Source: Verrucomicrobiota bacterium
GTDB taxonomy: Bacteria > Verrucomicrobiota > Verrucomicrobiia > Verrucomicrobiales > DEV007
Reading direction: 5' to 3'
DNA length: 64,000 bases
Assembly (NCBI GenBank): GCA_018970725.1
Contig: JAGWVU010000004.1
Span: forward strand, 62,001-126,000
The translations under genes were made by a program, and so were the position numbers. Shown here piece after piece: positions 1-64,000 of this stretch (within the stretch, counting starts at the first letter, position 1; each line of letters begins with the position of its first letter). A model generated the notes under the pieces. The model saw nothing but the letters and a program-made list of their open reading frames with translations, ran no database searches and was not told where the DNA came from.

Positions 1-153
1 GAATCCAGCCAAAGCGTTGTGTTGCATCACGCCGGTCATCACACCGCAGGTGCCGAGCCCCAGGAAAAAAGAGAGCACGACGACGGGGAGGATACAGCCT
101 CCCCATGAGGGCTCCGGCGGCGGATCTGAGACGGCGGAAGCCGGTTCGGTCAT
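1..153 (-). CDS. N-terminus of a small membrane protein (cut by window edge)
   Basis: An ATG on the minus strand at 153 opens a frame that stays open for 51 codons to the window edge. The first 16 or so residues are polar and Pro/Glu/Ser-rich. They are followed by one strongly hydrophobic segment (about residues 17-44, containing ILPVVVLSFFLGLG), so a membrane-anchored protein is expected. The start lies 30 bases after the pal stop, in the same direction, so it may be the last gene of the tol-pal transcript. I do not recognise the family. A YbgF/CpoB-type gene often follows pal, but nothing visible supports that here. The rest of the gene lies outside the window. Confidence 0.5.
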   Translation of the reverse strand, partial: MTEPASAVSDPPPEPSWGGCILPVVVLSFFLGLGTCGVMTGVMQHNALAGF

Positions 154-183
154 GGAGCAACAGACTCCCGGTGAAGCGCCCGG

Positions 184-729
184 TCAACGATGGAAACCAA
201 ACTCGGCCCGGCGGTTCGCCGCATGGGCGCTATCCGACTCGCTCGCGTCTGCAGGATAATCCTCGCCATAACTCACCGTCTGGACCCGACCCGGATCGAT
301 CCCGAACCGCACCAAGGCGGCGCGCACCGCCTGGGCCCGCAGCTCCCCGAGGTTCCGGTTGTAATCGGGCGTCCCGACAGAATCCGTGTGCCCGGCCACG
401 ATCAAGCGGGAGGGATCGCTCCGCAGATACTCCGCGACCCGCTGCACCTTGGCCAGCTCGCTGTTGGCGATCTCATATTGATCAAACCCGAATTGGACCG
501 CCGGAAAAAGGTCCCGCTTCACGCTGGAACTGAAGAAATTCACCCCGTTGGTGCGACCCGCCAGCGGAAGATCGCCCCCGTATCCGCCCTCCGCGGAGCT
601 GTCGTAAACGTCGCCGTAGGAACCGGCTTCTCCGGGGGCCGGACTGCCTTTGCGGTTGGCACAACCGGTCCAACCGAGTGAGACAATCAGAATACCCAAT
701 GACAGAAGGGATGGACGAGACGATTTCAT
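184..729 (-). CDS. pal: Peptidoglycan-associated lipoprotein Pal (OmpA family)
   Basis: This 181-residue protein has an N-terminal lipoprotein-type signal ending in WTGC, which puts the lipidated Cys at residue 23; the lipobox is not ideal because of the Trp at -3. An OmpA C-terminal domain spans about residues 75-178. The peptidoglycan-binding signature GHTDSVGTPDYN is at 113-124, with RAQAV at 131-135 and NRRAEF at 172-177. Pal anchors the outer membrane to peptidoglycan and works with TolB. It is the fifth gene of tolQ-tolR-tolA-tolB-pal and starts 28 bases after tolB. The frame is open further upstream to 912, but that extension overlaps tolB and is rejected because the signal sequence starts at 729. 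Confidence 0.93.
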   Translation of the reverse strand: MKSSRPSLLSLGILIVSLGWTGCANRKGSPAPGEAGSYGDVYDSSAEGGYGGDLPLAGRTNGVNFFSSSVKRDLFPAVQFGFDQYEIANSELAKVQRVAEYLRSDPSRLIVAGHTDSVGTPDYNRNLGELRAQAVRAALVRFGIDPGRVQTVSYGEDYPADASESDSAHAANRRAEFGFHR

Positions 730-757
730 GAGATTTGCGGGTGGGGGAAAGGATCTT

Positions 758-1930
758 TCAACGGGACCAAGCCGGCTCGGAGACCTCTCCGAAACCGCTG
801 ACGACCGGCGCGCGGGTCCCGCTCTCCACGTCGTGAACGTAAAGCGTGCCGGACTGGACATAGGCAAGGTGCTGGGAGTCCGCCCCCCAAACCGGGGTCT
901 CCGCGCTGGCACCGCTCGTCAAAACGCGGGTTGTCCCCGTCCGCAGGTCGTGGACCGCCACCTGATTCCGTCCTCCCTCCCGCACATTGAAGGCGAGCCC
1001 GTGGCCGTTCGGAGCCCAGTCCGGCTCCACGCAATACGCGTGCCCGGTATCGATCCGCTGCGGTCGCCCGCCCTCGGCCGGAATCACGAAAAGCTGCGGA
1101 GCCCCCGTCGCGTCCGACACAAAAACAATCTTCCGCCCGTCCGGTGACCAGCAGGGCGAGGATTCCACATACCGGGAGTGCGTCAACCGCTTGGGACGTC
1201 CCCCACGCACCGGCAGCACGAACAACTCCGGATTCCCGCTCGCACTCATCGTGCAGGCAATCTGTTCGCCTCCCGGAGAAAAGGCGGCACCGGTGTTGGT
1301 TCCCGGTTCAGAGACGATCTTCTCCCGGCGCCCGGTGGACAGATCAATGAGATAAATGTCCGCGAAACCGTTCAGGTATCCCGTGTAAGCCAGCTGCCGG
1401 GCGCCGCGACTCAGGGCGGGGCTCACGCTGATCGAATTGTCCCGGGTCACCTGCTGCAGGTTGGCCCCATCGGCATCACAGAGATACAGCTCCTTGCGCC
1501 CCGCCTTCTTCACGGAGAACGCAAACCGCGAACCCGCGATGCCCGGCACTCCCGTGATCGCCCCAACCGCGTCATCGGCAAAGCGGTGCGCCAGCGCCCC
1601 CAGAGCTTCCCCGTTGTATTTGCGCTCCAGCAGGATCCGTCCGTCCGGTCCTACGACCCGTCCCTGCAAAACTCCTGCGCCCGTGCTCCCCTCCACCGTG
1701 AACGCCCCGGCGGGTGTCGGCTGCAAACGAATCCGGCCGGAGCGGCGCAAATCCGCACTCAGAGTCTCCATCGCTTCCACGCCCCCGGTTCCCTGGAAAC
1801 CACGCAAAGCGACGGGAAACCCCCGCTGTCCAGTGATTGTGATCTCCACTGGCTGACCGAGCAGGATGCTGGCGAAGCCGACGGCCGCCATCCCGATCAC
1901 GAGCAGAACCTGTAAAAACTCGGAGCGCAT
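758..1930 (-). CDS. tolB: Tol-Pal system beta-propeller protein TolB
   Basis: This 390-residue protein begins with a hydrophobic export signal (residues 7-25, VLLVIGMAAVGF). An N-terminal TolB domain (about 27-135) follows, then a C-terminal six-bladed propeller (about 145-390). The propeller shows repeated motifs of the type SP.WSPDG..I.FVSD.....LFV, for example around residues 255-290. TolB is the periplasmic member of the Tol-Pal envelope machine; it binds Pal and takes part in outer-membrane constriction at division. Length and position just upstream of pal match the family. The ATG at 1930 is preceded by a 147-base gap after tolA, so tolB-pal may also have its own promoter. Confidence 0.93.
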   Translation of the reverse strand: MRSEFLQVLLVIGMAAVGFASILLGQPVEITITGQRGFPVALRGFQGTGGVEAMETLSADLRRSGRIRLQPTPAGAFTVEGSTGAGVLQGRVVGPDGRILLERKYNGEALGALAHRFADDAVGAITGVPGIAGSRFAFSVKKAGRKELYLCDADGANLQQVTRDNSISVSPALSRGARQLAYTGYLNGFADIYLIDLSTGRREKIVSEPGTNTGAAFSPGGEQIACTMSASGNPELFVLPVRGGRPKRLTHSRYVESSPCWSPDGRKIVFVSDATGAPQLFVIPAEGGRPQRIDTGHAYCVEPDWAPNGHGLAFNVREGGRNQVAVHDLRTGTTRVLTSGASAETPVWGADSQHLAYVQSGTLYVHDVESGTRAPVVSGFGEVSEPAWSR

Positions 1931-1970
1931 TTACTTAATGTTCGCAGAAGATTTTAAAATGTCAAAGGTA

Positions 1971-1995
1971 AGAAACTCCTTGAAGTTGAGTTTCT
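1971..1995 (-). terminator. Inverted repeat between tolA and tolB
   Basis: AGAAACTC (1971-1978) and GAGTTTCT (1988-1995) form a perfect 8-bp stem with a 9-base loop, 83 bases downstream of the tolA stop. No clean U-tract follows on the minus strand, so this could be a weak attenuator or RNA-stability element rather than a true terminator. The rest of the 1931-2077 gap is AT-richer than its surroundings. Confidence 0.3.
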
Positions 1996-2010
1996 CTTCA
2001 GGGATTGCAT

Positions 2011-2026
2011 GTCAGGAATTCCTGAC
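2011..2026. promoter_or_regulatory. Perfect 16-bp palindrome in the tolA-tolB gap
   Basis: GTCAGGAATTCCTGAC is identical to its own reverse complement. It lies between the tolA stop (2078) and the tolB start (1930). The size and perfect symmetry are those of a dimeric-repressor operator, but no regulator or second copy was found, so a role is only inferred. Confidence 0.3.
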
Positions 2027-2077
2027 GATTCCCCAAATTTCTTCTGCAGACGACGGCTCCGCCGCGCTTTGCGGTTC

Positions 2078-3088
2078 TCAGATGTCGAAATTCAATAAAA
2101 TGGCGTAGCTCGCCCCGCCGATCCCCTCGGGCAACGGATCGACCCGCGCGACCCGCTCCACCGCTTCCTGAACCGACCGGTCCATCTCCGCGTTGCCGGA
2201 CTTCGCCACCACTCTGGCGGAAACCACCTCACCGGCCCGGGCAATCACGATTTCCACCCGCACCCGATACTTGGCACCGGACTCGACCAGACCATGGGGT
2301 TGCTGCCACTGGGAGAAGTAGACCTCCTTCACGCCAAGGTGGAAGGCGGAAATCGGACTCAGCGGACCTCCGGCTCCACCGGGTCCGGCCCCGAAGCCGG
2401 GTGATCCAACCGCTCTCCCACTGGAGGCAGTTCCCGGAGCGGCCGCTTGAGGAACCGTCACGGGAACCGGAACGGCCCTGATAGGTGCCGGGGCCGGGGC
2501 GGGAACCTTGGTGGCGGCCACAACAGGCCGGGGCGCGGGCGGCAGTTCCTCAGGTTTCGGGGCAGGCACCGGCTTCAGCGCGGTCTCCCTGGGCGGCTCA
2601 GGTTTCGGCGCCGGCTTCAAAGCGGTTTCCTTGGGCGGCTCGACCTTCGGGGCCGGCTTCAGCGCGGTTTCCCTGGGCGGCTCAGGTTTCGGCGCCGGCT
2701 TCAAAGCGGTCTCCTTGGGCGGCTCGACCTTCGGCCCCGATACCGGCTCGGGCGGAGGCATTGAGGCGTCCGCGATCCCGGGCAACGGGAGATCGGATTC
2801 CGGTTCCTCCGCTTTCGGGCCGGGCGCCCGGGCGAGACTGGCCACCACATCGGTCACGGAGACGTCCACCCAGTTCACCTGCTGCATGGGCACCGGGGAG
2901 GCCATGGCGCCGCCGCCCAGATCTCCTTCGAGAACCAGGGAGAGGGGCTTCTTCATGCTGGAGACAATCAGCACAAGAACGCCACCATGGATGAAAAGAA
3001 CCACCGCGAAGCGCCAGGCAAAGCCGTCGCCCGGAAGAATTCCGTGCCGCTTCAAGCGTCGGGGAGCGGTGGCGAGAGGCGGGTTCAC
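2078..3088 (-). CDS. tolA: TolA/TonB-like energy-transducing protein
   Basis: This 336-residue protein has one N-terminal membrane anchor (about residues 24-44), a Pro/Lys/Glu-rich spacer (about 90-210) and a C-terminal TonB/TolA-type domain (about 245-336). The C-terminal domain contains the pattern SGNAEMDRSVQEAV, typical of TonB_C-like folds. The spacer includes four 14-residue units, alternating PKVEPPKETALKPA and PKPEPPRETALKPA. It should span the periplasm and transmit energy from TolQ-TolR to TolB-Pal. The start is GTG at 3088, 4 bases after the tolR stop, indicating translational coupling. A TonB function for an unknown receptor is possible, but the neighbours favour TolA. Confidence 0.85.
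   Translation of the reverse strand: MNPPLATAPRRLKRHGILPGDGFAWRFAVVLFIHGGVLVLIVSSMKKPLSLVLEGDLGGGAMASPVPMQQVNWVDVSVTDVVASLARAPGPKAEEPESDLPLPGIADASMPPPEPVSGPKVEPPKETALKPAPKPEPPRETALKPAPKVEPPKETALKPAPKPEPPRETALKPVPAPKPEELPPAPRPVVAATKVPAPAPAPIRAVPVPVTVPQAAAPGTASSGRAVGSPGFGAGPGGAGGPLSPISAFHLGVKEVYFSQWQQPHGLVESGAKYRVRVEIVIARAGEVVSARVVAKSGNAEMDRSVQEAVERVARVDPLPEGIGGASYAILLNFDI
2569..2736 (-). repeat. Four tandem 42-bp repeats in the tolA spacer
   Basis: Four consecutive 42-bp units begin at 2569, 2611, 2653 and 2695, each opening with CCGGCTTC on the plus strand. Units 1 and 3 resemble each other, as do units 2 and 4, so the array looks like an 84-bp block duplicated once. Each unit encodes 14 residues of the Pro/Lys/Glu spacer. 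The unit length is a multiple of three, so copy-number change would lengthen or shorten the spacer without a frameshift. Confidence 0.9.
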
Positions 3089-3092
3089 CGTG

Positions 3093-3515
3093 TCACTCCG
3101 CGGGTTTGGTGATCACCCCCACCTTGGTGATGTCGACCTCCTTGGCGATATCCATCACCGACACGAGGTCTTCCACCAGCAATTGCCGGTCCGCCCGGAT
3201 CACCAAGGCGGTTTCCGGATCCTTGAGGTGCAACTTGGTGAGGGCGTCCCGCAACGCATCCGGGTTCATTTCCTCGTCCCCCAAAAACATCCGCTTGTCC
3301 CGGTGCACCGAGACCACGTGCACCTGGCTGGGATCGACCGCATCCCGGGACGCTTTGCTGGTCGGGATCGAGAGATCCGCGCTCTCGGCCAGAAACGGCG
3401 CGGTGATCATGAAGATGATGAGGAGCACGAACGCGAGATCCAACAGGGGCGTGACGTTCAGCTCCGCCAAACTCCCGAAAGACGGGTCCAGCACGGGATT
3501 TGACTTGCGCGACAT
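3093..3515 (-). CDS. tolR: TolR/ExbD-family proton channel subunit
   Basis: This 140-residue protein has one transmembrane helix (about residues 21-42). The conserved membrane Asp is at position 26 in the motif NVTPLLDLAFVLLIIF, the hallmark of ExbD/TolR. The periplasmic domain (about 45-140) ends with the typical ALVIRAD....V.D...VMD pattern. With TolQ it forms the proton-driven motor of the Tol-Pal system. It starts 17 bases after the tolQ stop and is followed 4 bases later by the tolA start. Confidence 0.93.
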   Translation of the reverse strand: MSRKSNPVLDPSFGSLAELNVTPLLDLAFVLLIIFMITAPFLAESADLSIPTSKASRDAVDPSQVHVVSVHRDKRMFLGDEEMNPDALRDALTKLHLKDPETALVIRADRQLLVEDLVSVMDIAKEVDITKVGVITKPAE

Positions 3516-3532
3516 CTCGTTCGGCAGACGGG

Positions 3533-4531
3533 TTACTGACCGGCTTGTTGGCGACGCAACGCCGCCGCCTGCTGCGCGATCGGATTGATGGGAGGGCCGT
3601 CCGGGACGCGTGAAGCGGCGCGGCCCGGCAGAAAGGAGTCGATCGGCGGAGCGGCCCCAACGCCTCCCGGTTGGACCGGCAAGCCCGGTCCCGGAGCAGC
3701 GTAAGCCGACAGGGCCGCCGCCGGAGCGCTCCGATAGGCGGTCTCGTTTGCCTCCCGTGGCAACGCCGCCGAGTATCCATAGCTCACGAACTCCCGTTCA
3801 AAGAGGGAGGTGAGTTCCGCGGCGAAGTTGTGCATCTCAAGCACCTGGGTGCGAATCCGGCTCACAAGGAAATTGTAACCGAACATGGCCGGAATGGCCA
3901 CCAGCAACCCCACCACCGTGGTCACCAGCGCGGCGGCCACGCCCGGCGCCATGCTTTGGATGCTGGCGGAACTTCCGGAGGCGGCCACGCCGCTGAAGGT
4001 CTCCATCACCCCCCAGACCGTTCCCAGCAGACCGAGGAACGGAGCCCCGCTCACGGCCGTCGCCAAAAAGGTCATTTTCGATTCCAAACTGACCATCGCT
4101 TCGCCGATGGCCCGGTCCATGGCATTGCGCACCGCCCCCATCTGGTCCGGAGTGATCATGGCATCCTCCGGGAGACGGGTCCGGCGGGCCTCTTCGGGAT
4201 CAAGCGCCCCGGTAAGGTGGATCGCCAACTCCCGGCTGCCCGTCCGATACACTCCGTAAAGCGGGGATCCGGGCACCGAAAAATTGGCCTCGTATGGCTC
4301 CATCACCGTCCGGGCCTTGCGAAAGCCAAACATGAAGCGGTAGTTTTTCTGGGACGCGCCGCTGATCATCGCCAACTTGCTGAACATCACCGACCAACTG
4401 ATCACCGAAAGCAACAGAAGGCTTCCCGTGATGATCAACCCGGGCAGGTGCGACTCGTTGAGCGCGTAGGAAAATCCCCGGGTCCCCCAATCCAGGTTGT
4501 TCACGTTCAGGGCGAAGATGGGCGACAGCAT
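3533..4531 (-). CDS. tolQ: TolQ/ExbB/MotA-family proton channel protein
   Basis: This 332-residue protein has three membrane segments (about residues 32-52, 158-180 and 198-222). The MotA/TolQ/ExbB signature covers the last two: APFLGLLGTVWGVMETF, and a following helix with VTTVVGLLVAIPAMFGYN. It pairs with TolR to convert proton motive force into work on TolA. The protein is about 100 residues longer than usual TolQ because of an Ala/Pro-rich C-terminal tail (about 245-332), probably cytoplasmic and disordered. It is the first gene of the tol-pal operon. The 156 bases upstream, to the end of recO, contain no gene and probably hold the operon promoter. Confidence 0.92.
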   Translation of the reverse strand: MLSPIFALNVNNLDWGTRGFSYALNESHLPGLIITGSLLLLSVISWSVMFSKLAMISGASQKNYRFMFGFRKARTVMEPYEANFSVPGSPLYGVYRTGSRELAIHLTGALDPEEARRTRLPEDAMITPDQMGAVRNAMDRAIGEAMVSLESKMTFLATAVSGAPFLGLLGTVWGVMETFSGVAASGSSASIQSMAPGVAAALVTTVVGLLVAIPAMFGYNFLVSRIRTQVLEMHNFAAELTSLFEREFVSYGYSAALPREANETAYRSAPAAALSAYAAPGPGLPVQPGGVGAAPPIDSFLPGRAASRVPDGPPINPIAQQAAALRRQQAGQ

Positions 4532-4687
4532 GGCTTCAGACGAAAAGGACGTTTGCGGCTCCGGGTAGGAGGAAACCCGGAACGATCATTCACCTCACCG
4601 CGCCGGGCTTTCAACCTGCATCTGACTGGAATCCGGGAAACCGTATTCAGAAAGGTTGAGCGAGCGTGGAAGGGAGGCGAAAACCGC

Positions 4688-5209
4688 TCACGAAGCGAGA
4701 GCGCGGATCAGTTCTTCCCGTTGCCTCGGGCAACCGCCGAACGTTTCGGCCAGCAACCCGGCCGGCGGCGTTCCCACCCGAAGGATGCCCGTCCGCTCCG
4801 CCAGCTGTTTTTCAAAATGCAGGAGGGATCGCAAGTCGGCGGGACTCCGATCGAGAAAATCCAATCCACGGCGCAAAAGATCGGCAATTTCCGGGATCGG
4901 GGTCTCCCGTTCGGCCACCAATTCGACCCAGCGGACAAAGCAAGCCGCCGCCAGAGTGTTCAGGTAGGCGGCCCGGATGCCCTGCCGGGATTGCAGCACC
5001 TGCACCTCCTTCAGCGTGTGGAGATCACTGGTCCGGCTCGGCACATAGACCAGCTCCGCCTCGAAAAAGAGATCGAGCTTCCCCGCGAAGGGACTGGCCG
5101 GGCGCAGCGCCCCCTTGGCCACGGTTTTGATCAGCCCCTTCCCCTCACTGCACCAAGACACGATCAAACTGGTCTCGGTCAGAGGCAGGGTGCGGATCAA
5201 GGTCGCCAT
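4688..5209 (-). CDS. recO: DNA repair protein RecO (short form)
   Basis: The 173 residues starting MATLIRTLPLTETSLIVSWC match the N-terminal OB-fold of RecO, with the typical KG..KTVAKGA and F.G.L..F...ELVY..S patterns at about residues 23-60. The later helical part (about 95-165) ends near residue 173. RecO helps load RecA in the RecFOR pathway. Family members are usually 230-250 residues with a C-terminal Cys4 zinc site; this copy lacks that region, as do some others. The frame is open upstream to 5335, but that extension (residues rich in Arg/Asn) runs into the prfB start region and is rejected. The gene is divergent from prfB, with 105 bases between starts. Confidence 0.78.
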   Translation of the reverse strand: MATLIRTLPLTETSLIVSWCSEGKGLIKTVAKGALRPASPFAGKLDLFFEAELVYVPSRTSDLHTLKEVQVLQSRQGIRAAYLNTLAAACFVRWVELVAERETPIPEIADLLRRGLDFLDRSPADLRSLLHFEKQLAERTGILRVGTPPAGLLAETFGGCPRQREELIRALAS

Positions 5210-5314
5210 CGTCTTTTCCACCGGATACGGTCGTCTGTTGTTTGACTGCGAGGCCTTCCGCTCTATTTTGCGTTCCCCCGGAATTTCTCGGTTCCGGAAA
5301 CCTTCCACGTCATT

Positions 5315-6455
5315 ATGGCAGACGCAAAATCTCAAACGGTCAACCTCCTGGCACTCGACACCGACGAGTTGAAGGGCCGCCTCGGCGCCCTCCGGAGGTA
5401 TCTTTGACTACGCTGCGCTGACCCAAAAACTGGCCGCAGAAGAAGCCAAAATGGCCGAACCGGGTTTCTGGGACAACCAGGAAGCGGCCCAGTCCGTCAT
5501 CTCCGCCGTGTCCGGCATGCGGGCCAAGATCAATCCCTTGCGGGACCTCGAAAGGCTCGTCGGAGACCTCGAGGTCCTTCGCGAAATGGCTCAGGAGGGT
5601 GACGAGGAGTCGGTCCTTGAACTGGCGCAGACCTTCCCGGTCGTCCGCCAGAAGCTCGACGCCTTGGAGCTCCGGCTCCTCATGAGCGGGGATCATGACC
5701 GCCACAATTGCTTCCTCACGATCAACGCCGGAGCCGGGGGCACCGAGGCCTGCGATTGGGCGGACATGCTCTTGCGGATGTATCAACGCTGGGCTGAGCG
5801 ACACGAGTTCAACGTCGAAATCCTCGAGCATCAGGCCGGGGACGAAGTCGGGACCAAGTCGGTCACGATGCGGATCTGCGGGGAATACGCCTTCGGGAAT
5901 CTCAACCCCGAGCGGGGCGTGCACCGGCTCGTCCGCATTTCTCCCTTCGACGCTGCCAAGAAGCGGCACACCTCCTTCGCCAGCGTGGACGTCACCGCGG
6001 AGATCGATGAAAACGAGGGCAAGATCGAGATCCTTGAGAAGGACCTCGAAATCACCACCGCCCGCGCCGGAGGCAAGGGCGGGCAGAACGTCAACAAGGT
6101 CGAAACCGCGGTTCACCTTCACCACATCCCCACCGGCATCCGAATCCGGTGCACCGAGGAACGGACCCAGGGCAAAAACCGTGAAGGGGCCATGCGCATC
6201 CTCCGGTCCAAAATTCTACAGCTCGAGGAAGACCGCAAGCGCTCCGAAATGGAACGGGTCTACGGGGAGAAAGGAGACATCGCTTGGGGAAACCAGATCC
6301 GCTCCTACGTCTTCCAACCCTACCAGATGGTCAAGGACTTGCGCACCGGCTACACCGTCGGCGACGTCCGTGACGTGATGGACGGCAATCTCGACGGATT
6401 CATCGAAGCCAAACTGCGCGGACAGAAACGCGGTGAGGATGATCCGGACGAGTGA
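5315..6455 (+). CDS. prfB: Peptide chain release factor 2, made by programmed +1 frameshift
   Basis: Translation starts at ATG 5315 and meets an in-frame TGA at 5405-5407 after 30 codons. A +1 shift at CTT (5402-5404) continues as GAC TAC GCT to the stop at 6455, giving a 379-residue RF2. The stop-codon recognition tripeptide SPF is at about residues 209-211. The peptidyl-tRNA hydrolysis motif GGQ is at about 255-257. Both sit where RF2 proteins carry them. RF2 releases peptides at UGA and UAA, so the UGA at the shift site makes synthesis self-regulating: low RF2 favours frameshifting. A caller that ignores the shift would annotate only 5451-6455 (334 residues). trmD follows after 9 bases. 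Confidence 0.96.
5393..5408 (+). promoter_or_regulatory. prfB programmed +1 frameshift signal
   Basis: The sequence CGGAGGTATCTTTGAC contains all classical elements: an internal Shine-Dalgarno-like GGAGG (5394-5398), the TAT spacer, the slippery CTT codon (5402-5404) and the UGA stop followed by C (5405-5408). It is nearly identical to the E. coli prfB site (AGGGGGTATCTTTGAC, from memory). It is one of the best Shine-Dalgarno sequences in a window where most start codons lack one. Confidence 0.96.
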
Positions 6456-6464
6456 AGCGCACCC

Positions 6465-7172
6465 GTGATCCAGATCGATATCCTCACCATCTTCCCCGCC
6501 ATCTGCCGCGCCCCGCTTTCCGAGAGTATCATGAAGCGGGCCCAGGAGTCCGGTTCCGCCGTGATCCGGATCCATGACCTGCGTGATTGGACCACGGACC
6601 GGCACCGGACCGTGGACGATGAACCCTACGGCGGCGGGGCCGGGATGCTGATGAAAGCGGACCCATTTTTCCGCGCGGTGGACGACTTGCGCCGACCGCA
6701 GAGCCGGGTCATCCTGCTGACGCCGCAGGGGAAGGTTTTCCAACAATCGATCGCGCGGGATTGGGCCCGGGCCGAGTCTCACCTCATCCTCCTCTGCGGC
6801 CATTACGAGGGCGTGGACCACCGGGTCGTGGAGGCCTTGGTGGACGAGGAGATCTCGATCGGCGATTACATCCTGACAAATGGCGCGATCGCCGCCGTGG
6901 TGGTGACCGACGCCGTGATCCGGCTCATCCCCGGCGTCCTCGGAGACGCCCAATCCCCGATCGAAGAATCCTTCGGTGAAAGCGGGCTCTTGGAAGCTCC
7001 GCACTACACCCGCCCGGCGGAATACCGTGGGCTCAAGGTTCCGGAGACCCTGCTTTCGGGACACCACGGAGAGATCGCCCGATGGAGAGCGGGACAGGCG
7101 CTGGAGCGGACGCGTCGGAACCGTCCGGACCTCCTGAAACCAGCCCCGGTCAATTCAGCGGAGCCGTCGTGA
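6465..7172 (+). CDS. trmD: tRNA (guanine-N1)-methyltransferase TrmD
   Basis: TrmD methylates G37 of tRNAs that read CNN codons, which prevents +1 slippage. The 235-residue product shows the SPOUT/TrmD motifs: DDEPYGGGAGMLMKADP (about residues 51-67), LLCGHYEGVDHRV (109-121) and the knot segment SIGDYILTNGA (131-141). The C-terminal RP..YRG..VPE.LLSG.H segment (about 184-205) is also present. Translation starts at GTG 6465, 9 bases after prfB, and the two genes probably share a transcript. The 3' end overlaps the convergent phoU gene by 23 bases. The usual rpsP-rimM-trmD-rplS context is absent. Confidence 0.95.
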   Translation: MIQIDILTIFPAICRAPLSESIMKRAQESGSAVIRIHDLRDWTTDRHRTVDDEPYGGGAGMLMKADPFFRAVDDLRRPQSRVILLTPQGKVFQQSIARDWARAESHLILLCGHYEGVDHRVVEALVDEEISIGDYILTNGAIAAVVVTDAVIRLIPGVLGDAQSPIEESFGESGLLEAPHYTRPAEYRGLKVPETLLSGHHGEIARWRAGQALERTRRNRPDLLKPAPVNSAEPS

Positions 7173-7875
7173 CTTCGGCCCGCCGCCTGTTCTCGGCCGC
7201 CTCATGGACATGGCGGATATCTTCACCCTGCTCGATGAACACGACATCTTCCGCGATGTTCACGGCGTGATCCCCGACCCGCTCAAGCGCCCGGACGATG
7301 AAAGTCAGGTGGAGGTAAGTCCGGATATCGACGGGTTGGACCTCCATCGCCCGGGTGAATTCCTTGGTCAGGGCACGGTGACGGCGGTCCAACTCCCGGT
7401 CCCGGGCGATCACGGTCAAGGCCAACTGGACACTCCCCTCGGCGAAGGCCTTCATGGCATCCCGGATCAGCTCCTTGGAAAGTTGCAGGACCGGCTCGAT
7501 GGTTTTGCAAAGGGCCGCCTCCGGCTGCTTGTTCATCTTCCGCGCGCGCCGGGCGATCGTGACCGCTTGATCGGAGACGCGTTCCAGATTCGAAGCGATC
7601 CGCATCGAGGCCAACACGACCCGGAGATCCTGGGCCAACGGCGAGAACCGGATCAGGATTTCCATCGCCTCCCGGTCGATGAGCCGCTCCAACTCATCCA
7701 CCTCATCGTCCTCCCCAATGACCAAACTGCAGAGGGTGGAATTGCGATCCAACAAGCCGCGCCCCGCGCTCTCCAGATTGCGCTGGGCGATGCTCGACAT
7801 GGTCAGCAAGGAATTGCGGAGTTCCCGCAAGGCGGTATCGAAAAGGGCGAGAGAATGATGACTGGGGGTTTTCAT
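7150..7875 (-). CDS. phoU: Phosphate signalling regulator PhoU
   Basis: This 241-residue all-helical protein contains two PhoU repeats. Repeat 1 includes DDEVDELERLID and LRVVLASMRIASNLERVSDQA (about residues 55-105). Repeat 2 includes RDRELDRRH and a matching segment ending ERVGDHAVNIAE (about 155-215). The E.(x)R.(x)D..(x)I pattern is the metal-binding signature. PhoU links PstSCAB transport state to the PhoR sensor and dampens Pho signalling. I use ATG 7875; an in-frame TTG at 7893 is possible. It is the third gene of a minus-strand row, 28 bases after the PlcP-like gene, and faces trmD tail to tail. Confidence 0.93.
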   Translation of the reverse strand: MKTPSHHSLALFDTALRELRNSLLTMSSIAQRNLESAGRGLLDRNSTLCSLVIGEDDEVDELERLIDREAMEILIRFSPLAQDLRVVLASMRIASNLERVSDQAVTIARRARKMNKQPEAALCKTIEPVLQLSKELIRDAMKAFAEGSVQLALTVIARDRELDRRHRALTKEFTRAMEVQPVDIRTYLHLTFIVRALERVGDHAVNIAEDVVFIEQGEDIRHVHEAAENRRRAEVTTAPLN

Positions 7876-7903
7876 GACCAGGGAGACGGACAAAACAGCA
7901 GGA

Positions 7904-8746
7904 TCAACTGGCGATCACCAAACCGGTCGCCTCCCGATCCAAGGGACGTGCGACCGGACTCGAATCCTCTGCCAAGGGCCGGATCAGAGCAAGTTCATCG
8001 AATGAAACGACACGGAAATCACCGGGAAATTCCTCGACGATCGCCGTAAGGGATTCCACCCAATCGCCGGAGTTGAGGTAGTGGACGCCGTCGAGGTCCA
8101 TATCCGCCGGAGTATGGAGGTGTCCGCAGATGATGCCGCGACAGGATCTGGCCTGAGCGAGCGAGCGCAATTGCTCCTCATAGCGTCCCACAAAACTGAC
8201 TGCCGACTTCACCCTCGCCTTGATTTCCTTGCTCAACGAATAGTAACCCAGTCCCCGAAAGGCCCTCCACTGATTGTAGAGGCGGTTGACCCTCAGTAGC
8301 AATTCATAGGCCACAGACCCAACGACAGCCAACCATTTGTGGCTTGTGGTGACGCAGTCGAACCCATCCCCGTGCACCACCAGATAGTCCCCCGCCGGGG
8401 TGTCATGGACGTATTCGTCCGCGATCCGCAAACCACCCATGGCCAGCGGGAGAAACCGGTCGAGCACCTCATCGTGATTTCCCCTCAGGTAAATCACTTC
8501 CGTCCCCTCCTCCATCTTGTTCAAAACCGTGTGGATGAACCGGGTGTGCCCATCCAGCCACTTCCCGCCCCGGCTCAACGCCCAGCCGTCAATGATATCG
8601 CCGTTCAGAATCAACCGCCGGCAGCGCAACCCTTCCAGAAACATCGTCGCTTCGACCGCCTTGGCATCCGGCGTGCCGAGGTGCAGGTCCGACAGAATCA
8701 CCGTCTCGTAAGTCGATATCGCCATGGCCTTTTGATCTTCCTCCAT
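7904..8746 (-). CDS. PlcP-like metallophosphoesterase (probable phospholipase C of lipid remodelling)
   Basis: A 280-residue calcineurin-type phosphoesterase of the UDP-2,3-diacylglucosamine hydrolase-like group (COG2908-type). Metal ligands are visible in SDLHLG (D20, H22), NGDIIDGW (49-54), RGNHDE (88-93), VHGDGFD (124-130) and CGHLH (207-211). The segments YYSLSKEIKARVKSAV and SGDWVESLTAIVE are, from memory, characteristic of PlcP, the manganese-dependent phospholipase C that degrades phosphatidylcholine and other phospholipids during phosphate starvation in Sinorhizobium and marine bacteria. An LpxH-type role is the alternative. The gene directly follows an Agt-like glycosyltransferase (13 bases apart) and precedes phoU, which favours PlcP. 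A later ATG at 8725 is also a possible start. Confidence 0.8.
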   Translation of the reverse strand: MEEDQKAMAISTYETVILSDLHLGTPDAKAVEATMFLEGLRCRRLILNGDIIDGWALSRGGKWLDGHTRFIHTVLNKMEEGTEVIYLRGNHDEVLDRFLPLAMGGLRIADEYVHDTPAGDYLVVHGDGFDCVTTSHKWLAVVGSVAYELLLRVNRLYNQWRAFRGLGYYSLSKEIKARVKSAVSFVGRYEEQLRSLAQARSCRGIICGHLHTPADMDLDGVHYLNSGDWVESLTAIVEEFPGDFRVVSFDELALIRPLAEDSSPVARPLDREATGLVIAS

Positions 8747-8759
8747 CTGCTGCGGCTCC

Positions 8760-9905
8760 TCAAACCATCGGCGGGCTGCTAAACGCCTCCTCCGCCGCCG
8801 GGGTATCGGTCAATTCCCGCAAACTCGCCTGAAAGTTGTCGATCACCCGTTCCCAACAAACTCCGAGGGCTTCCTCCCGGGCTGCCGCCCGCAACTTGGC
8901 CAAATGGGGCGAATTCAGAGCCTCCTCGCCACATTCCAAAAACGCGTCCTCATTGGAGAACGGGGCGGTGAATCCGTTCACCCCGTGGCGGATATGACGA
9001 CGCGCGGCCGCATACCCGTAGGCAACGACAGCCAATCCACTGGCCATCGCCTCCAGAACCACGTTCCCGAAGGTCTCCGTTTCGCTGGCGAACAAAAAGA
9101 TGTCGGCGGACGCATAATGCCGGGCCACATCCTCCCCGAACTTCGGGCCGACGAAGATTCCCTCCGGATAAACCGCCTCCAGATCCGCCCGCTTGGGACC
9201 TTCGCCGACCAAAACCCCCTTGAAACCGGGGCGCAAACGCCCCATGGCCTGCATCGCCCGGATCACGAGGGGCAGATTTTTCTCCGCAGCGATCCGCCCC
9301 ACGTAAATGGCCACGAGGTCCGCAGGCCCGGCTCCCCACTCCTGCCGCAGCGACTCGTCACGCTTGTCCGGGTGAAACAGATCGGTATCCACCCCCTTGG
9401 GCAACAAGGCCAGATTGTCGAACCCTTCCCCGTGCAAAGCATCCCGGACATCCTCACAGGGCACATAAGTGCGGGCCGAGAGGTTATGGAGATACCGCAA
9501 ATAGGCCATCGCGATCGGTTCGAGGCGAGGCATGTGGTAGTAGGAGAGATACTGCTGGAAGTTCGTGTGATACCCGGTCACGACCGGAATGCCCAGCGTC
9601 CGGGCCGAATGAATGGCGGCAAATCCGAGCAACGTTTCCGTGGCCACGTAAACAATGTCGGGCCGCTCCCGGTGCCAGCGGGAGAGAAGGCGGGCGACCG
9701 TGGGAAACCCGACATGGACCCCCTCGTAACCGGGCAACGGGAAGGACATCACTTCCATCCCCTCCTCCTGCGCACCGAGAACCGCAGGACGGACCACGTC
9801 CACCCGGTGTCCACGGTCCCGAAGGCCCGAAACCAACCGCTCCAACGTCCGGGCAACCCCGTTGAGCTGGGGCGCATAGGTGTCGGTGACAAAGGTGAGC
9901 TTCAT
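8760..9905 (-). CDS. GT4 glycosyltransferase, probable diacylglycerol glycosyltransferase (Agt-like)
   Basis: This 381-residue GT-B enzyme has an N-terminal acceptor domain starting MKLTFVTDTYAPQLNGVART. A C-terminal nucleotide-sugar domain has YVGRIAAEKNL (201-211), VGEGP (233-237) and the family 4 EX7E motif (E277 and E285 in ETFGNVVLE). The first domain is of the type found in GT4 lipid and mannosyl transferases. Next to a PlcP-like lipase in a Pst/PhoU locus, it probably glycosylates the released diacylglycerol to make phosphorus-free glycolipids, as the Agt enzymes do. Substrate specificity cannot be read from the sequence; a mannosyltransferase or SqdX-like role is possible. It starts 125 bases from the end of pstB1 in a region with candidate control elements. 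Confidence 0.82.
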   Translation of the reverse strand: MKLTFVTDTYAPQLNGVARTLERLVSGLRDRGHRVDVVRPAVLGAQEEGMEVMSFPLPGYEGVHVGFPTVARLLSRWHRERPDIVYVATETLLGFAAIHSARTLGIPVVTGYHTNFQQYLSYYHMPRLEPIAMAYLRYLHNLSARTYVPCEDVRDALHGEGFDNLALLPKGVDTDLFHPDKRDESLRQEWGAGPADLVAIYVGRIAAEKNLPLVIRAMQAMGRLRPGFKGVLVGEGPKRADLEAVYPEGIFVGPKFGEDVARHYASADIFLFASETETFGNVVLEAMASGLAVVAYGYAAARRHIRHGVNGFTAPFSNEDAFLECGEEALNSPHLAKLRAAAREEALGVCWERVIDNFQASLRELTDTPAAEEAFSSPPMV

Positions 9906-9964
9906 GGCGGGGCCCCGGAGTTCAGGGGTGGGACTTGGTCATTGAGTAACGGATGGGGGTATTT

Positions 9965-9995
9965 TGACAATGTTAACTTTGTTCCGATTTTGTCA
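9965..9995. promoter_or_regulatory. AT-rich inverted repeat upstream of the glycosyltransferase-plcP-phoU row
   Basis: TGACAA (9965-9970) and TTGTCA (9990-9995) are inverted around an AT-rich core that includes GTTAAC (9972-9977). The element sits 60-90 bases upstream of the glycosyltransferase start, in an otherwise GC-rich chromosome. TGTCA is also the half-site of the Proteobacterial Pho box, but the spacing and inverted orientation differ from the known direct repeats. A regulatory role is inference only. Confidence 0.3.
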
Positions 9996-10030
9996 CCTCC
10001 CCCCCGCAGGGATCGATTCCGATACATCGT

Positions 10031-10858
10031 TCAGCCCACCCGACCGGTGACGTAGTCCGCCGTGAGCTTCTCTTTTGGACGACCAAAAATCGCAGTCGTT
10101 CGGTCGAACTCGACCAATTTCCCCAAGTAAAAGAAGGCGGTCCATTCCGAGACCCTGGTGGCCTGTTGCATGCTGTGGGTCACGATCACGACCGTGAAGT
10201 CCTGTTTCAACCGGGTGATCAGGTCCTCCACCTTTTGCGTGGCCACCGGATCCAAAGCGGAACAAGGCTCATCCATCAATAAGACACTGGGCTTCACGGC
10301 AATGGCCCGGGCGATGCAGAGCCGTTGTTGCTGACCTCCCGAAAGCCCATAAGCGCTGTCTTCGAGCCGGTCCTTCACCTCATCCCAGAGCGCCGCTCCC
10401 CGAAGACTCTCCTCCACCCGCTGGTCCAAGACCTCCTTGTCCCGCTCCCCGGCCAACCGCAACCCATAGGCAACATTCTCGTAGATACTCCGGGGAAACG
10501 GATTGGACTTCTGGAAGACCATCCCCACCTCCCGGCGCAACCGGACCGGATCCGTATCCACGGAATGCACGTCCTGCCCCTCCACCCGAATGATGCCCCG
10601 ACGCACCCCGGCCCCATCCACCCGGTCGTTCATCCGGTTGAAACAACGCAGGAGGGTCGATTTCCCGCACCCTGACGGCCCAATGAATGCCGTGACCTCG
10701 CGGCGCGGAATCCTCAGGTTGATTCCGAAGAGCGCCTGCTTCGGTCCATAGAAAAAATCGACCTCCTCGACCTCGATTGCCACGGAAACCGGCAAGGGCC
10801 CGGACGGGGTTCCCTGCGACGGTTGGATCGGCGGAACGGGCGGCGACATCGCTTCCAT
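10031..10858 (-). CDS. pstB: Phosphate ABC transporter ATP-binding protein PstB (copy 1)
   Basis: About 275 residues with Walker [10 protein letters not shown], the PstB-specific [16 protein letters not shown], the ABC signature LSGGQQQR and Walker [14 protein letters not shown]. The D-loop and the switch His in [10 protein letters not shown] are also present. It powers high-affinity phosphate import through PstC-PstA. It is divergent from pstS-pstC-pstA-pstB2, so this locus encodes two PstB proteins. The ATG at 10858 or 10849 is likely; the extension to 10891 is open but unsupported. The first 20 residues are a Pro-rich tail, similar in style to that of the second copy. Confidence 0.93.
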
Positions 10859-10933
10859 GGAGAAACTTCCGTGAGGGCAAGGGAAATTCAAGCAGGCAAT
10901 CCGCTCGATTCAGTGCAAGGATGCAAAGAGATC

Positions 10934-10986
10934 GTCACATTCGCGTTGAGTCCTTTCCCAACCGTGGAATGTGTCACTTTCGTCAC
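10934..10986 (+). promoter_or_regulatory. GTCAC repeats in the pstB1-pstS divergent region
   Basis: GTCAC occurs three times on the plus strand, at 10934, 10973 and 10982, between the divergent pstB1 and pstS starts. The last two lie 9 bp apart, close to one helix turn, as expected for paired activator sites. The known Pho box has TGTCA half-sites 11 bp apart, so this is at best a variant. Confidence 0.25.
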
Positions 10987-11046
10987 CATATCTCCGTTTC
11001 GCCCAGCCCCATGCCCCACCTATCCGTAACTGTGTTCTCGCGCCCG

Positions 11047-12009
11047 ATGCCCTTCACCCCTTGCCGTTCCGCCATCGCCCTCTGCTGCGCCTTGGGTCTT
11101 CAAGCCGCCGCCCCCGCCGTCGAACCGGACCCTTCGCTCCCCCGCTATCAGGTGGTCAGCGGCGTCTCCGGCAACCTCAACTCCATCGGGTCCGACACGC
11201 TGAACAACCTCCTCACCCTCTGGGCGGAAAGCTTCAAGGCCAAATACCCCAACGTGAACATCCAGGTCGAGGGCAAGGGCTCAGCCACCGCCCCCCCGGC
11301 CCTGATCGAAGGAACCGCCCAACTTGGCCCCATGAGCCGCCCGATGAAGGGAGAGGAAATCGACGCCTTCGAAAAGAAATTCGGCTACAAGCCGCTTGAG
11401 GTGAAGGTTGCCATCGATGCCCTCGCCGTTTTCGTCCACAAGGACAACCCGCTCCAGGGCCTCACCTTGGAGAAGGTGGACGGCATGTTCTCCAGCACCT
11501 TCACCCGGGGCGGCACGGACATCTCCGATTGGGGACAGGCGGGTCTCGATGCTTGGAAAGGCCGCGCCGTTTCGCTTTATGGGCGGAACAGCGCTTCCGG
11601 CACCTACGGATTCTTCAAGGAACTGGCGCTGGCCAAAGGAGATTTCAAGTCATCCGTCAAGGAACAACCCGGTTCTTCAGCCGTCATCCAAGGCGTTTCC
11701 GCGGACCTCTACGCCATCGGTTTTGCGGGCATCGGGTATGCCACTTCCGGCGTGAAATCCCTGTCGCTCGGAGAATCCGAAGACGCCTTGGCCGCGGCAA
11801 CCTATGAGAACTGCCTCGATGGCAGCTATCCGCTGGCCCGGTTCCTCTATATCTACGTCAACCGCAAGCCGGACGCTCCCATGGACACTCTGACCCACGA
11901 GTTCCTCAAGTTCGTCCTCTCCATTGAAGGTCAGGCGGTCGTCGTCAAGGACCACTACTTCCCCCTGCCCGGCGAGATCGCGGCCGAGGTTTCCACCGCC
12001 CTCGATTGA
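11047..12009 (+). CDS. pstS: Periplasmic phosphate-binding protein PstS
   Basis: This 320-residue protein starts with a Sec signal (MPFTPCRSAIALCCALG, cleavage near the following AAAPA). A PBP-like domain follows: GSDTLNNLLTLWAESF (about residues 44-59), a Ser/Thr-rich phosphate-binding stretch with GRNSASGTYGFF (about 180-191) and C-terminal ARFLYIYVN (about 266-274). PstS captures phosphate in the periplasm and delivers it to PstC-PstA. ATG 11047 places the signal peptide correctly; ATG 11011 would add 12 residues and is the alternative. pstC follows 21 bases later. The architecture resembles the Vibrio/Shewanella-type PstS that pairs with enlarged permeases (from memory). Confidence 0.9.
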   Translation: MPFTPCRSAIALCCALGLQAAAPAVEPDPSLPRYQVVSGVSGNLNSIGSDTLNNLLTLWAESFKAKYPNVNIQVEGKGSATAPPALIEGTAQLGPMSRPMKGEEIDAFEKKFGYKPLEVKVAIDALAVFVHKDNPLQGLTLEKVDGMFSSTFTRGGTDISDWGQAGLDAWKGRAVSLYGRNSASGTYGFFKELALAKGDFKSSVKEQPGSSAVIQGVSADLYAIGFAGIGYATSGVKSLSLGESEDALAAATYENCLDGSYPLARFLYIYVNRKPDAPMDTLTHEFLKFVLSIEGQAVVVKDHYFPLPGEIAAEVSTALD

Positions 12010-12030
12010 AAAATTGGACCTGGGTTCCCC

Positions 12031-14406
12031 ATGTCTCCCCACGAACCAACGCCCCCAGCCAGACCAGCGAAAACGCCCCGACCGGTCCCGGAGCGTTTCC
12101 TGGTTTCTCAAAAGACGTTGCGTCTGGACCGGTTCATGACCTCAGTGATCGGCTTCGGCGGGGTCTGTATCGTCGTCGCCGTCTTCGGCATCTTCGCCTT
12201 CATCCTCAGTGAGGTTTTTCCGCTCTTTGGCAAGGCCCGGCTTCATGAAACCGCCCGGGTCGGGTTTCCGGGGACGTCGGGCGGGATCATCGGTCTCGAC
12301 GAATGGTCCCAACTGCCCTTTCATTACGACGGGCAACGGACGCTCCGTTTTCAACCGGTGAACCCAGCGGTGAATCGGGCGCAGCAGGTGACCCTGACGT
12401 TGCCCGATGCCGCCACGGTCACCTCACACCGTTTCGACGCCGAACACGATCGGCTGATTCTCGGCTTGAGCGACGGTCAGGTCGCCGTCTTCCAACTCAA
12501 ATATACTTCCTCTTCCGCCGCCAAGGGAACCCCGGTGGTCACCGGCACAAGTTTCCGGGAACGCCTGCTCCCGCTCACCCCCGGGCTGCCGGTGGAGACC
12601 GCGGATTACAAGGACGCCGGAGACCGGAAACTCGTGGCCGCCATCCAAGGCAAGGGGGGCGACGCCAAGCTTCTGGTCACCGCTCTCCGTCAGACCCGGT
12701 CGCTCATGGGGGCCGGTCAGGTCAAGATGGGCGAGCGCATCGATCTCACCGCCAAACTGGAGGGACAACATCCGGAGCGCCTTCTCATTCCCGGATCCGC
12801 CGACAGCTTGATCGTCGGAACGGATCGTGGTGAGGTTTTCTATCTCTTTTCCAAGGGGATCGGGTGGGAAGTGCGGCAGCACTTCAAGCCCTTCGAGGGC
12901 GAGGGCCGGCAATTGGGGGGAATCGATCTGCTGCTCGGGGATGTCTCCTTGGTGGCATGGAATGCGGAGGGGGCTGTGAGGATCTTCAGCTTGTTCGTGC
13001 CCGAGGGTCAAACGACCCGTGTGTTCGGACAAACCAAGGCTTTCCCGCCCCTGGCTGGCGGGGTTCTGCATTACCTGCCGAGCCAGCGGAACAAGTCGTT
13101 TGCCTTGGCCAACGATCAGGTCTTGCGGGTTTGCCATGCCACCACCGAGGGAGTGCGCGCCTCGGTCAAACTCGCGTTCCGGCCCGTCGACTTGGCGTCG
13201 GATGAAAAGAACGAGCATCTCGCCCTGCTCGATCCCGCCGGGTTTCTCCATCTCTTTGAGGTAGACGATCCCCACCCCGAGGCCGGGTTCCGCGCCTTCT
13301 TCAGCCGCATCTGGTATGAGGGGTCCTCCAAGCCGAAATATGAATGGCAGTCCACTTCCGGCACCGATGACTTCGAGCCGAAACTCTCCCTGACACCGCT
13401 CATCATCGGTTCGCTCAAGGGCACGCTCTACGCCCTTTTCTTTGCCGTGCCGATCGCCCTTCTGGCCGCGATCTTCGTCGCCCAGTTCATGCATCCCGAA
13501 GTCAAGAAGGTGGTGAAGCCGATCATGGAAATCATGGCCTCGCTCCCCTCGGTGGTTCTCGGGTTCCTCGCCGCCCTCTGGTTGGCCCCTCTCATCGAAA
13601 GCCGAGTGCCGTCCGTGCTCGCCATTTCCCTCCTCATCCCCCTTCTCTCCGCGCTCCTCGGCTTTGCATGGAGCCGCCTTCCGATCCGGTATCGGAACCT
13701 GCTCCCCAAAGGATCGGAATATCTTGTCCTGCTCCCCGTCGTCATCCTCACCGGCTGGGTCGGCTGGCAGCTCGGTCCCGTTTTGGAGCGGGCCCTGTTC
13801 GTGACCACCACGCCCGAAGGTGGCAGGATCGCCGATTTCCGGCTCTGGTGGCCGCAAGTCACCGGAACCCCCTATGATCAGCGCAACTGCCTCGTCGTCG
13901 GCTTCATGATGGGGTTTGCCGTCATCCCGATCATCTTCACCATCTCGGAGGACTCCCTCTCCAACGTCCCGCCCTCCATCATTTCCGCTTCGGAAGCCTT
14001 GGGAGCGAGCCGGTGGCAAGTCGTCCGGACCGTGGTGCTTCCGGTGGCCTCGGCCGGGATTTTTTCCGCGCTCATGATCGGCTTCGGCCGGGCCGTGGGG
14101 GAAACCATGATCGTCGTGATGGCCACCGGGAACACCGCCATCATGGATGCCAACGGTCACCTCCTTCTCGGGGAACCCGGCTTGGGCCATGGCCGCTTCC
14201 CTCTCGCGGATCACTGGAATATCTTCAACGGCATGCGGACCCTTTCCGCGAACATCGCAGTGGAACTGCCCGAGGCGGCCGTTCATTCGACGCATTACCG
14301 AACCCTCTTCCTCGGCGCCATGGTGCTCTTCCTGATGACATTCTCCCTGAACACCGCCGCGGAGTTGCTCCGCCAGCGCCTGCGCGAAAAATTCCGTGTC
14401 GGATAA
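12031..14406 (+). CDS. pstC: Phosphate ABC transporter permease PstC with a ~400-residue periplasmic insertion
   Basis: At 791 residues this is more than twice the usual PstC (about 300-320). TM1 (about residues 38-60) is followed by a soluble region of about 400 residues (65-455) rich in beta-strand and Gly patterns, with phrases such as RLILGLSDGQVAVFQL that recall propeller repeats. The permease core (about 460-785) then begins. It contains the EAA loop SEALGASRWQVVRTVVLP (about 653-670), SLPSVVLGFLAALW and GRAVGETMIVVMATG, all typical PstC motifs. The insertion should face the periplasm next to PstS. Large PstC forms are known from some Gammaproteobacteria. pstA begins within or immediately after its stop. 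Confidence 0.92.
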   Translation: MSPHEPTPPARPAKTPRPVPERFLVSQKTLRLDRFMTSVIGFGGVCIVVAVFGIFAFILSEVFPLFGKARLHETARVGFPGTSGGIIGLDEWSQLPFHYDGQRTLRFQPVNPAVNRAQQVTLTLPDAATVTSHRFDAEHDRLILGLSDGQVAVFQLKYTSSSAAKGTPVVTGTSFRERLLPLTPGLPVETADYKDAGDRKLVAAIQGKGGDAKLLVTALRQTRSLMGAGQVKMGERIDLTAKLEGQHPERLLIPGSADSLIVGTDRGEVFYLFSKGIGWEVRQHFKPFEGEGRQLGGIDLLLGDVSLVAWNAEGAVRIFSLFVPEGQTTRVFGQTKAFPPLAGGVLHYLPSQRNKSFALANDQVLRVCHATTEGVRASVKLAFRPVDLASDEKNEHLALLDPAGFLHLFEVDDPHPEAGFRAFFSRIWYEGSSKPKYEWQSTSGTDDFEPKLSLTPLIIGSLKGTLYALFFAVPIALLAAIFVAQFMHPEVKKVVKPIMEIMASLPSVVLGFLAALWLAPLIESRVPSVLAISLLIPLLSALLGFAWSRLPIRYRNLLPKGSEYLVLLPVVILTGWVGWQLGPVLERALFVTTTPEGGRIADFRLWWPQVTGTPYDQRNCLVVGFMMGFAVIPIIFTISEDSLSNVPPSIISASEALGASRWQVVRTVVLPVASAGIFSALMIGFGRAVGETMIVVMATGNTAIMDANGHLLLGEPGLGHGRFPLADHWNIFNGMRTLSANIAVELPEAAVHSTHYRTLFLGAMVLFLMTFSLNTAAELLRQRLREKFRVG

Positions 14407-14407
14407 G

Positions 14408-16267
14408 ATGAAGAGGACTGCCTCACAGCGCAAGCACACCCCGGGCGAGATCCAAGTCTGGCTTTGTGCTGCCGGTCTGGCTTGCGGTCTCCTCATGATC
14501 GCGGGATTGCTCCTGCTGATCTTTGGCAACGGAGTCGTCGTTTTCTGGCCCAAGCCAATCTCGGAATTCACCGTCCGCTCCGCCGATGGCAGTGAATCGA
14601 AAATCAGCGGGGAACTCGTCAAAACCCAGCTCAGGCGCACCGCGGAAGGTGGCACCAAGGCGGAGATCCAGCTTTTCACCGGGAACAAGGACGCCTATGG
14701 CCTCGGCTTCCGCTTCATCGACAAGGAGGCCATCCTCTCGGAATCCCGGCCGGAGGGGTTGATGCTGGCGGAGCGGATGGAATACGGCGACGCCCTTTTC
14801 CACCCGGTGCAGCTGAAGCGCAAGGATGGCGCAACGTTGCCCGCCAGTGCTCCCGAGTTCCAAGGAACGCTGCAACAACGGCTCGATGAGGGAAATCGCC
14901 TCCGCTCCCGCCTCCTCCATCTCGAGAAAGGCCGCATCGGGAAAATCAATGCCCGCATCAAGGCCATGGAACTCCGCATCAAGGAACTTCTTGCCGGGGG
15001 AAAGAGCGGGACCGGACCGGAGGTGAGCGCGTTGCGGGACCGGATCGCCCGGGAACAGAAGGGCTTTGACACGTTGGTCGCCGAGTCCCGCCAGATGCGG
15101 GCCCGGCTGGAAGAGGACGAACTCACGGTCCGCCTCTCCACCGGGGAGGAGCGCACCTTGAAGACCGGAAGCATCGTCTACTGCTACGAACCCAACCGGT
15201 TGTCCCTCATCGGAAAACTCGGTGTCTTCCTCCATCACGTCATCGAGTTCGCGACCTCCGAACCTCGCGAGGCGAACACCGAGGGCGGCATCTTCCCGGC
15301 CATCTTCGGCACCTTCGTCATGACGATCCTCCTCGCGCTGCTGGTCACCCCGTTCGGAGTCATCGCCGCCATTTACCTCCGCGAATACGCCAGCCAGGGC
15401 TTGCTGGTGCGCATCGTCCGCATTTGCGTCAACAACCTCGCCGGCGTCCCCTCGATCGTCTTCGGCGTCTTCGGGCTCGGTTTTTTCGTCTATGGAATGG
15501 GCGCATTCATCGATGGAGGAACCCGCATACCTCTGCCGCCGATGTGGTGGTTTCCCGTGGCGATCGCTTTCCTCGTCTGCCTGACCGGCTCCATTCTTCT
15601 GGCGGTGCAATCCCCGCCCGCCGGGGCCGAGTCTGAAAACCGACGCGGATTCGGAACCCGCCTCAAGCCGATCGTCGCCACGCTGACCGTGTTTCTCGGG
15701 GTTCTCACCCTGTTCCAGTGTCCCTATTTCCACGGCTTCTTCAGCTCCAGCCTCCCCACCCCCACGTTCGGGACCGGGGGCATTCTCTGGGCTTCGCTCA
15801 CCCTCGCCCTCATGACCTTGCCGGTCGTCATCGTGGCCACCGAGGAAGCTCTCGCCGCTGTTCCCCGCGGCGTCAGGGAAGCGGCGCTCGCCTGCGGGGC
15901 GTCGAAATGGCAAACCATCCAGCGGGTCGTGCTCCCCAGCGCCCTGCCCGGAGTGATGACGGGGGTGATCCTCGCCATGGCCCGTGGTGCGGGCGAGGTG
16001 GCGCCACTCATGATCACCGGCGTCGTCAAGCTCGCCCCCTCACTGCCCCTGGACTTCGAGGCTCCCTTCATCCACGCCGAACGCAAGTTCATGCATCTCG
16101 GCTTCCATATCTATGATCTCGGGTTCCAATCGCCCGACTCCGAAGCCGCCAAGCCCATGGTCTTCGCCACCACCCTGCTCCTGATTCTTCTCGTTGTCGT
16201 CCTCAATCTGGCGGCCATCTCCTTGCGCGCCCATCTGCGTCGCAAATACCAGGCCAGCGCATTCTGA
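14408..16267 (+). CDS. pstA: Phosphate ABC transporter permease PstA with a periplasmic coiled-coil insertion
   Basis: This 619-residue protein is about twice normal PstA length. TM1 lies at about residues 17-43. A soluble segment of about 245 residues (46-292) includes a likely coiled coil (about 155-240, with alternating Lys/Arg/Glu and Leu/Ile). The permease core (295-615) carries [38 protein letters not shown] and [20 protein letters not shown], all PstA signatures. It forms the channel with PstC. The ATG at 14408 follows the pstC stop by 1 base; an in-frame GTG at 14396 overlapping pstC is equally possible. The insertion pairs with the PstC insertion, so both probably build one periplasmic structure. 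Confidence 0.92.
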
Positions 16268-16287
16268 ATCCCGACCGGTCCCACCCC

Positions 16288-17109
16288 ATGCCTCCGGAAA
16301 GCGCCACTCCCGATTCCTCCGCCGTCTCGTCCTCCGCACCGGCCGCCCCCCTCGATCCGGCCTTCATCGAGGTGGATCATTTTAACTTCTGGTATGGGAC
16401 CAAGCACGCCATCCAGGATATCACGATGGAGATTCCGGAGCGGCAGATCACCGCCTTCATCGGCCCCTCCGGCTGCGGAAAGACCACCCTGCTGCGCAAT
16501 CTCAACCGACTCAACGATCTCATCGAAAACATCCGTCATGAGGGTGACATCCGGATCGACGGACAAAGCCTCTACGACCCTTCCTCCGAGGTCATTTCCC
16601 TGCGCAAGCGCGTCGGCATGGTTTTCCAGAAATACAATCCGTTCCCCAAAACGATTTACGAGAACGTCGTCTTCAGCCTCCGGGTCGCCGGACGGAACCA
16701 CAAGGCCGAACTGGATGAGGTCGCCGAACGCAGCCTGCGGGGGGCCGCCCTTTGGGACGAGGTGAAGGACAAACTTCACGAAAGTGCCTACGGTCTCTCG
16801 GGCGGCCAACAACAACGCCTTTGTATCGCACGCGCCATCGCCAACCGCCCGCAGATCCTCCTCATGGATGAACCCTGCGCCGCTCTTGATCCGGTGGCCA
16901 CCCTGAAAATCGAGGCACTCATGACCCAGCTGAAGGAGGAATTCACGATCGTCATCGTGACCCACAACATGCAGCAGGCCGGCCGGGTCTCCGACCGGAC
17001 CGCTTACTTTTACATGGGGCGCCTGATCGAATACGGCCCCACCATGCAACTCCTGTCCAACCCACGGGAGAAGGCGACTCAGGATTACGTCAGCGGTCGT
17101 TACGGCTGA
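16288..17109 (+). CDS. pstB: Phosphate ABC transporter ATP-binding protein PstB (copy 2)
   Basis: 273 residues with Walker [26 protein letters not shown], signature LSGGQQQR and Walker [14 protein letters not shown]. It ends pstS-pstC-pstA-pstB2, 20 bases after pstA, and is the canonical partner of these permeases. Copy 1 at 10031-10858 is clearly paralogous but differs throughout (for example [13 protein letters not shown] there and [13 protein letters not shown] here). The N-terminal 25 residues are a Ser/Pro/Ala-rich tail. It ends 16 bases from the convergent aminotransferase gene. Confidence 0.95.
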
Positions 17110-17125
17110 CGCGGGCCGCCGCTCC

Positions 17126-18319
17126 TCAATGGGACTGGCAGAAATTCTCGAACCGGTCGAGGCCCTTTTTGATCACGTCGAGACTGGTGGCATAGCTCAA
17201 GCGGACGCTGTGGTCGTGCCCGAAGGCAACCCCGGGCACCGCCGCCACCTGATAGCGGCTGAGGAGCTTTTCCGTCAGATTGATCGACTTGATCCCCATC
17301 GGGCTGGTATCCACGAGGAAGTAGAAGGCACCATCCGGTTCCATGATCCGCACATTGCCAATCGAGCGGAGCCGCTGGAGCATATACTGGCGGCGCATGT
17401 CGAACTCATCGCGCATGTCACTCACAAACCCCTGATCCGCCGTGATCGCCGCCAAGGCGCCATACTGCGCGAAGGTGGTCGGGTTCGACGTGGTGTGGCT
17501 CTGGTAGTTGTCGATCGCGTTGGCGATGGGAAGCGGAGCCGCAAGGTAGCCCAGTCGCCAACCGGTCATGGAATAGGCCTTGCTGAAGCCGTTCACCGTG
17601 ATCGTAAGGTCGCGGACCCGCGGATTCAACGCGGCCATGCTGATGTGCTCTTTCTCGTTGTAGATCAGCTTTTCGTAGATCTCGTCCGACAGAATCAAAA
17701 TATCCTCGGCCACGGCAATCTCGGCGATAGCCTCGAGTTCTTCACGCGTGTAGACCGCTCCGGTCGGATTATTCGGGCTGTTGATGATGACCATCTTGGT
17801 CCGACCGCTCATGTGGTTGTCGAAATCTTCCGCAGTCAGCTTCCACCCGTTCTCGAACTTGGTGTCAACGAAGACCGGAACCGCGCCCACCGACTTCACC
17901 ATTTCCGGATAACTCGTCCAATACGGAGCCGGAATCAGCACCTCGTCGCCGGGATTACAGACCGCCGCGATGGCGTTGAACACGCTCTGCTTCGCCCCGC
18001 AGCTCACGATGACCTGCTCCTTGGTCACTTCCAGGTGGTTCTCCAAAAGCAACTTGTCGGCGATTGCCTGACGCAGTTCGGGGATGCCGGACGAGGCAGT
18101 GTATTTCGTCTTTCCCTGCTCCAGCGCGGCAATCGCCGCCGCCTTGATAAAATCCGGCGTGTCGAAATCGGGTTCCCCGGCGCCAAAGCTGGCGATATCG
18201 ATCCCCTCCGCCTGCATCTTTTTGGCTTGGGCCGTCATGGCCAAGGTCATGGAGGGAGAAAGGGAACGGATGGTCTCCGCGATGGCGTCCTGAGCAATGG
18301 AATTAGCGAGAGTTTTCAA
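17126..18319 (-). CDS. aspB: Class I aspartate aminotransferase (AspB type)
   Basis: This is a fold-type I PLP enzyme of about 397 residues. Visible are GAGEPDFDTP (substrate loop), SCGAKQSVFNA, APYWTSYPEM, INSPNNPTGAVY (PLP-contacting Asn), LSDEIYEKLIY, the PLP-lysine segment NGFSKAYSMTGWRLGY and the C-terminal substrate Arg region HSVRLSYA. It exchanges amino groups between aspartate and 2-oxoglutarate and may also act on prephenate, as the 1-beta subgroup does. No good ATG exists: the frame opens at 18427, but homology begins near residue 45 of that frame. I infer a TTG start at 18319 (LKTLANSIAQDAI). The 191 bases upstream, to prmA, hold no other gene. Confidence 0.9.
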   Translation of the reverse strand: MKTLANSIAQDAIAETIRSLSPSMTLAMTAQAKKMQAEGIDIASFGAGEPDFDTPDFIKAAAIAALEQGKTKYTASSGIPELRQAIADKLLLENHLEVTKEQVIVSCGAKQSVFNAIAAVCNPGDEVLIPAPYWTSYPEMVKSVGAVPVFVDTKFENGWKLTAEDFDNHMSGRTKMVIINSPNNPTGAVYTREELEAIAEIAVAEDILILSDEIYEKLIYNEKEHISMAALNPRVRDLTITVNGFSKAYSMTGWRLGYLAAPLPIANAIDNYQSHTTSNPTTFAQYGALAAITADQGFVSDMRDEFDMRRQYMLQRLRSIGNVRIMEPDGAFYFLVDTSPMGIKSINLTEKLLSRYQVAAVPGVAFGHDHSVRLSYATSLDVIKKGLDRFENFCQSH

Positions 18320-18510
18320 TGGGCTTGGAAGTAAAGTCGAGTCGTTTTGGGCAGAATGAAGAGAGGATCCGGACCGCGGTCGATCCCGATCCCCGGCCCC
18401 CCTCAGACTTTCGGGGAACCAGTGCATTCGCGAGATCCATTCCGACGCCGGCGGGGAACCTTTCCATTAGCCCGAATGCCCTTCGGCGCAAGGAATAATG
18501 GGAACTCAGT

Positions 18511-19377
18511 TCATGCCCGCGGCTCCACCACCAGACGAAGGGTGGTCCATGGACCGACGTCCACCCGCGACACCATTCGTAATCCGGATGCCATGGCCGA
18601 CTCGATCACCCCCCCGCTTTGCTCCGCCAGAATGCCGGACAAAATGACGGTGCCTTCAGGCCGCACCGCCCGCCGGATCTTCGGCATTGCCGCCCGCAGA
18701 ATGTCACTGAATAGATTTCCTAACACCAGATCGTATTCCTGGTCCGGCTCCCAAAGCAACACGTCCGCTTCGGCCCAGGCGACCCCTTCGCCACCCGGGG
18801 AACCGTTGTCCTTCCAATAGCGGATGGCCGCCGCCACTGCCAGCGGGTCGTTGTCCAGACCGTCCACCCGGGTGGCCCCGAGTTTCGCCGCCGCAATCCC
18901 CAAAATCCCCGTGCCGCAGCCCAGATCCAGCACCTCCCGCCCTTCGACTCCCCCGCTCTCAGCCTCGGCCGCCAGAAGATCCAGACACGTCGCCGTCGTG
19001 GCATGATCCCCGGTTCCAAATGCCAGTCCCGGAGGGAAAACGAGCAGCTCACGGTCCGGGTGCGCCACCCGCAAGGCATCGACGAACTCCGGTCGCTCGT
19101 CCAAGGTCAGCACAAAACGGTCCCGGATCGGCAGCACGTAGCCGAGCCACTCGCGCGCCGCCACCGCCACCCAATCCTGATCCCCGATTTCCACGACTTC
19201 GCCCCCCCAGAGTTCGAGCATGCGGCGGGCCTGCTCCTCATCCTGCACGAAGGCCTCGATGCGAACCTCATCCCGCCCCGGGAGCTGGTGGAAACAGGCG
19301 AAGACCTCGGCCAACTCGAGGAGGGACGCCCAGTGTTCCTCCTCATCCCCCTCGACCTCCCTGCTCCAACGAAACAT
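18511..19377 (-). CDS. prmA: Ribosomal protein L11 methyltransferase PrmA
   Basis: This 288-residue enzyme has an N-terminal substrate-recognition domain (about 1-100) and a Rossmann methyltransferase domain. SAM motif I is VLDLGCGTGILGIAAAKLGA (about residues 147-166), preceded by the PrmA-typical PPGLAFGTGDHATT (about 115-128). The catalytic-loop motif LGNLFSDIL (about 219-227) is the PrmA variant of NPPF-like motifs. It methylates the N-terminus and lysines of ribosomal protein L11. It lies just downstream of tRNA-Gly on the same strand. Confidence 0.92.
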   Translation of the reverse strand: MFRWSREVEGDEEEHWASLLELAEVFACFHQLPGRDEVRIEAFVQDEEQARRMLELWGGEVVEIGDQDWVAVAAREWLGYVLPIRDRFVLTLDERPEFVDALRVAHPDRELLVFPPGLAFGTGDHATTATCLDLLAAEAESGGVEGREVLDLGCGTGILGIAAAKLGATRVDGLDNDPLAVAAAIRYWKDNGSPGGEGVAWAEADVLLWEPDQEYDLVLGNLFSDILRAAMPKIRRAVRPEGTVILSGILAEQSGGVIESAMASGLRMVSRVDVGPWTTLRLVVEPRA

Positions 19378-19438
19378 TTCGACGACTCCAAAAAGAAACG
19401 CTCCGGTCAGGAGCCCCCCGAACCGGAGAGAGTGAGGA

Positions 19439-19510
19439 AGCGGGTGATGAGATTCGAACTCACGACATCAACCTTGGCAAGGTTGCGCTCTACCCCTGAG
19501 CTACACCCGC
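19439..19510 (-). tRNA. tRNA-Gly (GCC anticodon)
   Basis: The minus strand folds as a complete cloverleaf: acceptor GCGGGTG/CACCCGC, D-stem GCTC/GAGC, anticodon arm CAACC-TTGCCAA-GGTTG with anticodon GCC, a 5-base variable loop and T-arm GTGAG-TTCGAAT-CTCAT. The discriminator is T. The 3' CCA is not encoded. It lies 61 bases upstream of prmA on the same strand and is divergent from trpC. Confidence 0.97.
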
Positions 19511-19628
19511 GAGAGAGGATCGACATTGCCGACCGGGATCGTAATATCTGACGAGGCTCCCTTTTCGCAAGCGCATTTCAAAAAAAAATCCCTTCCGGTC
19601 CTGCGCGACCGGGTGCAGGTTCCAATCC

Positions 19629-20414
19629 ATGCCCCTCCACGATCGGCTCCGGCAAATCCTCGGAACCAAGCAGGACGAAGTCACCCGCCTCCGGCCCAAG
19701 GCCGCGCTGCTCAAGGCGGCGGCCGCCGAGCGCAATGACTTCCGCTCGTTGGAGGCCGCGCTTACCGCCAACCCGGAGGCACTCGCCCTCATCGCCGAGG
19801 TCAAAAAGGCGTCGCCCTCCGCCGGGGTCATCGCCCCCGATTTCGATCCCGTCCGCATCGGCAAATCCTACGAGTCCGCCGGAGCGAGCGCCATCTCCGT
19901 CCTCACCGATGAAACCTATTTTCACGGTCACCTCAGCTTCATGACCCGCGTGCGCCGCGAGGTCGGCATTCCCGTGTTGCGCAAGGATTTCATCATCGAT
20001 GAGGTTCAGATCCACGAAGCCGTGGTCGCCGGGGCCGACGCGATCCTCCTGATCGTCGCAGCGCTCGACCAAGCGCAGTTGATCGATCTCCTCGATACCG
20101 CCACGGCCTTTCAACTCGACGCCTTGGTCGAGGTTCACGACCTTGCCGAAATGGAGCGCGCCCTCGAGACCGAGGCCCGGATCATTGGCATCAACAACCG
20201 CAATCTCCACAACTTCGAGGTGGACCTCCGCACCACGGAGATCCTCAGCCAGGAATTGCCACCAGATGTCGTGCTCGTCAGCGAGAGCGGGATCAAGTCC
20301 CGGAGCGACGCCGAAAAGGTCCGGTCCTGGGGGGCCGACGCCATCTTGGTGGGAGAGGCCCTGATGCGCTCCGGGGATATCAACGCCATGGTCCGGGAAC
20401 TGGTGGTTCCCTGA
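19629..20414 (+). CDS. trpC: Indole-3-glycerol phosphate synthase TrpC
   Basis: This 261-residue TIM-barrel enzyme closes the indole ring in tryptophan synthesis (CdRP to indole-3-glycerol phosphate). Motifs: IAEVKKASPSAG (about residues 55-66, with catalytic Lys), PVLRKDFIIDEVQI (115-128, second catalytic Lys), ALVEVHDLAEME (about 163-174), IGINNRNL (about 184-191) and SESGIKS (about 215-221). Length fits the family. It stands alone, with no other trp gene nearby. The 3' end lies 2 bases from the convergent cyclase-type gene. Confidence 0.95.
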   Translation: MPLHDRLRQILGTKQDEVTRLRPKAALLKAAAAERNDFRSLEAALTANPEALALIAEVKKASPSAGVIAPDFDPVRIGKSYESAGASAISVLTDETYFHGHLSFMTRVRREVGIPVLRKDFIIDEVQIHEAVVAGADAILLIVAALDQAQLIDLLDTATAFQLDALVEVHDLAEMERALETEARIIGINNRNLHNFEVDLRTTEILSQELPPDVVLVSESGIKSRSDAEKVRSWGADAILVGEALMRSGDINAMVRELVVP

Positions 20415-20427
20415 TTTCAGATCAGGG
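20409..20427. terminator. Hairpin covering the convergent trpC and cyclase stops
   Basis: CCCTGAT (20409-20415), loop TTCAG and ATCAGGG (20421-20427) form a perfect 7-bp stem containing both stop codons. There is no T-tract on either side, so it may be a weak bidirectional terminator or mRNA end-stabiliser only. Confidence 0.35.
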
Positions 20428-21184
20428 CGACCGCCCGGCACCATCCGGCACTAGCCCGCTCGATCTTCACCGGCAGACAGGAAACCCAAAAGCCGCTGGC
20501 CCGGGGAATCTTGCCGAGATTGGCCAGTTTTTCGATCTGGCAATACTCCTTCTCAACCCCCGCGAAGTGCGCCGGCCAGATCTGATCCCCATCCCCGGTC
20601 CGGGCGAAGTCCGCCTTCATGTGCCGGAACGGCCGGTCGATCGTGTAGGCATCGATTCCAATGACCCGCACGCCCTGCTCCACCAACCAGAGGGTGCCCT
20701 CGCGACCGAGGCCAGGTTGTTGGAAGTAGGCCTTGGAACCGATGCGCTCATCCGCTCCGGTCCAGAGGAGAACAATGTCCCGGGGGCGCAGCACGTGACC
20801 GATCGCGTCGAGACGTTCCCGCAAGCGGTCCACGGTGATCTCCTCGCCATCGGCCAGACCACGGACATCAATCCTCACGCCGGGCGCAAGGCACCAGTCC
20901 AGGGGAATCTCATCGATCGTCCGGGCCGGTGCGCCCCCGGATCGCGGGCCGTAATGCCAGGGCGCGTCGACATGCGTGCCCGTGTGGGTCATGGCCCGCA
21001 CTGTTTCCACCGCCCACCCCAACCCGCCGGAAGCGCGCAAATCCCGTTTTCGTGCGCCGAAGAGCCAGCGCATCTGCCGGGCTCCCTTGCGGTGTCCGTG
21101 GTAACGGATCCGCGCCGGCCACGGTTCACTGGGCGCCCGGTCGGTCAAGGGAACGCTGAGATCGATGATTTCCGAAAAGTCCAT
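20417..21184 (-). CDS. Cyclase-family metal hydrolase (kynurenine formamidase-like)
   Basis: 255 residues with the diagnostic zinc motif HTGTHVDAPWH (about 67-77) of the KynB/cyclase superfamily (PF04199). A later His/Glu site is near the C-terminus (HFAGVEKEY, about 208-216), and IGIDAYTIDRP (about 171-181) is typical. Members hydrolyse formylkynurenine, isatin or related amides and lactones. No other tryptophan-degradation gene is present, so the substrate is unknown. The trpC neighbour is convergent and not necessarily linked. The N-terminus IIDLSVPLTD supports the ATG at 21184. The start is divergent from the exported hydrolase gene, 107 bases away. Confidence 0.8.
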   Translation of the reverse strand: MDFSEIIDLSVPLTDRAPSEPWPARIRYHGHRKGARQMRWLFGARKRDLRASGGLGWAVETVRAMTHTGTHVDAPWHYGPRSGGAPARTIDEIPLDWCLAPGVRIDVRGLADGEEITVDRLRERLDAIGHVLRPRDIVLLWTGADERIGSKAYFQQPGLGREGTLWLVEQGVRVIGIDAYTIDRPFRHMKADFARTGDGDQIWPAHFAGVEKEYCQIEKLANLGKIPRASGFWVSCLPVKIERASAGWCRAVALI

Positions 21185-21291
21185 GAGCCCGGCGAAACCG
21201 GAGACCCGGTTGCCGGTCTTTGCAACCGCTGATGAGCCGGCAGGGCCGACTTCTTCGTTGCACGCCGCCGGAAGTCCGCTTCCGTTGGGTC

Positions 21292-22620
21292 ATGCGCCCC
21301 CATCTCCTTTTTCCGCTTCTGGCCGGCCTGCTGCAGGCCGCTCCGCTCCCCCCCTACGACCAGCCACCGCCGGTCGCACCGCCTTATTTCCGCGTCCGCT
21401 ACGAGGCCCCGGCCGCCCCCGAGCCCGGAGAACTGATCTTTCCGGTGAACTACACGATCTGGGTTCCGCCCGGCGTTTCCACGTTGCGTGGCGTGGTGGT
21501 CCATCAACACGGGTGTGGCGAGGGCTCCTGCAAATCCGGGCAAACCGGGGCCTTCGATCTTCACTGGCAGGCCTTGGCCCAAAAGCACGGCTGCGCGTTG
21601 CTGGCGCCCTCCTACGAACAACCGGACAAGGCCGACTGCCAGATGTGGTGTGATCCGCGCAACGGTTCCGGCGCTGCCTTCCAACGGGCCTTGCAGGATC
21701 TCGGGGCCGCGAGCGGACACCCGGAATTAGCCACCGTTCCCTGGGCTCTCTGGGGCCACAGCGGAGGCGGGCACTGGGCCGGTGGCATCACCCTGACCCA
21801 CCCGGATCGCGTCGCCGCCGTCTGGCTCCGCTCCGGTGTGCCCCTCCTCAAGGCCAATCCCGAGCGGCCCACCATCAAGCCCCACGTCATCCCCGACGCC
21901 GCCCTCGCCGTTCCCATCCTGTGCAATCCCGGCACCAAGGAAGGCGTGACCGTGAAGGACGGCCGCTTCGCCGGGGTTTGGCCCGCCAACGAAGCCTTTT
22001 TCAAGGACATGCGGGCCAAGGGGGCCCTCATCGGCGTTGCCATCGATCCCCTCACCTCGCACGAGTGCGGGAACCAACGCTACCTCGCCATTCCCTGGCT
22101 GGACGCCTGCCTCGCCGCCCGGTTGCCGGAAACTCCCGGTGCCCCGCTCCGCCCGATGCCCGCCTCCGACGTCTGGTTGGCCCCGCTCGGCGGAACCGGA
22201 GCGGTCCCTTCGGATCAATTCAAGGGCGATCCCAAAATCGCCCTCTGGTTGCCCAATGCAGCGGTCGCCAAATCCTGGATGCACTACGTGAAAGACACCG
22301 CCATCCCCGATCCCACGCCGCCTCCCGCTCCGGCTAATCTCAAACTCTCCGGCTCCACCCTCACTTGGACCGCCACCGCGGACCTCGAAAGCGGCATCGC
22401 CGGGTTCATCATCGAGCGCGGCGGGAAAGTCATCGGCCGGGTCCCCGAAAAACCCGGAAATCCTTTCGGGCGCCCCATTTTCCAAGGCCTGCAATACAGC
22501 GACACCCCCGCCGCCCCTCTGGTGGAGATGCGTTTTGCGCTTCCGGATGCCTCCGGCACCAAGGTGGAAGATTACCGGGTCCGCTCCTTGAACACGACCG
22601 GAATCCAGTCCGGTTCGTGA
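21292..22620 (+). CDS. Exported alpha/beta-hydrolase with C-terminal beta domain
   Basis: This 442-residue protein has a Sec signal ([19 protein letters not shown]). The hydrolase domain shows the oxyanion-region [10 protein letters not shown] (about residues 68-77) and a nucleophile elbow [10 protein letters not shown] (about 154-163, Ser in GHSGG). A candidate acid/His region is near SHECGNQRY (about 258-266). The last 100 residues, after the Pro-rich linker [14 protein letters not shown], look like a fibronectin type III-like beta domain ([21 protein letters not shown] pattern). It is probably a periplasmic or secreted esterase or peptidase-like hydrolase of unknown substrate. ATG 21292 is chosen because the signal peptide begins there; the frame is open to 21220. 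Confidence 0.7.
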
Positions 22621-22637
22621 ACGCCCCGGGGTTCCCC

Positions 22638-23060
22638 ATGCCTGCACTGTTGGTTTGGCACTTTGCCGTGACGTGCGTCCTGTGCGGACTGATCTGGACC
22701 ATCCAACTCCTCCATTATCCCCTCATGGCGGACGTCGGAGCGGAGAGTTTCAGCGCGTATCACCTGGCTCATACCCGGAACATCACCCCCCTCGTGGGGC
22801 CGTTGATGCTCTTTGAACTGGCTTCCGGGGCTTGGCTTTGGCTGGACGGTCAACGTTCCCCGGCGTTTCTCCTGAGCCTCGGTCTTCTCGCTCTGGTCTG
22901 GATTTCCACGGCGCTGCTCCAAGTCCCGCTCCACCATCAACTCGCCGGAGGATTCGATCCTGCAGTCCACGCCCGGCTCGTTCACTCGAACTGGATCCGC
23001 ACCTTGGCTTGGTCGGGGCGCCTCCTCTGTCTCGTGCCCGCCTTTCTGGCCCGCCCGTAG
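22638..23060 (+). CDS. Small four-helix membrane protein, conserved hypothetical
   Basis: 140 residues with four predicted membrane helices (about 4-22, 49-66, 74-93 and 116-136). The motif HYPLMADVG (about 26-34), with histidines at 26, 43 and 101-102, may reflect a metal- or haem-binding membrane protein, but this is a guess. It starts 17 bases after the exported hydrolase and is probably co-transcribed. I do not recognise a named family. The frame is open upstream to 22365, but that part overlaps the hydrolase and is not coding. Confidence 0.6.
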   Translation: MPALLVWHFAVTCVLCGLIWTIQLLHYPLMADVGAESFSAYHLAHTRNITPLVGPLMLFELASGAWLWLDGQRSPAFLLSLGLLALVWISTALLQVPLHHQLAGGFDPAVHARLVHSNWIRTLAWSGRLLCLVPAFLARP

Positions 23061-23086
23061 ACCCCGGGCGCCCCCTGTTGGCCCCC

Positions 23087-24961
23087 TCAAGAACCGGCGG
23101 ACGCTCCCCGGTTCCCCAGACACCCCAGAATCCGGGCCCCGGCTGCCTCAAGGGCGCGGCACGCCTTGACGAAATCCTTGTCCCTTGAGATCGCTTCATC
23201 GCGCACGATGAGCACACCGTCGCAGAGCCGCGCCAAAACTTCGCTCTCCCCGGTGGCACCGATCTCCGGGCCGTCGAGAATCACCCAATCAAACTCTTCG
23301 CGCGCCCTCCGCAACCAGGCGGCAAAACAGGGTTGCCGCAGCAAGGCGACCGGGTCACCCGCCCAGCCGCGCGAGGAGACAACATAGAGTTCCCCCTCGC
23401 CACCGTCCCCCTGGCGCTGACAGGAAAGTTGCTTGCTTCCGTCTCCCCGCGATTGAAGCCACTCCAGCAACCCGCATCCGGAATCCGCCCGCGGAAACCA
23501 GATTCCCACCGAGGGACTGGCCAAATGACAATCGACCAGGAGGATCCGCCTCCCTTGGGCGCAGGCCACCGCCGCCAGTCCCGCGGCGACAAATGATTTT
23601 CCTTCCCGTTCCAGCGCGCTCGTCACCAGAAAACATCGGTGCGGCTCACCGGAAAAGGCGAGCTCCAGACTCTGAATGACGCGGAAAAAGGCGTCGTGCA
23701 ACGGCGCTTCAAAACAGGCCGCCAGCAGCTCGCGGCTGCCCTGCGCCGTCACCGTCGGCATCACTTCCAGGCTCCGGGGAAAAGCAACCTCCGCCCAGGG
23801 CCACCGGAAGCCCGGTTCAAGAGGCCCCCGCACCAAGGGAACCATGAGAAAAGCCCCGACGAACGCCAGCAACCCCAGAAAAAAACCTCCCCATCTCCCG
23901 GGCGGCAGGGGGCGGCTGGCCGGGACCGCCTCATCCTCGAGTACCACCGGGGCGGCGGTGGGCAAGTCCAGTTTCAACTTCAGCCCGGTGATTTTTTCGC
24001 GGATCTCCGCGCCGATCCGCTCGTCCGCTTCCACCTGCGCCCGGAGCCCGGCAAACCGCGCCGCCTGCTCATCCTCCCGGCCAACCCCCGAGTCAATCTT
24101 GCGGATCGCGTGGTCCAGCTCCACCAACTTCTCTCCCGTCGCCCGCCTCGTCTCCTCCAGTCCCGACAGTTCTTTAGCGGGAACGGCGCCGCCCTGGACC
24201 GGGGTTCCCGCCTCCAGAAGGGTCATTTCCGCCGCGGCATATTTTCTGGCCACCTCCTCCCTCTCCATCTGGAGCCTGCGACGCTCTCCCAAAAAACCGC
24301 CGCCCTCCATGCCGGCGGTCTCCAATAAAAACTTGCGCAGCGCTTCCCGGCTCCGCTCCACCTGAAGTCGCTGCGCTGTATCGCGCCGCAAAAGAATTTC
24401 ATATTGTCCGCGGACGACGGCTTTTTCCCTGAACACCAGGTAGTCGCCATAGAACAAGGCATATTGATTGGCCAATCGCGCGGACAATTCCGGATCCCCG
24501 GTCCCCACCGCCACCCGGATCAGGCGGGAGTCGCGAACCTCCGCCAGCCGGACGGCCGGACCGTCCCCCGATCCCTGACAAATCTCCCGGTCCCGGGGAT
24601 CGATCCGGTCCAGGAAATATTCCCGGTAGGCGGCAGTCGCCATCGCCATCCGATGCTCCCGCACCGCGAGCAGCGCGCTTCCCAGGGACATTTCCGGGGA
24701 CAACTCCAACCGGAGGAGCGCCTCGGAGCGGAACCGGGGCGGACGCGTCCCCGCCCATGCCCAGACCGCCACACCGACCACCGACGCGAACAGAAGGGCG
24801 GCAGGGCGGCACCGACGATACGACGCCCGGAACCAGTCGATCCTCCCGGAACGCCTCCCCGGGGCGGTTTCCCGGGAGGATCGATCTGGAACGGTTAACG
24901 AACCACCGGAAACCGAAGCACCGGGCGCGGGCGCCTGGAGGGAGAAAGTTGACGGGGGCAT
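23087..24961 (-). CDS. Wzz/BY-kinase-like polysaccharide co-polymerase, probably without tyrosine cluster
   Basis: This 624-residue protein has the layout of a polysaccharide co-polymerase fused to a bacterial tyrosine kinase. It has TM1 (about residues 53-71), a periplasmic Wzz-like region with long coiled coils (about 160-330), TM2 (about 357-378) and a cytoplasmic P-loop domain (about 430-620). The P-loop reads TSALEREGKSFVAAGLA instead of the usual TS..PGEGKST..NLA. Walker A' ILLVDCHLASP and Walker B DWVILDGPEI are recognisable. No C-terminal Tyr cluster is present (it ends GNRGASAGS). It may be an ATP-binding scaffold rather than an active autokinase. No glycan-synthesis genes adjoin it. 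It is divergent from the PaaK-like gene. Confidence 0.75.
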   Translation of the reverse strand: MPPSTFSLQAPAPGASVSGGSLTVPDRSSRETAPGRRSGRIDWFRASYRRCRPAALLFASVVGVAVWAWAGTRPPRFRSEALLRLELSPEMSLGSALLAVREHRMAMATAAYREYFLDRIDPRDREICQGSGDGPAVRLAEVRDSRLIRVAVGTGDPELSARLANQYALFYGDYLVFREKAVVRGQYEILLRRDTAQRLQVERSREALRKFLLETAGMEGGGFLGERRRLQMEREEVARKYAAAEMTLLEAGTPVQGGAVPAKELSGLEETRRATGEKLVELDHAIRKIDSGVGREDEQAARFAGLRAQVEADERIGAEIREKITGLKLKLDLPTAAPVVLEDEAVPASRPLPPGRWGGFFLGLLAFVGAFLMVPLVRGPLEPGFRWPWAEVAFPRSLEVMPTVTAQGSRELLAACFEAPLHDAFFRVIQSLELAFSGEPHRCFLVTSALEREGKSFVAAGLAAVACAQGRRILLVDCHLASPSVGIWFPRADSGCGLLEWLQSRGDGSKQLSCQRQGDGGEGELYVVSSRGWAGDPVALLRQPCFAAWLRRAREEFDWVILDGPEIGATGESEVLARLCDGVLIVRDEAISRDKDFVKACRALEAAGARILGCLGNRGASAGS

Positions 24962-25028
24962 GGAGAGCGATGAAGGGAACAGGGGGAACGATTCCGGTCG
25001 GAACCGGACCGATAAATTCTTCGTATTT

Positions 25029-25034
25029 TATAAT
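25029..25034 (+). promoter_or_regulatory. Consensus -10 box upstream of the PaaK-like operon
   Basis: A perfect TATAAT lies in an AT-rich patch (about 25011-25060) unusual for this genome, 40 bases before the start codon at 25074. No matching -35 box is evident at 17 bp. The patch also serves the divergent BY-kinase-like gene. Confidence 0.4.
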
Positions 25035-25073
25035 ATTTTCCATAGATTGGCAATCTTTTTCCTCGGCCCCGTC

Positions 25074-26309
25074 ATGATCCCGCCGGACCCCGTTCCCGCC
25101 TTGAACCGGTTGCTCGCCTCCATGGAGAACAACCCGTTTTACCGGGCGAAACTGGCGGCGGTCGACGCCCCGCGGCAGCTGGTTTCCGCCGGGGATTGCG
25201 CCGCTGTCCTCCCCTTCACGACCAAGTCCGAGTTGGTCGAGGACTGTGCGCGGCACGCGCCCTTCGGTTCCAATCTCTCCTTTCCCCGGGAACTTTACTG
25301 CCGCTTCTGCCAAAGCAGCGGGACCTCCGCGGGTCCGTTGCCCACGCTGGACACGGCGGAAAGTTGGGGAGCCATGCTCGATGTCTGGGACAAAGTCTAC
25401 GACCATGCCGGATTGCGTCCCGGGGACAGTCTGTTCTTCGCCTTTTCCTTCGGCCCCTTCCTCGGTTTCTGGACGGCGTTTGAGGCGGCGACCCGCCGGG
25501 GCAACCTTGCGATTCCGGGCGGAGGGCTCGGAACGCGGGCCAGATTGGAAATGCTGGCCCGTTACGAGGTCACGGTGCTCTGTTGCACGCCGACGTATGC
25601 CCTGCGCCTCGGGGAGATGTTGCGCTCCGAGGCGGTCCACCTCAGGGAGAAGATCCGGGTGCGTCTGATCCTGGTGGCGGGTGAACCCGGGGGCAGCATT
25701 CCCGCGACCCGGGCCCTGATTTCCTCGATGTGGAACGGAGCGTGCGTCCGTGACCATCACGGGATGACCGAGACCGGGCCGATCAGTTACGAGACGACCG
25801 ATCATCCGGGCAGTCTCCAGGTCGATCTCGACTCCTACCATGCCGAGATCATCGATCCCTCCAACCTGCAACCGGTCGGAGCCGGGGGCACAGGGGAACT
25901 CGTCATCACCACCTTGCGTCGTCTGGCTCGTCCCCTGTTGCGGTATCGGACCGGGGATCTCGTCAAACCGGTCTGGGACGAAACAGGCCTCCGATTGGAA
26001 GGCGGCATCCTCGGGCGCTGCGACGACATGCTCGTGGTGCGGGGAGTCAATCTCTACCCATCGGCCTTGGAAGCGGTGGTCCGTGGTTTTCCCGAGGTCG
26101 TGGAGTTCCAGGTGCGTTGCCGCACGGTCGATTCCATGACCGAGTTGGAAGTCGTCGTCGAAGCGGCCGACCCGTCCGATGCCGACCTCGCCCGCCGGAT
26201 TCAGGTTGCGCTCGGCGGTGCCTTTGCCTTACGTATTCCCGTCACGACCACCGCCGTGGGTGCCCTGCCCCGTGACGATTTCAAGTCTCATCGCTGGATC
26301 ACCGGATGA
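25074..26309 (+). CDS. Phenylacetate-CoA ligase-like AMP-binding enzyme (PaaK family)
   Basis: 411 residues of the adenylate-forming superfamily. Visible are the ATP P-loop CQSSGTSAGPLPT (about residues 79-91), the acyl/aryl pocket region (about 125-160), HHGMTETGPISYE (about 228-240, motif A5), YRTGDLV (about 293-299) and GRCDDMLVVRGVNLYPSALE (about 317-336, PaaK-type hinge). PaaK enzymes make CoA thioesters of phenylacetate or related acids. No phenylacetate catabolism genes adjoin, so the substrate is unknown. Its stop overlaps the ATG of the ABC ATPase (ATGA at 26306), implying translational coupling. The frame is open to 24960, but that would enter the divergent gene; ATG 25074 fits. Confidence 0.8.
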   Translation: MIPPDPVPALNRLLASMENNPFYRAKLAAVDAPRQLVSAGDCAAVLPFTTKSELVEDCARHAPFGSNLSFPRELYCRFCQSSGTSAGPLPTLDTAESWGAMLDVWDKVYDHAGLRPGDSLFFAFSFGPFLGFWTAFEAATRRGNLAIPGGGLGTRARLEMLARYEVTVLCCTPTYALRLGEMLRSEAVHLREKIRVRLILVAGEPGGSIPATRALISSMWNGACVRDHHGMTETGPISYETTDHPGSLQVDLDSYHAEIIDPSNLQPVGAGGTGELVITTLRRLARPLLRYRTGDLVKPVWDETGLRLEGGILGRCDDMLVVRGVNLYPSALEAVVRGFPEVVEFQVRCRTVDSMTELEVVVEAADPSDADLARRIQVALGGAFALRIPVTTTAVGALPRDDFKSHRWITG

Positions 26310-26986
26310 ATTCTCCAACCGTCGAGTTGACCCAAATCATCAAAACCTATGCCGGGGACAGACATCGCAAGGTGCTGGACGGCTTGGAGTTCCTCATCGG
26401 GGCCGGTGAGCGCTTCGCCATCACGGGCCCTTCCGGCTCGGGCAAGAGCACCCTGCTGAATATCCTCGGCACCCTCGACCGGCCCAGCTCGGGCGTTGTC
26501 CGGATCGCCGGCACGGATACCGCGGGACTTTCCGACGAAGCTCTGGCCCGTCTCCGCGGCGAGACCATCGGTTTCATCTTCCAATTGCATCACCTTCTGC
26601 CCCAGTGCAGTGCCTTGGAAAACGTGCTTGCCCCGGCTCTGGCCCGGTCCCAGGTGAATTGGTCGGAAACCGAGCAACGGGCCCGCGACCTTCTCCACCG
26701 TGTCGGCCTGGCCGACCACCTGACCAAGGTCCCGGGGCAGCTCTCGGGGGGGGAACGGCAACGCGTGGCCGTCGTCCGCGCGCTGATCAACCGCCCGAAA
26801 TTGCTGCTCGCGGACGAACCGACCGGAGCGTTGGACGAAGCCAATGCCCGCAACCTGATCGACCTCCTGCTCGAGATCTCCGAATCCGAAGGCGTCTCGC
26901 TGGTCCTTGTCACCCACGATGCGGCGGTGGCCTCCCGCCTCGACCGGGCTTACGAACTGCGCGGAGGAACCCTGCATCGGAAATGA
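26306..26986 (+). CDS. ABC transporter ATP-binding protein (LolD/MacB type)
   Basis: 226 residues with Walker A GPSGSGKST (about 41-49), Q-loop FIFQLHHLLPQCSALENV (about 91-108), signature LSGGERQRVAVVRAL (about 145-159), Walker B LLLADEPTGALDE (about 167-179) and switch His LVLVTHDAAVA (about 200-210). The Q-loop with HHLLPQ and the short form are typical of LolD/MacB-class ATPases, which drive lipoprotein or substrate extrusion rather than import. It overlaps both its neighbours by ATGA and must work with the following FtsX-type permease. Confidence 0.92.
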   Translation: MNSPTVELTQIIKTYAGDRHRKVLDGLEFLIGAGERFAITGPSGSGKSTLLNILGTLDRPSSGVVRIAGTDTAGLSDEALARLRGETIGFIFQLHHLLPQCSALENVLAPALARSQVNWSETEQRARDLLHRVGLADHLTKVPGQLSGGERQRVAVVRALINRPKLLLADEPTGALDEANARNLIDLLLEISESEGVSLVLVTHDAAVASRLDRAYELRGGTLHRK

Positions 26987-29900
26987 CACTCTGGGATCTC
27001 GCCCTCCGCTCGCTGCGCCACTACCGGTGGATGAACCTCGGCGTGCTCGCCGGAGTGGCCCTCACCTCTGCGATCATCAGCGGTTCGCTCGCCGTCGGGG
27101 ATTCGGTGCGCGCCAGCCTGGCCGCCAACGCCGCCACCCGCCTCGGACGGATCTCCTGGGCCCTGACCGCGGGGGATCGCTTTTTCACCACGGCACTCGC
27201 CACGAGGCTGGATCCGTCCGCCTCCGCCATCCTGCAAACCGTCGGCACCGTCTCCACCCCGGACGGATCCATCCGGGTAAATGGCATTCAGGTGATCGGG
27301 GTCGAGGAATCCTTCTGGAAACTCGCGGACGTCCCCAGCCCGCCGCTGCTCTCCGGGGAATTGGCCATCAATCAACCCCTGGCCCGCCGGCTCGGCCTCG
27401 GCCCGGGGGAACGCATCGTCCTCGGGGTCGAACCGCCGGGCACGATTTCCCGCGACGCCCCCCTTTCAGGCAGTTCGAACGAACCGGAGAAATTGCGCCG
27501 CAAGATCTCCCGGGTGATTCTGGCCAGCGGCTTGGGAAATTTCCGACTCAACGCCGAGCAGGTGCCCCCTCTGACCGTTTTTATGCCCCTGACGGACTTG
27601 CAAACCGCCTTGGACAAGAGCGGCGAGGCCAATGTCATCCTCTCGGCGGGGCCCTCCGCCCCAAGCGCCGGGGCCGTTCTTGACGCGACCACACTCTCCG
27701 ACGCCCAGCTCCGGCTCGTCCGTCAGGGTCCGGGCCTCCAACTGCAGAGCGCACGGGTCTTTCTTCCCGACCCTCTGGCGGCCAAAATCCGCCGGGCCTT
27801 TCCCGGATCGGGCGGCTGCCTCACCTACCTGACCAATGCCATCCGCAAGGGAGAGCGGCTGACGCCTTATTCCATGGCCGCGGCGACCTCGGGGGACGCC
27901 CCGCCCGAGGGACAGGTCATTGCCAGCGACTGGTTGGCGGATGATCTGGGACTCAAACCAGGCGACCCGATCACCCTCGAATTTTTCCGGATGTCCAACG
28001 GCCGTCGATTGGTGGAAGAGTCCCGAACCCTGACCGTGGCCCGGATCGCCCCGTTGACCGGTGGACCGTTCCATGCGGCACTCAGCCCGGACTTCCCCGG
28101 GATCAGCGAGGCCGAGGACAATGCCGATTGGGATCCGGGCATGCCATTTCACAAGGAGCGGATCCGCCCCAAGGACGAGGATTATTGGGATGCACATCGG
28201 ACGACGCCGAAGTTGCTCCTCCCCCTAGCCACCGGCCAGGAACTCTGGGCCAACCGCTTCGGCTCCCTGACTTCGATCCTTCTCCCGCCGGACGCGGCGG
28301 CTCTGGATGAGAGCGCCATCTGGAAGCGATTGCGCCCCGAACTGACGCCGGGTGATCTGGGGTGGCAGGCTCGCGACCTTCTCGCCGAGGCCCGGGGGGC
28401 GGTCGCCCGTTCCTACGATTTCGGCGGGCTCTTCGCCGGCATGAGTTTTTTCCTCATCATCGCCGCCCTCATTCTCGCCATGCTGGTGTTCGTGTTCGGG
28501 ATCGAGCAGCGGAGGGGCCAGATCGGTCTACTCCTCGCCGTCGGGCTCGGCTCATCGCGGATCCGGCGGCTCTTCCTCATGGAGGCCACCGCCGTCGCCC
28601 TGGTTGGAGCCACCCTGGGGCTGGGACTGGGTTGTCTCTACACCCAGGCGGCTCTCCGGGGGCTCGGCGGAGCTTGGAAAGACGCTGCGGCCGGGGTTCA
28701 GTTCCTCTACGCGGTGACGCCGGCTTCCCTCGCCATCGCCTGGATCGCCACCGTCGTCCTCTCTCTCGCCACCGTCTTCTGGGTGACACGCGCGGCGACC
28801 CGCGGAGCGAGGCCGAACGAACTCATTTCGGGAGCTGTCGGCTGGCTTCCCTCCGTTCTTGCCCCCTGGCCCCGGAGACCGGCGGTGTGGTTCGCCATCG
28901 CCTCCGCCGTCGGCGGCCTGCTCTTGCTGTTCGTCCCCCGGGATGGAACGGTGATGGCCCGCCAAGGCGCCTTCTTCGGCGCGGGCTTTCTTCTCCTCTT
29001 GGCCGGCCTTTTTGCGGTTCACTTGCTCCTGCAATCTTGGGAGAGACGCGTCACCCCGCTCCGCAGCCTCGGCGCTTTGGCCCGGAGCAACAGCCTTCGC
29101 CGTCACGGGCGGAGCCTCTCGGTGGTCGCCCTCACCGCTTCCGGAGTCTTCATGATCACCGCCATCAATTCCCTGCGCCTTGCAGGGGAGAAAGAGGCTG
29201 GGAAAAGGACTTCCGGCACCGGAGGATTCGCTTGGCTCGCCCAAAGCAGCCTTCCCATCTACGAAGACCTGAACTCCCCCGCAGGCCGCTCCGTTTTCGG
29301 GCTTACCGAAGAGCCATCCCCGTTTCAACTCGTCCAGTTCCGCGTCAATCAGGGCGAGGATGCGAGCTGCCTCAATCTGAACCGCGCCAGCCAGCCAAGA
29401 CTCCTCGGCGTCGATCCCGCCGCCCTCGGCGGTCGCGGGGCGTTCACCTTCGCCTCCCGTTCCTTCCCGAAGGATCCGCGCGGGTGGGACTGCCTTGCCC
29501 GCCCCGCGGTCATCCGTTCCGACGGCGTCCCGGAAATCAACGGCATTCTCGATGCCGCCACCGCCCAATATGCCCTCGGGATCGGTCTCGACTCCCGCCT
29601 CGATCTTCTGGCCGCGGATGGCAAACGGTTCCGGGTCCGCGTGGCCGGCCTGCTGGACAACTCGGTCCTCCAGGGTTCGGTCGTCATCGACGAGAATCAC
29701 TTCACCACGCTCTTTCCCGATGCCGGGGGCTATCGCTTTTTCCTGCTGGATCCATCGCCCGGCGAGGACTCCGCCGCGGCGGCCTCCCTTTGGAGCCGGC
29801 AACTTGAGGACCGCGGTTTTGCCTTGCAACCGGCTTGGAAACGTCTCGATGAGTTCAACGGGGTCCAAAACACCTATCTCGGGATCTTTTCCACCCTGGG

Positions 29901-30252
29901 CGGGCTCGGCCTGCTCCTCGGCACCGCCGGCCTCGGTATCATCACCGGCCGGAACATCCTCGAGCGCCGCGGCCAGTTGGCCCTGCTCAATGCCGTCGGT
30001 TTCTCGCGCGCCCGCCTCGCCCGGCTCGTCGTTTGGGAGCATTGGTTCCTTCACGGAGCCGGGGTCCTCCTCGGCATTGCCGCCGGTCTCTCCGCCATTC
30101 TCCCCACCCTGCTGACCCGGAGCGGTTCCTTCCCCGTCGGCCTTCTGATTTGCCTGAATGGCTCGATTCTTTTCGGCGGTCTCGGATTCTGCTGGATCGC
30201 CGCCCGCCTCATGCTCCGCGAAAATCTCAACGAATCCCTTCGCCATGAATAA
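26983..30252 (+). CDS. Large FtsX-type ABC permease (two FtsX units)
   Basis: This 1089-residue protein has an N-terminal helix (about residues 18-38), a large extracytoplasmic domain (about 40-475) and FtsX-type helices at about 480-510, 525-555 and 575-600. Further helices lie at about 635-652, 662-685 and 712-730. A second extracytoplasmic domain (about 735-955) is followed by the last three helices (about 965-985, 1018-1038, 1055-1075). The cytoplasmic motif ERRGQLALLNAVGFSRARL (about 987-1005) is the FtsX hallmark, matched earlier by EQRRGQIGLLLAVGLGSSRI. With the LolD-like ATPase it should form a MacB/LolCDE-like mechanotransmission or extrusion complex. ATG 26983 overlaps the ATPase stop. 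It is much larger than MacB (about 650) or LolC (about 400). Confidence 0.9.
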   Translation: MTLWDLALRSLRHYRWMNLGVLAGVALTSAIISGSLAVGDSVRASLAANAATRLGRISWALTAGDRFFTTALATRLDPSASAILQTVGTVSTPDGSIRVNGIQVIGVEESFWKLADVPSPPLLSGELAINQPLARRLGLGPGERIVLGVEPPGTISRDAPLSGSSNEPEKLRRKISRVILASGLGNFRLNAEQVPPLTVFMPLTDLQTALDKSGEANVILSAGPSAPSAGAVLDATTLSDAQLRLVRQGPGLQLQSARVFLPDPLAAKIRRAFPGSGGCLTYLTNAIRKGERLTPYSMAAATSGDAPPEGQVIASDWLADDLGLKPGDPITLEFFRMSNGRRLVEESRTLTVARIAPLTGGPFHAALSPDFPGISEAEDNADWDPGMPFHKERIRPKDEDYWDAHRTTPKLLLPLATGQELWANRFGSLTSILLPPDAAALDESAIWKRLRPELTPGDLGWQARDLLAEARGAVARSYDFGGLFAGMSFFLIIAALILAMLVFVFGIEQRRGQIGLLLAVGLGSSRIRRLFLMEATAVALVGATLGLGLGCLYTQAALRGLGGAWKDAAAGVQFLYAVTPASLAIAWIATVVLSLATVFWVTRAATRGARPNELISGAVGWLPSVLAPWPRRPAVWFAIASAVGGLLLLFVPRDGTVMARQGAFFGAGFLLLLAGLFAVHLLLQSWERRVTPLRSLGALARSNSLRRHGRSLSVVALTASGVFMITAINSLRLAGEKEAGKRTSGTGGFAWLAQSSLPIYEDLNSPAGRSVFGLTEEPSPFQLVQFRVNQGEDASCLNLNRASQPRLLGVDPAALGGRGAFTFASRSFPKDPRGWDCLARPAVIRSDGVPEINGILDAATAQYALGIGLDSRLDLLAADGKRFRVRVAGLLDNSVLQGSVVIDENHFTTLFPDAGGYRFFLLDPSPGEDSAAAASLWSRQLEDRGFALQPAWKRLDEFNGVQNTYLGIFSTLGGLGLLLGTAGLGIITGRNILERRGQLALLNAVGFSRARLARLVVWEHWFLHGAGVLLGIAAGLSAILPTLLTRSGSFPVGLLICLNGSILFGGLGFCWIAARLMLRENLNESLRHE

Positions 30253-30931
30253 CTGCGCCGCCCTGTTCCGCGCGCTCTGCCCCGTCGCCTTGCTGCTCCC
30301 GGGCACCGCCAGCGCCGGGGAAAACGTCCTCCTCTCCGAGGATTTCTCCTCTTTCCCGGCCGGAAAAGAACCTGACCTCTTTATCCTCGCCGGGAGCTTC
30401 TCCGTGGAGGCAGAGGAAGGGGGCAACCACGTCCTCCAAATCGCCACCGGCGAGTTGGTCGACGCCACGGTGCAACTCGGTGATTCCTTGAAGACCGGTG
30501 GCGAAATCGTCGCCCGGATCAAGGGGGTCCAACAGCGCCGCAGTTTCCCCAGATTCGGCGTGGGACTCCATGGCAAAGCCGGATTCCAGCTGAGGGTGGC
30601 CCCCGCCGCCCGCGCCGTGGAGCTGCTCAAGGGCGAGGACGTGATCCAGACCGTTCCTTTTACCTGGACCGCCGGGCAATGGCACCTCGTCCGGCTCCGG
30701 GTCGCGGCCATCCCGAACGGCGGCTGGTCCGTTTCCGGATGGGTTTGGCCCGAAGCGGCTCCGGCCCCGTCTCAAGCCTTGATTGACTACATCGCGGAAC
30801 CAGGCCCGCTCCAAGGAAAATCCTCGCTCTTCGGGACCCCGTTTTCCGGACAGCCCATCCAGTTCGACGACGTGCGGATCACCGCACTGGACTCACTCGC
30901 GACCGAAACCAAAGCCGAAACCAAGCCATGA
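30245..30931 (+). CDS. Exported LamG/concanavalin-like protein
   Basis: 228 residues beginning with a Sec signal (LFRALCPVALLLPGTASA, cleavage near residue 24). The mature protein opens with LLSEDFSSFPAG and continues with repeated beta patterns including RFGVGLHGKAGFQLRVAP and WTAGQWHLVRLRV. This resembles the jelly-roll of DUF1080/LamG-type carbohydrate-binding domains. No catalytic site is visible. It overlaps the permease end by 8 bases and the following ppnP by 4, so it is probably part of the same transcript and could be the cargo or a periplasmic partner of the ABC system. Confidence 0.6.
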   Translation: MNNCAALFRALCPVALLLPGTASAGENVLLSEDFSSFPAGKEPDLFILAGSFSVEAEEGGNHVLQIATGELVDATVQLGDSLKTGGEIVARIKGVQQRRSFPRFGVGLHGKAGFQLRVAPAARAVELLKGEDVIQTVPFTWTAGQWHLVRLRVAAIPNGGWSVSGWVWPEAAPAPSQALIDYIAEPGPLQGKSSLFGTPFSGQPIQFDDVRITALDSLATETKAETKP

Positions 30932-31257
30932 CCCCCGTTCCCACGGAAATCAGCAACGTCACCGCCCTCACCAAAGCCAACCTTTACTTCGATGGAAAGG
31001 TCGTGAGCCACTCCCTCCTGCTTCCCGATGGATCCAAGAAGACGCTTGGACTCATCTACCCCGGCTCCTATCATTTCGGCACGGCCAAGGCCGAACGGAT
31101 GGAAATCGTGGCGGGTTCCTGCCAAGTGACCTTGGACGGCACCGACCCGGTTCTCCCTTTCACAGGTGGCCAAAGTTTCGAAGTGCCGGCGGATTCCGGT
31201 TTCCAGATCTCGGTGACCGAGGGAATCTGTGAATACATCTGCTCGTTCCTCGACTGA
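30928..31257 (+). CDS. ppnP: Pyrimidine/purine nucleoside phosphorylase PpnP (DUF1255)
   Basis: This 109-residue cupin-fold protein begins with TEISNVTALTKANLYFDGKVVSHS and has the conserved LGLIYPGSYHFGTAKAERMEIVAGSC segment (about residues 40-65) and the C-terminal FEVPADSGFQISV (about 84-96). These are typical of PpnP (formerly YaiE), which cleaves nucleosides with phosphate. Length matches the family (about 94-110). It overlaps the preceding gene by ATGA at 30928-30931. Its link to the ABC operon is probably fortuitous or through shared expression. The next 56 bases, to the convergent P-type ATPase, hold no gene. Confidence 0.9.
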   Translation: MTPVPTEISNVTALTKANLYFDGKVVSHSLLLPDGSKKTLGLIYPGSYHFGTAKAERMEIVAGSCQVTLDGTDPVLPFTGGQSFEVPADSGFQISVTEGICEYICSFLD

Positions 31258-31313
31258 ACCGACCGCCGCCGGGCCCGCCTGAATCACTCCCGGACGCCTG
31301 ACCGGGGCCCGCA

Positions 31314-34010
31314 CTACGGAGCCCCCCGGACTTTTTTTTCGAGTTCCACGAGGACGAACGCGATCACGGCGATCCCGCCGATCCTTAACCAAACCTCCGC
31401 TTCAAGCGGCGCGGTGTGGAGGAAGTGATTCATGAACGGGGCATAGGTGAAGACCAACTGAAAGAGAAGGGTCAGGCCGATGCCCAACAACATCGGAGGG
31501 TTGGTGAGGAAGCCCTGGGTGAACACGCTGCGTCGCAACGAGCGGCAGTTGACGAGATAGGCGGCGGCCACCGCCACCACCGTGTTGACCACCGCCGTCC
31601 GGGCCTCCGCGATACGCTCCGCCCCCGGCCTGCCCAACTCAAAGAAAAAGACGGAATAGGCCCCGGCCAGCATGATCAAAGAGACGAAGCCAGTCCGCAT
31701 GAAGAGCGTCCGGTCGAAAACCGGCCGTTTCTGTTCGCGCGGCGGACGCTTCATGAGATCCGCCTCCGGAGGTTCGAAGACCAGCATCAATCCGAGCAGG
31801 ATGGCCGTCGTCAGATTCACCCACAGGAGATGCACCGGCAAGGTGGGCAAGGTCAACCCAAGCAAGACACTCGTCAGGAGAATCAGGGCAAACCCTACAC
31901 TCACGGGCAGTGTCCAAACCAGAAATTTTGTCAGGTTGTCGAACACGCCCCGCCCCTCTTCCACGGCCGCAGCGATGGTCGCGAAGTTGTCGTCCGTCAG
32001 CACCATGCTCGCCGCGCCTTTGGCCACGTCCGTCCCGCTAATCCCCATGGCGATGCCGATATCCGCCTGTTTCAACGCCGGGCCGTCGTTCACTCCGTCA
32101 CCGGTCATCGCCACAATATGCCCCAACCCCTGCAGGGCGCGCACCAACCGCAGCTTCTGTTCCGGAGCCACCCGCGCGAACACCACGGTGCGCTCCGCCA
32201 ACGCCGGCAAGTCCTCGTCTTCCACCGTGTCCAGCTCCCGCCCGGTCACGACCGGGACCCGCTCCGCCCCGCGCAACCCGATCTGGCGCGCGATTGCCCC
32301 CGCCGTGACGGCGTGATCCCCGGTGATCATCTTCACCTGAATCCCCGCTTCCTGACATTTTGCCACGGCCGCCACCGCCTCCTCACGAGGGGGATCGATC
32401 ATCCCCTGCATCCCGAGAAACACCAAGCCGGCGCTGACATGATGGTGCCCCAAATCTTCGGTCACGTCCCGGGCGTCCCGCCGGGCACAGGCGATGACCC
32501 GCAAACCCTCCGCCGCAAACCCGTTCGCGGTCTCCCGAACGGCCTCCGCATCCAACGGCACCGCCTCGCCTCTGGCGTCGAGCATCTGGCTGCACCGTTC
32601 CAACAAGCGTTCCAACGCCCCCACCTTGTAAATCCATCGTCCCTCCGCATGATCGTGAAGCGTCGCCCGGAACATGTGGCCGGAGTCGAACGGGATCATG
32701 TCGATCCTTGGGGCCGCGGCGTGAACCTCGGCATGCCTCAGGCCCGCTTTTTCCCCGGAAACAATCATCGCCCCCTCGGTCGGATCCCCGGCGATGCTCC
32801 ACCGTCCTCCGTCGTCGGCGATCAGGCTGGAATCGTTGCACAGCATCCCGGCCCGCAAACACTCCTTGAGCGCCGGTGCCTCATCGAGGGAGGACAACGT
32901 CACGCCGTGCCGGTCATGCACCGCGCCCTCGGGATCATAACCGCCTCCCGTGACGCGGAACGTCTCGCCACCGGCGTGAATGACCCGGACCGTCATCATG
33001 TTCTGCGTCAGCGTCCCCGTTTTATCCGAGCAGATCACGGTGGTGCACCCGAGCGTTTCCACGGCCGGGAGCTTGCGGATGATGGCCTGGCGCCGCGCCA
33101 TCCGCGAGACGCCGATCGCCAGCACGATGGTGATCGCGGCCGGCAACCCTTCCGGGATCACCCCGACCGCCAGAGCCACGCTGGCCATGAGCATCTCCAC
33201 CGGGCTGCCCTGCCTCACCAGCACCCCGTAAGCGAACAAAACCGCCGCCAACCCCAGGATGACCCAGAGAAGCATCCCGCTGAACTTTGCGATTTTCCGC
33301 GTCAACGGCGTCGTCAGATCCGACGCCTCGGCAATCAAGAACGCCAGACGCCCCGTTTCCGTGTGGTCACCCGTCGCCCATACCACCCCCGCTCCCGAGC
33401 CCGCCGTCACGAGGGAACCGGCGTAAGCCATGTTCACCCGGTCCGCCAGCACCGTATCCGCCCCCAAAGGTTCCGGGCGCTTGTGCACCGGGACGGACTC
33501 CCCGGTCAAGGCCGACTCGTCCACCTGCAAGCCCTTGGTCTCCAGCAACCGGATGTCCGCCGGCACCCTGTCTCCCCCCGCCAGCAGGACGATGTCGCCG
33601 GGCACCAGACCGGTGCTGGGAACCTTGATCTTGCGCCCATCCCGGCGCACCCACGCCTCGCCCACCACCATATTCATGAGGGCTTCAAGGGCACTCTCCG
33701 CCTTTGATTCCTGAAAAAAACCGACCAACGCGTTGACCACCACCACCAGCAGAATGACCACCGCATCCACCCACTCCTTGAGAAAGCCGGTGATCAGGGC
33801 CGCCCCGATCAGAACAAGAACCAACGGCGCGGAAAACTGGCGCGCGAGGCGCATCCAAGCGGGTGTCCCCGGGCGGACCGCAATCCGGTTCTCCCCATAA
33901 CGCTCCAGCCGCCGGGCTGCCTCCTCCAAGGACAAACCGCTCTCCAGCGTCGATTGCGTGAAGCGCAAGGCGTCGCACCCCTCCATTCCATGGGCGGCAG
34001 GTTCCTTCAT
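31314..34010 (-). CDS. P-type cation-transporting ATPase (P2A/CtpF-like)
   Basis: 898 residues with an N-terminal cation ATPase domain ([19 protein letters not shown]), TGES loop ([12 protein letters not shown]), M4 [15 protein letters not shown] and phosphorylation site [12 protein letters not shown]. The ATP-binding and hinge motifs [22 protein letters not shown] and [22 protein letters not shown] follow. Ten membrane helices are implied. The M6 segment reads [18 protein letters not shown] and lacks the TD pair of Ca2+ pumps, so the ion is uncertain; from memory it resembles the CtpF group. I start at ATG 34010, which overlaps the preceding dehydrogenase stop (ATGA). An open extension to 34031 exists. 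Confidence 0.9.
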
Positions 34011-35011
34011 AAAGAGGTTCCCTCGACCCAAGGTCCACCGTCCCGCAGCCGCAGAAGATTCCGCACCGTCGTCCCGGCAATCTGGGAAAGGGCCTCTCGC
34101 GTCAGGAAGGCCTGATGCGCGGTGATCAATACATTGGGGAACGTCAGGAGGCGGGACAATTCATCGTCCTGCAACGGCTGTCCCGAGTGATCCTCGAAGA
34201 AGATCCCTTCCTCCTCCTCGTAGACATCGAGCGCCACGCCGCCCAGCCGCCCCGCCTTAAGGGCCGCAATCAGGGCTTTGGTCTCGATCAACTTGCCCCG
34301 GCTCGTGTTCAGGAGATAGGCACCCGGCTTCATGCGCTCCAAGCTCCGCGCGTTCACCAGATAGCGGGTCTCCGGAGTCAGCGGCAAATGCAGGCTCACG
34401 ATGTCGCTGCGCTCCAGCAATCCTTCCAGATCGAGATACTCCAAGCCGATGTCAGCGGCCCATGACACCTCGGGGTGGGGATCGTGCCCCAGCAACCTGA
34501 CACCGAAGCCGCGGAACAACTCCGCCGTCACCCTGCCGATCCTCCCCGTGCCCACCAGTCCCACCGTCTTGCCGCGCAAGTCGAAACCCACCAACCCGCC
34601 GAGCGAAAAATTGAGATCCCGCACCCGGTTATAGGCGCGGTGAATCCGGCGGTTCAAGGTCAGCAACAAGGCCAACGTGTGCTCCGCCACCGCGTAAGGA
34701 GAATAGGCCGGCACCCGCACCACCGCGATCCCCTCCGCCGCGGCCGCCCGCAAATCCACGTTGTTGAACCCGGCGCAACGCAACGCCACCAGACGCACCC
34801 CCAACCCCGCCAGCATCTTCAGGCAGGGGGCATCCACCCGGTCATTGACAAAGACACAGACCGCCGCCGCCCCCTTCGCGGAACCCGCCGTCTCCTCACC
34901 GAGCCGGAATTCATGAAAACGCCAGTCTAACGCCAAGCCGACAGAGGCTTCTTCGAACGCCTGACGATCATACGGCTTGCTGTCGTAAAAACTCACCGGG
35001 AGGATCGTCAT
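34007..35011 (-). CDS. ldhA: D-2-hydroxyacid dehydrogenase (D-lactate dehydrogenase, LdhA type)
   Basis: 334 residues of the D-isomer-specific 2-hydroxyacid dehydrogenase family. The NAD-binding motif [20 protein letters not shown] is at about 150-169. The catalytic Arg lies near [15 protein letters not shown] (about 233-247), the Glu in the [14 protein letters not shown] region (about 261-274) and the catalytic His in [12 protein letters not shown] (about 296-307). The sequence [23 protein letters not shown] is typical of LdhA-like enzymes that interconvert pyruvate and D-lactate. Its last codons overlap the P-type ATPase start by 4 bases. Confidence 0.87.
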
Positions 35012-35120
35012 GACCGACCCGGTACGATCCCCCCGCTTTCCCTCCCGGTCAACTCCCGTCGCCCGGATTCCTCCCCGTTTCCCGATTGAAAACTCCTCCC
35101 GGTCAGGCTATCCCTGTGCC

Positions 35121-35846
35121 ATGATGAATGCCCCCCTTGACCGCCGCCAGTTTCTCCAGATCAGCGCGCTCACCGCCGGCGCCGCCCTCGTTCCGGCCGC
35201 CGCTCCCGCCGCCCAAACACTTCCGGCCCTCCCCTACGGTTTCGCCGCCTTGGAGCCTCACATCGATGCCCGGACCATGGAAATTCACCATGGCAAGCAC
35301 CATGCCGCCTACATCAAAAACCTCAACACCGCCCTGGATGGCGCTCCCGACCTCGCCTCCAAGGCCCTGCCCGACCTCCTGAACGCCCTGCCCTCCATCC
35401 AGGACGAGACCGTCCGCAATACCATCCGCAACAACGGCGGCGGTCACTGGAACCACGATTTCTTCTGGAAAATCATGGCCCCGCCGGCTTCTTCCGGCGC
35501 TCCTTCCTCCGAACTCGGGGCCGCCCTGCAAACTACCTTTGGCTCGGTGGACGATTTCAAGAAGGCCTTCGGTGAAGCCGGCACCAAACGCTTCGGATCC
35601 GGCTGGGCTTGGTTGATCGTGCAGAACGGCAAACTCAAGGTCATCAGCACCCCAAATCAGGACAACCCGAGGATGAAGGGAATCGTGGGCGATTCCGACC
35701 TCGGCACCCCCATCCTCGGGCTCGATGTCTGGGAACACGCCTACTACCTGCACTACCAAAACCGCCGCCCGGACTACATCGCCGCTTGGTGGAATGTGGT
35801 GAACTGGCCGGAAGTCTCTTCCCTTTACGCCTCCGCGACCAAGTGA
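35121..35846 (+). CDS. sodA: Iron/manganese superoxide dismutase with Tat signal
   Basis: 241 residues. The N-terminus carries a twin-arginine signal ([21 protein letters not shown], Arg-Arg at about 8-9), so the enzyme is probably folded and loaded with metal before export. The Fe/Mn-SOD fold follows: [38 protein letters not shown] and [21 protein letters not shown] supply the four metal ligands (two His, Asp, His). Fe versus Mn cannot be assigned securely. Most bacterial Fe/Mn-SODs are cytoplasmic, so the Tat signal is notable. The stop overlaps a GTG start of the next gene (GTGA). ATG 35121 or 35124 are equivalent starts. Confidence 0.93.
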
Positions 35847-37117
35847 GTCGCCCCTCCACCCCACCCGATTCCCTCCGCAAGGCCGCCTGGATTTTCCTCG
35901 CGGCCTTCGCCCTTTTGGGCTTCTCAAGGGATTGGGCCATGGTCACCCGCACCGGATCGATCGATTTCCGCAACCGGGTCACCGGGGCCCGCCTCCTCGT
36001 GGCCGGTGAGGATGCCTATCATTACAAATGGCTGCCCGGGGCTCCGGAGGGTTGGTGCGACGTGTATGCCAACCGGGCCCATCCTGTCACCAAGACCACG
36101 GTCACCCCGGCCATGTTGTTGCTGACCGGTCCCGTCGCCGCCCTGCCCTACCCACTCGCCCAACGGTTCTGGTTGCTGCTCCAGTGGGCCTGCCTCACCG
36201 GAATCTGGTGGCTCTGGTTCCAGCCCCTGACATCCTCCGGAACGCGGCTCCTTTGGACTTTCCTGATCGTCGCCTTCAGTTGGACCCTAGCTTGGAGACA
36301 TCATGTCGACCGTGGACAATACTACATCCTCCTGACCTTGATCCTCTCTTGCTGGATCACCCGCAGCCGGTCCGCAACCGCCTCCCATGCTCTCCTCACC
36401 GGGGCCATGGCCGGGCTCCTCGCCGCCCTGCGCCCTCCCCTCCTGCTCCTCGTGGCCCCGTTCATCTGGTGGCGCCGACCGGCGCAGCGTCAGGGACTGG
36501 CCCTCGGTTGCGCCGTCGCCTTCCTGCTCCCCTGGCTGGGCAACGGAGACAGCTGGGGACAATATGGACGCGCCATGGGAGAGTGGTCCCGGATCTACCG
36601 TCACGATGAAAATCCGGCCCCGGGCCCTCTGGCCTACCCTCCAGTGATCGAGGGCCTCGGACTTGATCATCTCTCCCGTTATGCGGTCAGGCAATATGCG
36701 GACTCCTCGCTCTTCCGGCTCGCGCGCGCCCTCGGGCTGCCGGCGGTTCCCGCCCCCTTGGTCTTGGCCATCCTGCTTCTCCTCCTCGGTCTCTGGTGGC
36801 GGGCCGCCGGCAGCAGGGGCGACGCCGTGGTCCTCACCGGCATCGCGGGCTGGAGCTTCCTCATCGATTTCTTCCTGCCCGCTTACCGGAACCCTTACAA
36901 CGACACCCTGATTCCGGGGACCCTTGCCTGCCTCCTGGCCTTCGCTCCCGCCTCGCGCATCCCCCTCATCCTGACCGCTTGCGGGTTGGGGACGGGTTGG
37001 ATTTTGTCCGTCTGGGAGCCACCCGCGCTCTGGCTGATCCACCTCCCCACCCTGTTCTTCATCGCGCTGGCGTGCCGGGCCGTCGTTCCAACCGCAGCCC
37101 CACCCCACACCCAATGA
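35843..37117 (+). CDS. GT87/DUF2029-like polytopic membrane protein
   Basis: 424 residues with about ten hydrophobic helices, including [50 protein letters not shown] and [16 protein letters not shown]. The [19 protein letters not shown] and [13 protein letters not shown] segments are typical of DUF2029/GT87 (polyprenol-phosphate-mannose-dependent mannosyltransferase) proteins, where the N/RGQ..L motif is conserved. A membrane glycosyltransferase role is inferred. It starts at GTG 35843 inside the sod stop and ends overlapping the next ATG by 4 bases, so all three genes may be translationally coupled. Confidence 0.7.
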
Positions 37118-38529
37118 AACGGGTCGCCGTCATCGGAGCGGGCCCGGCCGGACTGACCGCTGCCTTGGAACTCTGCCGCCAGGGCTGCGACGTCGATCTT
37201 TACGAGGCGTCGCCCCACGTGGGTGGCATGGCCCGATCGTTCGATCTCTGGGGGGTGCCGGTCGACCTCGGTCCGCATCGCTTTTTCACCCGGGATCCCC
37301 GGATCAACCACTTTTGGCTGGAGCTCGCGGGAGACGATTTCGAGATGGTGCACCGGCTCACCCGGATTCACTATCGGGGCCGTTTTTACGATTACCCGCT
37401 CCGCGCCTCCAACGCCTTGCGCAACCTCGGCTGGGGGGAGGCCATGCGCTGCGGCGGCAGTTATCTCAAACAGAAGGCCCTCGGTGTGTTTCCCGGCACT
37501 GGACCGGGAAACTTCGAGGAGTGGGTCGTATCCGCCTTCGGCCGCCGCCTCTACGAACTCTTCTTCCGGGATTACAGCGAAAAACTGTGGGGAATTCCCT
37601 GCCGGGATCTGGACATCGATTTCGCCGCCCAACGGATCCAGCGTTTCTCCCTCGGGCGCGCCCTGCTCGCCGCCTTCGGCTGGGAACGGGACCGTCACAA
37701 GACGTTGACCGGGACCTTTGCCCACCCGTTGCGGGGAGCCGGAATCATCTATGAACGGATGGCGGAACGGATTCTGGCCGGGGGCGGGCGCATCCACCGC
37801 AACACCCCCGTCACCAGGATCGCCCGCTCGGGAAAGGGCGTCGTGCTTCCCGACGGCACGGCGCACGATTGTGATCACCTCGTCTCCACGATGCCCTTGA
37901 CCCAGCTCTGCCGCTGCCTTCCCGGGCTTCCCGAGGCGGTCATCGGCTCGCTCGACCGGCTGCGCTACCGGAACACCCTTCTTGTTTATCTCCGGGTGGC
38001 TCATGACGACCTGTTTCCGGATCAGTGGGTCTACGTGCAAACCCCGGAACTCCGGCTCGGACGCATCACCAACTTCCGGAACTGGCCCAGCGGCAAACAC
38101 GATCCCTCCGGCTCCTCGATCCTCGCGCTGGAATATTGGTGCGATCCGGCGGGCGACCTATGGACGTGCTCCGACCCGGCCCTGATCGCGCTCGGCGAGG
38201 GCGAACTGGCCCTGACCGGGTTGCTGCGGGGAGCCCAGGTCCTGGACGGACACGTTGTGCGCCTGCCATCCTGTTATCCGGTATATCGCAAGGGCTACCG
38301 CCAATGGTTGCAACCGATCGTCGATTTTCTGCGGCGGGACTACCCCGCGATCCATGCCATCGGTCGTTACGGTGCCTTCAAATACAACAATCAGGATCAC
38401 AGCATTCTCATGGGGCTGCTGGCGGCGGAGAACATCACCACCGGTGCCTCACATGATCTCTGGGCAATCAACACCGACTATGGCGTCTACCAGGAAGGCC
38501 CGGCCCCGTCGGTGACGCCAACGCGATAG
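37114..38529 (+). CDS. FAD-dependent UDP-galactopyranose mutase-like/amine oxidoreductase
   Basis: 471 residues with an N-terminal FAD-binding motif VAVIGAGPAGLTAALELCRQG (about 4-23, GXGXXG) and the second FAD contact GGMARSFDLWGVPVDLGPHRFF. The rest follows the NAD(P)-binding/amine-oxidase pattern, with FRDYSEKLWGIPCRDLD and a C-terminal GRYGAFKYNNQDHSILMGL that contacts the flavin. Proteins of this type are annotated as UDP-galactopyranose mutase-like or protoporphyrinogen oxidase-like and often occur with glycosyltransferases. Coupling to the GT87-like gene supports a cell-envelope sugar role. The frame is open upstream to 36796, but ATG 37114 is the natural start. Confidence 0.8.
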   Translation: MKRVAVIGAGPAGLTAALELCRQGCDVDLYEASPHVGGMARSFDLWGVPVDLGPHRFFTRDPRINHFWLELAGDDFEMVHRLTRIHYRGRFYDYPLRASNALRNLGWGEAMRCGGSYLKQKALGVFPGTGPGNFEEWVVSAFGRRLYELFFRDYSEKLWGIPCRDLDIDFAAQRIQRFSLGRALLAAFGWERDRHKTLTGTFAHPLRGAGIIYERMAERILAGGGRIHRNTPVTRIARSGKGVVLPDGTAHDCDHLVSTMPLTQLCRCLPGLPEAVIGSLDRLRYRNTLLVYLRVAHDDLFPDQWVYVQTPELRLGRITNFRNWPSGKHDPSGSSILALEYWCDPAGDLWTCSDPALIALGEGELALTGLLRGAQVLDGHVVRLPSCYPVYRKGYRQWLQPIVDFLRRDYPAIHAIGRYGAFKYNNQDHSILMGLLAAENITTGASHDLWAINTDYGVYQEGPAPSVTPTR

Positions 38530-38584
38530 GAGAGTGTTGCAAGCCTTCGCTCCCGGCCTATCATGAGCCATCCCCGGTCAGCTT

Positions 38585-41500
38585 ATGAGCGATTCCCCTC
38601 CTGCCGACGATTCGAATGGGCTGCCTCTGCTGCTTCTCATCCACGGCACCAGTGCCGGGCACGAGGCCGACGAAGGCGAGCGCTGGTGGCAGCAGGGAAG
38701 CCATGCTTGGAAGGCGTTCGAGGAACGGCTGGGTCAGGAGGTGGACATTCCCGATGGCAGTGATCAGGAGATCTTCCACTGGAGCGGGGAGAACGGTGAA
38801 CGGGCCCGGCATCAGGCGGCCATCGATCTGCTCGAGAAAATTCTCGGGTTCGAACGTCAGGGCCGCCCCTACCATCTCATCGGCCATAGTCATGGCGGCT
38901 CGGTCATCTGGCTCGCGCTGCAGATGGCGGTCAAACGACGTTGGTCGGCTTCCCAGGATCGGGAATTGCTCAAACTCAAGGGCCTGAGAAGTTGGGCCAC
39001 CGTCGGCACCCCCTTCCTCCAATTCCAAGGCTCCTTTCTGGGGCGCTGGCAAGGCAAGGTCATCGCCGCCCTCACCTTCCTCTTCGTCGTCGGCGTCCTC
39101 GCTTTCCTCGCCTGGCACCTCAACCACCGCTTCGAACTCTCCTCGCATTGGGAGGAATTCCGCGTCGCCCGTCAGGAACACCAGGCCGCACCGGGCACCG
39201 CCTCGAGTGTCGAATCGGTGAGAGACGCCAAAACAGTGTCCGACAAGCTGGCTCTCCGCGGGAGGGAACAGATCCGAGAGACCGGGGAACGCTTCGGCCA
39301 AGCCATCGAAAACGAGGTCCTCCGCGTCTCGAGCGTGACCCGCCCCAACACCATCTTCGATTGGATCCTGCTCGGAGTCATCGGCGTGGCGGCCCCCACC
39401 CTGGCCTCGGCCCTCTTCATCGGTCTCAGCGCCATCCGCATCGAGGCCCAGTCCGTCCGGAGGGAATCCCGCATCAAACAGGAGGCCTTCCTCCAGTTCG
39501 GGGAACGCTGGCTCGGCATCTGGTCCAGGGAGGACGAGGCCATCAACGGTCTCCGAGGCTCGCTCCGCCTCTCCGGCCAAGTCATGCCCAGACTCGCCGT
39601 GCCCGACCACCGCGTCTTCATCTCCGACCGCGTCGTCCAATTCAACCGCAAAATCGTCCGCTGGCTCATCGCCCCGCTTTACAACCGGGTCGTCGCACCG
39701 AGCGGAGACGAGTTCCTTTGGGTGCGCATCTCCAAAAGCGCTCAGGGACACGATCGCCCCGGTTGCAGTCTGAGCGATGTCACAGAGGGACCGATCAGCC
39801 TTCCCGGCTTCCGCTACCCGGCCATCCCCGAAGCACTCGACCGCAGCCTCATCGAAGGGGCCAACGCCAAGCTCGACAAGCGGGCCGGAGCCATCCTCAC
39901 CCAAGCGCGCTCCGCCCTTTCCCAGTATGCCTGGGGCTCCTCCGCCATGCCGGCGCTCGTCGGAGAGCAAACCTCCGTGATGCACGGGGATGAACTCGTT
40001 CACACCTCCTACTTCACCCACCCGGAAGTCATCGACCTGCTCTCCCTCCACATCGAACAGGCAAACGCCGCCCTCCCGGATGAGCATTCTCCGGCCCCGG
40101 CCCCGGTCACGGCGAGGTACGATTCCTGGGCCCAGTGGCTGACCATCTTCAAGACGAAAATCCGCGAGGAAATCCTCGGGGACCAGACCCTCCGCAGCGG
40201 AGGCCTGCCCGAACTGGGCCACCCCAACTGGCTCGCACTCATCGCCCTCGGCCTCTGGCTCAGCGTTCTCCTCCTCGCCCCTCTTTACATCTTCCTCGGG
40301 GTCACCCACCCCCTCGCCGTGCTTTCCGAAGCCGTCGGTCTTCACTCCACCGGTGCCGTCGCCGGCGCCCTGCTCGTCGTCTCCATCATTCTATTCCCCT
40401 TGGCAGGCTTCCTTCTCAGTTTCCCCGCCGTCCACCGCGCCTCCCGCGGTGCCCTCCGCGGCTCCGTCGCCCGCTGCATCGTCGAACTCAGCCTCTACAC
40501 CCTGTTCGCCGCCTCCATCGGTTTCGGTGGCTGGTATACCTGGGACCGCTTCTTCAGCAAGGATGACCCCATCCCGGACCTCGCCCTTGGTTTCCGCGAG
40601 GCCGAGGGAAACCTCATCACGGCCACCAGCACGAACATCAAGCTGCGCCACCTCTCCACCGGCCGGGTCCGGGCCACCATCGATGCCCGGCAGGTCCGGT
40701 GCATCGCCACCAGCGCGGATCAAAGCAAGGTCGCCTACGCCACCGGAGGCACCATCCAAGTCATCGATATCGGCAGCCGCAAACCGTTCTCCGTCATCGA
40801 TGCCTACGGCGTCAAAAGCATCGCACTCAATTCTGCCGGACTCGTCGTCGCCAGCGGGCACCGCGACGGCACCGTCCAGCTTTGGTATTCCCCCACCGGT
40901 TCCCGAATCGCCCACCTCACCGGCCATCAAGACTGGGTGCGCGCCATCGCTTTTCACCCGGGCGGAACCTCGCTGGCCTCCGGTGGCGATGACCGCACCA
41001 TCCGGCTTTGGAACGGCGGGACCACGAACCGAGACACCGTTTTGCAGGGTCACGGCGGCGCCCTCAGGGCCCTTGCTTACTCACCGGATGGCTCTCTGCT
41101 CGCCAGCGGAGCCCATGAGGACGAATCCATCCGCCTCTGGGAGGTCGCCACCGCGCGGCCCCTGACTCCCCAGCCCGCCCACCCCGGAGGCGTCCGTTCC
41201 CTCAGCTTCCATCCCTCCGGCTCCCTGCTCGCCTCCGGCGGCGAAGACAAATGCGTCCGCATCTGGGCCGTCGAAAACGGTTCCCTCGTCCTCCGGCACT
41301 CCCTGCCTCCCCATCCGGAAATGATCAGCAGCGTCGTTTTCGACCGCAGCGGCAGCCTGCTCGCCAGCCGTTGCCGCAGCCAGCTCGTCAAAATTTGGGA
41401 TCCGCTTACCGGCAAACTGATTCGCAGCCTCACCGACTTCGATGCCGAGGTCAACGGCATCGCCTTTCTCCCCGACTCCAGCGGCGTCTTCATCAGCAGC

Positions 41501-42340
41501 GACCATGTCCACGCCCGGGTCGTGGATCCGGACTCCGGGAAAATCATGGCCAGTGTCATGGGACAGAAAAAGGCTCTCACCTCCGCCGTGAGCCCCAAGG
41601 GAAACCTCCTCGCCACCGCCGATGGTCCGAACGTCCATCTCTGGAACGCTCAAACCGGCGACTGGATCCGCCAGCTCGGCGATGCCTCTTCGGGCCATGC
41701 CGATGACGTTTACGCCCTCTCCTTCAGCCCGGACGGTGCCACGCTGGCCAGCGGCGGGGATGACAACCGGGTCATTCTTTGGACGGTCGCCACCGGCCTT
41801 CCCAAAGCGATTCTCGCCGGCCACACGCACTGGGTCCGCGGTGTCGCCTTCAGCCCCAACGGCCGCCTTCTCGCCAGCGCCAGCTACGACCAAACCGTCC
41901 GGATCTGGAACAGCGCCACCGGCACGCTCACGCACACCCTCACCGGCCACGGCCAAAGCGTGCGCGCCGTCGCCTTCCGCTCCGATGGCAAGATGCTGGC
42001 CTCCGGTGGCCTCGAGCCGGCCGTGCGCTTGTGGGAGCCCGTCTCCGGCCGGGAAATCGGCAAGCTCGACCTCACCGAACCCGGGGAAATCACCGCCCTG
42101 GCCTTTCAACCCGGCGGCCCCCTGCTGGCCACGGGCGGAAACGGAAATGCCGTGAAACTTTGGGATCCGGGATCCGGAATCCAGGTCCTCTCGCTCGAGG
42201 GGCACTTCCTTCCCGTCACCGCCCTCGGTTTCGACCCCGATGGCACCCGACTCGCCTCGGGGAGCAAGGACTATACCGTTCGGGTTTGGGACACCGTGAC
42301 TGGCGCCCTGCTCAACATTGTAGGCGACCGCCGCCGCTGA
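38585..42340 (+). CDS. Alpha/beta-hydrolase, membrane domain and 14 WD40 repeats in one chain
   Basis: 1251 residues. Residues 14-150 look like a serine hydrolase: LLLLIHGTS (16-23) and the nucleophile elbow LIGHSHGGSVI (98-108, Ser102). Five membrane helices are likely: about 159-178, 258-283, 546-568, 580-604 and 622-640. From about 670 to the end there are 14 WD40 repeats, recognisable by phrases such as FSPDGATLASGGDDNRVILW and GH..WV; this count suggests two seven-bladed propellers. A cytosolic lipase/esterase tethered to the membrane and controlled by propeller binding is plausible. I know no characterised protein of this layout. The gene starts 55 bases after the oxidoreductase; the NHL gene follows 46 bases later. 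Confidence 0.72.
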   Translation: MSDSPPADDSNGLPLLLLIHGTSAGHEADEGERWWQQGSHAWKAFEERLGQEVDIPDGSDQEIFHWSGENGERARHQAAIDLLEKILGFERQGRPYHLIGHSHGGSVIWLALQMAVKRRWSASQDRELLKLKGLRSWATVGTPFLQFQGSFLGRWQGKVIAALTFLFVVGVLAFLAWHLNHRFELSSHWEEFRVARQEHQAAPGTASSVESVRDAKTVSDKLALRGREQIRETGERFGQAIENEVLRVSSVTRPNTIFDWILLGVIGVAAPTLASALFIGLSAIRIEAQSVRRESRIKQEAFLQFGERWLGIWSREDEAINGLRGSLRLSGQVMPRLAVPDHRVFISDRVVQFNRKIVRWLIAPLYNRVVAPSGDEFLWVRISKSAQGHDRPGCSLSDVTEGPISLPGFRYPAIPEALDRSLIEGANAKLDKRAGAILTQARSALSQYAWGSSAMPALVGEQTSVMHGDELVHTSYFTHPEVIDLLSLHIEQANAALPDEHSPAPAPVTARYDSWAQWLTIFKTKIREEILGDQTLRSGGLPELGHPNWLALIALGLWLSVLLLAPLYIFLGVTHPLAVLSEAVGLHSTGAVAGALLVVSIILFPLAGFLLSFPAVHRASRGALRGSVARCIVELSLYTLFAASIGFGGWYTWDRFFSKDDPIPDLALGFREAEGNLITATSTNIKLRHLSTGRVRATIDARQVRCIATSADQSKVAYATGGTIQVIDIGSRKPFSVIDAYGVKSIALNSAGLVVASGHRDGTVQLWYSPTGSRIAHLTGHQDWVRAIAFHPGGTSLASGGDDRTIRLWNGGTTNRDTVLQGHGGALRALAYSPDGSLLASGAHEDESIRLWEVATARPLTPQPAHPGGVRSLSFHPSGSLLASGGEDKCVRIWAVENGSLVLRHSLPPHPEMISSVVFDRSGSLLASRCRSQLVKIWDPLTGKLIRSLTDFDAEVNGIAFLPDSSGVFISSDHVHARVVDPDSGKIMASVMGQKKALTSAVSPKGNLLATADGPNVHLWNAQTGDWIRQLGDASSGHADDVYALSFSPDGATLASGGDDNRVILWTVATGLPKAILAGHTHWVRGVAFSPNGRLLASASYDQTVRIWNSATGTLTHTLTGHGQSVRAVAFRSDGKMLASGGLEPAVRLWEPVSGREIGKLDLTEPGEITALAFQPGGPLLATGGNGNAVKLWDPGSGIQVLSLEGHFLPVTALGFDPDGTRLASGSKDYTVRVWDTVTGALLNIVGDRRR

Positions 42341-42386
42341 TTCCGGGGATTGCCTTCGGCCTGGCCCCGTGGCAGGCTCCCTCCCC

Positions 42387-43412
42387 ATGGAATCCATCGC
42401 CCGCCGCCGCTGGCTTCAGACCGCCGCCGCCGCCACTTTCGGTCTCCCCTCCCTTCGCGCCCAGTCCCCCGGGATCCTCGGGCAGGCGGATTTTCGTTAC
42501 CGTCTGGTCCCCGGCTGGGGCGTGCTCGACGCCCGAACCCCCGTCAAAAACGGGCACGGCTTGGTCGTCGATTCCTCCGGTCATCTCATCTTCCTCACGG
42601 ATCACCCGGCCAATCAGGTCATCATTTATGATTCCAACGGCCGTCTGGTCCACAAATGGGGCACCGAATTTCCGGGAGCCCACGGGCTTTCCCTCGTCCG
42701 TGAGGCCGACCGGGAGGTTCTTTTCCTCACCTGCCTGCAGACCCACCGGGTGGTCAAGGCCACGACCGACGGACGAATTCTCGAGGAATGGCACTGGCCA
42801 GCCTCAACCGGAAAGTATGAGAGCGAGTCCCAGTACAAACCATCCTGGACCCTCCACCTTCCCGGCGGGGAATTCTTCGTGCTGGATGGTTACGGGCGCG
42901 ACTACATCTTGCACCACGACGCCAACGGCCGGTTCGTGAACGCCTTCGGCGGCCCGGAAGGCGGCATCCCCCATTGGGGTCCTCACGGAGGCATGGCCAT
43001 CACGCCCGCGCCCGGTCAGGCGGAGCTCCTCATCGCCATGAGCGATCAACAACATCTCCTCCGGCTCGATCCCCGGGGCGGCAAACTGGGCGAGGTGGCC
43101 CTGCCGGGCGGTAACCCCCGCCAGATCCGCCACCATGACGGACACTACTTCGTCGCCCACCTCGCGGACAACTGGCCCGCGGACCGCCAATCCCGCGGTT
43201 TCGTCTCCGTGCTCGACGCCAATTTCCGCGTCGTGGCCAACATCGGAGGCCACGCCCCGGAATACGACGACGCCGGAAAGTTAAGCCGCATGCGCAACGA
43301 TTCGCCCGTCTTCCTCCATCCGCACGACCTCGCCATCGACCCGGCAGGCGACCTCTTCGTCGCCCAATTCGCCTCGGGCAACACCTACCCTTTGAAGTTC
43401 GAGCGGGTCTAA
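42387..43412 (+). CDS. Tat-exported NHL-repeat protein
   Basis: About 341 residues. It begins ESIARRRWLQTAAAATFGLPS, a Tat-type signal. The mature part is an NHL/six-bladed propeller with repeats such as GHGLVVDSSGHLIFLTDHPANQV, HGLSLVREADREVLFLT and HPHDLAIDPAGDLFVAQF. Such proteins are close to peptidylglycine alpha-amidating lyase-like and 6-bladed TolB-like families common in Planctomycetes and Verrucomicrobia. Catalytic activity cannot be claimed. ATG 42387 is used; an earlier ATG at 42369 adds six residues. The 207 bases after it (43413-43619) contain no convincing gene or signal. Confidence 0.75.
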   Translation: MESIARRRWLQTAAAATFGLPSLRAQSPGILGQADFRYRLVPGWGVLDARTPVKNGHGLVVDSSGHLIFLTDHPANQVIIYDSNGRLVHKWGTEFPGAHGLSLVREADREVLFLTCLQTHRVVKATTDGRILEEWHWPASTGKYESESQYKPSWTLHLPGGEFFVLDGYGRDYILHHDANGRFVNAFGGPEGGIPHWGPHGGMAITPAPGQAELLIAMSDQQHLLRLDPRGGKLGEVALPGGNPRQIRHHDGHYFVAHLADNWPADRQSRGFVSVLDANFRVVANIGGHAPEYDDAGKLSRMRNDSPVFLHPHDLAIDPAGDLFVAQFASGNTYPLKFERV

Positions 43413-43619
43413 AAAACTCCGACGCACCCGTGATGGGGAGGATGAGGCCAGAATCGCAACCAAAACGATGGTCCACGTTCCCGTTGACCGTGGCTAACGG
43501 CCGGACTTTCGAGGCGCCTCATCGCGATTACGTCTTTCTCCCGCCTCGCTCAAGGCAATGCCGAAGCCTACCCCCACTGGGAAAATTTGACCAAGGAACC
43601 TCGGTAGCGGATACAAGTC

Positions 43620-45032
43620 TCAGATCAGGATTTCGCGGATGACCCGGGCACCTTCGACGCCTGTGAGCCGGGCGTCGAGTCCTTGGAATTTGAAGCTGAA
43701 GGCATTGTGCTCCACACCGAGCTGATGGAGCATGGTGGCGTGCAGGTCGTGCACCGTGGTGACCTTGTCCACCGCGGCGTAACCGAGATCATCGGTGGCT
43801 CCATGAACCATGCCCCCGCGGAGACCCGCTCCGGCCATCCACACGGACATGGCCTTGTTGTGGTGATCCCGCCCGTTTCCTTGGGACATCGGCGTGCGCC
43901 CGAATTCCCCGGCCCAGACGATGAGGGTATCCTCGAAGAGACCCCGTTGCTTGAGGTCGGTGATGAGGGCCATGCAGGCCCGGTCGATTTCCAATGCCTT
44001 CATGGCGATGCCTTCCTTCACGCCTCCATGATGATCCCAGTCCTTGTGATAGAGCTGGATGAAACGGGTGCCCCGCTCCGCCAACCGCCGGGCGAGCAGA
44101 CAGTTGGAGGCAAACGAACCGTCGCCGGGCTGGCAACCGTAAAGCTCCAGGGTTTTGGCCCCTTCTCCCGAGACATCCATGAGGTCCGGGATGCTGGCCT
44201 GCATTTGGAAAGCCATCTCGTATTGGGCGATGCGCGTGGCGATCTCCGGATCCGCGAGCGCAGCTTCACGCTGCCGGTTGAGCGCGTTGATGGCGGAGAC
44301 ATCCCCGCCCTGGACCTCCCGTTTCACCCCGGGCGGGTTGGTCAAGTAAAGAACCGGATCGCCCTTGGCACGGAGCTGCACCCCCTGATACTTGGAGGGG
44401 AGGAACCCACTGCTCCACTGGCGCGCGGCGATCGGCTGGTTCTGGCCGCCCTTGCCAAGGGAGGTGAGCACGACAAAGCCCGGAAGATTCTCCGACTCGG
44501 TCCCGAGTCCGTAAGTGATCCAGGCTCCCATGCTGGGGCGCCCCGCGATCTGGGAGCCGGTGTTCATGAACATGTGGGCCGGATCATGGTTGATGGCGTC
44601 CGTCGTCATCGAACGGATCAGGCAGATGTCATCGATCACGGAGCCGAGGTGAGGAAAGAGCGAGCAGATTTCGATCTGGCTTTGTCCGAACTTGGTGAAC
44701 GGGTGCTGGGGCCCGAAGCAGGTTAGGGGCCGGCCCTGAAGCTGCGCGAGCTGTTGTCCCTTGGTGAGACTCTCCGGCATCGGCTTACCGTCCATTTCGG
44801 CCAGTTTGGGCTTGGGATCGAACGTCTCGAGGTGGGAGGGACCACCGGCCATGGAAAGCCAGATGACACGCCGCGCTTTTTGCGGCAGCGGCAGGGCTGA
44901 CAGCACTCCGTCCAGAGGAGCCGCCACCGTATGCCGGGGATTGAGGAGGGAGGAGAGCGCCGCCGCCCCAAGTCCCTGGGTGGAACGCGCCAGAAAGGCC
45001 CGGCGATGGAAGTGGGTGAACCCGGAATGCAT
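43620..45032 (-). CDS. DUF1501 family protein, copy 1
   Basis: About 470 residues starting MHSGFTHFHRRAFLARSTQ, a Tat-type signal. It carries the DUF1501 pattern: KRAKRVIWLSMAGG-like opening (ARRVIWLSMAGGPSHLETFDPKP), a central ICLIRSMTTDAINHDPAHMFMNTGS, RRLAERGTRFIQLYHKDWDHHGG and the C-terminal WAGEFGRTPMSQGNGRDHHNKAMSVWMAGAGLRGG. DUF1501 has an alkaline-phosphatase/sulfatase-like fold; substrates are unknown. It is 22 bases after copy 2 and clearly its paralogue. Starting at TTG 45062 is possible but would overlap copy 2; ATG 45032 is preferred. Confidence 0.88.
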   Translation of the reverse strand: MHSGFTHFHRRAFLARSTQGLGAAALSSLLNPRHTVAAPLDGVLSALPLPQKARRVIWLSMAGGPSHLETFDPKPKLAEMDGKPMPESLTKGQQLAQLQGRPLTCFGPQHPFTKFGQSQIEICSLFPHLGSVIDDICLIRSMTTDAINHDPAHMFMNTGSQIAGRPSMGAWITYGLGTESENLPGFVVLTSLGKGGQNQPIAARQWSSGFLPSKYQGVQLRAKGDPVLYLTNPPGVKREVQGGDVSAINALNRQREAALADPEIATRIAQYEMAFQMQASIPDLMDVSGEGAKTLELYGCQPGDGSFASNCLLARRLAERGTRFIQLYHKDWDHHGGVKEGIAMKALEIDRACMALITDLKQRGLFEDTLIVWAGEFGRTPMSQGNGRDHHNKAMSVWMAGAGLRGGMVHGATDDLGYAAVDKVTTVHDLHATMLHQLGVEHNAFSFKFQGLDARLTGVEGARVIREILI

Positions 45033-45054
45033 GAGTCTGGAAACGATTGAAAGT

Positions 45055-46476
45055 TCAGGCAAGGATTTCCTTGATGACCCGCGCGCCCTCGACGCCGGTC
45101 AGGCGGGCGTCGAGCCCCTGGAACTTGTAACTGAAGGCGGTGTGGTCAATCCCGAGTTGGTGCAGCATGGTAGCATGCAGATCGTGCACCGTGACCACCC
45201 CTTCTTCGGCCGCATAGCCAAGCTCATCGGTGGCGCCGAAGACCATCCCGCGCCGAATCCCCGCACCGGCGATCCACAGCGACATCGCCTTGTTGTGGTG
45301 GTCCCGCCCCGCCGGTCCCTTGTTGCCTTGCTTCATCGGGGTGCGCCCGAACTCGCCGCTCCAAACGAGAAGCGTGTCCTCGAACAACCCCCGCTGTTTC
45401 AGGTCGGTGATCAAAGCGGCGCAGGCGCGGTCCACCTCCGCGGCGCGGAGCGGCAATTCCTCCCGCAGCAGGCTGTGATGATCCCAGTCCCGGTGATAAA
45501 GCTGGATGAACCGGGTTCCGCGCTCGGCAAGACGGCGGGCGAGGAGACAATTGGAGGCGAAGGATCCATCCCCGGGCCGGCAACCATAGAGATCGAGGAT
45601 CCGCGGATCCTCGCGACTGAGATCGACCAGATCGGGCACACTGGCCTGCATCCGGAAGGCCAGTTCGTATTGGGCGATCCGCGTGGCGATCTCAGGGTCC
45701 GCGAGCACGGGTTCAATCTGCCGGTTGAGCGCGTTGATCGCGGCGACATCGCCTCCTTGGGCCTCGCGTGAGACGCCGGGCGGGTTCCCCAGATAGAGGA
45801 CCGGGTCGCCCTTGGCCCTGAGTTGGACGCCCTGATGACGGGAGGGCAGGAACCCGCTGCTCCACTGCCGGGCGGAAATGGGTTGCGGCGACCGGGCCGG
45901 AGACCCGGTGGAAACGAGGACCACGAACCCGGGCAGGTCTTCCGCCTCACTCCCCAATCCGTAGGTCAGCCAAGCCCCCATGCTCGGTCTCCCCGCGATC
46001 TGGGAACCCGTGTTCATGAACATGTGGGCCGGATCATGATTGATCGCCTCCGTGGTCATTGACTTCACGAGGCAAAGGTCATCGACCACCGAACCGAGGT
46101 GCGGCAGGAGCTCGGAAAGTTCGGTCTCGTTGCGACCGAATTTCCGGAAGCGGAATTGGGGCCCCTGACAGATCAGCCGTTGCCCCTGCAATTGCGCCAG
46201 TTGTTGCCCTTTGGTGAAGCTTTCGGGCATCGGTTGGCCGTCCATCGCGGCGAGTTTCGGCTTGTGATCGAACAACTCGAGCTGCGAAGGCCCGCCAGCC
46301 ATGGTCATCCAAATGACCCGCTTCGCCTTGCGGGGCAAGGGCAGTCCGGTCAATGGGCCGGCTCCCGGCGCTCCCAAAAGCCGGCCCGGCTCAAGAAACG
46401 AAGCCAGAGCCACACCTCCGAGGCCTTGGGCGGACCTTCCCAAAAACGCGCGGCGCGATGCGTCGACCGGGTTCAT
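45055..46476 (-). CDS. DUF1501 family protein, copy 2
   Basis: 473 residues starting MNPVDASRRAFLGRSAQG, a Tat signal with Arg-Arg at 8-9. It is about 70% or more similar to copy 1 by eye over most of its length, sharing MTTEAINHDPAHMFMNTGSQ, SARQWSSGFLPSRHQGVQL and WSGEFGRTPMKQGN. Differences cluster in the signal region and around residues 215-225. It is 21 bases downstream of the DUF1549/DUF1553 gene. In Planctomycetes and Verrucomicrobia a DUF1501 gene normally follows such a gene one to one, so this copy is the likely original and copy 1 the tandem duplicate. Confidence 0.9.
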   Translation of the reverse strand: MNPVDASRRAFLGRSAQGLGGVALASFLEPGRLLGAPGAGPLTGLPLPRKAKRVIWMTMAGGPSQLELFDHKPKLAAMDGQPMPESFTKGQQLAQLQGQRLICQGPQFRFRKFGRNETELSELLPHLGSVVDDLCLVKSMTTEAINHDPAHMFMNTGSQIAGRPSMGAWLTYGLGSEAEDLPGFVVLVSTGSPARSPQPISARQWSSGFLPSRHQGVQLRAKGDPVLYLGNPPGVSREAQGGDVAAINALNRQIEPVLADPEIATRIAQYELAFRMQASVPDLVDLSREDPRILDLYGCRPGDGSFASNCLLARRLAERGTRFIQLYHRDWDHHSLLREELPLRAAEVDRACAALITDLKQRGLFEDTLLVWSGEFGRTPMKQGNKGPAGRDHHNKAMSLWIAGAGIRRGMVFGATDELGYAAEEGVVTVHDLHATMLHQLGIDHTAFSYKFQGLDARLTGVEGARVIKEILA

Positions 46477-46497
46477 CGGACAGTTCGGCGGCCCTGA

Positions 46498-49041
46498 CTA
46501 GGCCCGGGTGATCATCTCGTGGAGGTTGAAGAGAATCCGCGCCACGTGAGTCCACGCGGCGAGTTCGGCCCGGTCCACTTCCGGGGCAGTCGGGGCCAGA
46601 CCGACCTTGAGAAGGGCTTCGGCGGCGGGCAAATCCGCACGATAGCCCGCCAGCCGTTGCTCCACCACGGGCAGCAGCGTCGCCAGCTCCCCGGGTTCGG
46701 GCTCCCGTTGCAAGGCCTCCTGCCACGCCCAGCGCAGCCGGGCCGTGGAATCGCCCCGGCATTCCGAAAGGATCCGCGCGGCAAAGGCCCGCGCGGCTTC
46801 GACGTAGGTGGGATCATTGAGCAGAACCAACGCCTGCTGTGGAATGTTGGAACGGCTCCGCTCCGCGCTGCATTCCTCCCGGCTCGGGGCATCGAAGGCC
46901 AGAAGGGAAGGGTGGAGAAAGCTGCGTTGCCACCAAGTGTAAAGCCCGCGGCGATACTGCCCCGCGCCCTTGTCCGCGTCATAGGTGCGGGTGGGGAAGT
47001 TCAGATTTTCCCAGTATCCGTCCGGTTGGTAAGGCTTGACGCTCGGCCCCCCGATTTCCGGCACCAGCAGGCCCGCGGTCGCCAGCGCCTGGTCCCGCAC
47101 CAACTCGGCCTCGAGGCGGAACGGACTTTGGCGCGCCACTTCCCGGTTGTAGGGATCCAAGGCAAGCTGCTCCTTCGTGGGGATCGAGACCTGGCGATAG
47201 GTCTCACTGGTCACGATGAGACGGACCATGTGCCGCAGATCCCATCCGCTGTCCATGAATTCACAGGCCAGCCAGTCGAGCAACGCCTGATTCGGCGGGG
47301 TCTCTCCTTGCGCCCCCAGATCATCAAGCACCTTGCTCAGCCCGATGCCGAAGAACTGCTTCCACAACCGGTTCATGACCGTGCGGGCGGTCAGCGGATT
47401 TTCCGCGGAAACGAGCCAGCGGGCCAGATCGAGCCGGTTGAGCTCCCGATCCTCCACAACCGGCCGGGGAAGATAGGCCGGAAGCCCCGGTTTCATCACC
47501 TCGCCGCTCTCGTCCATCCAATTGCCGCGCGGCAGAATCCGCACGGTGCGTTTCTGCGCGGAACTCACGCTCACCAGACATTTTGGCAACGGGTTATAAA
47601 AGGCATCCCGTTCCTGCTGCGCTTTGGACAACGCATCGCGTTCCGCCTGAAACAGCACGGTTCCCCGGGCGAGGAAATAATCACGGACCGCTTCCTGTTC
47701 CGCCCGGGTCCGGGCCTTGGCCTCCTTCGCCAGGGAGGCCGCCGCCTTCTTCGCCCGCTGCACCTCCGCAGCCACCGCCGCCGCCCCGGGACGCAGTTCG
47801 GGAAGGGTCACCCCGTAGAGCGCCACATCCGCTTCCCACTGCGTCTGCGCGGCCTCGAGCTGGAGGCGGATCGCTTCAAATCCGGCTTTCGCCTTGTTGA
47901 GTTCGGCGTCAAGTTTGGCCAGTTGCGCCAATTGCGCGGGTGCGGCCACCACCATGCCATCCTCCCTGCGCCCGACGATCGGCTCGGATATGTCCGCAAA
48001 AAAGGCCCCCAGAGCGTAAAAATCACGCTGGGTGAAGGGATCGAACTTGTGGTCATGGCACTGGGCACAACCCGTCGTCTGGCCAAGCCAAGCCGCCCCG
48101 ATCGCCCGGACCCGATCCGTCAGCATCCGCTGCTCGTAATCCCGGGCCTGGGCCCCGCCCTCCTCCGTAGAGAGGAGAAGCCGGTTGAATCCCGAACCGA
48201 CCCGCGACTCCTGACTGGCATCCGCGAGGAGATCGCCCGCCACCTGTTCGATCGTAAAACGGTCGAACCGCTTGTTGTCGTTGAAACTCCGGATCACCCA
48301 ATCCCGCCAGGGCCAGACATTGCGCGGCGTGTCGCTGTGGTAGCCGATGGTGTCGGCATAGCGGACGACATCGAGCCAGCCGAGCGCCATGCGCTCCCCG
48401 TGGTGCGGATTCCGCAGCACCCGGTCCACCAGCTTGCTCCAGGCCTCGGGATCGGGATCATTGACAAATGCGGTCACCTCCGACGGCTTGGGCGGAAGTC
48501 CGACCAGATCCGTGTGGAGCCGGCGGATCAAGGTGCGTCGATCCGCCTCTTCAGAGGGGTTCAGCCCCACCTCCTCGAGTCGTTTCCTCACGAGAAAATC
48601 GACGCCGTTCCGGCCCGCCGGCACCGCGGCCTTGACCGGTTTCCCGTAGGACCAATGCGGCTGATACTCCCCGCCCTGGGCGATCCAACGTTTCAAGATC
48701 TCCTTGTCCCGCTCCGTGAGTTTCTTGTGGGAGTCCGGGGGCGGCATCAGCTCGTCCGCATCGGTCGACAGAATGCGCTCGACCAACAGACTGGCCGCCG
48801 GATCTCCGGGCACGAAGGCCTCCCGGTCCAAGGCGTCCTCCCGGCGATCAAGACGGAGCTTGGCCTTGCGATGCGCCGGATCGTTGCCGTGGCAAGAGAA
48901 ACAGTTGTCCGAAAGGATGGGCCTGACATCACGATTGAAGCCGATTTTCGACGGAAGGGGAAGCTCCGCAGCCCCCGTCGGGAACGGAATTCCAAATGGG
49001 AGCAGAACGACGAGGGCTTGCCTGAAAAGGGTGTGCTTCAT
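46498..49041 (-). CDS. PSCyt1/DUF1549/DUF1553 cytochrome-type protein
   Basis: About 847 residues. A Sec signal (KHTLFRQALVVLLPFGIPFPTGAAE) leads to a PSCyt1 domain (Planctomycete cytochrome c-like) with the haem motif CFSCHGND and the distal Met region ELMPPPDSHK. DUF1549 (about residues 120-330) and DUF1553 (about 520-785) follow, with a second CxxCH, GCAQCHDHKFDPF, inside the first. These proteins are abundant in Planctomycetes and Verrucomicrobia and usually pair with DUF1501 partners, probably in polysaccharide or sulfated-glycan breakdown, but no activity is proven. The frame is open to 49221; ATG 49041 starts the signal peptide. Confidence 0.9.
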   Translation of the reverse strand: MKHTLFRQALVVLLPFGIPFPTGAAELPLPSKIGFNRDVRPILSDNCFSCHGNDPAHRKAKLRLDRREDALDREAFVPGDPAASLLVERILSTDADELMPPPDSHKKLTERDKEILKRWIAQGGEYQPHWSYGKPVKAAVPAGRNGVDFLVRKRLEEVGLNPSEEADRRTLIRRLHTDLVGLPPKPSEVTAFVNDPDPEAWSKLVDRVLRNPHHGERMALGWLDVVRYADTIGYHSDTPRNVWPWRDWVIRSFNDNKRFDRFTIEQVAGDLLADASQESRVGSGFNRLLLSTEEGGAQARDYEQRMLTDRVRAIGAAWLGQTTGCAQCHDHKFDPFTQRDFYALGAFFADISEPIVGRREDGMVVAAPAQLAQLAKLDAELNKAKAGFEAIRLQLEAAQTQWEADVALYGVTLPELRPGAAAVAAEVQRAKKAAASLAKEAKARTRAEQEAVRDYFLARGTVLFQAERDALSKAQQERDAFYNPLPKCLVSVSSAQKRTVRILPRGNWMDESGEVMKPGLPAYLPRPVVEDRELNRLDLARWLVSAENPLTARTVMNRLWKQFFGIGLSKVLDDLGAQGETPPNQALLDWLACEFMDSGWDLRHMVRLIVTSETYRQVSIPTKEQLALDPYNREVARQSPFRLEAELVRDQALATAGLLVPEIGGPSVKPYQPDGYWENLNFPTRTYDADKGAGQYRRGLYTWWQRSFLHPSLLAFDAPSREECSAERSRSNIPQQALVLLNDPTYVEAARAFAARILSECRGDSTARLRWAWQEALQREPEPGELATLLPVVEQRLAGYRADLPAAEALLKVGLAPTAPEVDRAELAAWTHVARILFNLHEMITRA

Positions 49042-49229
49042 GAGGACAGGAAAAAGCGGTCCGGCCAGGGACATCCACGGGCGCGGCCCATTGAATCTTC
49101 GCGAAAAAGCGGTCCCGGCCCGCCCCACAGAAAAAAAACGAGCGGGATCGAAATCAAATCCCCGCACCGGTCGATTCCTCTCATGAAGGCCCGAAGGCCC
49201 CAAAACAAATCCAATCCTCAACCGATCCC

Positions 49230-49496
49230 ATGAAATCCATCCTCTCGATCCTCTGCATCATCGCCTGCCTCGGTCTCACCGGCGGCAACGCCCAAGCCGG
49301 CGGCAAGCGCTACTCCTATTCCAACAATCATTGCGTTTACAAAACGCACACCTGCGAGGTGAACCGCTGCCGACACAAAAAAATGGGCTACGACGCTTGC
49401 GGCCATTGCTACACCTACTGGATCACCGTGGTGACCTACCGCGATTACTACAGCAACGGCACCACCCGGAGTTATCAAGTCACCTACAACGGCTGA
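49230..49496 (+). CDS. Small exported Cys-rich protein
   Basis: 88 residues: a Sec signal (MKSILSILCIIACLGLTGGNAQAG, cleavage near residue 23) followed by a compact mature chain of about 64 residues rich in Tyr, His and Lys. The mature part has five Cys (HC, TC, RC, AC, HC), so disulfide or metal binding is likely. The end is beta-like (TYWITVVTYRDYYSNGTTRSY). I do not recognise a family. It is divergent from the PSCyt1 gene, with 188 bases between starts and AT-rich runs that can hold promoters. The 289 bases after it, to the sigma factor start, contain no supported gene. Confidence 0.6.
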   Translation: MKSILSILCIIACLGLTGGNAQAGGKRYSYSNNHCVYKTHTCEVNRCRHKKMGYDACGHCYTYWITVVTYRDYYSNGTTRSYQVTYNG

Positions 49497-49785
49497 TCCG
49501 GTGGCGCGGCCGGAACCGATCCGAACCCCGGACGAATCCACCTCCCGATTCCTTTCCATGCGTTCCCTGGTTCTTCCCCCGCCCTTCCGTCCTCCCGGTG
49601 GCAATACTTGCTCTTTTCCCGGTCTCATGCTAGGAAACGCGCGACCCGGATCCTCGCGGCCCATCGGTGTCTCGTGCCCGCACAGCCTGATTCCCCGCGT
49701 TCTGGTCAGGGTCAGAACTCCGGAAACCCTCTTCGCGGTCCACAGCTTGGCGGATCGCCAGGGGTTGTCCGGCAGGACCGCTTTC

Positions 49786-50406
49786 ATGGGCACGGAACAG
49801 AGCAACACGGACAGGGAGGACGGGGGCGGGGCCCTGCCGGACATCCCCCTTGCCCTGCTCCGGGCCAACGACGCCACCGCCTGGCAGAGCGCCCAACGCA
49901 TTCTCTGGGAACGCATGTGGCGCGCCGTCCACCGCAAAATGCCGTTGGCCACCGAGTCCCAACTCAGCGATCTCGTTTCCGAAATCCTCTGCGACCCGGT
50001 CGTCGCCCAACTCTTTGAGCCCGAATCCGACGCCTTCCGCGCCCTCAGGACGTTTTCCGACCTCGTGAATCTCGCCTGTCACATCGCCGGGCTCCGGGCC
50101 ATCGACAAAATCCGGCAATCGGTCCGCCGGGGCCCCCACATCCCCTTGGAAGATGAAGCCCTTCCCCCGGTTTCACCCGGGGGCGACGAGAGCGACGCGA
50201 TTCAGTCCGCCCTGCTCCAGATTGAGGATCGCTACCGGGAGCCCCTTCTGCTCCATTACTTCGAAGGGCTCGGCACCCAGGCGATCGCCGACCGGCTGAC
50301 CCTCCCCAAAGGAACCGTTTGCACCCTCCTGAGCCGGGGTCGGGAAGCGATCCGCAAGGTTCTTGAGCAGGACGGCTTCCCCCTTTCCACCGCCCCTTCG
50401 CCATGA
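49786..50406 (+). CDS. ECF-like RNA polymerase sigma factor
   Basis: About 206 residues. The N-terminal half (about residues 20-120) is a helical sigma region 2-like segment with only weak match: ILWERMWRAVHRKMPLATE, then FSDLVNLACHIAGLRAIDKIRQSVRRGP. The C-terminal half has a good sigma region 4 helix-turn-helix: YREPLLLHYFEGLGTQAIADRLTLPKGTVCTLLSRGREAIRKVL (in parts, about residues 148-192). It overlaps the next gene by ATGA, as is usual for ECF factors and membrane anti-sigmas. The frame is open upstream to 49501, but ATG 49786 gives a normal ECF length. Confidence 0.75.
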   Translation: MGTEQSNTDREDGGGALPDIPLALLRANDATAWQSAQRILWERMWRAVHRKMPLATESQLSDLVSEILCDPVVAQLFEPESDAFRALRTFSDLVNLACHIAGLRAIDKIRQSVRRGPHIPLEDEALPPVSPGGDESDAIQSALLQIEDRYREPLLLHYFEGLGTQAIADRLTLPKGTVCTLLSRGREAIRKVLEQDGFPLSTAPSP

Positions 50407-51263
50407 ATCCCAACCCCGGCCCGCGACAGACGCTCGAAAACCTTTTCGGCCCGTTGGAACCCAACGAGGCGGACGAGGTGCTCGCGGATTTGCACCAACG
50501 GAATGCCTCGCTCTCCGGGGAGGAGCCCACCCACCTGCTGTTGACCCGGGCGGCCGCCCACGCCCCCAGGCCCCTCCACGCTCCGCCCCCCCCGATGCCG
50601 GACCACACCCTGCTCCGCCTCGAAGGCATCCGCCACCTCGGCGCTCAGTCCGTGGCTCCGGACCGCCTAGCCCCCGAGCCCCCGCCCCAGCGGCGTGATT
50701 CGGGCTGGTCCGCCTTTCTCACCCTGGCCCTTGGCGCCCTCGCCGGCGTCGTGGTCGTCGCGATGTTCTCCCACCGGAACCATCCCGCCACAGGCCCCTC
50801 TTCCGGTCCCGCCATCGCTGCCCGGGTTCTGACTCCCGGCGGGGAAACCGGTTTCACGCGCCCCACTCTGACTTGGGAGCTGAAGGACCCGGTTCCCGTC
50901 CGTGCCGAAATCGTCGAGACCGGGACCGGAAACGTCGTGGCCTCCGCCGGCCCGGCCTTCTCCCCGCTCACCTTCGAGCGGTTGTCCCCCACGGACCTCG
51001 TTCCCGGCAGGGCGTATGAAGTCCGGCTCATTTCCCCGGACCGCGTTCCGGTCCATTCGAAGGGGTTCAAGGTCGCTACCGACGCCCGGGGGGGCCCGGT
51101 CCGGGAACGCTCCCTGGACGGCGTCATCCGCCAATGTGAGGACTTCATCACCCGGAACCGGCCCGGGGACGCGTGGATGCTCTGGGCGGAACTGACCGAG
51201 ACCGAAAAGAGCGATCCCAGGATGCAGGCCCTGAAGCGGCGCATCCTGGAACTAGCGGGTTGA
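50403..51263 (+). CDS. Single-pass membrane protein, candidate anti-sigma factor
   Basis: 286 residues. A cytoplasmic N-terminal part (about 1-98, Pro/Ala/His-rich with acidic patch PLEPNEADEVLADLHQR) is followed by one membrane helix (about 101-122, AFLTLALGALAGVVVVAMF). A periplasmic beta domain (about 140-235, TPGGETGFTRPTLTWELKDPVPV..., Ig/fibronectin-like) and a helical C-terminal end complete it. Layout, topology and the 4-base overlap with the sigma gene suggest an anti-sigma partner. There is no zinc-binding HxxxCxxC anti-sigma motif, so this is inferred from position only. xylA begins 52 bases downstream. Confidence 0.55.
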   Translation: MNPNPGPRQTLENLFGPLEPNEADEVLADLHQRNASLSGEEPTHLLLTRAAAHAPRPLHAPPPPMPDHTLLRLEGIRHLGAQSVAPDRLAPEPPPQRRDSGWSAFLTLALGALAGVVVVAMFSHRNHPATGPSSGPAIAARVLTPGGETGFTRPTLTWELKDPVPVRAEIVETGTGNVVASAGPAFSPLTFERLSPTDLVPGRAYEVRLISPDRVPVHSKGFKVATDARGGPVRERSLDGVIRQCEDFITRNRPGDAWMLWAELTETEKSDPRMQALKRRILELAG

Positions 51264-51315
51264 AGCAAGGATTCCCGCTTGACCGTTCCCGCTCCCCCGC
51301 GAGAGTGAGCGTCCC

Positions 51316-52629
51316 ATGAGCGGCGAATTTTTTCCAGGCATCCCCACCATAGCTTACGAGGGCCCCAAGTCCCGCAATCCGCTGGCCTTCAAGCACTACA
51401 ATGCCAGCGAAGTCGTTGGTGACAAGACCATGAAGGAGCATCTCCGCTTCGCTTGCGCCTACTGGCACACGATGCGGAACGGATTGGCGGACCCGTTCGG
51501 CGGACCCACGGCGGAGCGCCCTTGGGATGATGGCAGTGATTCGGTGGACAATGCGCGGAAGCGGGTCTGGGCCATGTTCGAGTTCATGCAGAAGGTCGGG
51601 ATCGACTTTTACTGCTTCCATGACCGGGACGTCGCCCCGGAATTGAACGACCTCACCGCGTCGAACCAAGCGCTGGACGCGGTGGCGGATGAATTGCTCA
51701 AGGCGCAAAACCAGACCGGCATCAAACTGCTGTGGGGCACCGCCTGCCTCTTTTCCCACAAGCGCTACAATCAGGGAGCCGGGACCTCGCCCGACGCCGA
51801 CGTCTTTGCCTATGCCGCCGCCCAAGTGAAAAAAGCCCTTGAGGTGACCCACCGCCTCGGAGGGGAAGGTTATGTTTTCTGGGGAGGACGCGAGGGTTAC
51901 GCGACCCTTTGGAACACCGACATGAAACGCGAACTGGGTCATCTGGCCCGCCTCCTTCACATGGCCGTGGCCCACAAGCGGAAAATCGGTTTCCAAGGCG
52001 CGTTCTACATCGAGCCGAAACCGCGGGAACCCTCCACCCACCAATATGATTCCGATGCCGCCGCCTGCCTCAATTTCCTCCGGGAGCACGGGCTGATGGG
52101 AGAACTCTCCCTCAACATCGAAACCAACCATGCCACCCTGGCCGGACACACCATGATGCACGAACTCCGCGTGGCCCGGGAGGCGGGAGCCCTCGGATCC
52201 ATCGATGCCAACACCGGAGACGAATTGATCGGGTGGGATACGGACCAGTTCCCCACCAACATCTACCTCACCACCCAAATCATGATCGAGGTGTTGCGCA
52301 TGGGAGGTTTTGCCACCGGCGGTCTCAACTTTGACGCCAAATGCCGCCGCGAGAGCTTCGAACCCGTCGACCTCTTCCACGCCCACATCGGGGGCATGGA
52401 TGCCTTTGCGCGCGGTTTGAAAACGGCTCATGCCATCATCGGGGACGGGCGGATCGATGCTTTCGTGAAGGAGCGCTATCAGTCGTTCGACGCCGGGATC
52501 GGGGCCAGAATCGAGGCTGGAAACGCGACCTTGGAAGATTGCGAGGCCCACATTCTCGCCACTGGCGAACCCTCCACCCGCAGCGGCCGTCAGGAAATGC
52601 TCGAGAACATCATCAACGAGTTCATCTAA
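51316..52629 (+). CDS. xylA: Xylose isomerase XylA
   Basis: This 437-residue class II xylose isomerase converts D-xylose to D-xylulose. Motifs: [14 protein letters not shown] (catalytic His and Asp, about residues 95-108), [11 protein letters not shown] (about 191-201), the metal-site stretches [16 protein letters not shown] and [15 protein letters not shown] (about 235-280), and LDANTGDE-like [22 protein letters not shown] (about 333-346) and [15 protein letters not shown] are also family marks. Length and motifs match fully. No xylulokinase or transporter is adjacent. The next gene begins 7 bases after its stop. Confidence 0.97.
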
Positions 52630-52636
52630 GGTCCGC

Positions 52637-53287
52637 ATGTTACGCTTCGGGCTGTTCGGGATCACGGTGACCGTGGAGCCATTCTTCTGGCTCACGGCCC
52701 TCCTCCTGAATAGTCAGGCGTTCAGCGCCGGACCGGAGATGATCCCGGACCTGGCCGCCTGGGTCTTCGTGGTCCTCGTGTCCGTCCTCTGGCACGAACT
52801 CGGCCACGCCCTGGCCTTCCAGCGCTTCGGGTATCGCCCCGAAATCGTCTTGCAGGCCTTTGGCGGGGCCACCTCCGCCCCCGGTTCCTCCAAAATGTCC
52901 CGCTGGACGGACATCACCGTCACCCTCGCCGGTCCCATCTTTGGCCTCGGTCTCTGGGCCGTTCTCACGGTTCTCCAAGGGCGCGGCATCATCCCCCCGA
53001 TGAACCAACTCCCCCGGGGCGGACAACTCATCATGGGGTATCTCCTGATGGCCAATCTCTTGTGGTCCATCCTCAATCTGATTCCCATCTACCCGCTCGA
53101 TGGCGGAAGAATCCTCCTCGCCCTCTTCGGACCACGTCACCTGCGGGCGGCCCTGATCACCACCATCGGCGTCGGCATCCTCTTCTGCGCCCTCGTCGCT
53201 GCGGTCTACTTCGATCCCCTCATCCTGCTCATCATCGTGCTCATGACCTATCAAAACTACCAACGGCTCAAGGCGACCGGATTTTGA
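52637..53287 (+). CDS. Site-2 protease family zinc metalloprotease (M50)
   Basis: 216 residues with five or so membrane helices. The zinc motif is HELGH (about residues 54-58, in SVLWHELGHALAF), and the third ligand sits in the motif LNLIPIYPLDGGRIL (about 144-158). A PDZ or CBS domain is absent, so it is the minimal form of M50 protease, related to SpoIVFB-like and RseP-like enzymes in mechanism but without PDZ. It probably cleaves a membrane protein within the bilayer; the nearby sigma/candidate anti-sigma pair is a tempting but unproven substrate. A weak SD (AAGG) precedes ATG 52637. Confidence 0.87.
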   Translation: MLRFGLFGITVTVEPFFWLTALLLNSQAFSAGPEMIPDLAAWVFVVLVSVLWHELGHALAFQRFGYRPEIVLQAFGGATSAPGSSKMSRWTDITVTLAGPIFGLGLWAVLTVLQGRGIIPPMNQLPRGGQLIMGYLLMANLLWSILNLIPIYPLDGGRILLALFGPRHLRAALITTIGVGILFCALVAAVYFDPLILLIIVLMTYQNYQRLKATGF

Positions 53288-53369
53288 GTCCCGGTCCGGC
53301 GATCCGTCCATTGCGACATCGCTCCCGTTTTGTAGTGGTGCAATGTCCTCACGTAGGCAATAATGCAGG

Positions 53370-53642
53370 ATGAGCGATAACGGGAATCATCGATCCGTCG
53401 GCAAATCCATCGTCACAGGGATCTTGGGCCTCCTCTCCTTGGCCTACCTCGTGAACCCCACGTTTGGTGTTTTTGAATTCATTCCGGACAACATTCCGGG
53501 AGTGGGAAACCTCGACGAAGCCGGCGCGGCGGCAATTCTGATCGCTAGCCTGGCCTACTTCGGGCTCGACATCACCAAGTTGTTCGGCGGAGGGAAGAAG
53601 GGGGCGGAAAAGCCGGTCTCCGGGAAGGTGGTCGAGGACTGA
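53370..53642 (+). CDS. Small membrane protein resembling DUF1232
   Basis: 90 residues with two hydrophobic segments (about 11-30 and 48-67). The pattern SLAYLVNPTFGVFEFIPDNIPGVGNLDEAGAAAILIA recalls DUF1232/YkvA-like proteins, where NP.D.IPD.IP.LG.LDD is conserved. Here the Asp after NP is replaced (NPTFGVFEF). Function is unknown. The C-terminal tail is Lys/Gly-rich. It is convergent with the outer-membrane barrel gene, with 18 bases between stops. Confidence 0.6.
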   Translation: MSDNGNHRSVGKSIVTGILGLLSLAYLVNPTFGVFEFIPDNIPGVGNLDEAGAAAILIASLAYFGLDITKLFGGGKKGAEKPVSGKVVED

Positions 53643-53660
53643 GGTCCCCGCCACACGGCC

Positions 53661-54155
53661 TCAGAACGGAATGCGGACGCCAAGACGGGCGACCGTGAAA
53701 TTCTCCTGTCCGACGACCCAGTTGTAAATCCCGTCTGCGAAAATGCCGGGTCCTCCGGGTTGGAAACGGACGTCAAGCCCCCCCCCGAGGCGATAGAGGG
53801 CTGCGGAATCACCATTGGTCCGGGCGCCGCCGCCGATCACCAGGTAAGGGGCGATGCTGGCCTCTGAGATGGGGTAGCGCAGCACCACGTCCGCGCTGAC
53901 GGTGTGGATCTCATCCTCAAAAGCGAACACGCCGTAACTGGCGTCGATCCCGACTTCGGGCGTGAAAAAGTAAGCGAGGCTGACGCCGCCACCGAACTCG
54001 CCGGATCCCGAACCATCCGGGATGGCGCCGCCACCGAAAACGCCCAGCTCGAACCCGGTGCCGAAATGGCTCGGGTCCTCGGGAACGGGGTCCTTGGCCC
54101 AGCCCGAGCCCGGAAACCCGAAGGCCAGAAGAAACATGACGATGGCGCGACGCAT
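53661..54155 (-). CDS. Outer-membrane beta-barrel protein (OmpW/porin-like)
   Basis: 164 residues with a Sec signal (MRRAIVMFLLAFGFPGSGWA). The rest alternates polar and hydrophobic residues, typical of small 8-strand barrels: FELGVFGGGAIP, FGGGVSLAYFFTPEVGIDASYGVF, APYLVIGGGAR and RLGGGLDVRFQPGG. The chain ends ARLGVRIPF, matching the usual terminal aromatic of outer-membrane barrels (Phe). Length is short but complete. It ends the divergent arrangement with the initiator tRNA, whose start is 147 bases away. Confidence 0.75.
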   Translation of the reverse strand: MRRAIVMFLLAFGFPGSGWAKDPVPEDPSHFGTGFELGVFGGGAIPDGSGSGEFGGGVSLAYFFTPEVGIDASYGVFAFEDEIHTVSADVVLRYPISEASIAPYLVIGGGARTNGDSAALYRLGGGLDVRFQPGGPGIFADGIYNWVVGQENFTVARLGVRIPF

Positions 54156-54301
54156 CTATGGTAGCATCCCGAGCAACCACCCCTCCGTCAAGAGAAATCG
54201 GGTCAACAGGTCCCTTGGGATGCCTCTGGCCACGCCCCCAGCAAAAACCTTTTTCTATTTGCGTTCCCCGGTCTTCGCCATCATGTTTCCTCCCTGAATC
54301 C

Positions 54302-54374
<73 letters not shown>

Positions 54375-54384
54375 TTTGCTTCAA

Positions 54385-54415
54385 GGCTCCGATCCACATG
54401 GATCGGAGCCTTTTT
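54385..54415 (+). terminator. Strong intrinsic terminator after initiator tRNA
   Basis: GGCTCCGATCC (54385-54395), loop ACAT and GGATCGGAGCC (54400-54410) form a perfect 11-bp stem followed by TTTTTCTTT. It ends the tRNA transcript 10 bases after the mature tRNA and is the clearest intrinsic terminator in the window. Confidence 0.95.
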
Positions 54416-54486
54416 CTTTGCCGGACCGGGGTTTGCCCGCTCTCCACAGTTGCCAAACCTCCCGGCCTTGCCGAGGATAGCCGCGC

Positions 54487-55563
54487 ATGTCCCGAACGCT
54501 GGAAGAGATTCGTGTCGCGATCGACGCCCTCGATACCCAACTCCTCAATCTGCTGAATCAGCGGGCTGATTTGGTGCACGAAGTCGGTGAGATCAAACGC
54601 CGCGAGGGGCTCGAAATCTATGCGCCGGAGCGGGAGGAGAAACTTCTGCTCCGGTTGATCGATTTGAATCAAGGGCGGCTCGCGCCCCAATCCATCCGGG
54701 CGATCTACCGCGAGATCATGTCGGCGGCCCTTGCTCTCGAGGAAGACCTTAAAATCGCGTTCCTCGGCCCCGAAGGAACCTGGACCCATCAGGCGGCGGT
54801 CACCAAGTTCGGCCGCAGCCTGCGCTACGTCGCCCAGAAAAGTCTGGCGGACGTCTTCAGCGAGGTGGAGCATCGCAATGCCGATTACGGGGTGGTCCCG
54901 GTGGAAAATTCCATCGAGGGAGCCGTGCACCACACGCTCGATCTCTTCGCGAATTCCCCGCTCAAAATCTGCGCCCAGATCCAGATCGGCATCGAAAACA
55001 ATCTATTGGCAAACGCTCCGGTGACCCGTTTGCATCGCCTCTACTCCAACCCCGAGGTCTTCGGCCAATGCCGGCGTTGGATCACCGCCCACTTTTCCCA
55101 CGCCGAATTGATCGAGGTCGCCTCCACCGCCGAGGCCGCCGCGATGGCGAAAAATGATCCCGAGGCCGGAGCCATCGGGGGAGCCCTTCTCGCTGAACTG
55201 CACGGAATCGCCATCCAGGAACGGGCGATCCAGGACGATGTCACCAACACGACGCGTTTCCTCGTCATCGGTCACCGGACTTGTCCCCCGACCGGGCACG
55301 ACCGCACGTCGATCGTGTTCGCGATCGCAGACGAGCCGGGCGCGCTGCATGACGCCCTGCAACCCTTCAACCGATTCAAGATCAATTTGGCCAAAATCGA
55401 GAGTCGCCCCAACCGGCGAGAAAGGTCGGGCCACCTCTTCCACGTGGATGTAGCAGGCCATTTCACCGATCCCGAGTTGCAGACCGCCCTGGAAGACCTG
55501 CGGGAACATTGCAGTTCCGTGAAGATTCTGGGGAGCTACCCCGACAACTCGACCGATCGTTGA
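54487..55563 (+). CDS. pheA: Bifunctional chorismate mutase/prephenate dehydratase PheA
   Basis: 358 residues: AroQ-type chorismate mutase (about 1-90, EEIRVAIDALDTQLLNLLNQRADLV...IKR), prephenate dehydratase (about 92-270, with IAFLGPEGTWTHQAA, the catalytic VENSIEGAVHHTLDLF and TTRFLVIG) and ACT regulatory domain (about 278-355, with GALHDALQPF and SRPNRRERSGHLFHVDVAG, including the ESRP-type Phe-binding motif). It makes phenylpyruvate for phenylalanine synthesis and is expected to be inhibited by phenylalanine. A GAGGA Shine-Dalgarno sequence lies 10 bases before ATG 54487. Confidence 0.96.
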   Translation: MSRTLEEIRVAIDALDTQLLNLLNQRADLVHEVGEIKRREGLEIYAPEREEKLLLRLIDLNQGRLAPQSIRAIYREIMSAALALEEDLKIAFLGPEGTWTHQAAVTKFGRSLRYVAQKSLADVFSEVEHRNADYGVVPVENSIEGAVHHTLDLFANSPLKICAQIQIGIENNLLANAPVTRLHRLYSNPEVFGQCRRWITAHFSHAELIEVASTAEAAAMAKNDPEAGAIGGALLAELHGIAIQERAIQDDVTNTTRFLVIGHRTCPPTGHDRTSIVFAIADEPGALHDALQPFNRFKINLAKIESRPNRRERSGHLFHVDVAGHFTDPELQTALEDLREHCSSVKILGSYPDNSTDR

Positions 55564-55615
55564 GCGGCCCGGTTTCAACGGCAACTCCTTCAACTCCAAC
55601 CGCTCCCTCAAATCC

Positions 55616-56605
55616 ATGGATCCGATCTCCAACCGATTCCCCCTCCGGCTGACCCTTGGCGCCTTTGCCGCGTGGTTCCTTGCCATCGCCGCCATCTGGC
55701 TGGTCACCCGCAACCTCGATGAGCATTCCGCTCCCGCGATCTTCCTCGGTCGGTTCCATATCCTGATCGTGCACGTGCCGATCGGTCTGCTTTGCGCCGC
55801 CCTGATTTTCGAGGTTCTCGGACTGACTTCCCTCTTCCCGCGGCTCTCGGATTCGGTGTTGCCCTGTCTCTGGCTCGGGGTGGCCGGGGCCATGGGAGCC
55901 ACGGTGGCCGGTTATCTCCTCATGGCCGGGGAACAGATCGAGGGCAAGGACATGACCCTGCACATGTGGACCGGTCTCGGTGTCGTCGTCCTCTCCACCC
56001 TCTGCCTCTGCGCAAAACTGGTCCGGGTCTCCCCGCTGGCGATGTCCGCCCTGCTGCTGGTGACGGTCGGGTTGACCGGGGCCTCAAGCCATTTCGGAGG
56101 CAACATGGTTCATGACAACGACTACCTCTCCGAATACGCTCCCGACCTGTTGAAACCGTTGTTGGGACATCCTGCGGAAAAGGAAGCTTCCGTTCCCAAC
56201 ATCCCGTTTGGGGAGTGGCCGATCTACGCGAGGATCGTGCAGCCGATTCTCGATGCCAAATGCACCGAGTGCCACGATGAAAACAAAGTGGAGGGAGGTC
56301 TGCGCATGGACTCGTTCGAAGCCCTGGCCGCCGGAGGTGATCTGGTGAAGGACGGCGATATTCCCGGTGAATTTGTTGCCGGAAAAGCCGACGAAAGTGA
56401 GATGATCCTCCGCGTCACCATGGACCCTTCCGAGGACGATTTCATGCCACCAGGCAAGCGGGAACATATGACTCCCGCGGAAATCGCCTTGGTCAGCTGG
56501 TGGATCAATCAAGGCGCGTCGCCCACCATGACCGTCGCCCAGGCCAAGCCGGATGCGTCCGTGACCCCGTTGCTGGACGAATTGAAATCCGGGCACGCCA
56601 AGTGA
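55616..56605 (+). CDS. DUF2231-like membrane domain fused to PSCyt1-type cytochrome c
   Basis: 329 residues. The N-terminal half has four membrane helices (about 14-33, 48-68, 82-104 and 115-150 region) with FHILIVHVPIGLLCAALIFE, the DUF2231 signature with conserved His. The C-terminal half (about 200-315) is a cytochrome c-like domain with one haem motif CTECHDENKVEGGLRMDSF and the axial Met region MPPGKREHMTPAE. It is likely a membrane-bound electron carrier facing the periplasm. It lies two genes upstream of the cytochrome c maturation pair resB-ccsA, which fits. Confidence 0.8.
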   Translation: MDPISNRFPLRLTLGAFAAWFLAIAAIWLVTRNLDEHSAPAIFLGRFHILIVHVPIGLLCAALIFEVLGLTSLFPRLSDSVLPCLWLGVAGAMGATVAGYLLMAGEQIEGKDMTLHMWTGLGVVVLSTLCLCAKLVRVSPLAMSALLLVTVGLTGASSHFGGNMVHDNDYLSEYAPDLLKPLLGHPAEKEASVPNIPFGEWPIYARIVQPILDAKCTECHDENKVEGGLRMDSFEALAAGGDLVKDGDIPGEFVAGKADESEMILRVTMDPSEDDFMPPGKREHMTPAEIALVSWWINQGASPTMTVAQAKPDASVTPLLDELKSGHAK

Positions 56606-56628
56606 TTGGTCCCCGCTCCCCCTTCCGC

Positions 56629-57258
56629 ATGATCCCCCGCCCCTTTACGTTTCTCCTCCCCGCCTGTTTTCTGGCAGCCTGTGGCCAGTCCAAACCGGAA
56701 CTCATCTCCCACACCCGCGAACTGACCGGGTCCGAACGCAAGCCAGTTCTGGATGCGCCCGCTTCCGAGCGTTTTCAATTCGCCATGCCCGCCCCGGCCC
56801 CACCCCAACCCGGGCCGGAAGCCGCCTCGGGACCGCGGCTCGCATGGGATACTCCGCCCGGCTGGAAAGAGACCCCGCACCCCATGCGGGACATCAGCCT
56901 CTCCTTCGGGGATGGCGGCGAATGCTCCGTGGTCCGCGCCGGGGGATCACTGGTGGACAACGTGAATCGCTGGCGCAAGCAGATGGGGCTGGAGGCCATC
57001 TCCGAAACCGAGGCCGCCGCCCTGCCCACGCGCAACCTCTTCGGAGGTCCCGGCGTTCTGGTCGAACTGGATGGCAGTTACCAGGCCATGGGGACCTCCG
57101 CCGCCACCCCGGGTTATCGCATGGTGGGAGTCATCCTCGCGGTGCCCTCGGCAGATTCCGCCATCTTTGTGAAAATGGTCGGGCCGCGCGATTTGGTGCA
57201 AGGGAATGAAGCGGCCTTTGAAGCGTTTTGTGATTCCCTCCGCATCGTCAACTCCTAA
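56629..57258 (+). CDS. Lipoprotein of unknown function
   Basis: 209 residues with a lipoprotein signal: MIPRPFTFLLPACFLAACGQ, lipobox LAAC with Cys at residue 18. A Pro/Ala-rich linker (about 45-65) precedes a compact domain (about 68-209) with WDTPPGWKETPHPMRDISLSFGDGGEC. This pattern resembles small periplasmic proteins found beside ResB/CcsA in Verrucomicrobia and Planctomycetes (from memory). The frame is open to 56500, overlapping the previous gene, but ATG 56629 is the natural start. resB follows after 9 bases, so it may be part of the cytochrome maturation transcript. Confidence 0.75.
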   Translation: MIPRPFTFLLPACFLAACGQSKPELISHTRELTGSERKPVLDAPASERFQFAMPAPAPPQPGPEAASGPRLAWDTPPGWKETPHPMRDISLSFGDGGECSVVRAGGSLVDNVNRWRKQMGLEAISETEAAALPTRNLFGGPGVLVELDGSYQAMGTSAATPGYRMVGVILAVPSADSAIFVKMVGPRDLVQGNEAAFEAFCDSLRIVNS

Positions 57259-57267
57259 ACCGTCCCC

Positions 57268-58500
57268 ATGGCCAAATCAAAAATCACCGCCCTGACGTGG
57301 GAGAACCTGCCGGAAGCCGGGCTCCGGCTCCTCACCTCGTTCGGCCTTGCCGCGGCGGTGCTCGCCCTGCTCACCCTCGTCACCCTCATGGGGACCCTGA
57401 ACCAAATCGAGGAGGGACTGATCGATTCCACCGCGAAGTATTTCGAGTCCGCCTGGATCGTTGACACCATCCCGCTCGGGAAGTTCACGGTCCCGGTGTT
57501 TCTCCCCGGCGGCTACCTTCTCCTGGCGATCCTCTTCTTCAACATCCTGGCCGGCACCATCTTGAAAATCCGGCGCAATTGGAAGGCGATCGGGCTCTAT
57601 GTCTCGCACATCGGCATCCTCATCCTGATCTTCAGCTCTTTCGTCACCCGGCATTTCGCTTGGGAGGGAAACATGGCGCTGCGCCCCGGCATGCAATCGT
57701 CCGAGGCCTTGCACTACCGCAACTGGCAGATCGAGATCCTGCCGGTAGACGCCGGGGGCCAGGCGACCCAGGCTCTGGTCATCCCGCACGGGGAATTGGA
57801 ATCGATCGGTTGGAAGGGGCAACGGACCTTCACCACGCCGGACCTCCCCTTTGATCTCCGGATCACCCACGCGGCGCGCAACGCCACGCCGATTCCGGTC
57901 TCCGCGCCGATGGCGGATCGCTCTGACTCCCCGGAAGTGGACGGGTTCAAGCTCCTCCAACTGCCGAAGGAAAAAGAGGCGGAGCGCAACTCGGCCGGAT
58001 TTTGCGCCGAGTTCATTCCGAAAAACGGCGACCCCTCCATCCCGGCGATCCTCTGGGCGCACATCGGCGGCAACTTTGCCCCGGTCAAACCGTTCACCCT
58101 GCGGACCGGGGGCAAAACCTTCGCCGTTCAAGTGGTGCGCGAACGGATGGCCATCCCCTTCACCATCCGGCTCGACCAGTTCCTCTTCGAGAAATACGCG
58201 GGTGTGATGACGGCGAAGAATTACCAGAGCAACATCACCAAACTCGAGGACGGGCGGGAGGAGAAGCTCGAGGTCAAGATGAACGAACCATTCCGCCATC
58301 GGGGTTACACCTTCTTCCAAGCCAGCTTCGGTCCGCCCGATGCGGGGCCGGACGACGAGCTTTACACGGTGTTCACGGTCTGGCGGAATCCGTCGGACCA
58401 CTGGCCGCTCATTTCCCTCGTGGTGACTTTCGCCGGTCTTCTGGCCCACATGGGCTGGAAATTGGCCGAGCACCTCCGCCGTTCCACCCGCACCGCCTGA
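57268..58500 (+). CDS. resB: Cytochrome c biogenesis protein ResB-like
   Basis: 410 residues with hydrophobic helices at about 17-38, 71-97, 108-128 and near the C-terminus (about 372-395). The large periplasmic region (about 130-365) contains FRHRGYTFFQASFGPPD, typical of ResB/Ccs1. ResB and CcsA together transfer haem to apocytochromes in System II. The N-terminal RLLTSFGLAAAVLALLTLVTLMGTLNQ is a clear ResB start. It ends 7 bases before ccsA; this is a divergent, short variant of the family (Bacillus ResB is about 540 residues). Confidence 0.87.
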   Translation: MAKSKITALTWENLPEAGLRLLTSFGLAAAVLALLTLVTLMGTLNQIEEGLIDSTAKYFESAWIVDTIPLGKFTVPVFLPGGYLLLAILFFNILAGTILKIRRNWKAIGLYVSHIGILILIFSSFVTRHFAWEGNMALRPGMQSSEALHYRNWQIEILPVDAGGQATQALVIPHGELESIGWKGQRTFTTPDLPFDLRITHAARNATPIPVSAPMADRSDSPEVDGFKLLQLPKEKEAERNSAGFCAEFIPKNGDPSIPAILWAHIGGNFAPVKPFTLRTGGKTFAVQVVRERMAIPFTIRLDQFLFEKYAGVMTAKNYQSNITKLEDGREEKLEVKMNEPFRHRGYTFFQASFGPPDAGPDDELYTVFTVWRNPSDHWPLISLVVTFAGLLAHMGWKLAEHLRRSTRTA

Positions 58501-58507
58501 GCTTACC

Positions 58508-60445
58508 ATGAACCGATTCTCCATCGTCCCCCTGCTGGTTGCGCTTTGTGGCATCGCCAACGCGGACTACAAACCATGGCCCGAACAGGCCGTCACTTCC
58601 TTTTCCAGAATCCCGGTCCTCTCGGAGGGGCGCGTCAAGCCGCTGCAGACCGTGGCCTATTACGCGCTGCTGGAATTACAAGGCCGCACCTCCCTGAAAA
58701 CAAAAATCGACGGCCGGAACGTCAAGCTGAGCGCTTCCGAATGGCTCATGGACGCCATCTTCCGCCCGGAATTCTCCAAGGACTACCCCGTCTTCCTCGT
58801 GGATGACACCGCGGCGGTCCGTTCGATCGGCATCGACCAGAGCGGCAAGCGCAAGCGGGATCGCTTCACTTACAACGAGCTGCTTCCGGGCCGTTCCCAA
58901 CTGGCGAACCTCGCGGCTTCCTTCGCCCAAAAAAAGGGCCGTGAGGAGAAGCTCACGTCCTTGGAGGAGCAGGTCTTGATTCTGGGCGGCAAGGTCAACG
59001 ATTACGAAATGCTGGTCGCCGGAATCGCCCCGGCCCAACCCTCCCGGTTGATCAACACCTCCATGCTTCCTCCAGACATGTCGGAGCTCGCCTCCCGCAT
59101 GAAACTTGGCGAGTTCCTCGGGATGGCCCCCAAACTTCCGGTGGAGGCGATCGAGGCCATGATGCAACGGGACCGGAACCAAATGACGGAGGACGAGCGC
59201 CAGGTGCTCACCGCGATGATGCTGGTCTACTTCTTCCACAAGACCGGGACCGCACTCACCCTGTTCCCTCCGCCGGACCCGTCCCGCGCCGAATGGATGT
59301 CGCTCGGCGAAATGATCGGCAACGCGATCGGCAGGGAGAAGACGGAGCGCACCTGGGAACTGGAACGTCTCGCGCTCGTGGAAAAGGTGGCCGGGAGCAC
59401 GGGAGACCCGGCGGCTTTTTCCAATGCCATGGAAGCCCTGCGGGCCCGGATCCAGGCGGATGCCGCCGCGCGCAGGGAGGCCGGACAGATCGACACCGAG
59501 ATCAAGCTCTACAATGGAAAGTATCTCGATAACGCCAAGGTGTTCTTCATCGCCGCCTTCTTCTTCGTGGTGCTGATGTGGCTCGGGCCGATGTCCACTC
59601 CCGGCAAGGTGTTCACCGCGCTGGCGATCTGGTCAGGGATCGCCGGTTTCCTCAGCCTGGTCGCCGGCATGTTGCTGCGCAGCCAGATCCGCGGCTGGGC
59701 GCCGATCACCAACCTCTACGAGACCTTCCTCTTCATCAGTGCGTCCGCCTTCGTCTTCGGCCTCTTGTTCGAGCGGTCCAACCGGCAGCGGATCGCCCTC
59801 TCGGCCGGCATCTTCGTCCCCACCCTCTGCCTCATCCTTTCCGGACAATTCCTCCTCATTTCCCCCGAGGACACCCTGCCTCCGCTGGTGGCGGTGCTCC
59901 GGAGCAATTTCTGGCTCACGACCCATGTCATCACGGTGACCCTGGGATATTCCGCCGGACTGCTGGCCGCCGTGATCGCCTCCATCTGGATTGTGGCCCG
60001 TTTTTTCCGGATCGCCGAAAACCGGCGCGACGTCTACCGGGACGCCACCAAGATGACCTATGGCATCATCCTGTTCTCCCTGCTTTTTTCCCTTGTGGGC
60101 ACCGTGCTCGGGGGAATCTGGGCGAACTACAGCTGGGGCCGTTTCTGGGGATGGGACCCCAAGGAAAACGGCGCGCTCATGATCGTGCTGTGGACCTTGG
60201 TGATCCTCCATGCCCGTCTTGGAGGCTACATCCGCGACATCGGGCTCCACGTCATGGCGGTGATCCAAGGCATCATCATCTCGTTCTCCTGGTTCGGGGT
60301 GAATGCGATGGGTGTCGGTCTCCACAGCTACGGATTCATCGCCGGCATCTGGACAGCGCTGGGGATCGCCTGGGGAGTCATGGCCCTGATCATCGGCATG
60401 GCCACCCGGCTCAAACTCCGCGAGATGCCCCCTGCTGCAGCCTGA
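58508..60445 (+). CDS. ccsA: Cytochrome c biogenesis protein CcsA with N-terminal extension
   Basis: 645 residues. An exported segment comes first (Sec signal about 1-19, then a soluble part of about 320 residues). The CcsA/ResC membrane domain follows (about 340-640). The haem-binding WWD motif is visible as WGRFWGWDPKENGALMIVLW (about 544-563); conserved His residues lie in TTHVITVTLGY (about 474-484) and LHSYGF (about 606-611). It shuttles haem to the periplasm and attaches it to CxxCH proteins with ResB. Typical CcsA has 300-350 residues; the extension resembles the fused form used in Bacteroidetes and Verrucomicrobia, where the ResB-like part is partly joined. Confidence 0.9.
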   Translation: MNRFSIVPLLVALCGIANADYKPWPEQAVTSFSRIPVLSEGRVKPLQTVAYYALLELQGRTSLKTKIDGRNVKLSASEWLMDAIFRPEFSKDYPVFLVDDTAAVRSIGIDQSGKRKRDRFTYNELLPGRSQLANLAASFAQKKGREEKLTSLEEQVLILGGKVNDYEMLVAGIAPAQPSRLINTSMLPPDMSELASRMKLGEFLGMAPKLPVEAIEAMMQRDRNQMTEDERQVLTAMMLVYFFHKTGTALTLFPPPDPSRAEWMSLGEMIGNAIGREKTERTWELERLALVEKVAGSTGDPAAFSNAMEALRARIQADAAARREAGQIDTEIKLYNGKYLDNAKVFFIAAFFFVVLMWLGPMSTPGKVFTALAIWSGIAGFLSLVAGMLLRSQIRGWAPITNLYETFLFISASAFVFGLLFERSNRQRIALSAGIFVPTLCLILSGQFLLISPEDTLPPLVAVLRSNFWLTTHVITVTLGYSAGLLAAVIASIWIVARFFRIAENRRDVYRDATKMTYGIILFSLLFSLVGTVLGGIWANYSWGRFWGWDPKENGALMIVLWTLVILHARLGGYIRDIGLHVMAVIQGIIISFSWFGVNAMGVGLHSYGFIAGIWTALGIAWGVMALIIGMATRLKLREMPPAAA

Positions 60446-60454
60446 TCAACCGCC

Positions 60455-60697
60455 ATGCCCAAGTGCGACGTCAGCCGGATCCACGGCAAAATCCAATTCG
60501 TCACCTCGTTCCCCGACTACAAGGTGGAAGTGGTCTCCTCCTTCCCGGACCTCAAGGTGCAACTGGTGAACGCCTTTCCGGACAGTCCCGGAAAATGGCA
60601 GATCGTGGACTCGTTTCCCGACTTCAAGATCCAGATCGTCACCGCGTTTCCCGATTTTAAGATCCAATATGTGACCGCCTTCCCCGGCCCGGCGTAA
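60455..60697 (+). CDS. 80-residue protein of six 11-residue FPD repeats
   Basis: After an 11-residue lead (MPKCDVSRIHG) the whole chain is a repeat: units begin at residues 12, 23, 34, 47, 58 and 69. The consensus is K-(I/V/W)-Q-x-V-x-(S/A)-F-P-D-aromatic. Unit 3 carries a two-residue insertion (SPG end), and the last unit ends FPGPA. No signal peptide or membrane helix exists. The alternation of hydrophobic and polar residues indicates short beta-strands stacking with Phe-Pro turns. From memory, very similar small FPD-repeat proteins occur in several phyla without known function. They may relate to the knotted septoil-knot (DUF6150-like) family, which I could not check. It starts 9 bases after ccsA. 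Confidence 0.75.
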   Translation: MPKCDVSRIHGKIQFVTSFPDYKVEVVSSFPDLKVQLVNAFPDSPGKWQIVDSFPDFKIQIVTAFPDFKIQYVTAFPGPA

Positions 60698-60739
60698 CCC
60701 CGGCATTGACTCCGGCGGCACCGGCCGCATGATGGAGGC

Positions 60740-61801
60740 TTGGAAACAAGCTCCCAACAGTTCGCCAGTGACAACTACGCCGGGATCTGCCCGGAGGCTT
60801 GGGCCGCTTTGGAATCGGCCCGCCACGGTCACGCCCCCGCCTACGGTGACGACCCTTGGACCGCCCGCGCCAGTGATCTCCTGCGGGAAATCTTCGAGAC
60901 CGACTGCGAGGTCTTTTTCACCTTCAACGGCACGGCCGCCAACTCCCTGGCCCTGGCCTCGCTCTGCCAGTCCTACCACAGCATCCTCTGCAGCCAGGTC
61001 GCGCACGTCGAGACCGACGAATGTGGCGCCCCCGAATTTTTCTCCAACGGCACAAAGATCCTCCTTTTGCCGACCGATGGGGGCAAGATCCGGGCCGGGT
61101 CGATCGGGGAGACGGTCTCGCGCCGTCAGGACCTTCACTTTCCCAAGCCGCGCGCGATCAGCCTCACGCAGGCCACCGAAACTGGCACCATCTACCAGCC
61201 CGCGGAACTGGGGACCATCGCAGAGGCGGCGCGACGTTACGGCCTCAGCGTCCACATGGACGGTGCGCGCTTTGCCAATGCCGCGGCCTCGCTGGGCCGG
61301 GCGCCCCGGGAGTTCACTTGGGAGGCCGGAGTGGATGTCCTCTGTTTCGGCGGCACCAAGATGGGGCTTCCGGTGGGCGAAGCCGTCGTCTTCTTCCGCA
61401 AGGCGTTGGCCGCGGAATTCGCCTACCGCTGCAAACAGGCCGGGCAACTCGCTTCCAAGATGCGGTTCCTCGCCGCCCCGTGGGTCGGCATGCTGGAGAA
61501 CGGCGCCTGGCTCCGGCACGCCGCTCATGCCAACGCAATGGCGGAACGCCTTTTCCAAGGCCTCTCCACCCTGCCCGCCATCCGCGTGGTCTATCCCCGG
61601 CAGGCCAATTCCGTCTTCCTCGACCTCTCTCCGGATGTCGCCACGGCCCTTCGCGGGCTCGGTTGGAGATTCTACAATTTCATCGGGGACTCGGGATGCC
61701 GGTTCATGTGCGCTTGGGATACGGAGCCCGCCACCGTCGACCGATTGCTCGCGGATTTCCACCGGGTAACCGCCGCGGCCCCTCCGGCGTCCTCCCATTA
61801 G
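60740..61801 (+). CDS. ltaE: Low-specificity L-threonine aldolase/beta-eliminating lyase
   Basis: 353 residues of the fold-type I PLP family: FASDNYAGICPEAW (about residues 8-21), FFTFNGTAANSLALASL (about 59-75), VHMDGARFANAAASLG (about 170-185, Asp-Ala-Arg region), the PLP-lysine in CFGGTKMGLPVGEAVVFF (about 203-220) and a C-terminal domain. It should cleave L-threonine or allo-threonine to glycine and acetaldehyde. No in-frame ATG exists near the N-terminus. The best start is TTG 60740, though GGAGG (60734-60738) sits only 1 base before it and is too close for a normal ribosome site. Confidence 0.88.
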   Translation: METSSQQFASDNYAGICPEAWAALESARHGHAPAYGDDPWTARASDLLREIFETDCEVFFTFNGTAANSLALASLCQSYHSILCSQVAHVETDECGAPEFFSNGTKILLLPTDGGKIRAGSIGETVSRRQDLHFPKPRAISLTQATETGTIYQPAELGTIAEAARRYGLSVHMDGARFANAAASLGRAPREFTWEAGVDVLCFGGTKMGLPVGEAVVFFRKALAAEFAYRCKQAGQLASKMRFLAAPWVGMLENGAWLRHAAHANAMAERLFQGLSTLPAIRVVYPRQANSVFLDLSPDVATALRGLGWRFYNFIGDSGCRFMCAWDTEPATVDRLLADFHRVTAAAPPASSH

Positions 61802-61815
61802 CCTCCCACTCCCCG

Positions 61816-63696
61816 ATGCGCCGAGGAATCCGATTTCGCACCAAGCTGATTCTGGCCATGATGGTCTCCACCCTCGGAGTAGCGGGCCTCCTCATTGTTT
61901 TCACCGGGCAACGCTCCACCGCCCGGGAGACCCGGAGGTTCTCCGAGAGATTCGCCCGGCAGGTCGATTATCTCCGCTCCACCCGCAAGGAGCGGGCCGA
62001 TATCATCCTCCGCATCAGTCGCGAGTTCGCCGCCTCCAAGATCGTGGTCGCTGCCCTGCGGGACGGCGTGGCGCCACCCCCGGGTTTTCCTTGGAAGGAT
62101 CTGGCGGAGCGGGCCCGGAACAGTCCGCAGCGCGGCTATCCCGGTTTCGAGGGCGGGTTCGGGGATTTCAACGCGATCCGGCTTCTGCTGGCCGGACCGG
62201 CCACCTTGGTGGCGTTGATGGACATCGATGGCACGGTGCGCAATTTGAGCCCCGGGATGGCCCCGCAACGCTCCTCCCGCCGGGCGGCGGAGACGGACGA
62301 GGAGATCCGGGCGCTCGTCGAGAGGATCCGGAACGATACCAGCCAACAGATCGGCTATATCGCGATCGATGACAGCACCGGAAAGCCGATCGCCAAGGAA
62401 GTCGCTTTCACCGCGGTGCGAGATCCGAAGAACGGCAAGATCTTGGGCGCTCTCATCATGGGCCTTCCAGCGATCACCACCGCCGAAGCGATGTTGGAAA
62501 AATTCGGCGAGGCGGAGGAAGGCGAGAGCGTGGCGGAATCCGCGATCCTGCTGAATGGAACGCTTTACCCCGCCGGACCGCCGCCTCCCTACCTGAAATC
62601 ACTGGCCGCCGCCACGACCCGGCAGATCAACACGAAAATGGCGCGGACTGGCAAAATCCCTGCGGAAGGCCAGTTTACGACCCGGCTCGAAGGGGAAACC
62701 TGCAGTGTCCATTTCAGCCTGCTGAATCCCGATTCCGCCCTGCCGAAAGCCTGGCAAATCTCCACGTTCCGCCTTGGGAAACTCGAGGAGGAACTCGAGA
62801 CCATGCACCAATCGGCGGTGGCGGTCAGCCTGGTCGCCTTGGCGCTGAGCTTCCTCATGGCCCTGATTCTCTCCCGGAGTCTGTCGGGTCCGGTCCGCGC
62901 CCTTACCTCCGCCGCGAGTGCCATCGGCGAGGGCAATTTCAAGGCCCGCGTTCCGGTACGTTCGCGCGATGAACTTGGCGAACTGTCGGAATCCTTCAAC
63001 CGGATGGCGGAGGAACTGGCGGTCAAGGAACACTACCGGGAACTTCTCGTGAAGGTCAGCGACGAGGCGGTGGCCCAAGCCATGATCAGCGGCGGACTGG
63101 ACCTTGAGCTGGGCGGTGAGCTGAAGGAGGCCACCATTCTCTTCTGCGATATCCGCGGCTTCACCGCGCTCACCGAGAGCATGTCTCCCTGCGAGGTCAT
63201 CGCTATCCTCAACGAGCACATGACCGCCATGACGGTGGTAACCCGGGAGCACCACGGCGTCGTGGACAAGTTCATCGGGGACGCCATCATGGGCGTTTTC
63301 GGCTGTCTCAAAAGCTACGGGAACGACGCCGCGCACGCTGCCGGCTGCGCCCTGCGGATGATCGCCGAGCGCGACCGGCTCAACCGGGACTCCCCGTTTC
63401 CGCTCAGCATCGGCATCGGCCTGGCCACCGGCCAGGTCGTGGCCGGCTGCATGGGATCCAACGACCGTTTGAATTACACGGTGCTTGGTTCCCGCGTCAA
63501 TCTTGCCGCCCGCCTCGCCTCCCGCGCCGGCAACATGGAGATCCTCATCGATGAAACCACGTTGGAGCATCTCGATGGATCCTTCACCGCCGAGCCCTTG
63601 GGACCGATCGACCTGCGCGGCTTCGCCTCCACCCAACCGGCTTTCAAACTGTTGCCCCCCGGCGCGGTATCCGGGGCCGTCGTCGTCCGTTCCTGA
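61816..63696 (+). CDS. Membrane class III adenylate/guanylate cyclase with HAMP
   Basis: 626 residues: TM1 (about 11-31), a periplasmic sensor region of about 300 residues (32-330; NGKILGALIMGLPAIT suggests a cache-type domain), TM2 (about 333-354), HAMP (about 355-408, with RSRDELGELSESFNRM) and the catalytic domain (about 430-610). The first metal Asp is in LFCDIRGFTALTES, the second in VDKFIGDAIMGVFG, and transition-state residues are in NYTVLGSRVNLAARL (Asn-xxx-Arg). It should make a cyclic nucleotide in response to a periplasmic signal. ATG 61816 follows the aldolase stop by 14 bases; longer upstream open frames are shadows. Confidence 0.92.
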   Translation: MRRGIRFRTKLILAMMVSTLGVAGLLIVFTGQRSTARETRRFSERFARQVDYLRSTRKERADIILRISREFAASKIVVAALRDGVAPPPGFPWKDLAERARNSPQRGYPGFEGGFGDFNAIRLLLAGPATLVALMDIDGTVRNLSPGMAPQRSSRRAAETDEEIRALVERIRNDTSQQIGYIAIDDSTGKPIAKEVAFTAVRDPKNGKILGALIMGLPAITTAEAMLEKFGEAEEGESVAESAILLNGTLYPAGPPPPYLKSLAAATTRQINTKMARTGKIPAEGQFTTRLEGETCSVHFSLLNPDSALPKAWQISTFRLGKLEEELETMHQSAVAVSLVALALSFLMALILSRSLSGPVRALTSAASAIGEGNFKARVPVRSRDELGELSESFNRMAEELAVKEHYRELLVKVSDEAVAQAMISGGLDLELGGELKEATILFCDIRGFTALTESMSPCEVIAILNEHMTAMTVVTREHHGVVDKFIGDAIMGVFGCLKSYGNDAAHAAGCALRMIAERDRLNRDSPFPLSIGIGLATGQVVAGCMGSNDRLNYTVLGSRVNLAARLASRAGNMEILIDETTLEHLDGSFTAEPLGPIDLRGFASTQPAFKLLPPGAVSGAVVVRS

Positions 63697-63773
63697 CCGA
63701 TTCCCCCTCCGGACTTTCCGGTGATCTGAAATTCGGGCTGGACCAAACGGCCCGTTGACTGGAAACTGGACCC

Positions 63774-64000
63774 ATGGGTCTGCGCTATTTCCTGATCAGC
63801 ACGTTGACCGGTCTCGCCCTTTTCGGGGGAGCCGCTTGTTCCAAGCAGCAAGAGGAAGAACCGGTGGAGACGCCGAAGCCACCGGCCATCGATGTCACCC
63901 GGGCCCAACCCTACCAGACCAAGGACGCCGAACTCAACGCCGCCATGCAGGAGGCGAGGAATTCCCTCCCCGCGTTCGTGGCCGAATCCATGAACAACGA
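63774..64000 (+). CDS. Start of a lipoprotein, DUF2314-like (cut by window edge)
   Basis: 75 codons are visible. The start MGLRYFLISTLTGLALFGGAACSKQ is a lipoprotein signal, with lipobox GAAC and Cys at residue 22. An acidic/Pro linker follows (EEEPVETPKPPAI). The sequence KDAELNAAMQEARNSLPAF near the edge resembles the opening of DUF2314 (conserved A-x-EAR-x-LP-F pattern). The remainder lies outside the window. The 77 bases between the cyclase stop and this start hold nothing recognisable. Confidence 0.6.
   Translation, partial: MGLRYFLISTLTGLALFGGAACSKQQEEEPVETPKPPAIDVTRAQPYQTKDAELNAAMQEARNSLPAFVAESMNN

Follow-up and report, generated by a model that had tools for sequence, protein, structure and literature searches.

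A protein of six 11-residue units encoded behind ccsA in a Verrucomicrobiota bacterium is a further member of the fold family of the 7_1-knotted protein Q9PR55

Q9PR55, a protein of 89 residues from Ureaplasma, was predicted by Brems et al. (2022, PMC9278004) to form a 7_1 knot, and no protein is known to be knotted in a more complex way. According to another report (PMC13352647), this knot was confirmed by X-ray crystallography. Brems et al. (PMC9278004) also predicted a 5_1 knot for P73136 of Synechocystis, a probable homologue of Q9PR55 with 48% identity. Thus, the most complex protein knot has so far been described for one Ureaplasma protein and, by prediction, one cyanobacterial homologue. 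In the literature accessible to our analysis, no description of the breadth of this family, of the export of its members or of their carriage by phages was found. Here, we report on an open reading frame (ORF) in a stretch of 64,000 nucleotides from a Verrucomicrobiota bacterium (referred to as the window), whose product is a further member of the fold family represented by the solved structure of Q9PR55.

The open reading frame and its repeat units

The ORF is located directly behind ccsA and encodes a protein of 80 residues (MPKCDVSRIHGKIQFVTSFPDYKVEVVSSFPDLKVQLVNAFPDSPGKWQIVDSFPDFKIQIVTAFPDFKIQYVTAFPGPA) composed of six 11-residue units (Table 1). The periodicity of the product is pronounced, since at a lag of 11 residues 29 of 69 positions are identical, compared to 16 or fewer in 20,000 shuffled sequences. 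A preliminary description of this DNA had assigned 69 of the 80 residues to six repeats. The number of units was confirmed, but a recount yielded 66 repeat residues plus a two-residue break, whose position behind unit 3 and whose uniqueness had been recognized correctly. The unit start given there, lysine followed by a hydrophobic residue and glutamine, is usual but not strict, as illustrated by YKVEVV and GKWQIV.

Comparison with two species of the same genus gave a dN of approximately 0.09, a dS of 1.3 to 1.6 and a pN/pS ratio of 0.13 to 0.14. As the substitutions are mostly silent, the ORF is translated and constrained; it is a real gene under strong purifying selection. Codon statistics, which had been named as a possible argument against translation, hence support coding. 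The frame upstream of the ATG is closed at three codons, so no signal peptide is hidden before the start codon. The search for an intrinsic terminator 3' of the ORF was negative.

Table 1. Positions of the ORF, its repeat units, the adjacent genes and related genes on viral contigs and a plasmid
Feature	Position	Strand	Remarks
Knot-family protein ORF	60455..60697	+	80 aa plus stop, ATG start; based on homology, model and constraint
Unit 1 GKIQFVTSFPD	60485..60517	+	residues 11-21; predicted strand 11-15
Unit 2 YKVEVVSSFPD	60518..60550	+	residues 22-32; predicted strand 22-26
Unit 3 LKVQLVNAFPD	60551..60583	+	residues 33-43; predicted strand 33-37
Two-residue break Ser-Pro	60584..60589	+	residues 44-45; residue 45 is where the sister subgroup has its loop Cys
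Unit 4 GKWQIVDSFPD	60590..60622	+	residues 46-56; predicted strand 47-50; all 152 homologues have Trp48
Unit 5 FKIQIVTAFPD	60623..60655	+	residues 57-67; predicted strand 57-61
Unit 6 FKIQYVTAFPG	60656..60688	+	residues 68-78; predicted strand 68-72
ccsA	58508..60445	+	directly upstream of the ORF; cytochrome c assembly domain at residues 401-606
resB-like gene	57268..58500	+	upstream of ccsA
Beta-eliminating lyase/threonine-aldolase type gene	60740..61801	+	downstream of the ORF; TTG start assumed
Knot-family genes beside phrog_5233	L101, L102, L195: about 4970-5210; L194: 3035-3268		antisense to the hub gene
Leptospira weilii plasmid copy	L196: 4911-5225		in sense in the tail operon, between phrog_5564 (120 aa) and baseplate J

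Relationship to Q9PR55 and the predicted fold

A phmmer search against the sequences of all solved structures identified the Ureaplasma protein UU089.1/Q9PR55 with an E value of 1.5e-12. With a profile of 84 homologues, the match to Q9PR55 improved to 7.9e-21, and no other chain in the PDB sequences scored below E 1. It is practically certain that the window protein belongs to the Q9PR55 family. A relative encoded on a viral contig (L179) can be aligned with Q9PR55 from the motif GYGK at residue 11 through the last strand, and this motif corresponds to RIHGK, with which unit 1 of the window protein opens. Based on this alignment, we read Q9PR55 as a protein that probably comprises six units, too.

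Using 96 homologues, AlphaFold2 returned a model with six strands, a pLDDT of 89.9 and a pTM of 0.73, while 13 close homologues sufficed for a pLDDT of just 37.5. A Foldseek search with the model detected four chains of Q9PR55 (E 1.2e-6) and nothing else below E 4.6. Similarly, VIA-align matched the model to 8iwb_F (Z 8.1, 2.5 A, 67 residues) and 8iwa_A (Z 8.0, 3.1 A, 69 residues), and no PDB entry besides the Q9PR55 structures reached Z 2 or more. A fold search among viral models gave no match. The register proposed by Foldseek superposes on 8iwa at 10 A, whereas an alternative register (1-79 on 11-84) gives 2.5 to 3.3 A. The latter agrees with the six-unit correspondence to Q9PR55; its TM score of about 0.6 on 8iwa is modest in view of approximately 42% identity. 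In the model, the six-unit beta fold superposes on 8iwa and 8iwb, which supports the defined beta fold anticipated from the repeats.

Relatives with a solved structure are solely the 7_1-knot entries 8iwa, 8iwb and 8jrm. Due to this relationship and the model, a knotted fold of the window protein is well supported, and the initial suggestion of a knot was right in kind. It is very probable that the window copy itself contains a knot, considering both homology and the confident model. As a reservation about the model, AlphaFold permits chains passing through each other (PMC10672856). The knot may be of the 7_1 type or of the 5_1 type as predicted for P73136, since this prediction implies that the type may vary within the family.

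The strict period of 11 residues with one strand per unit would also be compatible with a small, unknotted beta-solenoid, which had been considered as well. However, the copy number of solenoid repeats usually changes, while the number of units is fixed across 152 homologues: insertions are absent from 151 of these distinct sequences and deletions from 148, and the latter comprise at most two residues. This constancy argues for a closed fold rather than for a solenoid. As the fold matches are restricted to the knotted Q9PR55 structures, a solenoid is most improbable.

Database comparisons provided few further clues. Scans with Pfam, NCBIfam and PADLOC yielded nothing above the cut-offs. A weak local similarity to PF22372 (BA_2335-like; E 0.0016 for the window protein, at best 1.1e-4 within the family) is confined to residues 52-74 and lies below the curated cut-off (18.8 versus 27 bits). 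DUF6150 (PF19647), named in the preliminary description as a knotted family for comparison, was not matched by this protein in hmmscan at E values up to 1, nor was it matched anywhere in the whole genome. The PHROG family phrog_6462 matches residues 8-78 with an E value of 2.4e-24 and was matched by all 96 aligned family members. Its function is listed as unknown, and the library records neither a function nor a structure.

Distribution and variation of the family

A pattern scan of species genomes detected 337 stretches encoding relatives, 80 of which were retrieved. Judging from their record titles, the relatives come from Pseudomonadota (many in Pseudomonas, others in Photorhabdus and Cedecea), Verrucomicrobiota, Planctomycetota, Spirochaetota and Bacteroidota, and also in Campylobacterota, Myxococcota, Chlorobiota, Vulcanimicrobiota and Lentisphaerota, about ten phyla altogether, though groups represented by a single genome are metagenome bins that may be misbinned. 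With such distant homologues and a confident model, the reservations expressed beforehand about a lineage-restricted sequence of uncertain structure do not apply. Carriage is scattered and amounts to roughly 1.5-10% of the sampled genomes: in five phylum samples, family members occurred in 8 of 288 (the phylum of the window), 6 of 398, 6 of 294, 10 of 296 and 29 of 296 genomes. The value of approximately 10% belongs to the phylum of a Spirochaetes record (L066). One genome (G198) harbors three family members of differing types, and four sequences (L110, L140, L149, L177) are truncated or stop-containing fragments, possibly pseudogenes.

In the alignment, more than 150 distinct natural variants are 26-85% identical to the window protein. 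Nearly invariant among 152 homologues are Gly, Val, Trp and Asp positions of the repeat frame, which do not form a catalytic-looking set. In a family tree, for which the 80 alignment columns are too few, the phylum label changes 21 times compared to a minimum of nine. Good support was obtained for only four of the 77 inner branches, so that the tree demonstrates neither transfer nor vertical descent.

The preliminary description had stated that a signal and a membrane helix are absent. This holds for the window copy but not for the family, as a crude rule assigned a hydrophobic, export-type N-terminus to 128 of 154 distinct members, some of which have a lipobox-like cysteine. The export-type N-terminus is missing in the genus of the window and in some members from Spirochaetota, Bacteroidota and Chlorobiota. 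A sister subgroup (L133-L175, e.g. L150:1480-1719) possesses a cysteine before the loop glycine and a second one at the N-terminus. Both occur together in 43 of the 47 sequences with a loop cysteine (Fisher p about 3e-21, a value that ignores the relatedness of the sequences), which suggests a disulfide bond in this subgroup. The window protein has kept the N-terminal cysteine (C4) and has a proline in the loop. Another, divergent subgroup (L012, L111, L112, L178, L186, L192, L194, L195) shows xGED in place of SFPD, e.g. VDLGEDLRVRVV.

Gene neighbourhoods and the possible role of the protein

The gap of nine bases described for the ccsA locus is correct, as ccsA extends to 60445 and the start codon of the ORF begins at 60455. 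Judging from this short distance, the ORF is probably located on one transcript with ccsA. The encoded CcsA protein comprises 645 amino acids, with a long N-terminal part preceding the cytochrome c assembly domain. Three genomes of the window's genus share the gene order resB, ccsA, knot-family gene, lyase/aldolase and cyclase. Hence, linkage to ccsA recurs in the three sampled species of this genus, but at 27 ccsA loci from elsewhere in this bacterial family, ccsA is followed by neither a knot-family gene nor the aldolase gene. The close spacing and the order preserved within the genus might indicate an accessory protein of cytochrome c biogenesis (System II) working with CcsA and ResB. Haem ligation in cytochrome c biogenesis takes place in the periplasm, though, whereas the window copy is cytoplasmic by its sequence and contains neither a CxxC nor a haem motif. 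Together with the ccsA loci devoid of the gene and the position of relatives in other lineages away from ccsA, this makes such a function very improbable. A neighbourhood common to different phyla was not found. The neighbours are lineage-specific, e.g. FecCD and urea-type ABC transporters in Pseudomonas, or a DeoC/LacD-type aldolase, a radical SAM protein and an HHH-motif gene in Verrucomicrobiales. In Pseudomonas protegens, the gene is adjacent to urtA and its product bears a signal.

Some relatives reside on viral contigs. In four of them (L101, L102, L194, L195), the knot-family gene lies antisense beside the baseplate hub gene phrog_5233, and in three of the four its other flank is occupied by a further hub gene, phrog_4930. 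The flank of phrog_5233 thus looks like a favored position for accessory genes. In other viral contigs, the neighbours of the knot-family gene are a P2-type tail gene on one side and a regulator on the other (L098), lysis genes (L096) or a minor tail gene (L097), and in L094 the terminase gene is close by. In several viral contigs, it forms a single unit antisense to the flanking late genes, which is not the case in the window. This gene context suggests an accessory gene that benefits the lysogen, possibly at the envelope.

It is conceivable that the family consists of 'morons' spread by prophages, which protect the lysogen or the host envelope, for instance by superinfection exclusion, and that the window copy is a domesticated, signal-less descendant. 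The solitary antisense position among late genes, the export signal of most members, the lipobox-like cysteine of some and the patchy distribution are in line with this idea. It is also favored by the general knowledge that some lipoproteins encoded by prophages keep other phages out (PMC3952083). On the other hand, no PADLOC match was obtained, no family match was found in 50,697 records of isolated phages (nor in E. coli genomes), most of the retrieved chromosomal copies have ordinary neighbours, and the window copy lacks both a signal and adjoining phage genes. Moreover, the plasmid copy of Leptospira weilii is encoded in sense inside a tail operon. Overall, this reading is unlikely. Quite unlikely, too, is the wider notion that the 7_1-knot family as a whole represents a widespread, phage-carried and mostly exported envelope guard, e.g. 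against other phages, whose knot would resist unfolding and proteolysis at this site.

The Leptospira copy, which directly precedes baseplate J, and the four contigs with the gene beside a baseplate hub gene might point to a structural part of the virion, a baseplate or spike component, recruited by bacteria. However, in these four contigs the gene and the hub genes are located on opposite strands, export signals are present in most members, and in bacteria the gene is single, patchy and without adjoining tail genes. An origin as a virion part is very unlikely.

We favor the interpretation that the product of the ORF is a small, soluble member of the Q9PR55/UU089.1 family. Its six 11-residue units would each form a short beta strand plus a turn of the SFPD type, with the chain winding into a compact torus-type knot, as determined by crystallography for Q9PR55 and expected for the window copy from homology and the model. 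This very stable scaffold may present its conserved turns to a partner, thus acting as a binding or inhibitor module rather than as an enzyme, a role for which we see about even chances. Most relatives would be exported, and the paired cysteines of the sister subgroup fit an exported, locked and stable fold. The window copy, having no signal, would stay in the cytoplasm. For fold-family membership and this functional outline jointly, we estimate a probability of roughly 0.55. With more than 150 variants from about ten phyla, some of which have an export signal or a probable disulfide bond while others lack them, the folding of the knot, possible changes of its type and the reason for its retention become addressable in common laboratory bacteria, for example in Pseudomonas protegens.

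Like UU089.1/Q9PR55 (PDB 8iwa, 8iwb, 8iwc, 8jrm, 8w68), the window protein is built of 11-residue SFPD units, six in number, and in both proteins unit 1 opens with GK. According to the model, they share a common fold over 67-69 residues. The window protein is shorter (80 versus 89 residues), and its extra loop residues are located behind unit 3, whereas those of Q9PR55 follow unit 4 in the register of the L179 alignment. P73136, compared by its published description, differs from the window protein in its length of 112 amino acids and its predicted 5_1 knot.
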